A stretch of DNA of 38,712 nt, taken from Desulfobulbaceae bacterium. GTDB lineage: Bacteria; Desulfobacterota; Desulfobulbia; Desulfobulbales; Desulfocapsaceae. The position numbers were made by a program, and so were the translations under genes. The notes under the pieces are model-generated. The model was given only the letters and a program-made list of their open reading frames with translations, ran no database searches and had not been told where the DNA came from. The stretch is from assembly GCA_004796425.1 (NCBI GenBank), contig QZLB01000027.1, forward strand, positions 1 to 38,712, read 5' to 3'. The stretch's first letter is position 1, and the number at the start of each line of letters is the position of its first letter. Shown here piece after piece: positions 1-38,712 of this stretch.

Positions 1-143
1 ATGAACTTCCTGATTTCCCGGGCTCCACTGGTATCTAACTCGTCACAAAGCGTCAAAAACTCATCCCGGACCTGGCAATCAATGCGGATCATCAGTTGAC
101 AATCTTTCTTATTTTTCTTCTCTCTCTTACGCTTTGTGGGCAT
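1..143 (-). CDS. Partial small DNA-binding-like protein (ribbon-helix-helix type, tentative)
   Basis: Only the first 47 codons are inside the window; the gene runs off the left edge. The start ATG (complement of 141-143) is preceded by a good ribosome binding site, TAAGGAG. The N-terminus is very basic (PTKRKREKKNKK). It is followed by a stretch reading MIRIDCQVRDEFLTLCDELD and then TSGAREIRKF, which has the strand-helix-helix pattern and the A-R-E-I-R-K-F end typical of small ribbon-helix-helix (CopG/Arc-like) regulators. The family call rests on pattern only. A promoter and a 12-bp palindrome lie just upstream (see 212-250), which would fit an autoregulated repressor. Such genes are often mobile-element or toxin-antitoxin associated, but no partner is visible. 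Confidence 0.5.
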   Translation of the reverse strand, partial: MPTKRKREKKNKKDCQLMIRIDCQVRDEFLTLCDELDTSGAREIRKF

Positions 144-211
144 ATGGGTTAAGCTCCTTAACTGAACACAAATACACATTGAATATTATCTGAATATAAA
201 CATAACATACA

Positions 212-223
212 TTGTATATACAA
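212..223. promoter_or_regulatory. 12-bp perfect palindrome, candidate operator
   Basis: TTGTATATACAA is a perfect inverted repeat directly downstream of the candidate -10 box of the leftward promoter. Its position at the expected transcription start fits an operator for a small autoregulatory DNA-binding protein. The surrounding DNA is AT-rich, so chance palindromes are not excluded. Confidence 0.35.
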
Positions 224-250
224 AATATACCAAACTGGTTTTGGTGTCAA
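222..250 (-). promoter_or_regulatory. Candidate promoter of the ribbon-helix-helix-like gene
   Basis: Read on the minus strand, TTGACA (245-250) is followed after 17 bases by TATTTT (222-227), or after 15 bases by TATATT (224-229). It lies about 80 bases upstream of the start at 143. The -35 box is a perfect match and the -10 box is weaker. Confidence 0.4.
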
Positions 251-778
251 CTAAATTCTGGATAATTTCTATTTTGATCACAAGTGGATAACTCATCTTA
301 ATAGGGGAAGGTGCTATTTCTCGTCGGTAGGAATATCTCTTCATCACCTGTGTTTTCGTGTCGAAATCGGGTTGGTGTAAATTGGCCTGAGAGCAGATTT
401 ATTACTCGCCTTGACAGATCCTCAATTTAATAGCTATCTGATTGATATATAAAAAATTAATCGATCTATTAGAAAAACCTTATCAGAGTATTAGTCGAAG
501 TTATGAGGGGCATTTTGTAACCGGAGTGGTGCTGGTCGGTAAAAAAAAGACGTACAAACAGTTAATTGTCTGATATATGTTAGCAATCGTTCCGCCCCGA
601 AAAAGGTAGTACTACAATGCAGTAATTGATTTCGGAACAGCTTTAGGGTAGCTCTAAAGAGAATGGTTCTTATGGCTCATGCTCCTGCTCTTACTGAGGG
701 ATGATTTCCAATCTCAGTTCACAGCGTGGAGTTTTGGTATATTTGTTCATGGATTAATCTCAACAAAAAGGAGAGAAC
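251..778. other. AT-rich intergenic gap, no gene seen
   Basis: About 530 bases without a credible reading frame, rich in A/T runs and scattered stop codons. It separates the leftward ribbon-helix-helix-like gene from the rightward cytochrome gene and so should hold divergent control regions. A TTGACA at about 409-414 is followed at 17-18 bases by a poor -10 match; no confident promoter for the cytochrome can be assigned. No CRISPR-like repeats or tRNA are visible. Confidence 0.6.
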
Positions 779-2122
779 ATGAAACACGTTTTAGCCATTG
801 CGGTGCTGTGTGTTGCGCTCTGCACACTCACCCCGCTCAATTCTTTTGGTGCAGGCGGCCCAAAGCCGGAGCCTCTGCCAAAAGCGAAAACCATTGCTGA
901 GCTGGCAGAGCGATACGATTCCAGCAGATGCATTGATTGTCACGAGGAGGCCCATGACGAGTGGTCCGAGTCGCTGCACTCCAAATCAATTCTCGGTTCT
1001 CCGAGGACGGCGCCTACCATCATCACGGCGATCGAAAAAGGTCTGAAGCGGTTTGAGTATTCGGGGGTGAAAGATGACTCCGATATCACCGTTGAGCACT
1101 TGATGATGTGTATGAAATGTCATCTCCCTCAACTGGATGAAGCAACGGATGATGTTGCCCGGGAAATTGTTGCCACGATTCGTGGCTGGCAGCAGGCGTA
1201 CAAGGATGGTGATGAAGACAAAGCTGAAGAGCTTGAAGAAACCATCGCCAGCCTCAACATCGGCTGTATGGTCTGCCACAACAAAATGGCACTGATTCAC
1301 AAATATGCCGATGGGTATCCACAGCCTGACACCGTGTATGGTTCTCAGGAAGGAGACCATGAAGACGAAGAGCTGCCTCTTATGGCTGAAGCACCAGCAC
1401 TTGGAGAGGCCATCTTCTGCGGTCAGTGCCATGGCCATGGGCCGAACTTCGAACTTGATCATCCATCGCAGTGCGCAACCGCTTACGGTAGCTACCTGTT
1501 TTCATATGTCGCTCACGGCGGCAGTGAAACGTGTCAGGAATGTCACATGGAAAAATCAGGATTGGGTCATAACATGCAGGCCTACAATTCTGAAGAGATG
1601 ATTGAAATGGCGTTCGACGTCAAGGTCGAAGGACGCTCACTGTTCTGGCGGAAGAACAAGGCAGAAGGGGTGCTTCCAATCGGGGTAATTGATGTTGAGC
1701 TTTACAACAAGACGGGGCACGCGATCCCGGATGGCTGACCGACACCAAACCGGCTGGTCCTGGAAGTGACCGCGAACACCCTTGACGGCGAAGAGATCTA
1801 CAAAGAATCAAAAATCTACATGCCATTCCCCGGACGGATGGGAAGAGGCAAGGAAATGGGTAGAGGCCCCTACGAAAAGAGTGGTATCTTAAGGGAAACC
1901 TCCATACCGGCACTCGCCCGTGTCCATGAGACGTTTGAAATCACCTTCCCATTTGAAGATAAACCAAGTGGTAAGACCACACGCAGAGAACTGCTCGAAG
2001 ATGAAATCGAGGTATCTGTGATTCTCTGGTACTTGCCCTTTGGTGAATTCGACGGCTACGAAGTTGAATTCTACGAGGAGGAGCGAACACTTGATCTCAA
2101 AACCGAGTGGATCTGGAGATAA
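779..2122 (+). CDS. Secreted pentaheme cytochrome c, probable selenoprotein (UGA codon 320)
   Basis: The start ATG follows AAAAAGGAGAGAAC. An N-terminal signal peptide (about residues 1-25, ending near NSFGA) sends the protein to the periplasm. Five CXXCH heme c motifs lie at residues 51-55, 111-115, 163-167, 214-218 and 252-256. A TGA at 1736-1738 interrupts the frame at codon 320, in the context GHAIPDG-UGA-PTPNRLVLEV. The same frame then stays open for 127 more codons to a TAA at 2120-2122, and the downstream part reads as an intact beta-rich domain. This gives 447 residues with Sec320. The G-H-x-I-P-D-G-x-P motif is at the junction between the heme part and the C-terminal domain; cysteine would be the expected alternative there. 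A hairpin with a GGCU loop follows the UGA. A likely role is periplasmic electron transfer, substrate unknown. The alternative is a nonsense mutation in a cysteine or tryptophan codon. Confidence 0.75.
1742..1767 (+). promoter_or_regulatory. Candidate bacterial SECIS hairpin after the in-frame UGA
   Basis: Starting four bases after the TGA, AC pairs with GU (1742-1743 with 1766-1767), CCA with UGG (1745-1747 with 1761-1763) and ACC with GGU (1749-1751 with 1756-1758), with small internal loops. This leaves an apical loop GGCU at 1752-1755. Bacterial SECIS elements lie directly downstream of UGA inside the coding region and have guanines at the start of a small apical loop. This one is close to the UGA (13 bases between UGA and loop) and short, so it is suggestive rather than certain. 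Confidence 0.45.
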
Positions 2123-2155
2123 TCTGAAGTCCTGAAATGCCAATCGGTATCGTCT

Positions 2156-2187
2156 AGTCGCCCGTATGATCTGTCATATGGGCGACT
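2156..2187 (+). terminator. Strong hairpin after the cytochrome gene
   Basis: A 14-bp stem with one G-U pair (2156-2169 with 2174-2187, AGTCGCCCGTATGA against its complement) closes a TCTG loop. It lies 33 bases after the stop codon. The following CTTATTAG is only weakly T-rich, so it may be an imperfect intrinsic terminator or an mRNA 3' stabiliser. Confidence 0.6.
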
Positions 2188-2224
2188 CTTATTAGTTATC
2201 TCTTTTGAGGTCGTATCTGTTTTT

Positions 2225-2386
2225 TCCTTGTAATTATTCCCAAAGGTTTTATTATAACTGCTCTACTGCGGTAGATACCGCCAACCAGATCACGCACAGC
2301 GTCACTCACACCTGTCTTGTAGTCTCTCTTTCATTTCAGTTGCCTCTGTAGATTCTAGCTGATCGCAACACTATTGGAGAAGCACG
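2225..2386 (+). promoter_or_regulatory. Structured 5' leader of the RRM gene (copy A of a duplicated RNA element)
   Basis: This leader is homologous to a second region at 4345-4493. In order it has: TCCTTGTAAT (2225-2234); hairpin 1 GCGGT/ACCGC (2268-2272 with 2277-2281); hairpin 2 ACGC/GCGT (2292-2295 with 2299-2302) preceded by GATC; the conserved strand CTGTCTTGTAGT (2312-2323); hairpin 3 GTTGC/GCAAC (2339-2343 with 2365-2369); and then the ribosome binding site GGAG (2376-2379) just before the GTG start. Hairpins 1 and 3 keep their pairing while their bases differ from copy B, which points to selection on RNA structure. Its place directly before the ribosome binding site suggests control of translation of an RNA-binding protein, possibly with temperature. 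The function is inference. Confidence 0.6.
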
Positions 2387-2650
2387 GTGAAACTGTTCAT
2401 TGGCAACTTGCCCTATGACACCTCAGAAGCTGAACTGACTGCTCTTTTTAAAGATTACGGTGAAATCATTGAGACAAATCTCATACTGAATCACTTTACA
2501 GGAAAATCAAAAGGATTTGCTTTTGTTGAAATGTCTACCCGTTCAAGTGGTCAGCAGGCACTCGAGTCATTGAACAAAATGAAGTACAAGAACAATATTC
2601 TGGTCTGCAATGAAGCTCAGCCAAAAAAGAAAGGCAGGCGTCGACGCTAA
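2387..2650 (+). CDS. RRM-family RNA-binding protein
   Basis: An 87-residue protein beginning at GTG (2387), chosen because GGAG sits 7 bases upstream and the RRM starts at once. The RNP2 motif is LFIGNL (residues 3-8) and RNP1 is KGFAFVEM (about residues 43-50). The C-terminus is a short basic tail (KKKGRRRR). Bacterial one-domain RRM proteins of this size are cytoplasmic, bind single-stranded RNA, and are often cold-induced. Here the gene is next to a DEAD-box helicase and a cold-shock protein, and it carries the structured leader described at 2225-2386, so an RNA-chaperone role with post-transcriptional control is likely. Confidence 0.9.
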   Translation: MKLFIGNLPYDTSEAELTALFKDYGEIIETNLILNHFTGKSKGFAFVEMSTRSSGQQALESLNKMKYKNNILVCNEAQPKKKGRRRR

Positions 2651-2923
2651 CCAAAAAAATAGGCATTAGTAAGGCCCTTTTCGCTGGGTTATCAATGATT
2701 GGGTTACCCGGTGTCTCGCATCTTCTGAATTAAGACAGCAAAGAGTGAATTGACCTATTGAGCAGTTGTATCACCGCGGGGTGTGCATTCACCCGTATAT
2801 TGCCTCACTATCTTTAAATTAAATAAACCACTCACCTGGACGGGGTTGTGAACCTCCGTCAAAGAACAATATTTAACAACACTTGAATGCAGTTGTTGAG
2901 CAGGTGGGTTAGAAGGAGTACCA

Positions 2924-4201
2924 ATGAGTTTTAAAAAGTTTTCATTTACCAAACAGATTATGAAGAACATTGAGTTGCTGGGCTACCAGCAGCCAACAAA
3001 AATTCAGGACCAAGCGATTGGCCCAATACTAAAGGGTCGTGATGTGCTTGGTCTTGCGCATACCGGGACTGGTAAAACAGCGGCATTCATGCTACCGATT
3101 ATCGAAGGGCTCGCCACAAAGAACCGTAACGGTGTACCAAAGGCGCTGATCTTATCACCGACCCGTGAACTTGCAGAACAGACTGGCAATTGTGCCAAAA
3201 GCCTGACCCGCCAATTATCGATTAACACCACCATAGTGTATGGCGGAGCAAAACGGCATTCACAAGTGAGCAAACTGCAGCGGGGGAGTGATATTGTTGT
3301 TGCCTGTCCCGGTAGATTGCTTGATTTGCTGAATACCAGAGAAATTGATCTTTCAGAGATAGAGTTGTTAGTTCTTGATGAAGCTGATCAGATGCTCGAT
3401 CAGGGATTCCTACCTGATGTTAAGCGCATTGTCAAAAGATTACCTGAGACTACGCAAAACCTTGTTTTCTCTGCCACCATGCCGCATGATGTAAAGGAGT
3501 TGTGTGGCGGGTTACTGAACAACCCGGTTCAGATTAGCTTAAACCATTCTCAACCACTTGACACTATTTCACACACATTACTCAATGTTGAACGAATGGC
3601 TAAAAACGAAGTTTTGAAATCACTGCTCAACCAGGATGAAATGGAATCGGTGATAATTTTTACCCGAACCAAGCACAAGGCTCGAAGTCTCGCACATAAA
3701 CTCAGCAAATCCGGATTCAAAGCAACCTCATTGCAAGGTAATATGTCACAGAATCAGCGCGATTTCGCTTTAAACGGATTTAGGCGTGGTCATTTCAAGA
3801 TTCTTGTCGCAACCGATATCGCAGCACGGGGAATTGATATTGCCACAATATCACATGTCGTCAATTTCGATATGCCAGGGTCTCTGGAGGCCTATACACA
3901 CCGTACCGGTCGAACCGGAAGAGCGAATCAATGTGGCCAGGCCATAACTCTGGTAACAGATGATGATTCAAAGATGGTCGAGATGTTGAACCAAAAACTG
4001 GCCAGTAAACTTTCTCATGAATCACCTCCTCAATATACGGTAGGAAATCATGAGCGTTTAACAGCCTTACCGGCTGAGTCAGAAGAGGGTAAACAGAGGT
4101 CCATGACGACCAAAGACAACGCGCCCAAACTAAGTAGAAAAAAACGGGGGAAACGATCCTCCCAACGAAATCGCGCCGTTGCCTTTGATTTTGGGATTTA
4201 A
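2924..4201 (+). CDS. DEAD-box ATP-dependent RNA helicase (RhlE-like)
   Basis: A 425-residue cytoplasmic RNA helicase. The ribosome binding site AGAAGGAGT lies before the ATG. Visible motifs in order: Q motif around residues 21-28 (QPTKIQDQ); motif I AHTGTGKT; Ia PTRELAEQ; II DEAD; III SAT; motif V region ATDIAARGIDI; motif VI HRTGRTGRA. The last 60 residues form a basic, low-complexity tail ending SRKKRGKRSSQRNR, typical of RhlE/CsdA-type helicases that use the tail to bind RNA. The first residues (FKKFSFTKQIMKNIELLGY) fit RhlE. It unwinds structured RNA, probably in ribosome assembly or mRNA turnover in the cold, in keeping with its RRM and Csp neighbours. The 273 bases before it have no leader like copy A or B. 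Confidence 0.93.
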   Translation: MSFKKFSFTKQIMKNIELLGYQQPTKIQDQAIGPILKGRDVLGLAHTGTGKTAAFMLPIIEGLATKNRNGVPKALILSPTRELAEQTGNCAKSLTRQLSINTTIVYGGAKRHSQVSKLQRGSDIVVACPGRLLDLLNTREIDLSEIELLVLDEADQMLDQGFLPDVKRIVKRLPETTQNLVFSATMPHDVKELCGGLLNNPVQISLNHSQPLDTISHTLLNVERMAKNEVLKSLLNQDEMESVIIFTRTKHKARSLAHKLSKSGFKATSLQGNMSQNQRDFALNGFRRGHFKILVATDIAARGIDIATISHVVNFDMPGSLEAYTHRTGRTGRANQCGQAITLVTDDDSKMVEMLNQKLASKLSHESPPQYTVGNHERLTALPAESEEGKQRSMTTKDNAPKLSRKKRGKRSSQRNRAVAFDFGI

Positions 4202-4344
4202 TTGCTCAGAAGAGGAGGGAGTAACCCTATTTTCCTGGTGATCCATCATGGTTAAATTGACTTGGTCTGAATGTTATTTGCCGGCTTATATTCTGCTATA
4301 TAACATGAAGCCATGGGGTTGTTATTAAAACGAAAGCGAGCTAA
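4202..4344. other. Intergenic stretch after the helicase gene
   Basis: AT-rich spacer without a reading frame of note, leading into the structured RNA at 4345-4553. A promoter for that RNA would be expected here, but no convincing -35/-10 pair was found by eye. Confidence 0.5.
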
Positions 4345-4553
4345 TCCTTGTAATAAGCTGGAGAGCACGTATAATTGAGATATGAGTGGGAATTCCACTA
4401 CCCTGATCACGCATTGCGTCCCTTACCATCTGTCTTGTAGTTTTACATTTGCTATAACCAGTTGACCTTAGAGATTTCTGCTGGTCACAGGAGTAAAAAC
4501 CTGCTTCGTAGAAGCTCAAGATCTCGACCCACACCATTGGGCTGGGTCTTTTT
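4345..4553 (+). ncRNA. Candidate structured RNA ending in a terminator (copy B of the RRM leader)
   Basis: This region repeats the architecture of the RRM leader: TCCTTGTAAT (4345-4354); hairpin 1 AGTGG/CCACT (4385-4389 with 4395-4399); hairpin 2 ACGC/GCGT (4409-4412 with 4416-4419) after GATC; CTGTCTTGTAGT (4430-4441); hairpin 3 TGACC/GGTCA (4463-4467 with 4483-4487); and GGAG (4490-4493). No start codon follows the GGAG. Instead a terminator (4526-4553) ends the unit, and csp begins 220 bases further on. It may be a free small RNA, an attenuator in a long csp leader, or a leader left behind by a lost gene. Spacings between elements differ from copy A by only a few bases, with one 6-base exception. 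Confidence 0.55.
4526..4553 (+). terminator. Intrinsic terminator of the structured RNA upstream of csp
   Basis: GACCCA (4526-4531) pairs with TGGGTC (4543-4548) and is followed by TTTTT (4549-4553). No open frame precedes it, so it ends a non-coding transcript or acts as an attenuator. Confidence 0.65.
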
Positions 4554-4774
4554 GCGATAAAGCGCAGCGCTGAGCAACGTGGTTCGCCGGTTTGCCGTCA
4601 TGCAATGTTGTTAGTTCTGTCTGCTTGTCGGTAGTATAAAGCGTACCGTGGATTGTGAAGATTAATGCTTGAGTGCGAGCGGCTGTAAGGCATTTGGCAA
4701 TAGCTAAACGCAATCGGTTGTTTTGAAATGGCTCGAGTTACTTTTAAAATAGTATTTTTCAGGAGGATGGATTT
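4554..4774 (+). other. Upstream region and probable leader of csp
   Basis: About 220 bases without a gene. It includes GCGCAGCGC-type small inverted sequence near 4563-4571 and ends in CAGGAGGATGGATTT, the strong ribosome binding site of csp. Cold-shock genes commonly have long untranslated leaders, but no known motif is recognised here. Confidence 0.4.
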
Positions 4775-4975
4775 ATGGCTGAAGGAATAGTGAAATGGTT
4801 TAATGACGCGAAGGGCTTTGGGTTTATTGCCCAAGAAGGTGGAGATGACCTGTTTGTCCATCACAGTGCCATACAAGCTGAAGGATTCAAATCCTTGGAT
4901 GAGGGCATGAAGGTGCGTTTTGATATTGTTGACGGTCCAAAAGGGCCGGCAGCCGCCAATGTAGTAAAGATTTAG
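4775..4975 (+). CDS. CspA-family cold-shock protein
   Basis: A 66-residue single cold-shock domain, the usual length for the family. RNP1 is KGFGFIAQ (about residues 13-20) and RNP2 is DLFVHHSAI (about residues 26-34). AGGAGG lies 8 bases before the ATG. The protein binds single-stranded RNA and DNA in the cytoplasm and acts as an RNA chaperone. A near-perfect terminator follows, so it is probably a single-gene transcript or the end of one beginning upstream. Confidence 0.96.
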
Positions 4976-4996
4976 GCAGGCATAGAAGGTGGAATG

Positions 4997-5034
4997 AATC
5001 AATTCCCCGGCTAAAACCGGGGAATTGATTTTAC
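4997..5034 (+). terminator. Terminator after csp
   Basis: A perfect 14-bp stem, AATCAATTCCCCGG (4997-5010) with its complement (5017-5030), closes a CTAAAA loop. The stem ends in ...GATT and is followed by TTAC, giving a short T-rich tail. Confidence 0.8.
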
Positions 5035-5060
5035 AGCTAAACTTAGTATGGGGTGAAGTT

Positions 5061-5195
5061 TTGAGTCGAACAAATTACTCATATAATAAACGTCAGAAAG
5101 AGCTAGCAAAGAAAAAGAAGAAAGAAGAAAAAAAACAGCGCAAGCTGGACAAAAATAAAGAATTGGTTGAAACTCCCCCAACTGATATCAGTTAA
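5061..5195 (+). CDS. Small lysine-rich protein, 44 residues
   Basis: A short frame beginning at TTG (5061), with GGGGTGAAG just upstream, and ending at TAA (5193-5195). The product starts LSRTNYSYNKRQKELAKK; read with initiator Met this is MSRTNYSYNKRQKE, followed by a Lys/Glu-rich helix and ending LVETPPTDIS. Very small proteins of the form MSR..YNKRQKE.AKK...K are widespread in proteobacteria. They are uncharacterised, probably charged helices that contact RNA or nucleic acid. No ATG start is available in frame. It sits just after the csp terminator, so it needs its own promoter. Confidence 0.6.
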   Translation: MSRTNYSYNKRQKELAKKKKKEEKKQRKLDKNKELVETPPTDIS

Positions 5196-5349
5196 CCATG
5201 GGAACATGATAACTGGGAACCCAAATTAAAAGAGAACGGTTTGTTTATTGTTCGACAATAGCTTGAAGAGAGCAGTATTAAAGGGATACACCCAATAAAG
5301 CGTCATCAGATTTTAGCATCGCACAATAGAGTCTGACACGGAGGATATC

Positions 5350-5526
5350 ATGAAATTGAATATTCAAAAGGGCGAAAAAGTAACGCATAAGACACGAGAA
5401 CAATGGGGTGTCGGGACGGTGACAAATGTGGAAAGATGCGGAACGATTAGGGTGATTTTTGAGGGTAATAGACCGATGTCCATCGCTAAAGGTGCAAATT
5501 ATTTGAAAAGGGTGCGCGAGCGATAA
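5350..5526 (+). CDS. Small DUF3553-like protein, 58 residues
   Basis: ATG at 5350 follows CACGGAGGATATC, a strong ribosome binding site. The product has the pattern KGEKVTHKTREQWGVGTV, then VERCGTIRVIFEG, then SIAKGANYLKRV. This matches small beta-barrel (KOW/DUF3553-like) domains, in which a basic start is followed by W-G-x-G-x-V and a V-x-F-E strand. Such domains occur alone and at the ends of helicases; the function alone is unknown. It is in the same direction as the 44-residue gene, 154 bases downstream of it. Confidence 0.7.
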   Translation: MKLNIQKGEKVTHKTREQWGVGTVTNVERCGTIRVIFEGNRPMSIAKGANYLKRVRER

Positions 5527-6075
5527 CGATAGATCAATGAGTGGTAGTGCTTTTGAAATACGAATCATCTATTGCAGGTGTGAAAAATCAGCTCTATTTC
5601 TGTTTTAGCTAATTGTCCGCTATTAAAGGTTATCGGGCAGTAGTGAGGACTCCTCGCAGCAAACCTTTCTCCCTGCTCAGCGAGTAGAATTTAATTTGCC
5701 CCCCCCTCAGAGGTTTGAGGTAAATATCCATCGGGAGACCGTTCTTGCACCATGAGCAGGAATGGGCATTCATATTGAAAGTGGACGATCCTTTTGTGTC
5801 CCCTGATGTGCGCACCGATGAGGATTTTCAAAATCTCGGTCGGTTGTATCGAGCATTAAGATGTTGATTATACGACCAACCCACCGAGCGTTTAGCAGCA
5901 GGGTGGGTGGAAAAGTCAGGGTGAAATAGTATTCATTGCGTTTCCATGACTTGACTCAAACAAGAAAAAATCTGTTCTTAACATCCTGCTAATCCCGTCT
6001 TGCTAGATTGGTAGAAAGAAAACTGGCCGTTTTGACCAGTTTGAATGGTAAGGATTTAAATAAAGAGGTGATATT
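5527..6075. other. 549-base gap with a possible gene remnant
   Basis: No complete gene is convincing. A run of eight C lies at 5699-5706 and CCTCA/TGAGG can pair just after it. From 5724 to 5867 one plus-strand frame is open for 47 codons and contains the protein-like run KVDDPFVSPDVRTDEDFQ, then LGRLYRALRC. Only a TTG (5745) could start it and no good ribosome binding site is seen. It may be the tail of a decayed gene. Near the right end AACTGG/CCAGTT can form a small hairpin about 30 bases before the next gene. Confidence 0.4.
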
Positions 6076-6273
6076 ATGGACTCTGGGCATCGAGAAGCAA
6101 TTATTAAGGTGTGGGAATTAATTAATGAAGCAGATAAAAGAAGTATCATGAGCCAGTTTCTTCGGACCCATGGTGAGTATTATACACAGGAAGATCTGGT
6201 TATGTATTTACAAAAGCGTTACGAGGTCTCGCCCGTTTCTGATGCTCCAGTTAAAAAAGCACAGCAAAATTGA
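6076..6273 (+). CDS. Small protein of unknown function, 65 residues
   Basis: ATG at 6076 is preceded by AAAGAGGTGATATT, a good ribosome binding site. The product is mostly helical and acidic to neutral: MDSGHREAIIKVWELINEAD, then KRSIMSQFLRTHGEYYTQEDL and a short basic, disordered tail. I do not recognise a family. The sequence looks like a small helix-bundle regulator or adaptor. It is a single gene between two long gaps. Confidence 0.6.
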   Translation: MDSGHREAIIKVWELINEADKRSIMSQFLRTHGEYYTQEDLVMYLQKRYEVSPVSDAPVKKAQQN

Positions 6274-6553
6274 TTGTTGGCTTTGTTTCCCCTCTTTACT
6301 GTTCCTAAACTTAAACTTTCATCAGCTTCGCAAGAATAAACCGGTAGTAAAGCTTTAGCTCATCTGATCTTTGAACGCGAACATACGTGCTCATGATCTT
6401 TTTATTTCAACGAAACTTGTTTAAAGATATGATTAGACAATCTTTGATAAAACAAGTAAAAGCGCTGTAGGGTTGTCACCAATTGATTCTACTTGATTTT
6501 CCAGTCGTCGATCAATAAAGAGAAGAACCTTTGACCGTTAAAAGGGGGGGGAC
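6274..6553. other. Intergenic stretch with a G8 tract before the next gene
   Basis: 280 bases, AT-rich, no frame supported. It ends in AAAAGGGGGGGGAC directly before the GTG start at 6554. The eight-G tract (6544-6551) serves as the ribosome binding site. Confidence 0.5.
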
Positions 6554-6954
6554 GTGTCTGCCAATGTAAAATATTACAAGCTCAATGATTTCATCAAATT
6601 GAACAAATCAGGAGAAATTGACCTTCAGGAATCGCTTGAGCTGGTACATTCTCTTGTCAGGGCAGTGACCTTTATTCCCCGTAGTTATATCCTGGTTGAT
6701 CTGCGAGAGACATGGCTGAAGAATATCAGTATGAATGAGATTCTCAAATTGGCAGCTGAGATTTACAAGCACCAGACCGTATTGAGGACCAAAATTCCCA
6801 ACTTTGTACCCGATGACCCTGCTCGACTGGAAATTGCAGGCTATTTCCGGTCGGCAATGAATCTGTCCGGATTCGATTACGAGTTTTTCACCGAGAGCTT
6901 GACGATGCACTAGAGTGGCTGGCCGATGCAAAAAATATCGACATCGGTGGGTAG
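6554..6954 (+). pseudogene. STAS/SpoIIAA-like protein with a C-terminal frameshift
   Basis: The frame starts at GTG 6554 and runs to a stop at 6911-6913 (119 residues, ending FFTESLTMH). The fold pattern fits small STAS-like (SpoIIAA-like) proteins: a strand SYILVDLRETW, alternating helices, and FRSAMNLSGFDYEFF near the end. In the next frame the sequence continues ELDDALEWLADAKNIDIGG to a stop at 6952-6954, and this is the D-x-x-x-A-L-E-W-L helix expected at the end of such proteins. One extra base in the TTTTT run at 6884-6888 would give a continuous YEFFHRELDDALEWL. Either a real one-base deletion, a programmed or phase-variable shift, or a sequencing error removed 13-19 residues. If the short frame is the functional gene, it ends at 6913. 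Confidence 0.6.
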
Positions 6955-7034
6955 TCTCTGTGTTTGAGCAGGCTTCCACCTCTCTGAATTAATAATTAAA
7001 ATTTTGTCTATCGTTAAAAACCTTCCTGCATACA

Positions 7035-7088
7035 ACACTTCCCGAACCGGTACCAGGGAGGGTGGTTGTGTATCGGCCCGGGAAGTGT
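7035..7088. terminator. Long hairpin downstream of putA
   Basis: ACACTTCCCG (7035-7044) pairs perfectly with CGGGAAGTGT (7079-7088) around a 34-base loop. It lies 13 bases beyond the putA stop codon on the minus strand. No long U-run follows in either direction, so it is a probable mRNA 3' end structure rather than a textbook terminator. Confidence 0.4.
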
Positions 7089-7100
7089 AGAGAGTTTTGG

Positions 7101-10100
7101 TTAGTCGACCCAGTGATCTTCTTCCTCAATGGGGGCGAACCCTCTTCTCATCGTATTTTCACTTACCAGTCGAGGATCAAGGAACTGGAGCAGATAATCT
7201 GGCCCACCCGCTTTTGAACCGACACCTGACATTTTAAAACCGCCAAATGGGTGGCGTTCAACCAGGGCTCCGGTAGAACCACGGTTAAGGTAGAGATTCC
7301 CGACATTGAATTTTTCCCGTGCTTTTTCCAGATGTGCGGGACTTCTGGAAAAGATCGCACCGGTCAAACCGAATCGGGTCTGGTTGGCCCAGTCGATTGC
7401 CTGGTCGATATCACGGACCTTCATAACCGCCAGCACTGGCCCGAAAATCTCCTCCTGGGCGAGACGATGTTCAGGGGTAATGCCATCAACGATAGTGAGT
7501 GGCACAAAATAGCCGGTGTCCGGCACATCACGCGTTAACAGGAGTTTTCCTTCCTGCTGGGCCAGTTCCACATACTGGGAGATAGTTTTATGGGCATTAC
7601 CATCAACGACCGGTCCCATGAAGAACGCGGGATTTTCAGCCGGACCGATGGCGATTGATCTGGCAGCCTCAACTAGACGACTGACAAATCGCTCATAAAT
7701 GGGTTCGACTACAATCACCCGTGAGCAGGCAGAACATTTCTGGCCCTGGAAGGCAAAGGCTGAGTGGATCACCTCTCCAACTGCCAGGTCAAGATCAGCG
7801 TCATCATCGATGATGATCGCGTTTTTGCCGCCAAGCTCGGCGATAACTTTCTTGATCTGCGGCTGCTCGGGGGTAACATTTGACGCTTTACGAATGATGC
7901 GATGACCTACTTCCATGGACCCGGTGAATGCGATAAGGCTGATTGCCGGGTGTTCGACGATATAATCGCCAATCACCGAACCTCTGCCCGGAATATAGTT
8001 GAAAACTCCTGGCGGAAAACCGGCTTCTTCAAAGACCTCTTTGAGCGTGTAGCCAACTACCGAAGAAGGTCCGGCTGGTTTGTAAAGCACTGGGTTTCCC
8101 GCAACAATGGCAGCTGAAGCCATACCACAGCTGATGGCAAAGGGAAAATTCCATGGCGCGATGACAGCGGCGATTCCTTTGGGCTGGTAGATCAGTTGAT
8201 TCATTTCACCTGGCGCTCTTCCCATTCTTCTCGGGCTATCCAGTCGAATCATTTCTCTGGCGTAATATTCCAGAAAATCAATACCTTCAGCAACATCTGC
8301 CTGTGCTTGACCCCATTGTTTTCCTACCTCGATCACCTGCCATGCTGAGAGTTCATAAATTCGCTTTCGTGCGATATCGGCAGCTTTGAAGAGATAGTGT
8401 GCTCGCTCCGCCCCGGTCAGTGACTTCCAGGACTCAGCAACATTTGAAGCAGCTTCAATGGCCAGGTCGACTTCCGGCAACCCAGCCTGACAGATTGTGC
8501 CAACCCGCTCTGATGGTGCGGCTGGATTTACCGAATCCAAAGTGTCGTCTGTTTGAATATCCTTACCGTTAATATGGAGGGGATACGTGCGACCCAATTT
8601 CGCCTTGACCTCATCAATTGCTTTCTGAAAGCGATCTCTTACCGATTGATGAGCAAAGTCAAAAAAAGGTTCATTGACAAACGATGGCAACTCTGTGGTT
8701 GGGACCGCTGTGGGTTGGGCCTGTTCTTTTTCCCGTTCGATGGTGATCAGCGGGTTCTCCACCAATCTTTCAATATCAGATTCTTCAACAAAGGTCTGAC
8801 GTAGAAACGATTCATTGGCGGTATTTTCCAGGAGTCTTCGCACTAAATAGGCCATACCGGGGATCAGATCGCCATACGGTGCATAAAGTCGAACGCGCTT
8901 GGCAACATTCAGCAAACCTTTTCTGACCGGTTCCGCCATACCGTAAAGTACCTGGAATTCATATCGTTCTTCTGGAACACGCAGCTCTTCAGCGATTTCC
9001 ATTGCCGTTGCAACCGAGCGGATATTATGGGAACCGCAGGCGTATGAACAGATATCGTGATTCTCCATGATCATCCGTGTATGTCGCTCAAAGGCCGCAT
9101 CGGTTTCAGCCTTGATGGTATAGACCGGAATTTCCCAGCCATTCTGCCTGGCTACGACTGTTTCGTAGTCCCAGTAGGCCCCTTTAACCAGACGAATGGA
9201 AATTGGCAGTTGCTGCTGCCTGGACCATTTCAACAGTTCTGCAAGATCTTCGTCGGTATCACGCAGGTAAGACTGGACCGCCAGTCGAAGACCCGGGTAA
9301 TCTTTGAATTCGTCAGACGAGCGAAGTCTTCGATATAATTCCAGTGTTATGTTTTTTAAGTGATATGACTCCATATCAATGCACATATAGCCGTTCAGTG
9401 CCACTACCCGTCGATAAATGGGGATCAGCCTCGACATGATGCCAGTGATGGATCCTTCAAAGTCTACCGGATCGGTTTGTGAAAAAAGGGCTGAAGGCTT
9501 CACGGAAACATTGATCAGTGGGGCAAAACCCCAGTCCTTTTCCGTACCTTTGCCATCAATCGGACTCCAGGCAGGAGCTGCCTGTTCAAGGGCATCAAAC
9601 AGCTCAAGATACTGCCCCATGTAATGATCCGCCTCTTGCTCATTGACGGTGGCCTCACCAAGGATATCCACGGTGAAGGCAAATCCATCCTTACGGATTT
9701 TGTGCAATGTTTTCACTGCATCCTTGGTGTTTTCGCCGATAATGAAGGATCTGGCCATTTTTTCGAGGTTGGCCCGGATGGTTCGGCCAAGGAGTGCACC
9801 GGTCAACGCACCGCCAATTCCCGCACCCTTGGCACCCCATTTGAGGATTGAGGGAATTTCATTGTCGCCCGAGTCGAAATACTCCTTGATGTGTCTGGTG
9901 AGAGAGGTTGAGGTGTTCAGGTAAGGGAGCACATCGACAAACCGGAACATCTGCACCTTGAAATTTTCATTTTTCATACACCAGTCCATCACTTTGCCGG
10001 TCCAGAAATTTTTGTTAAACACCGATGGTGCCTCACCGCTGATACTCTCAAAAAAACGTTTGCTTCGGTTCGTGATTTTCTGGTCGAGTACGTTATTTTC

Positions 10101-10103
10101 CAT
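7101..10103 (-). CDS. putA: Bifunctional proline dehydrogenase / delta-1-pyrroline-5-carboxylate dehydrogenase
   Basis: A 1000-residue PutA that oxidises proline to glutamate in two steps. The proline dehydrogenase barrel spans about residues 130-480, with [11 protein letters not shown] (FAD/substrate site) and the arginine-rich helix near [15 protein letters not shown]. The aldehyde dehydrogenase half (about 500-980) has the Rossmann segment [10 protein letters not shown], the glutamate motif AELGGKN and the catalytic cysteine in [11 protein letters not shown] (around residue 790). There is no N-terminal DNA-binding domain, so it is a purely enzymatic PutA. Its length is close to the short trifunctional-less class. 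The lrp-type regulator ends 41 bases upstream on the same strand, which makes an lrp-putA operon. ATG at 10103 is preceded by AGAGAGGTCAGCC. The pathway would let this organism use proline as carbon or electron source. Confidence 0.95.
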
Positions 10104-10144
10104 GGCTGACCTCTCTGGATAGATTCACGCGGTTAACGCTCTAT

Positions 10145-10621
10145 TTAATTTGACTCGGTTTTGGGCTCTAGCTGTTTAGCAGGGATTATGTCACTGTCTT
10201 TCATTGTTTCCAGCACCAGGGTGGTCCGGGTGTCCTGCACCCCCTTGATGCTCCCAATAACTTTCAACAGCTGGGTAAGGTCCCCGGTGGAATGGAGACA
10301 CGCTTTGATCAGGTAATTGGTTTCGCCTGCAATCCAGTGCACCTCGCGAATTTCCGGAATCTGGCAGAGTTGCTTGCCGACCTCGGTACTGCCCACCCGG
10401 TCATTGGTGAGGATGTGGATAAAGGTCGTGATTGAGAGGCCAAGCAGTTCATTATCCAGCCGGGTTTCATAACCGGTAATAATGCCTCTTTTTTCCAGTT
10501 TCTTTACGCGCTCAAGTACGCCGGAGGGAGCAAGGTTGAGCTGGCGGGCCAATTCGGCATTGGAAAGCCTTCCCTCGGTTTGGATTATATTCAGTATTCT
10601 GCTGTCTGTTTCGTCTAACAT
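10145..10621 (-). CDS. Lrp/AsnC-family transcriptional regulator
   Basis: A 158-residue regulator. I chose the ATG at 10621 because GGAGG lies 9 bases upstream and the protein then begins MLDETDSRILNIIQ, the standard Lrp/AsnC start; the open frame further upstream is not protein-like. Residues 1-60 form the winged helix-turn-helix (LSNAELARQLNLAPSGVLERV). Residues 65-150 form the RAM/ligand-binding domain (GLSITTFIHI, then IREVHWIAGETNYL). Its place directly before putA indicates that it controls proline catabolism, probably by sensing proline or another amino acid, and also its own operon. A consensus promoter and an inverted repeat precede it. Confidence 0.92.
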   Translation of the reverse strand: MLDETDSRILNIIQTEGRLSNAELARQLNLAPSGVLERVKKLEKRGIITGYETRLDNELLGLSITTFIHILTNDRVGSTEVGKQLCQIPEIREVHWIAGETNYLIKACLHSTGDLTQLLKVIGSIKGVQDTRTTLVLETMKDSDIIPAKQLEPKTESN

Positions 10622-10637
10622 TCGCCAATACCTCCAT

Positions 10638-10669
10638 TTTTGTGAACTATATTCAAGTAATGAACAAAA
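10638..10669. promoter_or_regulatory. Candidate operator (inverted repeat) over the lrp-putA promoter
   Basis: TTTTGT (10638-10643) and ACAAAA (10664-10669) form an inverted repeat with a 20-base spacer that spans the -10 box and touches the -35 box. Binding here would block RNA polymerase, which fits autoregulation by the Lrp-type protein. The repeat is AT-rich, so chance is possible. Confidence 0.35.
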
Positions 10670-10674
10670 GTCAA
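10646..10674 (-). promoter_or_regulatory. Sigma-70-type promoter of the lrp-putA operon
   Basis: On the minus strand TTGACT (10669-10674) and TATAGT (10646-10651) are separated by exactly 17 bases. The -10 box lies 25 bases before the lrp start codon. Both hexamers differ from consensus by one base. Confidence 0.7.
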
Positions 10675-10755
10675 GGCTGATCAACGAAGCGTGGAGGAGT
10701 GACTTCTGCTTGAGATCAACTGCACCCAATGGTCAGAGAGGATGTGGGTCGGTGG

Positions 10756-12420
10756 TTAGTGTTTCTCTAATTGAAAGAGCACCAGGCTCGGAGAGTCTGT
10801 GAGCGATTTGAGCGGGAGACCACTGCTGGAGAGGAGTGAAAAGCGATTGCTGGTGGTGAGTCCATAGCCGATGTGTTTGTCGATCATGAATGGTACGAGT
10901 TGTTCCAAATCAAGGTTGGCAGTGGTGACAAAGGGTCCATCGTGATAGAATCCGAGTGGTGGTGGCAGGGACATCTTATAGAGCAAAATCGGAGTGTTTT
11001 CGGGAACGTGAGGTAAAATGAGTGCTGCCATCTGCTTAACCGGTCGACCATACAGCCTGTCGCCGAGGGGAAGGAGGAATACATGGATCAACAGACTGAG
11101 CAGTATGGAGATGAGGCAAAGGTGTGAGAAAAGCTCCATCAGGATACTTCTGCCTTTTTGGAACCAGAGAAAATAGATCCCAATCAGAAGCATGGTGACA
11201 GAGATTGCCAGGATAGACGGGGTGGCGAGCTGCTCAAGATTCGGTGTAATAACCGACCAGGTGGTGTGGTGGCGATATATCTCCTGGAGGTAAGCCAGCG
11301 TCGGTTTTAAAAACAGACCCATGATTCCTCCACCAATAATAATGACAGCGACTCCCAGACCTGCCAGTCGGGTCGGAACGTTGAGGGGACTGGTATGGTA
11401 AAAAGGAGTGGCAAGCAGTGTTGCCAGAAGTGGCAGTAGAAGAAAAAGTAATGAAGGCAGCGGGAGGAGAAGCCGGCAGGTTATAATCGCCAGGCCGCTG
11501 ATAAACAGTAATTGAAAGTATCGTTGTTCAGCTGGTATTTTTTCAAGACGCACTGTTTTACTCAGTGATACCGGTAGGTAGAAAATCCAGGGAAACGTCA
11601 TGATCCCCCCCAAAATAAGATCCTGGGAATCAACCAGAAACCGGGTTGATTGAAACTGTTCAAGAAGCATCAGATGATGCGAGATAAAGACCTCTCGTGC
11701 CATTGAGGCGTCTGCTGAGAAAAACAGGAACGGATACCAACTATAACTAATGATTAAAGAGAGTAGCAGCGCGGCTAAAAAGGGAGTCCGGAACAATAGT
11801 TTTCGGCTCCCCGGTATCATGAGCCCATAGCAAAGCGTGATTACCCCGGTCAAAATCAGGTAACCGATCCCTCCGGCCAAAGCCAGCAGGCCAGTAAAAA
11901 CCCCGACAAGAAAAATCGGGGTATGATGGGAACGACCATGGAGTATTCGTTCAAAACTGAGCCAGACGCTGGAGATACTCATATAGAAAATCACACAGAT
12001 GAGCGGATCCGGAAAACCATAGCGTGCCTTGAATGAAAATAAAGGTGTGGCCAGGAGAATGGCAAGAGAAAGAATCGCAAAACGGTCGCCGACTGCGACA
12101 CGTCCCAGCAGATAAAAACAGGTGCAAAACAGCAGGGCGCTGCAGCTGTTAACAAGTCGAACGGTTTGTTCATTGAGACCGGCGTAAGGAAAGGCTAATC
12201 CCTGGACAAGAAACAGCAGTGGTGGTCGCTGTCGGGCTTCATTGCTTTGCAGATCAGGCTGGGGAAACGTCGTCTGCTCATACATCTGCCTGGTGAGGGC
12301 TGCGTGAGAAGCTTCGTTTCCTGGCAGTATTGATAGTGCCTCAAGCTGGTAGAGGCAGACAAATGCTGCCAGCAAGAGCAGAATAAGCGGTGCAATGAAT
12401 TGTTCGATGATCTGTTGCAT
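10756..12420 (-). CDS. ArnT/PMT-type membrane glycosyltransferase (GT-C fold)
   Basis: A 554-residue integral inner-membrane protein with about 11-12 hydrophobic segments. The first loop after membrane segment 1 has GNEASHAALTRQMYEQ, the acidic-residue loop of ArnT/PMT-type transferases (a D/E after LPGN), and ARQRPPLLFLVQGL fits the conserved P-P-L-x-x-W-like region. Such enzymes move a sugar from an undecaprenyl- or dolichyl-phosphate donor to lipid A or a protein on the periplasmic side. The C-terminal 130 residues form a soluble periplasmic domain. The actual sugar and acceptor cannot be told from sequence. It ends 134 bases upstream of lrp, on the same strand, and is probably a separate transcript. 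Confidence 0.8.
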   Translation of the reverse strand: MQQIIEQFIAPLILLLLAAFVCLYQLEALSILPGNEASHAALTRQMYEQTTFPQPDLQSNEARQRPPLLFLVQGLAFPYAGLNEQTVRLVNSCSALLFCTCFYLLGRVAVGDRFAILSLAILLATPLFSFKARYGFPDPLICVIFYMSISSVWLSFERILHGRSHHTPIFLVGVFTGLLALAGGIGYLILTGVITLCYGLMIPGSRKLLFRTPFLAALLLSLIISYSWYPFLFFSADASMAREVFISHHLMLLEQFQSTRFLVDSQDLILGGIMTFPWIFYLPVSLSKTVRLEKIPAEQRYFQLLFISGLAIITCRLLLPLPSLLFLLLPLLATLLATPFYHTSPLNVPTRLAGLGVAVIIIGGGIMGLFLKPTLAYLQEIYRHHTTWSVITPNLEQLATPSILAISVTMLLIGIYFLWFQKGRSILMELFSHLCLISILLSLLIHVFLLPLGDRLYGRPVKQMAALILPHVPENTPILLYKMSLPPPLGFYHDGPFVTTANLDLEQLVPFMIDKHIGYGLTTSNRFSLLSSSGLPLKSLTDSPSLVLFQLEKH

Positions 12421-12470
12421 AAAAGATTTGTCCCGCGCCTTGAAAAGTCGGGTTCAGATTGTAGCAGATC

Positions 12471-12490
12471 TTTGATGTTTCAACATCAAA
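12471..12490. repeat. Small perfect hairpin between the glycosyltransferase and UPF0210 genes
   Basis: TTTGATGT pairs with ACATCAAA around TTCA. The surrounding 246-base gap (12421-12666) holds no supported gene. The hairpin is upstream of the glycosyltransferase start and downstream of the UPF0210 stop on the minus strand, so it may end the latter transcript or mark a control site for the former. Confidence 0.35.
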
Positions 12491-12666
12491 ATCTCATGAG
12501 ATGAGTGGTCAGCGAGAGGTGGAGAAATACGGTTTGGGTACGCTCAACAGACCATGACCGCAGGGATGCGTGAAGAAGCGTTGTTTCCGAAGCAATACCA
12601 ATATCATAAGGCTCTGGCCCGTACTCAAACCAGAGCACTGCTGAATTAATTGACGTAAACACGCAA

Positions 12667-14046
12667 TTAATTCTTAAAACTATGAACGGGGGCGGGAATT
12701 TTCCCTCCCCAATTAATAAACCGGCTCGATTTCCCAACATTTTTAACCGGCATGACGGGACTTGCACCGAATAAGCCACCGAAACTTACCTGTTCGCCTG
12801 CCGCTTTCCCTGGAACGGGGATCAAGCGGGCAGCGGTTGTTTTGCTGTTGATCATGCCGAGTGCCATCTCATCGGCGATAATGGCTGATATGGTTGCCGC
12901 GTCAACGTCGCCAGGGATGGGCACCATGTCAAGCCCGACGGAGCAGACACAGGTCATCGCTTCCAGCTTTTCCAGACAGAGGTCGTTATCACCAACCGCC
13001 TTGGCGAGCAGTGAGTCCTCCATTACCGGGATGAATGCACCACTGAGGCCGCCGACTGTTTTGGAGGCGAAAATGCCCCCTTTTTTAACGGCATCATTGA
13101 GCATCGCGACAATGGCGGTGGATCCGGGTGCGCCAATGGCATCGACACCGAGAATATGGAGAATCTCACCAACACTGTCTCCGACAGTTGGCGTGGGTGC
13201 CAGGGAGAGATCTACAACCCCAAACTCTATACCAAGCATGTCTGAAACCTGTCTGCCGACCAACTCGCCACAACGAGTGACCCGAAACGTCGTTTGCTTA
13301 ATGTCTTCAGCGATCTCATCGAGCTTGAGCCCATTCGGTCCTTTCTCAGAGATCAGTCTTTCCAGCGAACGGGCAATGACCCCAGGACCAGAGACGCCAA
13401 CATTTAAAACGGCATCAGCCTCCTCTATACCGTGGATTGCCCCGGCCATAAAAGGGTTGTCTCCCGGCTGATTGCAGAAAACAACAAATTTGGCGGCGCC
13501 AAAACCATGCTGGTCGCGGGTCATCTCAGCGATGTCTTTGATCGTCTGACCGAGTATGGTGAGGGCATCCATGTTGATGCCTTTCTGGGTCGAGGCGATA
13601 TTAATTGAGGCGCAGACTTTGTCGGTGAGTGCGAGCGCTTCTGGCAGTGAGGCGATATATTCACGATCAGTCCGGGTCATCCCCTTTTCAACCTGAGCAG
13701 AAAACCCTCCGAGAATATCAACGCCGACAGCGGTTGCGGCCCGTTCAAGCGCCTGGGCAAGCAGAATGAAATCATCTTTGAGATAGCCTCCTGCAACCAG
13801 TGCGATGGGGGTGATAGAAATCCGCTTGTTAACCACTGGGATTCCCAGTTTCCGGGAAACAAAGTCGCATGCCTCGACAAAGTTTCCAGCTTTGTTGCGG
13901 ATATGTCCTTCAATTTCCTCACAGGTTGCCTCGATCGTGTCTCTGCGACAATTCAGCAGATTAATCCCCATGGTGACGGTCCGAACATCCAGGTTTTCCT
14001 TCTGGATCATTTCTACCGTTGCCAGTATCTGGTCAGAGCGTAACAT
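12667..14046 (-). CDS. UPF0210 / DUF711 (PFL-like) family protein
   Basis: A 459-residue cytoplasmic protein of the UPF0210 (DUF711) family, about the usual length. The start ATG at 14046 follows TAAGGAGATTACAG. It begins LRSDQILATVEMIQKENLDV and carries the family stretches TMGINLLNCR, NKRISITPIALVAGG, SGPGVIARSLE and GGLSGAFIPVMEDS. The fold is related to glycyl-radical enzymes of the pyruvate formate-lyase group, but no glycyl-radical or activase is seen and the biochemical role is unknown. It is the second gene of a two-gene operon with the ACT-domain protein 36 bases upstream, a pairing seen in many bacteria and archaea. Confidence 0.9.
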   Translation of the reverse strand: MLRSDQILATVEMIQKENLDVRTVTMGINLLNCRRDTIEATCEEIEGHIRNKAGNFVEACDFVSRKLGIPVVNKRISITPIALVAGGYLKDDFILLAQALERAATAVGVDILGGFSAQVEKGMTRTDREYIASLPEALALTDKVCASINIASTQKGINMDALTILGQTIKDIAEMTRDQHGFGAAKFVVFCNQPGDNPFMAGAIHGIEEADAVLNVGVSGPGVIARSLERLISEKGPNGLKLDEIAEDIKQTTFRVTRCGELVGRQVSDMLGIEFGVVDLSLAPTPTVGDSVGEILHILGVDAIGAPGSTAIVAMLNDAVKKGGIFASKTVGGLSGAFIPVMEDSLLAKAVGDNDLCLEKLEAMTCVCSVGLDMVPIPGDVDAATISAIIADEMALGMINSKTTAARLIPVPGKAAGEQVSFGGLFGASPVMPVKNVGKSSRFINWGGKIPAPVHSFKN

Positions 14047-14082
14047 CTGTAATCTCCTTACTCTGTGGTGGTTTTTTGAAGT

Positions 14083-14637
14083 TCAGAAACCAATTTCATT
14101 GGTGACCTTGAAGATATCATGGTGCTGCATCACCACGTGTAGCCCGGATTGTTCGCTGTACTTTTGCAGTTCCTGACGAATCTCAGCGATTGATTCGACT
14201 TTATCGAGATCAAGTTGCAAGATCATCGTGTACTGGTCTCCCGTCCGGGTGGTGGCAAGGTCGAGGATGTTTATATTGTGGTGGTAACAGAATGAGCTGA
14301 TACCATGGACCAGGCCTCTTTTATTTTTTCCCTGTGCAGTGACAATATAAGTTTTCTGGGGTACGCCATCAGGGGCAATCTCAATCGGTGTATGCATTTC
14401 CCTGACGATCACATCAAGCTTGGTTGGACTCTTGATATGGGAGACCCGGGCAATCACATCCTCGGGGTTTACATCACCGTCAAAGTTGGCAATCAAAATC
14501 ATGGTCAGGTAGCCAAAAAGGATGGATTGATTGAGATCGGCCAAATCCCCTTGTAGCTCATAAATGGCACCGGTGATGTCGGCGATTATGCCTGGTCTGT
14601 CCTGAGACATCACCGATATAATCATTTGTTTACTCAT
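14083..14637 (-). CDS. Tandem ACT-domain protein (UPF0237/GcvR-like)
   Basis: A regulatory protein with two ACT domains. I chose the start MSKQMIISVMSQDRPGIIAD (14637) because the ACT fold begins at once; an upstream in-frame ATG at 14703 would add 22 residues that do not resemble the family. The first ACT domain covers about residues 1-75 and the second about 90-170 (YIVTAQGKNKRGLVHGIS). Proteins of this kind bind amino acids, or sense them for a partner. It is directly upstream of the UPF0210 gene, and the constant pairing of the two families suggests that it controls that protein. The ligand is not known. Confidence 0.85.
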   Translation of the reverse strand: MSKQMIISVMSQDRPGIIADITGAIYELQGDLADLNQSILFGYLTMILIANFDGDVNPEDVIARVSHIKSPTKLDVIVREMHTPIEIAPDGVPQKTYIVTAQGKNKRGLVHGISSFCYHHNINILDLATTRTGDQYTMILQLDLDKVESIAEIRQELQKYSEQSGLHVVMQHHDIFKVTNEIGF

Positions 14638-14848
14638 AGGTTCGTTGCTCGCATTTGATTGACAGAATTTTGCTGAAACAGCCACTCTTTGGAGGTATTG
14701 CATATACTACAATCGAACGGATATCTCATCAAATATATTATCTGGCAAAAAGCGGTTGCTTTGGAGTTGACCGGGCTGAATTAAGCAATATTTTAATCAG
14801 AGGAATCGATCATGATGTAACCGAATGAAAATACTCCATGGAGACAAT

Positions 14849-15340
14849 ATGAGAAAAATATTAATCGCAGCAATAGTCGTGGCAGCATTTACCCTTACCG
14901 GGTGTGCCGCCCATAACTATGGCACTTTGAAAGAGAGTCATGAGGTCACCCGGCAGTTTACAGAGGGGGATCCGGTCTCATCTTATGCGTATTATTACTA
15001 CGGAAGAGCGAACAAGCCGAGCGCGGTCATTGGGATTGACAATACTTTGAAGTTTGAGAGTGATCTCTGGAAACCCGTACCTGTTACAGGAGATGCGCTT
15101 GCTTCCTGGATTGACAGCAGAACTGGTAGGATTAGCACCCACTCGGGAAGTGCCCGGTACGGTGGGAGATATCAGGGGGCAGAAATTTTAGACCCGAATG
15201 GCAGGCAGGTCGGTGTCTGGTACTCGAAATTTGACTGGGGTGTCATCAAGTTTCCAGAAGCAGGAAGGATTGTTGTCTATTCTCCTGAGGAACGTCCGGG
15301 TGCACTGGATAAGGGTTCGGAATTCCGCAACAAGGATTAG
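14849..15340 (+). CDS. Outer-membrane-type lipoprotein of unknown function
   Basis: A 163-residue protein with a type II signal peptide: MRKILIAAIVVAAF followed by the lipobox LTGC, with Cys19 as the lipid-modified residue. I prefer the ATG at 14849 (GGAGACAAT upstream) to one at 14825, because it gives a normal signal peptide. After Cys there is AAHN, without Asp at +2, so outer-membrane sorting is expected. The body has an unusual SYAYYYYGRANKPSAVIGID motif and a W-x-x-W-like SKFDWGVIKFPEAG region. Similar YYYYGR lipoproteins occur in Desulfobacterota and are uncharacterised. It is a single gene. Confidence 0.75.
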   Translation: MRKILIAAIVVAAFTLTGCAAHNYGTLKESHEVTRQFTEGDPVSSYAYYYYGRANKPSAVIGIDNTLKFESDLWKPVPVTGDALASWIDSRTGRISTHSGSARYGGRYQGAEILDPNGRQVGVWYSKFDWGVIKFPEAGRIVVYSPEERPGALDKGSEFRNKD

Positions 15341-15837
15341 CACTATCTTCGTCTGTGAAAGACGATGTCTGACATCGTACTGATCTTGGTGCGTGAACGA
15401 TCAGGATCAGTGTTGTCAGACCGTGAAAGGCAAGTTACAGGCAAATTACAGGTAAATGTATCGTCCGTTTGTCAGGAAATGAAGCGTAACGGGTGATCCT
15501 TTGTGATCATAATGTTCTGCTCAATTCACACGACCCATTGAGCAATCAACTTGCTGGACAGGGAGAATTTCTCAACAGGCCACCCACCCGCTGGTGGGCC
15601 TAATCTGCAGAACGGATACCGCTCCAGTCAATTCCCCTTTCGGCCCAAAGTGGACCAATCTAATGGCTGGAGTGCTATAACGACCGATAGCGCATCTTAA
15701 AACGTGACTCGACCGCGGCGCCCAGCAATCTCAACGTTTACATTCAAAAACAGTGGGCATTTTGGCGGTACTATGGGTATCATGAACGACGTGATGTGCA
15801 TGGCCTCCCAGGATTATCACCCAGAAGAGACGAGAGA
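15341..15837. other. 497-base gap rich in inverted repeats
   Basis: No gene is supported. It contains the long inverted repeat at 15367-15421, a short tandem pair (CAAGTTACAGG followed by CAAATTACAGG, about 15430-15453), and a hairpin CCCACC/GGTGGG with a CGCT loop (15583-15598). The last part leads into the DUF2452 gene. Confidence 0.5.
15367..15421. repeat. Imperfect long inverted repeat (15 bp) after the lipoprotein gene
   Basis: GTCTGACA (15367-15374) pairs with TGTCAGAC (15414-15421) and ACTGATC (15379-15385) pairs with GATCAGT (15405-15411). The two helices are separated by a TCGT/GT internal loop, and there is a 19-base apical loop. A smaller stem, TCGTCT/AGACGA, sits just before it. 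No T-run follows, so it is not a standard terminator. Confidence 0.5.
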
Positions 15838-16299
15838 ATGGAAGAGAAAAAATATCAAGGTGAAAACGTTGCCGGACCTTCACATACTTCACCTTACCCA
15901 CTCGATCGACATGCACCAAAGATTGACCTGGTAGCGCTGGCCTCAGAGGTTGCTTTGGCAGATGATATTTTAACCGCACAGGCAACCGGTAAACTCAAAC
16001 TCCTGGCGGAGCAGATCAGAACCCTTCAGGAAAAGGCCCGGACAATTCTCGCTGATACGAAACGGAATCAGGAACTGCACCGGGCTCAGTGCAATTTTAA
16101 AAAGATCGTTGGGAAATCGTACCATCTTTATCGCAAAACAGAAAATACGCTGATTTTTTCAATGATTGGCCCGGATGAATGGCAACGGAGCACGAATGCG
16201 TCTACCCGTCAACCCTATGACTATCTTGGTAGTTACAGGCTTGAACCAGACCGGAGCTGGACTGAACTATCAGGACCGGATCACCGATCAGATCAGTGA
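15838..16299 (+). CDS. DUF2452 family protein
   Basis: A 153-residue cytoplasmic protein. I chose the ATG at 15838 (MEEKKYQGENVAGP) with AGAAGAG about 11 bases upstream; the frame could begin at 15796. A coiled-coil-like helix (DLVALASEVALADDIL, then LRTLQEKARTILADTKRNQE in this region) is followed by the conserved block NFKKIVGKSYHLYRKTEN and the end FSMIGPDEW, then YLGSYRLEPDRSWTEL. This is the signature of the DUF2452 family, whose function is unknown. It ends 16 bases before the YhaM-like nuclease gene and could be cotranscribed. Confidence 0.75.
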   Translation: MEEKKYQGENVAGPSHTSPYPLDRHAPKIDLVALASEVALADDILTAQATGKLKLLAEQIRTLQEKARTILADTKRNQELHRAQCNFKKIVGKSYHLYRKTENTLIFSMIGPDEWQRSTNASTRQPYDYLGSYRLEPDRSWTELSGPDHRSDQ

Positions 16300-16315
16300 G
16301 GAATAAGGATCGATT

Positions 16316-17365
16316 ATGGCGAAAGTGAAGTATGTAGATGAGCTTCGAGAAGGGGAGCAGGTTGATGATTATTTCATGATAAAGAGTGCTCGCTTGGGTG
16401 AGACCAAAGCGGGAAAACCATACCTTGCCTTAAACCTTGCCGACAAGAGTGGGGAAATCAACGGTCCGGTCTGGGAAAATGCGGAATCGCTGCAGAAAAT
16501 TTGTCGGGCTGGTAACGTGGTCAGGGTCAGGGGACTGGTACAACGGTATCGGGAAAACCTTCAATTGAAAATCGATACGATCAACCTCGGCGAGGAAGGC
16601 GAGTATGATCTCTCTTCGTTTATCGCGACCTCGCTGAGACCGGCTCATCAAATGGAAGAGGAATTACAGCAGCTGATTGATTCAGTCAATGATGTGTTTA
16701 TTAGAACCCTACTCCTTGAGGTTTTTTCTGATATTCAATCCGGCGCGGATTTCAAGAAATCACCGGCTGCGAAGGGTATTCATCACGCCTATCTGGGCGG
16801 GCTGCTTGAGCATTCACTGTCCATAGCCCGGGTGGCAGCCATGCTTGCTGATCATTATCGGGGGATAGACAGAGATTTGGTGGTTGCCGGGGCGCTTCTC
16901 CATGATATCGGCAAAACCAAAGAATTAGCGAGCCAGTCCGGGGTGATCGACTACACCGATATTGGTCGGTTGAAGGGACATCTCTACATCGGGGCGGAGC
17001 TGGTCGGTCAGGCGGCGGCTTCCATTGAGGATTTTCCTGAACAGACCTTGACCCATCTGCAGCATCTGATCCTTTCCCATCATGGAAAGTATGAGTTTGG
17101 TTCACCTGTCCTGCCAATGACGGCAGAAGCGTTACTCCTGAGTTTCATTGATGACCTGGATGCCAAGATGAACCTGGTTGAACAGCTTGGCCGAAAAGTT
17201 GAATCGGAAACGTATCAGTGGAGCGATTATCAGCGAAGCCTTGAACGCTACCTCTATCTCAGGCCTGCTTCACCCGCGAGCACCCAGCAAAAGGATAGGG
17301 ATCATAGCCAGCCGCAGGATTATGAAACCCGACTCCATGACACCAAGCAGCGGAGTCTGTTCTGA
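16316..17365 (+). CDS. YhaM-like 3'-5' exoribonuclease (OB-fold plus HD domain)
   Basis: A 349-residue protein. Residues 1-95 form a nucleic-acid-binding OB fold (AGKPYLALNLADKSGEINGPVW). Residues 145-290 form an HD phosphohydrolase domain, with the pattern HHAYLGGLLEHSLS, then VAGALLHDIGKTKEL (the HD pair), then LILSHHGKYEFGSP and the last aspartate in LLSFIDDLDAK. The YhaM family degrades short RNAs from the 3' end in a metal-dependent way. The C-terminal 40 residues are disordered and charged. The stop codon is one base before the holB start. AATAAGGATCGATT precedes the start, so translation begins from a moderate site. Confidence 0.85.
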   Translation: MAKVKYVDELREGEQVDDYFMIKSARLGETKAGKPYLALNLADKSGEINGPVWENAESLQKICRAGNVVRVRGLVQRYRENLQLKIDTINLGEEGEYDLSSFIATSLRPAHQMEEELQQLIDSVNDVFIRTLLLEVFSDIQSGADFKKSPAAKGIHHAYLGGLLEHSLSIARVAAMLADHYRGIDRDLVVAGALLHDIGKTKELASQSGVIDYTDIGRLKGHLYIGAELVGQAAASIEDFPEQTLTHLQHLILSHHGKYEFGSPVLPMTAEALLLSFIDDLDAKMNLVEQLGRKVESETYQWSDYQRSLERYLYLRPASPASTQQKDRDHSQPQDYETRLHDTKQRSLF

Positions 17366-17366
17366 T

Positions 17367-18350
17367 ATGGCCGGTAAGGGAATTATCGATAAATCGGTCC
17401 GGCTCTCCGGGGTAGTCGGTCAGGAAAAGGCCAAAAAGCTCATTACCCGTACGGTTTCTACTGGTCGCATTGGTCATGCCTACCTGTTCAGAGGACCAGA
17501 GGGTGTTGGGAAAAAAATGTTTGCCCAGATTTTTGCCGCCTGGCTGAACTGTCCGCAGCCACTGGCTGATGGTGGGTGCGGAACCTGTCCGTCGTGCCGG
17601 AAATATCGCTCGGGTAATCACCCCGATATCTGCTATGTGGAACCTGAGAATGGGGCGATAAAGATTGATCAGATCAGAACGTTCTGCCGGTCACTGGCTT
17701 ATCCACCATACGAATCGGCTTATCGGGTCTCTATTCTTGAGGATGTGCATGAAATGAGAGCTGAAGCAGCCAATAGCCTACTCAAAACTCTTGAGGAACC
17801 ACCATCGCAAAATGTGCTTGTACTTACTGCGGAATCAAGTAAAGCGGTTCTGCCAACAATCATTTCCCGCTGCCAGGAGCTACCCTTTTACGAATTGAGC
17901 CGAGCTGATAGTGTCGCAGTGTTGCAGCAACATCGACCCGATCTGGAAGCAGCGAAACTTGAGTTGTTAGCACGCTTGTCAGAGGGGTGCCCGGGCAAGG
18001 CGCTCCGGTTGGCTGAGAATGAGCTGGTCGAACTGTATGAAAAGAGTGTTCGAGTTCTCGAGCAGACTGGGTCAGACAACCTTGAGTCAGGCGATGAGGT
18101 CTTGTTGAAGCTCTCTGCCGAAATGGCAACACTCAAAGATGAGTTGTTTCCTTTTTTCGGGCTTCTCCGCATCTGGATCGCTGCCAAAATGCGAGAAGCC
18201 AGCCAGCTCAGGAACTGGTCTCAACCATATCAAAAACAGCTCTGTTTTATAGACGAAGCGGAACGACAGCTGCAAAGGAATTGCAATCGGAACCTGGTTT
18301 GTGAGGTACTCCTTTTTAATTTACAATCCTCGGTAGCTCGGTTATCGTAA
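17367..18350 (+). CDS. holB: DNA polymerase III subunit delta'
   Basis: A 327-residue clamp-loader subunit. The ATG at 17367 starts MAGKGIIDKSVRLSGVVGQE, one base after the stop of the nuclease gene, so the two are translationally coupled; an open frame upstream of it is only an overlap. The AAA+ core has a Walker A FRGPEGVGKK, a Zn-binding group (CGTCPSC with an upstream Cys), the delta' motif EEPPSQNVLVL and the sensor region TIISRCQ. HolB works with tau/gamma and delta to load the sliding clamp. The gene pair holB-ricT is also found in Bacillus, which supports the call. Confidence 0.92.
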   Translation: MAGKGIIDKSVRLSGVVGQEKAKKLITRTVSTGRIGHAYLFRGPEGVGKKMFAQIFAAWLNCPQPLADGGCGTCPSCRKYRSGNHPDICYVEPENGAIKIDQIRTFCRSLAYPPYESAYRVSILEDVHEMRAEAANSLLKTLEEPPSQNVLVLTAESSKAVLPTIISRCQELPFYELSRADSVAVLQQHRPDLEAAKLELLARLSEGCPGKALRLAENELVELYEKSVRVLEQTGSDNLESGDEVLLKLSAEMATLKDELFPFFGLLRIWIAAKMREASQLRNWSQPYQKQLCFIDEAERQLQRNCNRNLVCEVLLFNLQSSVARLS

Positions 18351-18405
18351 TATGTTTGGCTTGGTGCGAGATATTTAGCGGGATAACAGAGACACGTATG
18401 TAATT

Positions 18406-19356
18406 ATGAACCCTCAGGCTATGTCATCCGATGATGATAAAAATGAACCTGCAGATTCTCGGAATTACTATAGAATTCGATTTCGTGAGGATGGGCAGGA
18501 GTTTACCGGTGCAACGAAACTTACCGGTTTGAAGAAGGGTGACATCGTCATGGTCAAAACCGACCATGGTCTTGAACCCGCGATTGTTTTCGGTATTTCC
18601 CCTGATTCCAACACCGAGGGTGTTGAGAGAAAATTCAGTTTTGATATATCCAGGAGACCGACCTCTGAAGAGGAGAACCGTTACACTAATTTACCTGGTC
18701 ACGAAACAGATGCGTTTGGGACCTGCGCCCGGTTGATCGAAAAGCATGAATTAATCATGCGACTGGTTCGGGTGGAGAAGTTTTTTAATGGCAGTAAAAT
18801 GATTTTTTATTTTACTGCTGAGAATCGGGTAGATTTTCGCGCCTTGGTTAAAGATCTTGTGCAGGAATTTCGTACCCGGGTGGAAATGCGCCAGGTCGGG
18901 GTTCGTCACGAAACAAAGATGTTGGGTGGCTTGGGCACCTGCGGCCGGGAGCTTTGTTGCTCGTCATTTTTAAAGAAATTTGATTCCGTATCAATAAAGA
19001 TGGCCAAAGAGCAGGATCTCCCCCTCAATCCCACGAAGATTTCCGGGGTCTGCAACCGATTGTTGTGTTGTCTGACATACGAATACGACACCTATCGTAA
19101 ACAGCGGAAGAAATTACCTAAAATAGGACGGTGCTTAAAACTCAATGAAGAGATTCTGAAAGTAAAACGGCAGAGTCCTCTTGAACAAACCATTGTGGTT
19201 GTTAATCCGGATGGAGAAGAGCGCCAATTGAGCAAGCCGGAGTGGGCGAAAGCTGAACTGGTAAAAAGCGACCGACCACCCAAGAAAGGGTCAAAAAAGC
19301 AAGAGAGCAGAGCAGAGAAAAAAAAGAGCGACAACGATACGAATTCAGCTGAATAA
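18406..19356 (+). CDS. ricT: PSP1/RicT (YaaT) family protein
   Basis: A 316-residue cytoplasmic protein of the PSP1/YaaT family. The core (about residues 40-240) has RVDFRALVKDLVQEFRTRVE, and the cysteine-rich motif GTCGRELCCSSF, then GVCNRLLCCLTYE. In Bacillus, RicT is part of the Fe-S containing Ric complex that helps RNase Y mature mRNAs. The cysteines visible here fit cluster binding. The C-terminus (last 40 residues) is lysine-rich and disordered. It lies between holB and metG, 55 bases after holB and 3 bases before metG. Confidence 0.88.
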   Translation: MNPQAMSSDDDKNEPADSRNYYRIRFREDGQEFTGATKLTGLKKGDIVMVKTDHGLEPAIVFGISPDSNTEGVERKFSFDISRRPTSEEENRYTNLPGHETDAFGTCARLIEKHELIMRLVRVEKFFNGSKMIFYFTAENRVDFRALVKDLVQEFRTRVEMRQVGVRHETKMLGGLGTCGRELCCSSFLKKFDSVSIKMAKEQDLPLNPTKISGVCNRLLCCLTYEYDTYRKQRKKLPKIGRCLKLNEEILKVKRQSPLEQTIVVVNPDGEERQLSKPEWAKAELVKSDRPPKKGSKKQESRAEKKKSDNDTNSAE

Positions 19357-19359
19357 AAA

Positions 19360-21312
19360 ATGGCAACCTACATTACAACTCCCATCTATTACGTTAACGC
19401 CCAGCCGCACCTTGGTCATGCGTACACGACCATCGTGGCAGACACCTATAGCAGGTTCAGCAAACTCAATGGACAACAGGTCAGATTTCAGACCGGTACC
19501 GACGAGCATGGTGATAAAATTGTCGAAGCGGCAGCCAAACAGCATGTGGACCCGCGAACCTTTGTCGATCAAATCTCACAAATGTTCAGAGATACCTGGC
19601 CCTCACTCACCATTGCCTATGATCGATTTATCAGAACCACTGACGCTGATCATATCGAGGTGGTTCAAAAGATTCTGCAGAAGGTACATGACAACGGAGA
19701 TATCTATTTCAGTGAATATACCGGACTCTACTGCACCGGTTGTGAGCGTTTTCTCATTGAGCGGGAACTAGAAGATGGAAAGTGTCCTGATCACCAGGTT
19801 GAACCAAAGGAAATCACCGAACAGAACTATTTCTTTCGGATGTCGAAATATCAGCAAGCGTTGATCGATCATATTAAAAATAATCCCGAATTCATTACGC
19901 CCGAACGGTATCGCAATGAGGTGTTATCGTTTTTGAGCGTTCCGCTTGAGGATCTCTGTATTTCACGGCCGGTCAGCCGGCTGGATTGGGGCATTCGTCT
20001 GCCGTTTGATGAAAAGTATGTGACCTATGTCTGGTTTGACGCCTTGATTAATTACCTGACCGGTATCGGCTATCCTGATGGTGAAGAATTCCAGACCTAC
20101 TGGGCCGGTGCGGAGCATCTCATTGCCAAGGATATTTTAAAGCCTCATGCTATTTACTGGCCGACCATGCTGATGGCAGCGGAGATTCCACTGTACCGTA
20201 AACTCCATGTTCATGGTTTTTGGAATGTGAATGAAACAAAAATGTCCAAGAGTCTTGGCAACGTGGTTCGACCGGCTGAACTGGTAAAAGCGTATGGTGT
20301 CGATACCTTCCGTTATTTTACCCTGCGGGAGATGTCATTTGGACTTGATGCTTCGTTTAACAGTGAGGCGATCATTGCCCGGAACAATTCTGACCTGGCC
20401 AATGATCTGGGCAACTTGTTCAGCCGTTCGGTATCAATGGTTGAAAAGTATCGAGATGGAGTGGTCCCTGTGGCAACGGGGGATGATCAGAGCGATACAG
20501 TATTGCCGGACGCAGCAGCGAAGATGCTCGAAGAATACCGGGAGGCCATGGCGGATTTCAGGTTTCATCATGGACTTCGAGCAGTCTGGGAGTTCGTCTC
20601 TGAGGCCAATCGCTATATCGTCAAAAATGAACCATGGGCTCTGGTCAAGGCGGAAGAAAAGCAAAAACGGTTGGATCAGGTCTTGTACAATCTTCTGGAA
20701 AGTCTGCGGATTCTCAGCCTGGTGATTGAACCGGTGATGCCCCAGACCGCTCAGGCCATGCGAAAGGGACTTGGCCTTGAAGATCAAGCCGATGATTTAC
20801 GGACGATGCAGGTGGATGGTCAATGGGGGTTGTTACAACCTGCAACACAGCTGCAGAAGATAGAAAACCTCTTTCCCCGCATTGACCAGGAAAAACAGGA
20901 AAAAGGTGGCGATAAAGCGAAAAAAACGGTTCAAACGAGTGCTAAAGAGAAAAAAGATACAAAAAACCTAGCTGATGGAGTAATAACTTTTGAACAGTTT
21001 CAAGGGGTTGAGCTAAAAGTCGCGCGAGTTGTCGCGGCCGAACCGGTCAAAGAAGCTGACCGGCTTTTGAAACTGCAACTGGTAGCACCGGAAGAGCGGA
21101 CCGTTGTAGCGGGAATTGCACAATTTTATAAACCGGAAGAGCTGATTGGTCGAAACGTTATTATTGTCGCCAATCTCAAACCGGTCAAGATCAGGAAGGT
21201 GCGGTCTGAGGGAATGGTTTTGGCTGCCAAGACAACGGACGATAATAATAAAGAAAAACTGGTTCTGGTAACGGTTGACGAACAGGTAGAACCGGGAAGC
21301 AAGGTGGCGTGA
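19360..21312 (+). CDS. metG: Methionyl-tRNA synthetase
   Basis: A 650-residue class I aminoacyl-tRNA synthetase. The HIGH signature appears as PHLGH (residues 16-20), the zinc knuckle as CTGCERF and GKCPDH (about 127-148), and KMSKSLGN near residue 297. The anticodon-binding domain follows (about 380-520). After a Lys-rich linker, the C-terminal tRNA-binding OB domain (about 545-650) contains FQGVELKVARV and KPVKIRKVRSEGMVLAA. This architecture is the dimeric bacterial type. It starts 3 bases after ricT without a clear ribosome binding site, so translation probably depends on coupling to ricT. Confidence 0.97.
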   Translation: MATYITTPIYYVNAQPHLGHAYTTIVADTYSRFSKLNGQQVRFQTGTDEHGDKIVEAAAKQHVDPRTFVDQISQMFRDTWPSLTIAYDRFIRTTDADHIEVVQKILQKVHDNGDIYFSEYTGLYCTGCERFLIERELEDGKCPDHQVEPKEITEQNYFFRMSKYQQALIDHIKNNPEFITPERYRNEVLSFLSVPLEDLCISRPVSRLDWGIRLPFDEKYVTYVWFDALINYLTGIGYPDGEEFQTYWAGAEHLIAKDILKPHAIYWPTMLMAAEIPLYRKLHVHGFWNVNETKMSKSLGNVVRPAELVKAYGVDTFRYFTLREMSFGLDASFNSEAIIARNNSDLANDLGNLFSRSVSMVEKYRDGVVPVATGDDQSDTVLPDAAAKMLEEYREAMADFRFHHGLRAVWEFVSEANRYIVKNEPWALVKAEEKQKRLDQVLYNLLESLRILSLVIEPVMPQTAQAMRKGLGLEDQADDLRTMQVDGQWGLLQPATQLQKIENLFPRIDQEKQEKGGDKAKKTVQTSAKEKKDTKNLADGVITFEQFQGVELKVARVVAAEPVKEADRLLKLQLVAPEERTVVAGIAQFYKPEELIGRNVIIVANLKPVKIRKVRSEGMVLAAKTTDDNNKEKLVLVTVDEQVEPGSKVA

Positions 21313-21325
21313 AGACGGGGCAATT

Positions 21326-21625
21326 ATGGTTTTTGTGAACAGTTTTACTGTTAACGTTTTAGGTATAATCAGTTATATTTTAACTATTTACGGATGGGTT
21401 ATCGTTGCTCGGGTGGTGATTTCATGGGTCAATGCGGATCCATATAATCCAATTGTACGATTTATATACGATATCACCGAGCCTGTTCTCGGTCGGGTAC
21501 GACGTTTTCTACCGATCAATTTTGGTGGGCTCGATTTCTCACCAATTATAGTTGTGATTGGTATTTGGTTTTTCCAGGTGATTATTGAATCGCTGCAGAA
21601 GCAGATTATCTACTGGATGGGATAG
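21326..21625 (+). CDS. YggT family membrane protein
   Basis: A 99-residue inner-membrane protein with two hydrophobic segments (about residues 10-33 and 70-92). The signature is WVIVARVVISWVNADPYNP, then ITEPVLGRVRRFLP and DFSPIIVV, which is the YggT pattern. Members have been linked with cell division, osmotic stress and photosystem biogenesis, but the exact role is unclear. It is in the same transcript as metG (13 bases) and the DivIVA-like gene, a frequent YggT neighbour. Confidence 0.92.
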   Translation: MVFVNSFTVNVLGIISYILTIYGWVIVARVVISWVNADPYNPIVRFIYDITEPVLGRVRRFLPINFGGLDFSPIIVVIGIWFFQVIIESLQKQIIYWMG

Positions 21626-21663
21626 TCCCACCCAGGTTCATCATTCGAAAGAGGAGGCCTGCC

Positions 21664-22779
21664 ATGGCTATTACTCCCCAGGCAATCAAAGACCAGGAAT
21701 TCCAGAACAAGTTCAGAGGCTATGATCCCATTGAGGTTAAAGCCTATCTGGAGCTGGTTGCAGAGGAATTTTTTGAACTGCTTGAGCGAATACGAACACT
21801 GGAAAACAATGCCCAAGAAATGGATCAGCAGATGGCACTGCTGGAAGAGATGAAGGGAAATCTCGAATCCGATGTGCAGGGGGCCCTTGATTCAGCCGAA
21901 GCCCTGAGGCAGGAATGTGAAGAAAAAGACAATGCAAATGCGGAACTGACAAAAGAGCTTGAAGAGTTGCATGTCGCTCAAGCAGATTTTGAGCAGGAGC
22001 GTAGCGAGTTCGAAGATGAAGTCAGCGCTTCGGAGGCGCGCGTTTCAGAGGTCGACGAGGAGCTGAAAAAGAGCCAGGCTGAAGTAGAGATGCTCAAGAG
22101 TAAAATCAGTCTGCTTGAAGATCAAAACCAGGAACTCAAAAACGAGGAAGTTGATTTTAAACGAACTATCGGAGCTGCTCAGAAGTTTGCCGATGAGCTG
22201 AAAAAAAATGCGCGGGATGAAGCAACACGACTGGAACAGGAGAGTGAAAGGAGAGCGCAGGAATTGTTGGCATCCAGTGAGCAGAAGGCCAATCAGTCAC
22301 TCCAGAGTGCCCGGGATGAGATAGAAAAGCACCGGCAGGAAGCATTTGCTGAGTTGTCGAGATTGCCAGAGGAAATCGAGAATCTCAATCATCAGCGGAA
22401 GCGGGTACGTGATGAACTCAGGTCCATTTTGACCAGTCATTTGGAACAACTCAACTCCTTTACCGAAGTGGAAGAGCATGTCAAACACTACGAGTATGAC
22501 GAGCTCTTTCAAAAGATTGAAATTCCTGAGGCAGTGATTAGCCCGGGCTCCCTTGAATCATTGGATTCCCAGGAAGCATCCGAAATGCTTGATATCTCGG
22601 AAACCAGTGAAGAATCAGAAGAACAAGCTCCCGGTATTCTGGATGATCTGGACAACATCAATATGGACCTTGACCTCCCCGAGGAAGCCTCCATTGACCA
22701 GAATGACAATAACGATCAGGATGACGACCTGAGAAACAAACTTGAGCAGGGTGGTATTGCCTATTTGAGTGATGGTTGA
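21664..22779 (+). CDS. DivIVA-domain coiled-coil protein
   Basis: A 371-residue cytoplasmic protein. GAGGAGG precedes the ATG by 6 bases. Residues 1-50 match the DivIVA N-terminus (ITPQAIKDQEFQNKFRGYDP, then VKAYLELVAEEF), which binds curved or anionic membranes. About residues 45-260 are a long Glu/Lys-rich coiled coil. The last 90 residues are acidic and disordered, rich in Ser/Glu, and end QGGIAYLSDG. DivIVA-like proteins mark cell poles or septa; in Desulfobacterota their partners are unknown. The neighbours YggT and DUF167 are the classical dcw-edge companions of DivIVA. The stop overlaps the start of the next gene. Confidence 0.88.
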   Translation: MAITPQAIKDQEFQNKFRGYDPIEVKAYLELVAEEFFELLERIRTLENNAQEMDQQMALLEEMKGNLESDVQGALDSAEALRQECEEKDNANAELTKELEELHVAQADFEQERSEFEDEVSASEARVSEVDEELKKSQAEVEMLKSKISLLEDQNQELKNEEVDFKRTIGAAQKFADELKKNARDEATRLEQESERRAQELLASSEQKANQSLQSARDEIEKHRQEAFAELSRLPEEIENLNHQRKRVRDELRSILTSHLEQLNSFTEVEEHVKHYEYDELFQKIEIPEAVISPGSLESLDSQEASEMLDISETSEESEEQAPGILDDLDNINMDLDLPEEASIDQNDNNDQDDDLRNKLEQGGIAYLSDG

Positions 22780-23089
22780 TAGTGGTTCATTTCTTGAGGC
22801 GTGTGGGGAAAATGATCTAAAACTCAGACTTCATGTACTTCCCCGCTCGGCAAGGAACATGATTTGCGGTGTCCATGGGAACGCACTGAAGGTTGCCCTC
22901 CAGGCACCACCTGTAGACGGCAAGGCCAATAAGGAGCTGTTGCTGTTTTTGGCCAAGAAGCTTCATCTCAAGAAGAAAACCCTGGTGCTGGCCACGGGGA
23001 AAAGCTCCCGCACAAAAACGGTGATTATTTCTTCGCCAGACCGGGATGAACTTGTTCAGCGCTTATCAGCACTGATTGGATCCGTTTGA
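22769..23089 (+). CDS. DUF167 (YggU) family protein
   Basis: A 106-residue protein whose start (GTG 22769 or ATG 22772) lies inside the end of the DivIVA-like gene, so the two are coupled. The family pattern is LRLHVLPRSARNMICGVHG, then ALKVALQAPPVDGKANKELL and LVLATGKSSRTK. YggU-type proteins are small alpha/beta proteins of unknown function that often sit beside yggT. The length is normal. Confidence 0.9.
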   Translation: MMVDSGSFLEACGENDLKLRLHVLPRSARNMICGVHGNALKVALQAPPVDGKANKELLLFLAKKLHLKKKTLVLATGKSSRTKTVIISSPDRDELVQRLSALIGSV

Positions 23090-23147
23090 TCCCCCCTGGA
23101 ATGTTGGTTGATTGGAACGTACCATCCAGAGACAGAAGAGTCCGCCC

Positions 23148-23831
23148 ATGAATTATATCATTGCCAACTGGAAGTGTAATAAATCCTCAACCCAGGCCTG
23201 CGAGTGGATTGCCCGCTTTGCTGAATCGTATCAGGCCTCAGATGAGCAGGAAATCGTTCTTGCTCCCCCAATGATTGGATTGCAGCCGGTAGCCGACTAT
23301 CTCAAAGACCATCAGATCACCGGGATAAAGCTGGCCGCCCAGGATGTGTCTCCTTTTCCCCCGGGCAATTATACGGGTGCAACGCCGGCAGCCATGCTCA
23401 AAGGCCTCGTCGATTATTGTATCGTTGGTCATATAGAACGGCGGCGCTATTTCCATGAAACATCACTCGATGTTACCAACAAGGTCAGCGAATTGGCCGA
23501 TGTGAATATTACCCCTATCGTTTGCGTAGAGACCAGCAATGCCATGTCGCAGCTGACCGCATTGAACGATATCGAGTGTGAGCAAATGGTTGTGGCCTAT
23601 TGCCCGGTTGACGCTTTGAGTTATCATAGTCCCGAACCGATTGAGCGGGTTACCGAAGCGGTGAAGTTCATCTCAACAATCGTGGTAAAGAGACCGATCA
23701 TTTACGGCGGTGCCGTTTCTGAAAAAAATGCCCGTATATACAGCGAAATAAGTGGCTTGAGTGGGTTGTTTGTGGGGTCTGCCAGCCATCAGCCCAATCA
23801 GTTCCAGGCAATCGTTGAGGCTGGCAAATAG
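23148..23831 (+). CDS. Triosephosphate isomerase homologue with the catalytic Glu replaced by Cys
   Basis: A 227-residue TIM-barrel protein. I chose the ATG at 23148 because the protein then starts MNYIIANWKCNKSS, the TIM N-terminus; a TTG 36 bases upstream is less likely. The active-site lysine (Lys9) and histidine (His95, in VGHIERRRYF) are present. The segment that is AYEPVWAIGTG in true TIM reads AYCPVDALSYH (residues 150-160), so Cys152 replaces the catalytic glutamate and the flexible loop 6 sequence is lost. YGGAV and GLFVGSAS keep the phosphate-binding loops roughly. It is unlikely to interconvert triose phosphates. It may act on another sugar phosphate or have a structural role. The stop is 4 bases from the convergent aarF-type gene. 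Confidence 0.8.
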   Translation: MNYIIANWKCNKSSTQACEWIARFAESYQASDEQEIVLAPPMIGLQPVADYLKDHQITGIKLAAQDVSPFPPGNYTGATPAAMLKGLVDYCIVGHIERRRYFHETSLDVTNKVSELADVNITPIVCVETSNAMSQLTALNDIECEQMVVAYCPVDALSYHSPEPIERVTEAVKFISTIVVKRPIIYGGAVSEKNARIYSEISGLSGLFVGSASHQPNQFQAIVEAGK

Positions 23832-23835
23832 TCGT

Positions 23836-25530
23836 TTATTTTCTCTTTTTGGGAAGCAGGATCGAACCCACGAATCCGGCGGAATAAATTGCCGCGAAAA
23901 TCAGGCCGATAATTCCCAGATAACCGAGTATCCCCGATTCTTTTGAGAGACTGTCTGCCAGAATGAGAATTGATGAGCCGACAATCAGCGCTGAGATAAT
24001 CATTGCCATGCCCATCAGCCTGCTGGCCAGGTCAATCTTTTCGGAGAGTTGATCAATTCTCATTAATTCCAGGTTCAGAGTAAAACGATTGTGCCGCGCA
24101 TAGTCGAGAAAGCGCTGGATATCGCCAGGAATATCTTCCAGCAAAAGCAGGTAGTCAGTCATGCTGCGCTGCATCCGTTTGCGAATTGCCGACAGACCGT
24201 ATCGGTTGGTAACCACCTGCTCAATTTCCGGTTCAACATGACTCAGCACATCGAAGCTGGGATCGATCTCGGCCGCTACTCCCTCAATGGTGGTCATTGC
24301 CTTGACCAACAGCATCAGATCTCCGGGGCAGCGTATCTTGTATCGCTGAAGCATCGAGAAAAAGTCAGTGAGCAAACTGGTAATATCAATACGCTCCAGC
24401 GGGGTGGCCTGCACTTGACTGATCAGGTGTTGCAGTTCGGCCCGGAAATCACGTTTGTCGGTGATTGATGGATCGACATCGGTTAATTCAATGATGACGC
24501 GAATGAGTTTTTGAACATCACCCTTTATCACACCAGCAAGCAGATCGACCAGTTGCTCGGCCGTTTTTTTGTCGAGATACCCGGTTGTGCCGCAATCGAT
24601 AAAACAGAGTTTGCCGCCATCAAGTAAAAAAATGTTTCCGGGGTGGGGATCAGCATGGAAGAAACCGAAGGTTAAGCATTGTTTGAACACGGCTTTGGTT
24701 GCGTTTGCGACAATCTGCCGGCGGAGCGTCCCATCAAGTGTATCCAGTTCCAGTTCGGATAGTGGGGTGCCCTTTATTTCCTCCAGTGTCAGGACATTTC
24801 TGGTGGTGGCCTGCCAGTATACTTTAGGGAAGTGAATTTCAGAATCGTTTTCAAAATAGCGACGCAGCCGATCTGTTGATTGTCCCTCCTGGACAAGGTT
24901 TACTTCCCTCAGGAGCTCCCGAGAGAATTCTTTTGCCACCTCAATGGGGGAATAGCCGAGGTTGGAAAAATGTTGTTCAACAATCTGCGCGATTGCTTCA
25001 AGCAGCGAGACATCATCTTCCACCAGCTTGCGATTACCGGGTTTTAATACCTTAATGACCGCAGACTCTCCAGTGACCAGTTTGACCCGGTGTACCTGGG
25101 CCATGGAGGCCGCCGCAAGTGGAACCTCTTCAATGAAATCGAAGAGCAACTCCAGCCTGCCGGGAAACTCAGCCTCGAGAAGTTTGGAGATTTCCTCGAA
25201 GGGCACAGTTGACACGTTATCTTGAAGACGGGACAATTCCTCAGCCCATTCCGGAGGGATGAGATCCGGGCGGGTCGACAGGATTTGTCCAATTTTGATA
25301 AAGGTTGGTCCCAGGCTTTCCAAAACCATACGGATCCTGACCGGCCGGGTCAAACTTTTATAATGGGCGGGACTTTCTGAATCAATCTCTTCTTTTGTTT
25401 TACCAAGCAATCGGTGCAGTCCGGTGTCGGTGATAACCTCGCGAAACCCGAACTTTGAGAGAACGGTGAGTATTTCGGCCAGCCGCTTGGTGTTTTTAAC
25501 GGTTTTTCTGAGAGTGGTGATGTTCATCAT
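23836..25530 (-). CDS. AarF/UbiB/ABC1-family atypical kinase
   Basis: A 564-residue membrane-associated protein. Starts at 25530 and 25527 are adjacent ATG codons; 25530 is listed. The family KxGQ motif is FIKIGQILSTRPDLIP and is followed by AAASMAQVHRVKL (the alanine-rich nucleotide loop), then FFHADPHPGNIF and FIDCGTTGYL (catalytic and metal-binding Asp). Two transmembrane segments close the protein (about residues 505-560). UbiB-type proteins promote quinone biosynthesis; in an anaerobic sulfate reducer the substrate would be menaquinone-related lipids. It is the last gene of a minus-strand operon with the HDOD and GGDEF-like genes, 19 bases after HDOD. Confidence 0.92.
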   Translation of the reverse strand: MMNITTLRKTVKNTKRLAEILTVLSKFGFREVITDTGLHRLLGKTKEEIDSESPAHYKSLTRPVRIRMVLESLGPTFIKIGQILSTRPDLIPPEWAEELSRLQDNVSTVPFEEISKLLEAEFPGRLELLFDFIEEVPLAAASMAQVHRVKLVTGESAVIKVLKPGNRKLVEDDVSLLEAIAQIVEQHFSNLGYSPIEVAKEFSRELLREVNLVQEGQSTDRLRRYFENDSEIHFPKVYWQATTRNVLTLEEIKGTPLSELELDTLDGTLRRQIVANATKAVFKQCLTFGFFHADPHPGNIFLLDGGKLCFIDCGTTGYLDKKTAEQLVDLLAGVIKGDVQKLIRVIIELTDVDPSITDKRDFRAELQHLISQVQATPLERIDITSLLTDFFSMLQRYKIRCPGDLMLLVKAMTTIEGVAAEIDPSFDVLSHVEPEIEQVVTNRYGLSAIRKRMQRSMTDYLLLLEDIPGDIQRFLDYARHNRFTLNLELMRIDQLSEKIDLASRLMGMAMIISALIVGSSILILADSLSKESGILGYLGIIGLIFAAIYSAGFVGSILLPKKRK

Positions 25531-25549
25531 GCACAATTATGGAGACCAT

Positions 25550-26437
25550 TTATGAGCTGATTATCGAGAGGATACCATTGTCACGCTGAGCACTGATTGT
25601 CAACTCTTCGGACCAGCGCTGGAGATTTTCCTCGTTGCATTCCAGTCCACATTCTCGCCAGAGTGCTCTGGTTTCGGGGAAAAAATCATCAACAATGCGC
25701 GTGATCTCCTGCATGCTGACCGCATCCTCGGAACAGTGGAAGATTGAGAGCATGTCAGCAATTTGGATAATACTCGGTAGCAGTTTGCTGTCCGGGCATT
25801 CCTGGGGCCGATGATGATACCCGATCGCATTGACCAGTTCGATGGGGAACAACCATCGTTTTAATAGCCGATAGCCAACATCGTCATGACTGATTGCATA
25901 CAGTTCCTGTTCCTTCAGTAGTGTCCTGAATTCAAGAGGTTCCGTTTCTTCAAGCACGTGAGCATAGTCGCTGTTCAGACTCATCAGCATGGCGAGTTTG
26001 CCAATATCATGGATCAAACCAGCGATGAACCCCTCACTTGGTGAAACTGTGTGTTCCTCAGATAGTAACTTTGCCGCTAGTCCGCAGATGAATGAATGGT
26101 ACCAGAAATGATCAATGACCTGCTTGTTATTTCGGTAGAGATCGTGGAATGAATTGAAGACCGCTTTGCCCAGGACAATGTTTCTGATCTCGTCAAAACC
26201 CAGAACCATCACGGCCTTGTCTATTGAACTCACCTGACGCGGGAGCCCAAAAAATGCTGAGTTGGCTATTTTAAGCAACGTCACACAGATGGACTGGTCG
26301 GGCAGTATAGCGTTCATCAGGTCCTGGGCAGAACTTTCCGGATCGGCGGTAATGTCCATGATCCGTGATACGGTTGCCGGAAGGGCGGGGAATGAATCAA
26401 CCTGGGCGATGATTGTGCGACTGGAGTTACTTGTCAT
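25550..26437 (-). CDS. HDOD-domain signalling protein
   Basis: A 295-residue single HDOD protein. I chose the ATG at 26437 (MTSNSSRTIIAQVDSFPALP), which overlaps the end of the upstream gene by 11 bases. Conserved features are FPALPATVSRIMDI, ICVTLLKIANSAFFGL and VSSIDKAVMVLGFDEIRNIVL, then FIAGLIHDIGKLAML. HDOD domains resemble HD phosphohydrolases and act in signal transduction, motility and cell-cycle control, mostly as scaffolds. The overlap and order GGDEF/HD-GYP-HDOD suggest one signalling unit. Confidence 0.9.
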   Translation of the reverse strand: MTSNSSRTIIAQVDSFPALPATVSRIMDITADPESSAQDLMNAILPDQSICVTLLKIANSAFFGLPRQVSSIDKAVMVLGFDEIRNIVLGKAVFNSFHDLYRNNKQVIDHFWYHSFICGLAAKLLSEEHTVSPSEGFIAGLIHDIGKLAMLMSLNSDYAHVLEETEPLEFRTLLKEQELYAISHDDVGYRLLKRWLFPIELVNAIGYHHRPQECPDSKLLPSIIQIADMLSIFHCSEDAVSMQEITRIVDDFFPETRALWRECGLECNEENLQRWSEELTISAQRDNGILSIISS

Positions 26438-28100
26438 AGGTACCGTCTTCAATGTTGGCTTTTACATGGGCGATCGCCTTGTCTACCTGTTCTGCCGGCA
26501 GCGCAAACTGCGTTTCATTTTTAATCACTTTCAGAACAGTGATGACCAGAGCCGGGTCAAATTGCGCACCGGCACCGTTCATTAGCTCCTCGATGATTTC
26601 TTCCGGAGACAATCGTTTTCGGTACGGTCGATCCGCATTCATGGCCGCCAGTGCATCGACCAGTGCAAAAATCCGAGCGCCCAGAGGTATCTGGTCTCCC
26701 TTTAAACCTTCAGGGTAGCCCGTGCCATCGTAGCGTTCACCGTGATACAACAGGATCGAACGTTCATGGGAGAAATATTCAAACATCTGGGTGATCTCTG
26801 CCAGTTTATAGGGGAAATCATCCATCATGAGCCGGTCATCAGAATTAAACGCGTCCTCTTTATTGATCATCTCATTGTGGAGCAGGAACCGGATGGAGGT
26901 ATGGAGGGTAATGGCGTTCTTAAAGGTTTGAATAATCGGTCCAGGCAGGTTCATTGAGCGGCCGAGAATGTCAACATACTGTCGAACATTGTCAATATGA
27001 TCCCGGTTGGTCTCCCCGCCAATGTCCTTTGCCAGGAGCTGCAGTGAGTTAATGGTGGAAACCCTTGTTTTTTCGAGGATCCGTGAGAGTGTCTTTTTAA
27101 GCGCCCGCAGGTTTTGCTGCGGGGTCTCAAGGTCAGAATCGGCGACACTCCGATACTCTGAGACTCGATTCCTGCCCTCTGATTTTGCAGTGAACAGGGC
27201 AGTTTCTGCCATAATAATGAACTCTTCCGGATCTGCCGGGCGATGTTTTTGCAGGGAGGCAACTCCTGCGGAAATGGAAATTACCCGGCTTTCGTCACCG
27301 CGGGAGAATGGTTTTTTTCTAATAGCGTGGCGCAATTTTTCGGCCATTTTCATGGCCTGATCTATAGAGGTTTCTGCCATTACAACGATGAAAATTTCGC
27401 CGCTGAAACGAAAACAGGTGCCTTTCTGCTGCACGGCGGTGGTGAGTCGGGCTCCAAAATCATTCAATACAAAATCGCCATATGAGCTTCCTGCCGAACG
27501 GTTCAATTCATGGAAATAGTCGAGGTCAAAAAGAATCAAAGCGAGTTCATGCGTATTTTCCCGGCAGCGTTCAAACTCTCTGGGCAGAAAAGAATTGAGG
27601 TATCGCCGATTGTATAAACCTGTGAGGCCATCTCTTGAGGCGAGTTCATCAAGCAGACCGCTATGCTGTTCAAATGATTTCAGGTTTGCCGCCAGTTGCT
27701 TCTGTAGATTTTGACTGGCAATTCTGGAGTTAACAAGATCCTGGTATAAGGATTTCAGCTGTATCATGAAACCCAGTGTTTTCAAAAACTGTTCGGGAGA
27801 GGCGGAAACTTCAAGTGCGGTAACCAATCCCGATGATGAGTGGGGCAGGTTAACCAGTCTATCCAGAATCAGTACCGGAACTTCGGGGGGGAAAACGAGC
27901 GTGTCTCCATCGGATTGCTGGTCCAGGGCTGTTGCGGTGATCACAATGGCGTGGTGCACGCCCACGTTCTCGGAGAGTGTCCAACCGTCTTGCTCCTGCA
28001 GAATCTGAACCCGAAACCCCCGGTTTGCAAGGAACTCCGGTTCCGTCCGCTGTTCATGGGGAGCGCATATGAATAGTACGCTGTAGTTATCTGTACTCAT
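26427..28100 (-). CDS. Degenerate GGDEF plus HD-GYP-like protein (probably non-catalytic)
   Basis: A 557-residue cytoplasmic protein. Residues 1-115 resemble a receiver-like alpha/beta fold without obvious phosphoacceptor pattern. Residues 155-315 form a GGDEF-type domain: ASRDGLTGLYNRRYLNSF and FDLDYFHELN are normal, but the signature GGDEF reads SGEIF (233-237), so cyclase activity is doubtful. Residues 345-530 are HD-GYP-like: RYDGTGYPEGLKG and GARIFALVDALAAM are conserved, yet the H-D-x-G-K motif reads LHTSIR (399-404), with the Asp lost, and Y-H-H-E is Y-H-G-E. Both enzymatic functions therefore look lost. It may be a c-di-GMP receptor or a protein scaffold. The HDOD gene overlaps its 3' end. 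Residues 100-150 could link domains as a coiled coil. Confidence 0.85.
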   Translation of the reverse strand: MSTDNYSVLFICAPHEQRTEPEFLANRGFRVQILQEQDGWTLSENVGVHHAIVITATALDQQSDGDTLVFPPEVPVLILDRLVNLPHSSSGLVTALEVSASPEQFLKTLGFMIQLKSLYQDLVNSRIASQNLQKQLAANLKSFEQHSGLLDELASRDGLTGLYNRRYLNSFLPREFERCRENTHELALILFDLDYFHELNRSAGSSYGDFVLNDFGARLTTAVQQKGTCFRFSGEIFIVVMAETSIDQAMKMAEKLRHAIRKKPFSRGDESRVISISAGVASLQKHRPADPEEFIIMAETALFTAKSEGRNRVSEYRSVADSDLETPQQNLRALKKTLSRILEKTRVSTINSLQLLAKDIGGETNRDHIDNVRQYVDILGRSMNLPGPIIQTFKNAITLHTSIRFLLHNEMINKEDAFNSDDRLMMDDFPYKLAEITQMFEYFSHERSILLYHGERYDGTGYPEGLKGDQIPLGARIFALVDALAAMNADRPYRKRLSPEEIIEELMNGAGAQFDPALVITVLKVIKNETQFALPAEQVDKAIAHVKANIEDGTYDK

Positions 28101-28373
28101 CTCTTGTCTTGGGACTGCTCACATGAATCTTTCCACTGTGATACAAAGTCAATAAAGTTAAGTATATAAGCATATAAGAAAAAAAACAAATGATGGATTG
28201 TTTTTTATTGGAAAGGTAACAATGTGTAAAATAAGCAGAGCGTGATCACACGGCCCAAATCATCCTCTCATTTGACAGGCGACATCATCTGTGGTTGCTA
28301 TTTCCAGGCAGATAAATCATAAGAGAACTGTTGAAATCAATCACCATGGATCACTGAGCAAGAAAAAGCAGTC
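28101..28373. other. Divergent intergenic region between the GGDEF-like gene and dnaG
   Basis: 273 bases of AT-rich DNA that must hold promoters for both directions. A TTGACA (28272-28277) is followed by GGCGACATCATCTGTGG and TTGCTA, a possible promoter for dnaG about 80 bases upstream of its start; the -10 box is poor. Confidence 0.35.
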
Positions 28374-30188
28374 ATGTCATATCAGGAATCACGAGACGAA
28401 GTAACACGCAGGATAAAAGAGCAGGCGGATATCGTTCAAATTATTGGTGAACACGTTAATTTGAAAAGAAGCGGGGTCCGCTATTTGGGGCTCTGTCCGT
28501 TTCACCAGGAAAAAACTCCTTCATTTTCAATTCATTCTGGTCAGCAGTTTTTCCATTGTTTTGGCTGTGGCGAATCCGGTGATGTCTTTACCTTCATGAT
28601 GAAATATCATGGATTAGATTTTCCTGCGGCGTTGAAACTTCTGGCCGAGCGATATCAGATCGCTCTGCCTGAAAAACCGATGAGTAAGCAGCAGCAGGAA
28701 TTGAGCGAAAAAAAGGCCAAATTGTTTGAACTTAATGCTACTGCTGCCTCACTGTTCAGATCATATCTGCTCGATTCAAACCAGGCCAGCAAGGCCCGTG
28801 AGTATCTGCAGGCCAGGGATATCGATCCTGCGCTGCAGGAGCGTTATCAGTTGGGCTATGCCCCTGCGGTTGAAGCCGTAGGTTGGAATTATCTGGGCTC
28901 GCGACTCAGAGGTGAACAGCTGAAGTTGGCGGTGGAGTTGGGTTTGCTTGCCCAGAAAGAGCAGGGAGGGACATATGATCGTTTCCGAGGCCGGATTATG
29001 TTTCCAATCCACGATAGCCGTGGGCGAATCGCCGGTTTCGGCGGCAGAGTCCTCGGCGATGACAATCCAAAATACCTAAATTCTCCGGAAAGTCTCATTT
29101 ATACCAAAAGCAGGCTGCTCTTTGGCTTGTATAATCAGGGCCAGGCGATCAGAAGTTCGCGGCGGGCCGTGCTGGTTGAGGGGAATTTTGATCTGTTATC
29201 ACTCATCTCTAAAGGTTTTCAACCTGTTGCGGCACCATTGGGGACGGCATTAACTCCGGAGCAAGTGCGAATGCTTCGGCCGATGGTCGATGAAGTGATC
29301 CTGCTCTTTGACGGTGATAGTGCAGGAGTAAAAGCCGCTGAACGGTCAGTACCGATATTTCTGGCGGAGCAGGTCGTTGGTAAGGTCGCTTTGTTGCCCG
29401 AAAATCATGATCCTGATACGTTTATTCGCGAAAAGGGTCTGGAAAAATTAAATAATCTTGTCGATCATGCCGAAACACTACCTGAGTTTCTGGTGAAAAG
29501 ACTGGTTGAACGTCATGGTCTGAGTCTGGATGGGAAAGGAGCCATTGTGGCCGAGTTGATGCCCTTGATGGAGACCGCTCGCTCCGATCTGCAGAGACAG
29601 ATGATGGCCTCCCATTTTGCTTCAATTCTTGATGTGGATCCCCAGCTTTTGCTTGCTCAGGCTCAGACCACGTTAAAAAATCGGGTAGTGGAAAAGCGTA
29701 GTGATCCTGCAGCCCGGCCAGCAGCCCCGGAGTATAAACCGCTCGATACAGGGATAAAACGTGTTCTGGCTTTTTTGATCCTGAACCCGAATCACCATGG
29801 TGTGCTGGCCGAATCAGGGATCGGGAGTGTTTTGGCTGGTACCATTGGTGAGGTGATCGAGTTGCAGCTCAAGAGATTGCTGGAAGAACATGAAAACCAG
29901 CTTCAACCCGAGGATCTGCTCTCTGCAATGATACCAGGAGAGGAACGTGAGTTTGTAGCAGAAATTCTGCTTAAGCCACCCATCAGCACTGGTCAAGGCC
30001 AGGTACTCGGTGAACAAGAGAATGAAGAACTTGATGAAATAAGAGATTGGCTGAAACGGTACGTGCTCAGCAAAGAGTCAAATGAGCTGTTGAAAAAAAT
30101 CATCAAGCATCAGGAGTTGGGTGATTTCAGTGAGTTAGCAGTTCTGCTCCAGGAAAAAGCACGCATTGACAATCTCTTAAAGGAATAG
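28374..30188 (+). CDS. dnaG: DNA primase
   Basis: A 604-residue primase, a usual length. The N-terminal zinc domain has CPFH (Cys41, His44) and HCFGC (Cys62, Cys65). The catalytic Toprim core has VLVEGNFDLLSL (near residue 270) and LLFDGDSAGVKA (near 313). The C-terminal helicase-binding part follows. DnaG makes RNA primers at the replication fork. The rpoD gene follows after 178 bases, as in the classical rpsU-dnaG-rpoD operon, but rpsU is missing before dnaG. Confidence 0.97.
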   Translation: MSYQESRDEVTRRIKEQADIVQIIGEHVNLKRSGVRYLGLCPFHQEKTPSFSIHSGQQFFHCFGCGESGDVFTFMMKYHGLDFPAALKLLAERYQIALPEKPMSKQQQELSEKKAKLFELNATAASLFRSYLLDSNQASKAREYLQARDIDPALQERYQLGYAPAVEAVGWNYLGSRLRGEQLKLAVELGLLAQKEQGGTYDRFRGRIMFPIHDSRGRIAGFGGRVLGDDNPKYLNSPESLIYTKSRLLFGLYNQGQAIRSSRRAVLVEGNFDLLSLISKGFQPVAAPLGTALTPEQVRMLRPMVDEVILLFDGDSAGVKAAERSVPIFLAEQVVGKVALLPENHDPDTFIREKGLEKLNNLVDHAETLPEFLVKRLVERHGLSLDGKGAIVAELMPLMETARSDLQRQMMASHFASILDVDPQLLLAQAQTTLKNRVVEKRSDPAARPAAPEYKPLDTGIKRVLAFLILNPNHHGVLAESGIGSVLAGTIGEVIELQLKRLLEEHENQLQPEDLLSAMIPGEEREFVAEILLKPPISTGQGQVLGEQENEELDEIRDWLKRYVLSKESNELLKKIIKHQELGDFSELAVLLQEKARIDNLLKE

Positions 30189-30366
30189 CGAACAGAGCAC
30201 TTCACTGCAAATTTGTTATGAGGATATTGGTGCGAAAATCTAATAAAAGCTCAGTATTTATTGATTTTAATGAACTAATACTCTAAGAATGTATATACTT
30301 TCAGAGCCGGGAGCCGTTTTGGGTCTCTGCGATGGATATGAATGATCATTACAAAAAGGGGGTGTG

Positions 30367-32025
30367 ATGACTTCAGACGAGTATGATGAGAACCAGAACG
30401 GTCAGGAAGACGAGAGCGAATCTGAGAACTACAACACAGATGAAGATTCATCAATGTGGGATTTGACCGGTATTTACAAATCTGGTGAAGAAACCGTTCC
30501 TGTTTCACTACCGGAAGATGTTTCTGAAGAGCGCAGGGACCGTGAGCGTGGGGATCGCAGAAGCAGCCCATTCAGTGATCGACGAAAGGCAGATCGGAGA
30601 CGGGTTTCACTCGGTGGAGCGACCTCTGGTAAGCACTCGGTTGACCCGATGAATATTTACCTTCGGGAGATGGGTAGTCTGACTCTTTTGAGCCACGAAG
30701 AGGAACTGAAACTCGCCCAAATGATGGAAGAGGGAAAGTTCAGGGTGCAAAATGCCGCATTCTCAACAATGCTGGCAATCCCGGTCCTCAACCAACTGCT
30801 CACCGATATTGAAACCGGAAATCGAAAGATATTTCAGGTTATTCATGGTGTGCCTGATAATCAGCCCTCCCTAATAAAACGTGAAGCGGCCACTTTCAAG
30901 AAGTTGGTTGACAAAGCACATGAAATCGATCAACAGCGTGAGCAATGTCTGGTGCAAGCTCGGGAGGCGGATCAGGACCGTCAGCAATACCAGGAGCTGG
31001 CAAAACAGATCATCGGTTTTGGTGAGGAAATTGCCTCGCTGTTCAGTGACCGGTTGATTTGTCAGGAGTGTGTCAATTCAATTGCGACTGGTATTGAGGA
31101 GTTGTCAAAACGGTTCAGGCATGTCCTGGTCGATGTCGTCAAAGAACAGAAATTATCCGGCGGTGATACGGCGGATGATGCGACTATGCTCCAGGCAGTT
31201 GAAGAGCAGGTCGACTGGCAATTCATGCGGGAGTCGGGTCTTGATTCCGATTCATTAAAGAAATTAATCTCTGAAATTGAGTCTGGTAGAGACATCACCA
31301 AGCATGCCAAGGAATCATTGGTCCGTGCCAACCTTCGTCTGGTTATTTCCGTCTCCAAAAAATTTGTCAATCGCGGACTGCAGTTCTCAGATTTGATCCA
31401 GGAAGGCAACATTGGTTTGATGAAGGCAGTTGAGAAGTTTGATTATCATCGGGGCTATAAGTTCAGCACCTATGCCACCTGGTGGATTCGTCAATCGATC
31501 ACTCGGGGTATTGCGGATCAGGGACGGACCATTCGATTACCGGTTCATATGATTGAGACCATTAACAGACTGTTGCGCGTATCCAAGGACTTTCTCCTGG
31601 AAGAACATCGTGAACCGACCCCTGAAGAAATGGCGGAGCAGCTTGGTACCGAAGTGGGGAAAGTAAAATCGGCGTTGAAAATTGCCAAGGATGCGATTTC
31701 CCTCGATACTCCGGTTGGAGATGATGGCGAGACCTATCTGGGTGACTTCATTGAGGACAGTGACAAACCGGGTCCGCACGATGTATCCATGACCGCCAGT
31801 TTGCGAGAATGTCTGAATCAGGTCATGTCATCACTGACACCGCGTGAAGCGAAAGTTTTACGAATGAGATACGGGATTGATGTGGAGTGTGACCATACGC
31901 TCGAAGAGGTCGGAAAGTGTTTTGCGGTTACCAGGGAACGTATCCGGCAGATAGAGGCCCAGGCAATTCAAAAATTGAAACATCCGTCCCGGGTGGATGA
32001 ATTGCGGGTGTTTATGACAGACTGA
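30367..32025 (+). CDS. rpoD: Primary sigma factor, sigma-70
   Basis: A housekeeping sigma factor of 552 residues from the ATG at 30367 (a GTG lies one codon earlier; AAAGGGGGTGTG is the ribosome binding site). Residues 1-50 are acidic, and then an Arg-rich run (about 55-80, with [13 protein letters not shown] then DRRKADRRR) stands where region 1.1 would end. Region 1.2 begins near 93 ([17 protein letters not shown]). A long non-conserved insert follows. Region 2 (about 316-390) has [15 protein letters not shown] and [19 protein letters not shown]. Regions 3-4 include [15 protein letters not shown] and [20 protein letters not shown], the -35 binding helix-turn-helix. It recognises the standard promoters seen here. 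A strong terminator follows. Confidence 0.97.
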
Positions 32026-32071
32026 TCCCAGTAGCGATCATTTCCTGATACGTACCGTTTTTTTTTTGTAA

Positions 32072-32108
32072 AGGTTGCCTGTGTTTTACCACGGCAACCT
32101 TTTTTTTT
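32072..32108 (+). terminator. Intrinsic terminator after rpoD
   Basis: AGGTTGCC (32072-32079) pairs with GGCAACCT (32093-32100), and nine T follow (32100-32108). It is a textbook terminator. The dprA start codon is only 11 bases beyond its T-run. Confidence 0.92.
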
Positions 32109-32118
32109 AACGGGTTGT

Positions 32119-33240
32119 ATGTCTATGGCAGAACTGAACTACACAGAACTACGCGATTGGGTCGCTTTGTCAATGGCCAAAGGGCTCGGTCCCAGAGGGA
32201 TAAAAAAGTTGGCAGAACAGTTCGGCTCTGCTTCGTCCATTCTTGACACACCGGTTAAATTCCTGGAGTCTTCCGGTATGTGCAGTCCAAAGCAGGCTTC
32301 TGCGCTTAATGACACTGCAGATTTACGGCTGCGGGCGGATCAAGAAATAAAAAAGCTCAAGAGACTGGGCGCTCGCCCGCTGGTCTGCGGTTATGCTCCC
32401 TATCCTGCGCTGCTCTCTGAAGTGGCGGATCCTCCACCGGTACTCTATGCTCAGGGGAGGGTAGAGGAACTCGATAATGAGGCGGTCGCTCTGGTCGGTT
32501 CACGCTCAGCGACCAGTTACGGGAAGAAAGCAGCCTTTCGCTTAGCCCAGGAACTTGGTGGTACCGGAATGAGCGTTGTTTCTGGTCTGGCTGCCGGCAT
32601 AGATGCCCAGGCTCATCTAGGATGCATGAATAGCGGAGGGTTAACCGTTGGGGTTCTCGGCTGCGGACTTGATGTGGTGTATCCCCGGATCAATAAAGAA
32701 ATCTATCAACGAATGTCACGTGAAGGGATCGTGCTCTCGGAATATCCGCTTGGCACCAAACCCGATGGCTTCAGGTTTCCGGCACGCAACCGAATCATTG
32801 CCGGACTCTGTTTAGGGGTCGTGGTGGTCGAAGCAGCAAAACGGTCCGGCTCATTGATAACCGTACAGTTTGCGCTTGATGAAGGGCGTGAAGTGTGTGC
32901 AGTTCCCGGCCAGGTCGATTCAGCTAAAAGTATGGGTACCCATTGGCTGATCAAACAGGGGGCAACGCTGGTAACCTCAGCGGAGGATGTGAGAAGCTGT
33001 CTTGGTCTTGAGGGGGGAACCAGGAGTAATGAAAGAAAGATGGACCAGCCTTCAGTGGAAAAACTCGACAGTGATGCCAGAAGGCTTTATCAACTTCTTG
33101 AAGAGTATCCCATGAGCCGACAGGAACTCGTGCAGGAAACCGGTTTTCCGATTGCCCTTTTAAATCAGTGCCTATTGGTGCTCGAACTGGAAGGTTTTGT
33201 CGAAATGGTACCAGGAGATATGGTACGATGCATTTCATGA
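32119..33240 (+). CDS. dprA: DNA-processing protein DprA/Smf
   Basis: A 373-residue cytoplasmic protein. The N-terminal helix-hairpin-like domain (about 1-75) is followed by the Rossmann-like DNA-processing domain with LVGSRSATSYG, then VVSGLAAGIDAQAH and GVLGCGLDVVYP (about 120-200), and PGQVDSAKSMGTHWLIKQGA. A C-terminal winged helix (about 305-370) ends the protein. DprA loads RecA on incoming single-stranded DNA in natural transformation. The start (32119, or ATG 32125) has no good ribosome binding site and lies directly after the rpoD terminator; the gene has no obvious promoter, so it may depend on read-through. topA, its usual neighbour, is absent. Confidence 0.95.
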   Translation: MSMAELNYTELRDWVALSMAKGLGPRGIKKLAEQFGSASSILDTPVKFLESSGMCSPKQASALNDTADLRLRADQEIKKLKRLGARPLVCGYAPYPALLSEVADPPPVLYAQGRVEELDNEAVALVGSRSATSYGKKAAFRLAQELGGTGMSVVSGLAAGIDAQAHLGCMNSGGLTVGVLGCGLDVVYPRINKEIYQRMSREGIVLSEYPLGTKPDGFRFPARNRIIAGLCLGVVVVEAAKRSGSLITVQFALDEGREVCAVPGQVDSAKSMGTHWLIKQGATLVTSAEDVRSCLGLEGGTRSNERKMDQPSVEKLDSDARRLYQLLEEYPMSRQELVQETGFPIALLNQCLLVLELEGFVEMVPGDMVRCIS

Positions 33241-33284
33241 GCTGTTGTCGAAAAATATCATTAACTAACAATAAGTGAAAGGAA

Positions 33285-33968
33285 ATGGAAAAGAAGATCT
33301 TGATCGCACCATCTATATTGTCAGCTGATTTCACCAAACTTGGTGAGGAGATTATCGCGGTAGAAAAGGCGGGAGCAGATGTCATTCACATCGACGTGAT
33401 GGACGGGCATTTTGTCCCCAATATTACGATCGGACCACTGGTGGTCAGCGCAGCACGAAAGGTAACCGACAAGCCGCTTGATGTTCATCTGATGATCACC
33501 AATGCAGACCAGTACCTGGATGCGTTTGCCAAAGCAGGTGCTGATTGGATTACGGTCCATACCGAAGCGTGTACCCATTTGCAGAGAACCCTTTCACGCA
33601 TTAGGGAGTTGGGGTTGCGGGCCGGGGCGGTACTCAATCCTGCAACCGGTTTGGAATCAATTGAATATGTGCTTGAAGATCTTGATCTGGTGATGCTGAT
33701 GAGTGTTAATCCAGGTTTTGGTGGCCAATCCTTTATTCCGGCGACCCTTGACAAAGCCAGGCGGCTTCGAAAAATGATCGAGCAGCGCGGCCTGGACATC
33801 GATATTGAGATCGATGGCGGGGTGAGTCCGGCAACGATCCATAACATTGCCCAGGCCGGAGTGAATGTATTTGTAGCCGGTTCAGCGGTATATGGCAGTG
33901 ATGACTATGGCGCAGTGATCAGTGAACTGAAATCAGAGGCATATCGTGGTCAGCAGAATCAAGACTGA
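33285..33968 (+). CDS. rpe: Ribulose-phosphate 3-epimerase
   Basis: A 227-residue TIM-barrel enzyme that interconverts ribulose 5-phosphate and xylulose 5-phosphate in the pentose phosphate pathway. Visible motifs are [34 protein letters not shown], then [14 protein letters not shown] and EIDGGV; these hold the metal-binding His and Asp residues. GAAAGGAA precedes the ATG. pgi follows 30 bases downstream, so the two sugar-phosphate genes form an operon. Confidence 0.97.
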
Positions 33969-33998
33969 AACTGAGATGCTTTGCGGAGGTGAGAGGAG

Positions 33999-35585
33999 AT
34001 GACGTTTAACCCTGAGACAACTGCAGCCTGGAAAAAACTTGGTGAGCTTGCAGAATCCCCCGTGGTACTCAATGCTCCTGGACTGCTGGGAGAAGCACGT
34101 TTTACAGATATGTCGACAGTCACGGCAGGGCTGAAACTAGTCTATGCGACACAGAAAGTCGATGCTCAGGTGATATCCACCCTGCAGGAACTGGCAGATG
34201 AATTGAGGTTGGTAGAGCGGTTCAAACAGATGAGAGCCGGATTGGTCATCAACCGCATTGAGGGATGGGAGAGTGAAAACCGGCAGGTCCTGCATACCGC
34301 CACCAGAGATATTTTTTCATCAAAACCCCGACATCAGGAGGCAACCGGCCAGGCGCTTGTTGAACTTGAGAAGCTCAAAACATTTCTTAATGAACTTGAT
34401 CAAGGATCGGTTCGAGGCTCCACCGGAAAACCTTTTTCCTCAATGATCAACATCGGCATTGGTGGCTCCGATCTTGGGCCGAGATCAATTTATGAGGCGT
34501 TGAAAGCGTATCGGCAGCCTGATCGATCAGTTCATTTTATTGCCAATGTTGACCCGGATGACGCGGCAGCAGTTTTAACGCAATTGGATCTGGAAGAGAC
34601 CCTGGTTAGTGTGGTGTCGAAATCAGGCACCACCCTTGAGACCTTGACCAATGAAACGCTGGTTCGTTCGGCCTTTGTCGAGCGCGGTCTTGATCCGAAC
34701 CTCCATTGTGTCGCCGTAACGGGTAAGGGCAGTCCAATGGACAATAGCCCGAGCTATTTCAGATCATTTCATATGTTTGACTACATTGGTGGCCGCTTCA
34801 GTTCAACCTCGATGGTTGGCGCGCTGATGCTTGGCTACGCGTTGGGCATGGATAATCTGATGGCATTTCTTGGTGGCGCAAATAAGATGGATGATGGGGC
34901 TGAGTCGTCTGATATTACCGCCAATATCCCTTTGATGCTGGCTTTGATTGGGGTTTGGAATCATAATTTACTCGGTTATCCGACCGTGGCTGTCCTCCCG
35001 TATTGCCAAGCGCTCCATCGATTTCCGGCCCACCTGCAACAATGTGATATGGAAAGTAACGGTAAGTCGGTGAGAATTGATGGTAGTGTGGTAACCAGCA
35101 AAACCGGTCCGATTGTCTGGGGTGAGCCGGGGACCAATGGTCAACACGCGTTTTACCAGCTTCTGCATCAGGGTACAGAGATCGTTCCAATTGAATTCAT
35201 TGGTTTTACTGAATCACAGTATGGTCATGATTTACAGGTTTCAGGAACCACATCCCAGCAAAAACTTGTAGCGAATATGCTGGCTCAATGTTTAGCCCTG
35301 GCCCAGGGGCAGGATCACGAAAATCCCAACAAACGATTTGCCGGCGATCGACCAAGTTCATTGATTATCGGAAAAACCCTGGACCCTCGAACCATGGGGG
35401 CCTTGTTGGCGCTCTATGAAGCGAAAATTGTCTACCAGGGATTCACCTGGAATATCAACTCATTTGACCAGGAAGGTGTGCAATTGGGCAAAGTCCTCGC
35501 TGAACGATTTCTCAGCTTGATGAAAGGGGCCGGATTTGATGATTCTTCGATGGAAAGCGAGATGCTCAAGGTGCTAGAAAAATAA
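33999..35585 (+). CDS. pgi: Glucose-6-phosphate isomerase
   Basis: A 528-residue enzyme for glucose 6-phosphate / fructose 6-phosphate interconversion. The SIS-type core has MINIGIGGSDLGPRS and VSKSGTTLETLTNETL, and the later PGI signature region ESNGKSV, then WGEPGTNGQHAFYQLLHQGT, contains the catalytic glutamate and histidine. A strong GGAGGTGAGAGGAG lies before the ATG. It gives hexose phosphate to glycolysis or gluconeogenesis, needed for carbohydrate or envelope synthesis. Confidence 0.97.
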   Translation: MTFNPETTAAWKKLGELAESPVVLNAPGLLGEARFTDMSTVTAGLKLVYATQKVDAQVISTLQELADELRLVERFKQMRAGLVINRIEGWESENRQVLHTATRDIFSSKPRHQEATGQALVELEKLKTFLNELDQGSVRGSTGKPFSSMINIGIGGSDLGPRSIYEALKAYRQPDRSVHFIANVDPDDAAAVLTQLDLEETLVSVVSKSGTTLETLTNETLVRSAFVERGLDPNLHCVAVTGKGSPMDNSPSYFRSFHMFDYIGGRFSSTSMVGALMLGYALGMDNLMAFLGGANKMDDGAESSDITANIPLMLALIGVWNHNLLGYPTVAVLPYCQALHRFPAHLQQCDMESNGKSVRIDGSVVTSKTGPIVWGEPGTNGQHAFYQLLHQGTEIVPIEFIGFTESQYGHDLQVSGTTSQQKLVANMLAQCLALAQGQDHENPNKRFAGDRPSSLIIGKTLDPRTMGALLALYEAKIVYQGFTWNINSFDQEGVQLGKVLAERFLSLMKGAGFDDSSMESEMLKVLEK

Positions 35586-35609
35586 GGGCTGCCAAAGAAA
35601 ACGGTTCAG

Positions 35610-35627
35610 TGAATGGCTATTCATTTT
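35610..35627 (+). terminator. Weak terminator-like hairpin after pgi
   Basis: TGAAT (35610-35614) pairs with ATTCA (35619-35623) around GGCT, and TTTT follows. The stem is short, so termination would be partial. Confidence 0.3.
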
Positions 35628-35653
35628 GTTGGCCGAAAAAGGTTCATTTTTTG

Positions 35654-35682
35654 TTGACAAAAAAATCGTTCAGATATATCCT
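35654..35682 (+). promoter_or_regulatory. Promoter of the dsrABD operon
   Basis: A perfect TTGACA (35654-35659) is followed after 17 bases by TATCCT (35677-35682). It lies 200 bases before the dsrA start and points to a leader of about 190 bases. It is the best match in the 296-base gap after pgi. The rest of that gap holds no gene. Confidence 0.6.
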
Positions 35683-35881
35683 CATCTGCTACATGATTAT
35701 TCGTCGGTTTAGTGTTTTGTACCTTTGTCGTCAGTGAAAACCGAAGAAAAGGGTGCAGGCAGAAGGCAGTAGAGAGCCTGTGAAAGGGTAGTCTTGTCTT
35801 TCTGTTTATGATACTTGATCAGTAATGAGAATATTTATCGGTTAGGGTAGAAGTATAACTTGTAATTCAAAGGAGGAAATC

Positions 35882-37162
35882 ATGGCAAAACATGAGACAC
35901 CCTTGTTGGACCAGCTGGAGAGTGGCCCGTGGCCAAGCTTCGTTAGCGACCTGAAAGCTCAGGCCGAGACCAAGCCAGAGGTATGGGACATTCTCGGTCA
36001 GCTCGAACTGTCTTACAAAGACAGGATCACCCACTGGAAGCACGGCGGCATCGTTGGTGTTTTTGGCTACGGTGGTGGTATCGTTGGACGTTACTCTGAC
36101 GTACCTGAGCAGTTCCCTGGCGTTGAGCATTTTCACACTATTCGTGTGGCTCAGCCCTCTTCAAAATACTACAGTACAGAAAACCTGCGCAAGCTGATGG
36201 ATCTCTGGGAGAAGCATGGATCGGCGGTAACCAACTTCCATGGTTCTACCGGTGACATCATCCTGCTCGGTACCAGGACTGAAAACCTGGAGCCGTTTTT
36301 CTGGGATCTGACCCACGATATGGGACAGGATCTCGGTGGTTCCGGATCCAACCTGCGTACCCCGGCGTGTTGTCTTGGCCAGTCTCGCTGTGAATGGGCC
36401 TGTTATGATACCCAGGAAACCTGCCACAGCTTGACCTTGCATTACCAGGATGAGATTCATCGTCCGGCCTTCCCGTACAAATTTAAATTCAAGTTCTCCG
36501 GTTGCGCCAATGACTGTGTTGCTTCTATCGCACGTTCTGACATTTCCGTTATTGGTACATGGAAAGACGATATCCGCATTGATCAGGCCGCGGTCAAAGA
36601 ATACGTTGCCGGCAACTATCCTCCAAACGGTGGTTCCCACAGCGGCAAAGACTGGGGTGCGTTTGATATCCAGGCTGAAGTTATCGATCTCTGCCCCACC
36701 GAGTGTATGTGGATGGAAGGTGACGAGCTGAAGATCAATGATGCTGAGTGTACCCGTTGTATGCATTGCATCAACGTCATGCCTCGCGCATTGCGGCCAG
36801 GTGCAGAGCAGGGTGCATCAATACTGGTTGGTGCCAAAGCACCGATTCTTGATGGCGCGCAGCTCTCTACTCTGATTGTACCGTTTATGCCGATCTCCAA
36901 AGACAATGACTACGAAGAACTGATCGAGTTCATCGAAGGTGTCTGGGACTGGTGGATGGAAGTAGGTAAGAACCGTGAGCGTGTCGGTGAGACCATGCAG
37001 CGCATCGGCCTGCCGACCTTCATCAAGGTTATGGGAATTGAACCAATCCCGCAGATGATCAAAATGCCTCGTGAAAACCCATACGTTTTCTGGCAGGAAG
37101 AAGAGGTTGAAGGCGGCTTTGATCGTGACGTTGATGAGTTCCGTAAACGTCACGCTGCGTAA
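35882..37162 (+). CDS. dsrA: Dissimilatory sulfite reductase, alpha subunit
   Basis: A 426-residue cytoplasmic subunit of the siroheme enzyme that reduces sulfite in sulfate respiration. A perfect AAAGGAGGAAATC precedes the ATG. Cysteines for the siroheme [4Fe-4S] site are in TPACCLGQSRCEWACYD (about residues 160-175) and SGCANDCVAS (about 206-214). The inserted ferredoxin domain carries CPTECMWM and CTRCMHC (about 271-296). The protein forms the alpha2beta2 core with DsrB, and DsrC is the expected partner elsewhere in the genome. The sequence is complete. Confidence 0.99.
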   Translation: MAKHETPLLDQLESGPWPSFVSDLKAQAETKPEVWDILGQLELSYKDRITHWKHGGIVGVFGYGGGIVGRYSDVPEQFPGVEHFHTIRVAQPSSKYYSTENLRKLMDLWEKHGSAVTNFHGSTGDIILLGTRTENLEPFFWDLTHDMGQDLGGSGSNLRTPACCLGQSRCEWACYDTQETCHSLTLHYQDEIHRPAFPYKFKFKFSGCANDCVASIARSDISVIGTWKDDIRIDQAAVKEYVAGNYPPNGGSHSGKDWGAFDIQAEVIDLCPTECMWMEGDELKINDAECTRCMHCINVMPRALRPGAEQGASILVGAKAPILDGAQLSTLIVPFMPISKDNDYEELIEFIEGVWDWWMEVGKNRERVGETMQRIGLPTFIKVMGIEPIPQMIKMPRENPYVFWQEEEVEGGFDRDVDEFRKRHAA

Positions 37163-37220
37163 ACGACGCTTGGATAAATTTTATAACTTTTATGATTATT
37201 AATATATAAGGAGAAATATC

Positions 37221-38348
37221 ATGGGATATAATCCGGATAAACCGATGGAAGGCCGGCTCACAGATCTTGGTCCCCCACATTATGAACAGTTTATGCCTCC
37301 TGTGATCAGGGAAAATAAAGGCAAGTGGTTGTGGCATGAGATTGTTCAGCCAGGCGTTCTGATGCATAAATCAGAAACTGGCGACGAAGTTTACACCATC
37401 CGTGTCGGTTCTGCCCGACTGGTAACCTGTATGTTCATCCGCGAAGTCTGTGATATCGCCGATGCCCATTGTGACGGTCACCTGCGTTTCACCACCAGGA
37501 ACAACATTGAGTTCATGGTAGACAGCAAAGATAAAGTTCAACCGCTGCTGGACGATCTGGCAAGCCGTGGCAACAAGTTTCCCGTAGGCGGAACTGGTGC
37601 CGGTGTAACCAATATCGTTCATACCCAGGGTTGGATTCACTGCCATACTCCTGCAACTGATGCCTCTGGCCCAGTTAAAGCAGTAATGGATGATCTGTTC
37701 GATTACTTCACCTCCATGACCCTTCCGGCACAGGTTCGTATCGCTCTGGCCTGCTGCCTGAACATGTGTGGTGCGGTTCACGCATCTGATATCGCGATTC
37801 TCGGTATCCATCGTAAGCCACCGATGATCGATCACCAGCGTATTACCGGCGTTTGTGAGCTGCCGCTCGCCATCGCTTCTTGTCCGCTTGGTGCAGTTAA
37901 GCCTGCAAAAGCAGAAGTAGACGGCAAGGAAATCAAGACGGTAAAAGTAACCGTTGAGCGTTGTATGTTCTGTGGTAACTGTTACACGATGTGTCCGGCA
38001 ATGCCACTTGCTGATCCTGAGGGTGACGGTATTGCAATTCTGGTTGGTGGAAAGGTTTCCAACTCCAGATCTGCACCAAAATTCTCTAAACTGGTAATTC
38101 CGTTCCTGCCCAACACCACTCCACGTTGGCCAGAAACTGTTGAAGCCATTCGAAAGATTCTTGTTGCTTACGAGAAAGACGCGAAGAAATATGAGCGTGT
38201 TGGCGAGTGGGCAGAAAGAATTGGTTGGGAGCGTTTCTTCGAGAAATGTGATATCCCATTCACTGAAAAGAGCATCGATGATTATCGCCTGGCATATGAT
38301 ACGTGGCGTACAACCACTCAATTCAAATTCACCAGCCATATCAAATAA
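37221..38348 (+). CDS. dsrB: Dissimilatory sulfite reductase, beta subunit
   Basis: A 375-residue subunit that carries the catalytic siroheme environment. The start follows ATAAGGAGAAATATC, 58 bases after dsrA. The motif [20 protein letters not shown] (about 134-153) and [12 protein letters not shown] (about 176-187) hold siroheme/[4Fe-4S] cysteines, and [12 protein letters not shown] (about 248-259) with an upstream CPLGA gives the ferredoxin-type cluster. It pairs with DsrA and is cotranscribed with it. A hairpin of 14 bp follows before dsrD. Confidence 0.99.
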
Positions 38349-38370
38349 TTGACTGGTTAGTAATTGAGCG

Positions 38371-38403
38371 AAAACCCATACCGGTAACCCCGGTGTGGGT
38401 TTT
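38371..38403 (+). terminator. Strong hairpin between dsrB and dsrD
   Basis: AAAACCCATACCGG (38371-38384) pairs with CCGGTGTGGGTTTT (38390-38403) with one G-U pair; the loop is TAACC. Four T are in the 3' arm and GGTGCTTTCTT follows, so it is likely a partial terminator or an mRNA processing or stability site. Confidence 0.65.
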
Positions 38404-38441
38404 GGTGCTTTCTTCCAAAATCTGTAAAGAGGAGAAATATC

Positions 38442-38672
38442 ATGCCATTGAGTGATGATGAATTGAAAGCCGCTATTGTTGAAAAGGCCGAAAAATCGCC
38501 AAAGCCGCAGCTTTACGTCAAAGATTTCTACAAGTGTGATCCAGATGCGAAACCTCGCAAGATCAAGAATGTTGCCAACGAACTCGTTCGTGAAGGCAAG
38601 TTGATGTTCTGGTCTTCTGGATCAACCACCATGTACGCAGCTCCGCATCGTATTCAGGATGAGGAGAAGTAA
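38442..38672 (+). CDS. dsrD: DsrD, dissimilatory sulfite reduction accessory protein
   Basis: A 76-residue winged-helix protein, the usual DsrD length. The ATG follows AAAGAGGAGAAATATC. It contains KPQLYVKDFYKCDPDAKPRK and the end FWSSGSTTMYAAP. DsrD increases sulfite reductase activity as an allosteric activator and is a marker of sulfate reducers that use Dsr in the reductive direction. Its presence next to dsrAB therefore says that this organism reduces sulfate or sulfite rather than oxidising sulfur. Confidence 0.98.
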   Translation: MPLSDDELKAAIVEKAEKSPKPQLYVKDFYKCDPDAKPRKIKNVANELVREGKLMFWSSGSTTMYAAPHRIQDEEK

Positions 38673-38673
38673 G

Positions 38674-38705
38674 AAGACATAGTTGCTTCGCTTTCTTGTC
38701 TTTTT
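38674..38705 (+). terminator. Terminator after dsrD
   Basis: AAGACA (38674-38679) pairs with TGTCTT (38697-38702) and T bases continue (TTTTTC to 38706). It would end the dsrABD transcript. The window stops shortly after. Confidence 0.55.
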
Positions 38706-38712
38706 CAGGGGG

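Follow-up and report, generated by a model that had tools for sequence, protein, structure and literature searches.

The UGA at codon 320 of the gene at positions 779 to 2122 (+ strand) is almost certainly read as selenocysteine (Sec). The gene lies in the window, the whole 38,712-nucleotide stretch of Desulfobulbaceae DNA analyzed here. It is a true and well-supported selenoprotein gene, but its family has already been described. The first-pass annotation had proposed a multiheme cytochrome c that is a new selenoprotein. The selenoprotein reading is borne out by the sel genes of the genome, by homologues with Sec or Cys, and by TGA in 98 other sequences. The word "new" has to be dropped, as the family is present in NCBIfam, in a paper from 2007 (PMC1914089), in the selenoprotein table of a 2026 review (PMC13188914), and in PDB under the name MccSep.

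The frame starts at ATG 779, has TGA at codon 320 (1736-1738), and ends with TAA at 2120-2122, all on the + strand. When the TGA is read through, 779-2122 (+) encodes 447 residues. Re-reading of this interval reproduced the five CXXCH motifs and the in-frame TGA that had been noted at codon 320, and the coordinates needed no correction. The features are as follows.

768..773, + strand, likely ribosome-binding site AAGGAG ahead of ATG 779 (direct reading of the sequence)
779..2122, + strand, extKL-type gene, 447 codons and then TAA, with a single in-frame TGA
779..853, + strand, probable signal peptide, residues 1 to ~25 (by eye; helix 2-20 in the predicted structure)
929..943, + strand, CXXCH heme motif 1, residues 51-55
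1109..1123, + strand, CXXCH heme motif 2, residues 111-115
1265..1279, + strand, CXXCH heme motif 3, residues 163-167
1418..1432, + strand, CXXCH heme motif 4, residues 214-218
1472..1474, + strand, Cys232, outside CXXCH, invariant in 104 of 104 sequences
1532..1546, + strand, CXXCH heme motif 5, residues 252-256
1613..2095, + strand, beta-sandwich domain, residues 279-439, with the TGA inside (predicted structure)
1718..1720, + strand, His314 in the GHxxPDG-U motif, invariant in 104 of 104 sequences
1736..1738, + strand, TGA codon 320, probably read as selenocysteine (frame, family column, and downstream hairpin)
1753..1773, + strand, putative bacterial SECIS-type hairpin, local fold -7.2 kcal/mol, with apical loop GGA at 1762-1764 and bulged U at 1767 and 1755

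The read-through protein scores 573.9 bits against NCBIfam NF040886 (cut-off 250), with residues 9-441 aligned to positions 4-423 of the 423-position profile. The title of this family is "multiheme c-type cytochrome (seleno)protein ExtKL". The score, the five CXXCH motifs, and the TGA after GHxxPDG all place the protein in ExtKL. Judged from these sequence features, this is an extKL ortholog (NF040886; MccSep of PDB 9wt8). Among Pfam models, only a cytochrome c7-like stretch of the read-through protein exceeded the cut-off.

Homologues were collected from 93 genomes of the family, 39 of which had a match, and from 395 genomes of the phylum, where 174 matched at E 0.001 and 40 were above the family cut-off. 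Named records, Desulforhopalus, Desulfofustis, and Desulfuromusa among them, contributed another 34 loci. Removal of identical sequences and of those shorter than 250 residues left 106 aligned sequences. For the counts of residue conservation, sequences of 350 residues or fewer were left out, leaving 104.

The column of codon 320 contains TGA in 99 of the 106 aligned sequences, Cys in four, Ile in one, Val in one, and a gap in one, whose sequence stops short of the column. Neither TAA nor TAG is observed there in any of the 106 rows. Cys or Sec at this site had been named beforehand as the pattern that would favor selenocysteine. The motif GHx[IVLF]PDG-U is present in nearly all of the 106 rows. 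Of the 104 sequences exceeding 350 residues, 100 have five CXXCH motifs. Outside these motifs, H67, H264, H314, and C232 are invariant in all 104, and H174 and H194 each occur in 83 of 104.

The assembly consists of 330 contigs, and a pseudogene or a sequencing error at codon 320 was considered for this gene. The homologues already refute it, and its probability is practically negligible. The identical TGA recurs in 98 further members of the family, drawn from many genomes and from named records, and is therefore not a sequencing error. The dN/dS ratio downstream of the TGA is 0.041-0.101 in six of eight comparisons, dS being saturated in the other two; upstream of the TGA, dS is saturated (-1) in all eight. 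The low ratios indicate that the part downstream of the TGA is under purifying selection.

Some loci have tandem ExtKL-like copies. At L130, a copy whose Sec is replaced by Ile or Val adjoins a Cys copy, and at L146/L084, such a copy adjoins one cut by the contig end. The Ile/Val rows retain the heme Cys and His residues that were checked, as well as C232. ExtKL-like copies at L056 (G007:C82) and L145 (G381:C11) have an additional TAG or a TAA in frame. They may be decaying paralogues or assembly errors.

Downstream of the TGA, the window sequence can form a hairpin whose loop, GGA, starts 23 nt after the UGA, with an energy of -7.2 kcal/mol. In the bSECIS model, as given in the available text of PMC13188914, the loop is 16-37 nt after the UGA, G is in the first two loop positions, and the minimum free energy is -7.5 or lower. 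The spacing and the GGA loop of the window hairpin fit this model, and its energy is just short of the limit. Across the family, the loop of the hairpin is GGA-like and starts 22-23 nt after the TGA; CU/AG pairs close it, and a bulged U separates them from GGUC/GACC below. Its five core pairs are formed in 84 of 99 TGA rows and in none of the six sense-codon rows, and the simple bSECIS scan reaches -7.5 kcal/mol in 61 of 99 and none of six; these row counts, like the next one, are not independent because the rows are related. When each row was compared with 200 synonymous recodings of its own peptide, 5% of them or fewer matched it in 44 of the 99 TGA rows and in none of the six sense-codon rows. 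Among the 15 TGA rows lacking the core, nine form ACCGAC/GTCGGT, a hairpin shifted so that its loop is 16 nt away, and six show altered forms.

Ten Desulfuromonas-type rows (L066, L071, L108-L111, L114, and L121-L123) show another hairpin register, in which 16 nt separate the TGA from the loop. Because these rows differ in register from the rest, it seems that the recoding signal has changed position within the family.

The codons themselves appear constrained. When the excess of codon identity was calculated between sequences less than 65% identical, the five highest values among 394 sites were at +6, +8, +11, +10, and +7 after the TGA, which correspond to the hairpin. The sixth highest is the codon preceding the TGA, which is GGC in 85 of 99 rows. 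The nucleotide directly 3' of the TGA is C in 97 of 99 rows. Covariation analysis found changes on both sides in five of nine pairs, and none of 500 shuffles scored as high; in cells changed on both sides, two slid controls exceed the hairpin (18 and 27 vs 16).

RNAalifold on the 99 TGA rows gave no consensus structure, and the 55-nt stretch of the window folds no better than shuffles (z 0.81). The synonymous-recoding test on the window sequence by itself gave p 0.115, and the Rfam scan of the window returned nothing at gathering thresholds. The hairpin emerged only from the comparison of rows, the codon constraint, and the loss in sense-codon rows. On these comparative data, it is well supported family-wide.

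The first-pass annotation had also suggested looking for the sel genes in the genome, and the machinery for Sec is complete. selA (615 bits, contig C96), selB (363.9 bits, C164), selD (358.9 bits, C311), and tRNA-Sec (73.8 bits, C68) are all above their cut-offs, and ARAGORN identified a tRNA-SeC with anticodon tca in the same genome. The tRNA scan of the window itself found none. The selD gene on C311 (L048) itself contains a TGA in frame, at residue 10 of the translated stretch. Sec-containing SelD is known.

The read-through frame by itself does not tell which residue is inserted, and the UGA could be read as another amino acid, such as Trp by suppression. This is very improbable given that four of the six sense-codon rows have Cys, that the SelB-type hairpin is seen in TGA rows only, and that the Sec machinery is complete. 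A deposited relative, MccSep, is also described as a selenoprotein with U325.

The structure was predicted from an alignment of 72 sequences, the window protein and 71 of its TGA-bearing homologues among the 99 TGA rows. The predicted fold has a mean pLDDT of 92.3 and a pTM of 0.86. In the model, the C-terminal domain includes strands 279-293, 297-310, 325-334, and later ones, and residue 320 lies in the loop 311-324. The order of the strands and the matches of residues 270-445 to beta-sandwich domains suggest that these strands form one beta-sandwich. A stop at residue 320, within this predicted domain, would therefore halve it.

This bears on an alternative mentioned in the available text of PMC1914089, in which the UGA terminates translation and the sequence after it is another gene, the second in a conserved operon. 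Possible start codons exist downstream of the UGA (GTG 1766 and ATG 1820), the G. sulfurreducens sequence is annotated as two loci (GSU2937 and GSU2936), and the 2007 authors, in the same available text, did not find a SECIS. Against two genes, the stop is TGA in all 99 stop-bearing rows and never TAA or TAG, and six homologues are fused, with a sense codon at the column. Constraint at the RNA level falls on the codons just after the TGA, and the split would cut the predicted beta-sandwich between strands 297-310 and 325-334. The chance that the two parts are separate genes is accordingly very slight, and a single protein containing Sec is by far the better reading.

The closest solved fold in PDB (copy to 2026-04-08) is the penta-heme cytochrome c552 of Thermochromatium tepidum (5ze8; Z 22.6, 310 residues, rmsd 3.0), which is 18% identical to the window protein. 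It has PHAMPTGAP where ExtKL has GHxxPDGUP, with Ala at the position of Sec. The structure searches of this copy did not list 9wt8, which was found by sequence search.

The invariant His314 is six residues ahead of Sec320. The histidines outside the CXXCH motifs are probably distal heme ligands. The first-pass suggestion that Sec serves as a metal or heme ligand or a redox center is plausible with this arrangement. Cys232 was considered as a selenenylsulfide partner of Sec320. It is invariant, yet it is retained in the Ile/Val rows, and c552 has an aligned Cys though Ala is at the Sec site. For these reasons, the partnership is not claimed.

The following course of events is proposed. The ribosome would decode UGA 320 as selenocysteine, directed by the bulged hairpin with its loop 23 nt after the UGA and served by SelA, SelB, SelD, and tRNA-Sec of the same genome. 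The product would be exported and then loaded with five c-type hemes. According to the model, Sec would be placed in the loop after His314 in the C-terminal beta-sandwich. It would lie near the heme held by this histidine and may take part in electron transfer or catalysis. Most likely, the protein would serve to reduce selenite, tellurite, or sulfur species in the periplasm or at the outer membrane. A reductase role of this kind, by analogy with the one proposed for the ext cluster of Geobacter, is a tentative assignment that we rate somewhat below even.

The window gene is outside any ext cluster, and its neighbors are unrelated. The cluster location is a feature seen in Geobacteraceae and does not form part of the NCBIfam definition of ExtKL. 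Those downstream in the window resemble, by eye, an RRM protein, a DEAD-box helicase, and a cold-shock protein. At L108-L111 and L113, extKL is part of an ext-type cluster, between ExtH/ExtI-type genes and genes for proteins with 12 and 9 CXXCH motifs. ExtH and ExtI of L110 are above the cut-off. Rieske-like and cytochrome b-like proteins were also recognized by eye in these clusters.

In Desulfofustis-type loci, the extKL-type gene precedes a rhodanese gene that likewise contains an in-frame TGA. Examples of this selenoprotein candidate are as follows.

L150, G000:C2:14839-16155, rhodanese selenoprotein candidate in the genome of the window
L099:7844-9214, rhodanese selenoprotein candidate, lipoprotein-like N-terminus (by eye)
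L100:8464-9801, rhodanese selenoprotein candidate

The candidate has three Pfam rhodanese domains, with the TGA in the motif FYCGG[FYP]T-U-G, and is matched in 69 of 93 family genomes (E 1e-40). The motif was found in 28 of 30 loci scanned, 25 with TGA and three with Cys. The TGA rows have a CGCC-loop-GGCG hairpin, the loop being mostly GGUCU, and the Cys rows are without the hairpin. NCBIfam scores were under the cut-offs, and the string "CxxxxU" is absent from the available text of PMC13188914. These sequence features possibly represent an undescribed selenoprotein family. By eye comparison of coordinates, the ExtKL and rhodanese genes are same-strand neighbors in nine of the 39 ExtKL-matched family genomes. 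The genome of the window has both, on different contigs. It is conceivable, and in our judgment rather unlikely, that ExtKL and the lipoprotein-like triple-rhodanese candidate (CGGxT-U) constitute a periplasmic two-selenoprotein pathway in which sulfane sulfur or selenium oxyanions are reduced. Cys/Sec of the rhodanese would carry the chalcogen, which would be reduced by the Sec of ExtKL next to a heme.

With the family named and structures solved, the identification itself is routine. The pair GSU2937 and GSU2936 of Geobacter was proposed as a selenoprotein candidate in 2007, when, according to the available text, neither a SECIS nor a non-Sec homologue was found (PMC1914089). Relative to that text, the family-wide hairpin, lost in the sense-codon rows, and the four Cys and two Ile/Val homologues are additions. 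In the accessible part of PMC5877670, extKL is called a proposed Sec cytochrome within extHIJKLMNOPQS, selenite and tellurite reduction is linked to its neighbor extI, and deletion data among the ext genes are described for extI only. ExtKL appears as NF040886 in the table of PMC13188914. The available texts also report pentaheme cytochromes of cable bacteria (sPHC) as structurally related to ExtKL (PMC11976967) and mention ExtKL relatives in partners of methane-oxidizing archaea (PMC10553843). Literature searches for a paper on MccSep, with subscription journals mostly outside their coverage, gave one unrelated match and general Sec papers.

In chemical terms, it would be unusual for selenocysteine to lie close to hemes, and its role should be testable with the U325A mutant of MccSep that has been deposited. 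The ExtKL protein of Geobacter sulfurreducens (GSU2937-GSU2936), as described in the sources available, likewise has five CXXCH motifs and an in-frame TGA. The Geobacter gene is located within extHIJKLMNOPQS, whereas the window gene stands alone. The best sequence matches in PDB, over query residues 5-427, are 9wt8 (E 7.1e-151), titled "Multiheme cytochrome c selenoprotein (MccSep)", and its U325A mutant 9wt9 (E 4e-151). The X of 9wt8 and the A of 9wt9 align with residue 320 of the window protein. In the MccSep entries (9wt8, 9wt9, 9wta, 9wtb, and 9wtc), GHSIPDGX is aligned to GHAIPDGU of the window protein, and by this alignment the two proteins are separate, clearly diverged orthologs.

Follow-up and report, generated by a model that had tools for sequence, protein, structure and literature searches.

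In a stretch of DNA of 38,712 nt from a Desulfobulbaceae bacterium (contig QZLB01000027.1), which we refer to as the window, two related sequences with the same orientation are found at approximately 2228-2379 and approximately 4348-4493, the first upstream of a gene encoding an RRM protein, and the second between the genes encoding a DEAD-box RNA helicase and a cold-shock protein (csp). The locus raises the question of whether these two copies encode a structured RNA placed at the 5' end of messengers, and which task such an RNA would have in front of genes of different kinds. In Escherichia coli, a sequence known as the cold box is common to the leaders of the cspA-family and csdA mRNAs, which have long 5' leaders. 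Other bacteria respond to cold with a set of RNA chaperones made up of RRM, DEAD-box and Csp proteins (PMC9333190, PMC3485376, PMC4956666). Among these, Rbp1 is required for cold adaptability in Synechocystis (PMC9333190); the expression of the helicase CrhR is regulated by temperature at the post-transcriptional level (PMC3485376), and so is the cspA mRNA, which acts as a thermosensor (PMC4956666).

The two copies and their predicted promoters

The genes and elements of the locus described here lie on the + strand. Copy 1 precedes the RRM gene (2387-2650; 87 aa; Pfam RRM_1, E 4e-21), whose product belongs to a subtype with the C-terminal sequence LVCNEA..KKK..RRR, and whose Shine-Dalgarno sequence GGAG can be read at 2376-2379; copy 2 is located between the DEAD-box RNA helicase gene (2924-4201; 425 aa; Pfam DEAD, E 1e-50) and csp (4775-4975; 66 aa; Pfam CSD, E 2e-28). 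A PF00076 search of this genome yields a single RRM gene, and there are five places with a CSD domain. Both copies carry the 12-mer CTGTCTTGTAGT, which in the 4.4 Mb genome has matches solely at 2312 and 4430, and both are picked up, along with many homologues, by BLAST and by a covariance model whose building set included them; the duplication claimed in the initial annotation is upheld by these results. The exact 12-mer was discarded as a search key given that its matches across the family were mostly due to chance.

A consensus scan revealed a predicted sigma-70-type promoter at the upstream edge of each copy, at 2228-2255 (-35 TTGTAA, 16 nt, -10 TATTAT) and at 4348-4375 (-35 TTGTAA, 16 nt, -10 TATAAT; promoter match of 10/12). 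The sequence TCCTTGTAAT, included in the promoter of copy 1 and previously read as part of the RNA, corresponds in both copies to the -35 region and falls outside the transcript. From the predicted promoters, the RNA would start near 2262 in copy 1 and near 4382 in copy 2; at 2156-2187, a stem with 14 pairs that resembles a terminator closes the gene preceding copy 1. Upstream of this stem, an in-frame TGA at 1736-1738 splits a multihaem cytochrome-like gene (779-1738; the same frame runs on to 2122) in the context ...GHAIPDG-TGA-PTPNRL, which represents a broken gene, a sequencing error or readthrough.

Among the homologues described below, a promoter-like pair recurs directly upstream of the element in the RRM, DEAD-box and csp classes (with a mean score of 7.9, compared with 6.6 for a control position), and the distance from the element to the start codon is approximately 97 nt for RRM, 140-512 nt for DEAD-box and 320-660 nt for csp genes. 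Since the element directly follows a promoter-like site in every class and its distance to the start codon is variable, it marks transcript 5' ends and not one particular start codon; we infer from the predicted promoters that it is itself transcribed as the 5' end. The earlier statement that the element ends at the ribosome binding site thus holds for the RRM genes, and fails for the DEAD-box and csp genes, where 140-660 nt separate it from the start codon.

Distribution of the element in Desulfobulbales

The leader was compared by BLAST against 258 genomes of the order, and copies were found in 12 genomes of the window's own family, whose named records include Desulfofustis, Desulfopila, Desulforhopalus and Desulfoprunum benzoelyticum, i.e. 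Desulfocapsaceae of the order Desulfobulbales. A first covariance model (R1) extended the element to 20 genomes of 8 genera. On a sample of the phylum, R1 matched the window's own genome alone, a result explained by the failure of this model to recognize divergent clades, which was corrected with models R2 and R3. Genera that R1 had missed carry, ahead of this RRM subtype, leaders that are clearly related but diverged; the model built from them (R2) matched 95 of 251 genomes of the order, belonging to several families, the weakest matches having been inspected in part. R2, a clade II model, also detects clade I copies that were not in its building set (L071, E 5e-5; L064, E 4e-4), hence the two clades are homologous. 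The broader model R3 added a single genome, from a different family of the phylum, and when 80 RRM loci from many phyla were searched, all the confident matches (E up to 0.01) came from Desulfobulbales. In all, 99 distinct copies were obtained in the order, plus the one genome of another family; in these searches the E-values are rough, the genomes are mostly metagenome-assembled or unnamed, and genes were called from open reading frames.

An RRM, DEAD-box or csp gene lies downstream in 96 of the 99 copies (RRM 70, DEAD-box 18, csp 8), the others being followed by a broken RRM gene, a contig end and a SET-domain gene, one each; DEAD-box and csp copies were assigned to the first gene that could be recognised downstream, up to a distance of 0.7 kb. 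The initial annotation had proposed to look for further copies that precede RRM, csp or DEAD-box genes and show compensatory base changes, and such copies were indeed found. The SET-domain case (L254, a genome of family f3) is a weak copy at 232-362 in front of a gene at 595-1278. The element is tied to one RRM subtype, characterized by the C-terminal sequence LVCNEA or close variants, and was not found at the other RRM paralogues inspected in the same genomes. In Desulfocapsaceae at least three RRM paralogue types coexist, and 48 of 91 genomes have no RRM.

Several DEAD-box copies look like former RRM leaders: past the Shine-Dalgarno sequence they retain traces similar to ATGAAACTTTTTAT, and L240 and L284 have a broken RRM gene. 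In two genomes the elements are arranged back to back, approximately 200 bp apart and firing outward (L240, 1869-1988 on the + and 1548-1670 on the - strand; L243, 1658-1773 on the - and 1972-2094 on the + strand), with one element directed to an RRM gene and the other to a DEAD-box gene; the RRM gene of L240 is broken, with ATA as start and an internal stop.

The idea, held early in this work, that the element is confined to RRM genes was overturned by the genus g16. A PF00076 search finds no match in ten genomes of this genus, and these ten genomes carry the element (E 1e-9 to 1e-18), located before a DEAD-box gene where the region is readable. Among eight aligned members, column identity is 0.84 in the leader and 0.82-0.84 at the start of the DEAD-box gene, compared with 0.48 upstream of the leader and 0.65-0.70 in the spacer, a pattern of conservation which indicates that the g16 leader is under selection without an RRM protein.

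A conserved long-range helix

The folding energy of the individual copies is unexceptional (z 0.49 and -1.03); the evidence for a structure is comparative. The first hairpin that had been proposed (P1) is real: it is formed in copy 1 by GCGGT-AGAT-ACCGC (2268-2281) and in copy 2 by AGTGG-GAATT-CCACT (4385-4399), with its columns offset by one between the two copies, and in most homologues a hairpin of variable sequence folds at this place (mean z -1.6; 20/30 below -1).

In contrast to what had been described as a GATC hairpin, the conserved pairing is not local: GATCACGCA pairs at long range with TGCTGATC, approximately 70 nt downstream. In this helix (P2), the strand GATCA.C.GCA pairs with TGC.TGATC, and additional inner pairs are formed between GTC and GAT. 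In copy 1 the 5' strand is at 2288-2296, the inner GTC at 2301-2303 with its partner GAT at 2351-2353, and the 3' strand (GAT...GC.TGATC), the most conserved part of the family, at 2351-2364; in copy 2 the corresponding positions are 4405-4413, 4418-4420 with 4473-4475, and 4473-4486 (GAT...TGC.TGGTC, with a U-G in place of a U-A pair). Between the two strands lies the conserved apical sequence, i.e. the shared 12-mer (2312-2323 and 4430-4441), which in divergent genera corresponds to a TGCAG/CTGCA hairpin.

In 30 clade I sequences, 94% of the P2 cells are paired and changes on both sides, i.e. compensatory, occur in 6 of 11 pairs, as illustrated by L070 (GATCAGT/ACTGGTC) and L064 (GATACAGCA with TGCTG.GTATC). 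None of 500 shuffles equals the observed value on any measure, structures slid along the alignment pair at 18 to 48%, and the 5' and 3' strands of the same sequence pair better than permuted ones (203 of 20,000 permutations were as good); given the kinship among the sequences, which are not independent, these p-values are optimistic. Clade II alone independently yields AGCA/TGCT, and across the order this core is 99% paired and nearly invariant, while CTTT/AAAG is 90% paired. An outer helix, P2a (TTAAGT/ACTTAA), occurs in about half of the order with weak covariation (69/500 shuffles reach its score), and there is moderate support for a small apical hairpin near GATGCC. The comparison of homologues shows, in short, a conserved secondary structure with compensatory changes.

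The third hairpin of the initial annotation did not survive: its two versions occupy different alignment columns (89-93/119-123 vs 91-95/115-119) and neither covaries above shuffles. A local hairpin P3 (TGYAG/CTGCA) was also considered; it is clear in divergent genera, but its covariation in clade I is not above shuffles. In L037, L042 and L073, two extra small hairpins are located between the element and the start of the DEAD-box gene, with stems that vary while the pairing is kept (e.g. GCGTACGTTTACGC, GTGCATAATTGCAC and GCGCCCTTTGGCGC).

Accessibility of the ribosome binding site

At 37 and 10 °C, the predicted unpaired value of the Shine-Dalgarno segment in 67 RRM leaders is 0.55 and 0.53, respectively, whereas with the upstream sequence shuffled it drops to 0.37 and 0.33 (p 4e-10 and 1e-10, a significance inflated by relatedness). 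No effect on openness was observed for 47 control genes (0.365 vs 0.360), and the ribosome sites at the DEAD-box and csp starts were not unusually open either (0.359 vs 0.363). These predictions suggest that the effect of the element on the RRM ribosome site is to keep it accessible, not to occlude it. A temperature switch, suggested in the initial annotation, is plausible. As a mechanism common to all targets, an open ribosome site was rejected, since it holds for RRM genes and fails for DEAD-box or csp genes. A leader peptide was also rejected as an explanation; an ATG reading frame of at least 8 codons is present in just 22 of the 99 leaders.

Possible roles of the element

We lean towards the view that the element is a cold-box-like leader that would keep the mRNAs of RNA chaperones (RRM, DEAD-box and Csp) stable and translatable in the cold. 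According to this proposal, transcription in Desulfobulbales would start at the sigma-70-type promoter located just upstream, and the element would form the structured 5' end of the mRNA, folding into P1, in the window's clade, and into the long imperfect rod P2, which would bring together a conserved 5' segment (GATCACGCA, replaced by AGCA in other clades) and the conserved 3' segment TGCTGATC around the conserved loop region. Thanks to this 5'-terminal module, the mRNAs would last and still be translated at low temperatures, under which RNA structure is stabilised. In the RRM mRNAs the rod would fold on itself beside the Shine-Dalgarno site, leaving it open, while in the DEAD-box and csp mRNAs the element would exert its effect remotely, by way of mRNA stability or of a bound chaperone. 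Against this proposal, the ordinary openness of the DEAD-box and csp sites gives no sign of a single mechanism shared by every target. The element probably coordinates the cold response of RRM, DEAD-box and csp genes across the order. In a bolder version, which we put forward as tentative, one leader RNA family would have been copied to three unrelated families of RNA-chaperone genes and would outlive the loss of its original RRM gene; the result would be a shared post-transcriptional cold circuit, with the chaperones feeding back on the common structure.

As a particular case of the cold-box-like leader, the trans-acting factor might be Csp or the DEAD-box helicase, so that the leader would be controlled by RNA chaperones as occurs with CspA in E. 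coli. We consider this somewhat unlikely. The targets are themselves RNA chaperones and the element is retained in genomes that lack RRM but still have the DEAD-box gene; nonetheless, the E. coli cold-box consensus (TGACGTACAGA, near the 5' end) is not clearly present, given that in the 99 elements the best match has at least 3 mismatches (matches with 3 mismatches in 18 elements, vs approximately 8.5 expected from shuffles). In E. coli, CspA exerts negative control over its own expression (Bae 1997, as cited in PMC11587861), a precedent in favor of such a mechanism.

A different proposal concerns copy 2, which could either lead into csp or form a small RNA of its own. Between this copy and csp there is a terminator-like hairpin (GACCCA..TGGGTC followed by TTTTT; 4526-4553, -10.7 kcal/mol), and a possible second promoter, separate from that of copy 2, is found at 4723-4750, directly before csp; from these two features, copy 2 may not lead into csp in this genome. 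A stand-alone RNA of approximately 170 nt, from the promoter at 4348-4375 to the terminator at 4526-4553, could then act, for instance, as a sponge for whatever binds copy 1. This reading seems unlikely to us: comparable terminator-like features occur in 22 of 60 random windows of 370 nt, and at other csp copies (L044, L070, L072 and L253), where csp lies at 320-480 nt, a terminator of this type is not conserved. For the same reason a conserved terminator acting as an attenuator before csp was discarded.

Autoregulation by the RRM protein, suggested in the initial annotation, would imply that this protein represses or activates its own gene, csp and the DEAD-box gene by binding P2 or the conserved loop of their leaders. 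The location of the element directly before one RRM subtype, with none seen at the other types of RRM gene in these genomes, the presence of an RRM gene in 20/20 genomes with clade I elements, and the likeness of the conserved loop sequences to a protein site are all in its favor. However, the ten g16 genomes without a PF00076 match keep a conserved element before the DEAD-box gene, so RRM autoregulation is not required and another factor must suffice there. The suggestion is thereby weakened: autoregulation is possible in many members, it cannot be the general rule, and as an overall explanation we find it doubtful. It is highly improbable that the conserved region acts purely at the DNA level, as a promoter or regulatory region devoid of functional RNA structure, since, although a promoter is conserved at the edge of the element and conservation is largely of primary sequence, the compensatory changes in P2 are well above shuffles and conservation runs 80-120 nt past the promoter, up to the Shine-Dalgarno site.

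Comparison with known regulatory RNAs

No matches to Rfam 15 were obtained at gathering score for the window and 10 related loci, and no description of the element was found in the open-access papers covered by our literature search. The initial claim of a conserved structured leader RNA that lacks a named family and is tied to a cold-shock-type gene set is supported by these results. The element is similar to RNA thermometers in being a structured leader that adjoins a Shine-Dalgarno site, but it would behave in the opposite way to those that melt to free the ribosome site, which here is predicted to be open at 37 and 10 °C.

To our knowledge, no leader element is common to the cyanobacterial genes rbp and crhR. 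The leaders of these cold-induced genes are comparable to the element in that RRM proteins (rbp) and DEAD-box helicases (crhR) are likewise cold-response genes (PMC9333190, PMC3485376). The Chlorobi-RRM motif (RF01697) resembles the element as a putative cis-regulatory RNA of RRM genes; it differs in being reported only for Chlorobi and in giving no match here, where 2.7 kb of the window and 20 loci were searched by cmscan with permissive filters and E up to 10. We know of no DEAD-box or csp targets of this motif. It was named for the RRM-protein genes that it accompanies, and is listed for Chlorobi alone (Weinberg et al. 2010, PMC2864571).

The closest parallel is with the E. coli cold box and cold-shock leaders (RF01766 in Rfam for cspA): in both cases a leader feature near the transcript 5' end is common to csp and to a DEAD-box helicase gene, all of them cold-shock genes. 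The differences are that sequence and structure are other than those of E. coli, that the main target here is the RRM gene, and that the phylum is a different one; RF01766 has no match in the window, and its sub-threshold matches in related loci fall on the csp gene region, off the element. The element is a new RNA family, and its mode of action would come nearest to that of the shared E. coli cold-shock leaders. It comes with a ready set of targets, and its covariance alignments could found a database entry. One leader RNA would unite the gene sets of two cold responses that have been well studied, namely csp and DEAD-box genes in E. coli and RRM protein and helicase genes in cyanobacteria, and the coordination of RNA chaperones in the cold becomes testable in sulfur bacteria that are common in marine sediments.
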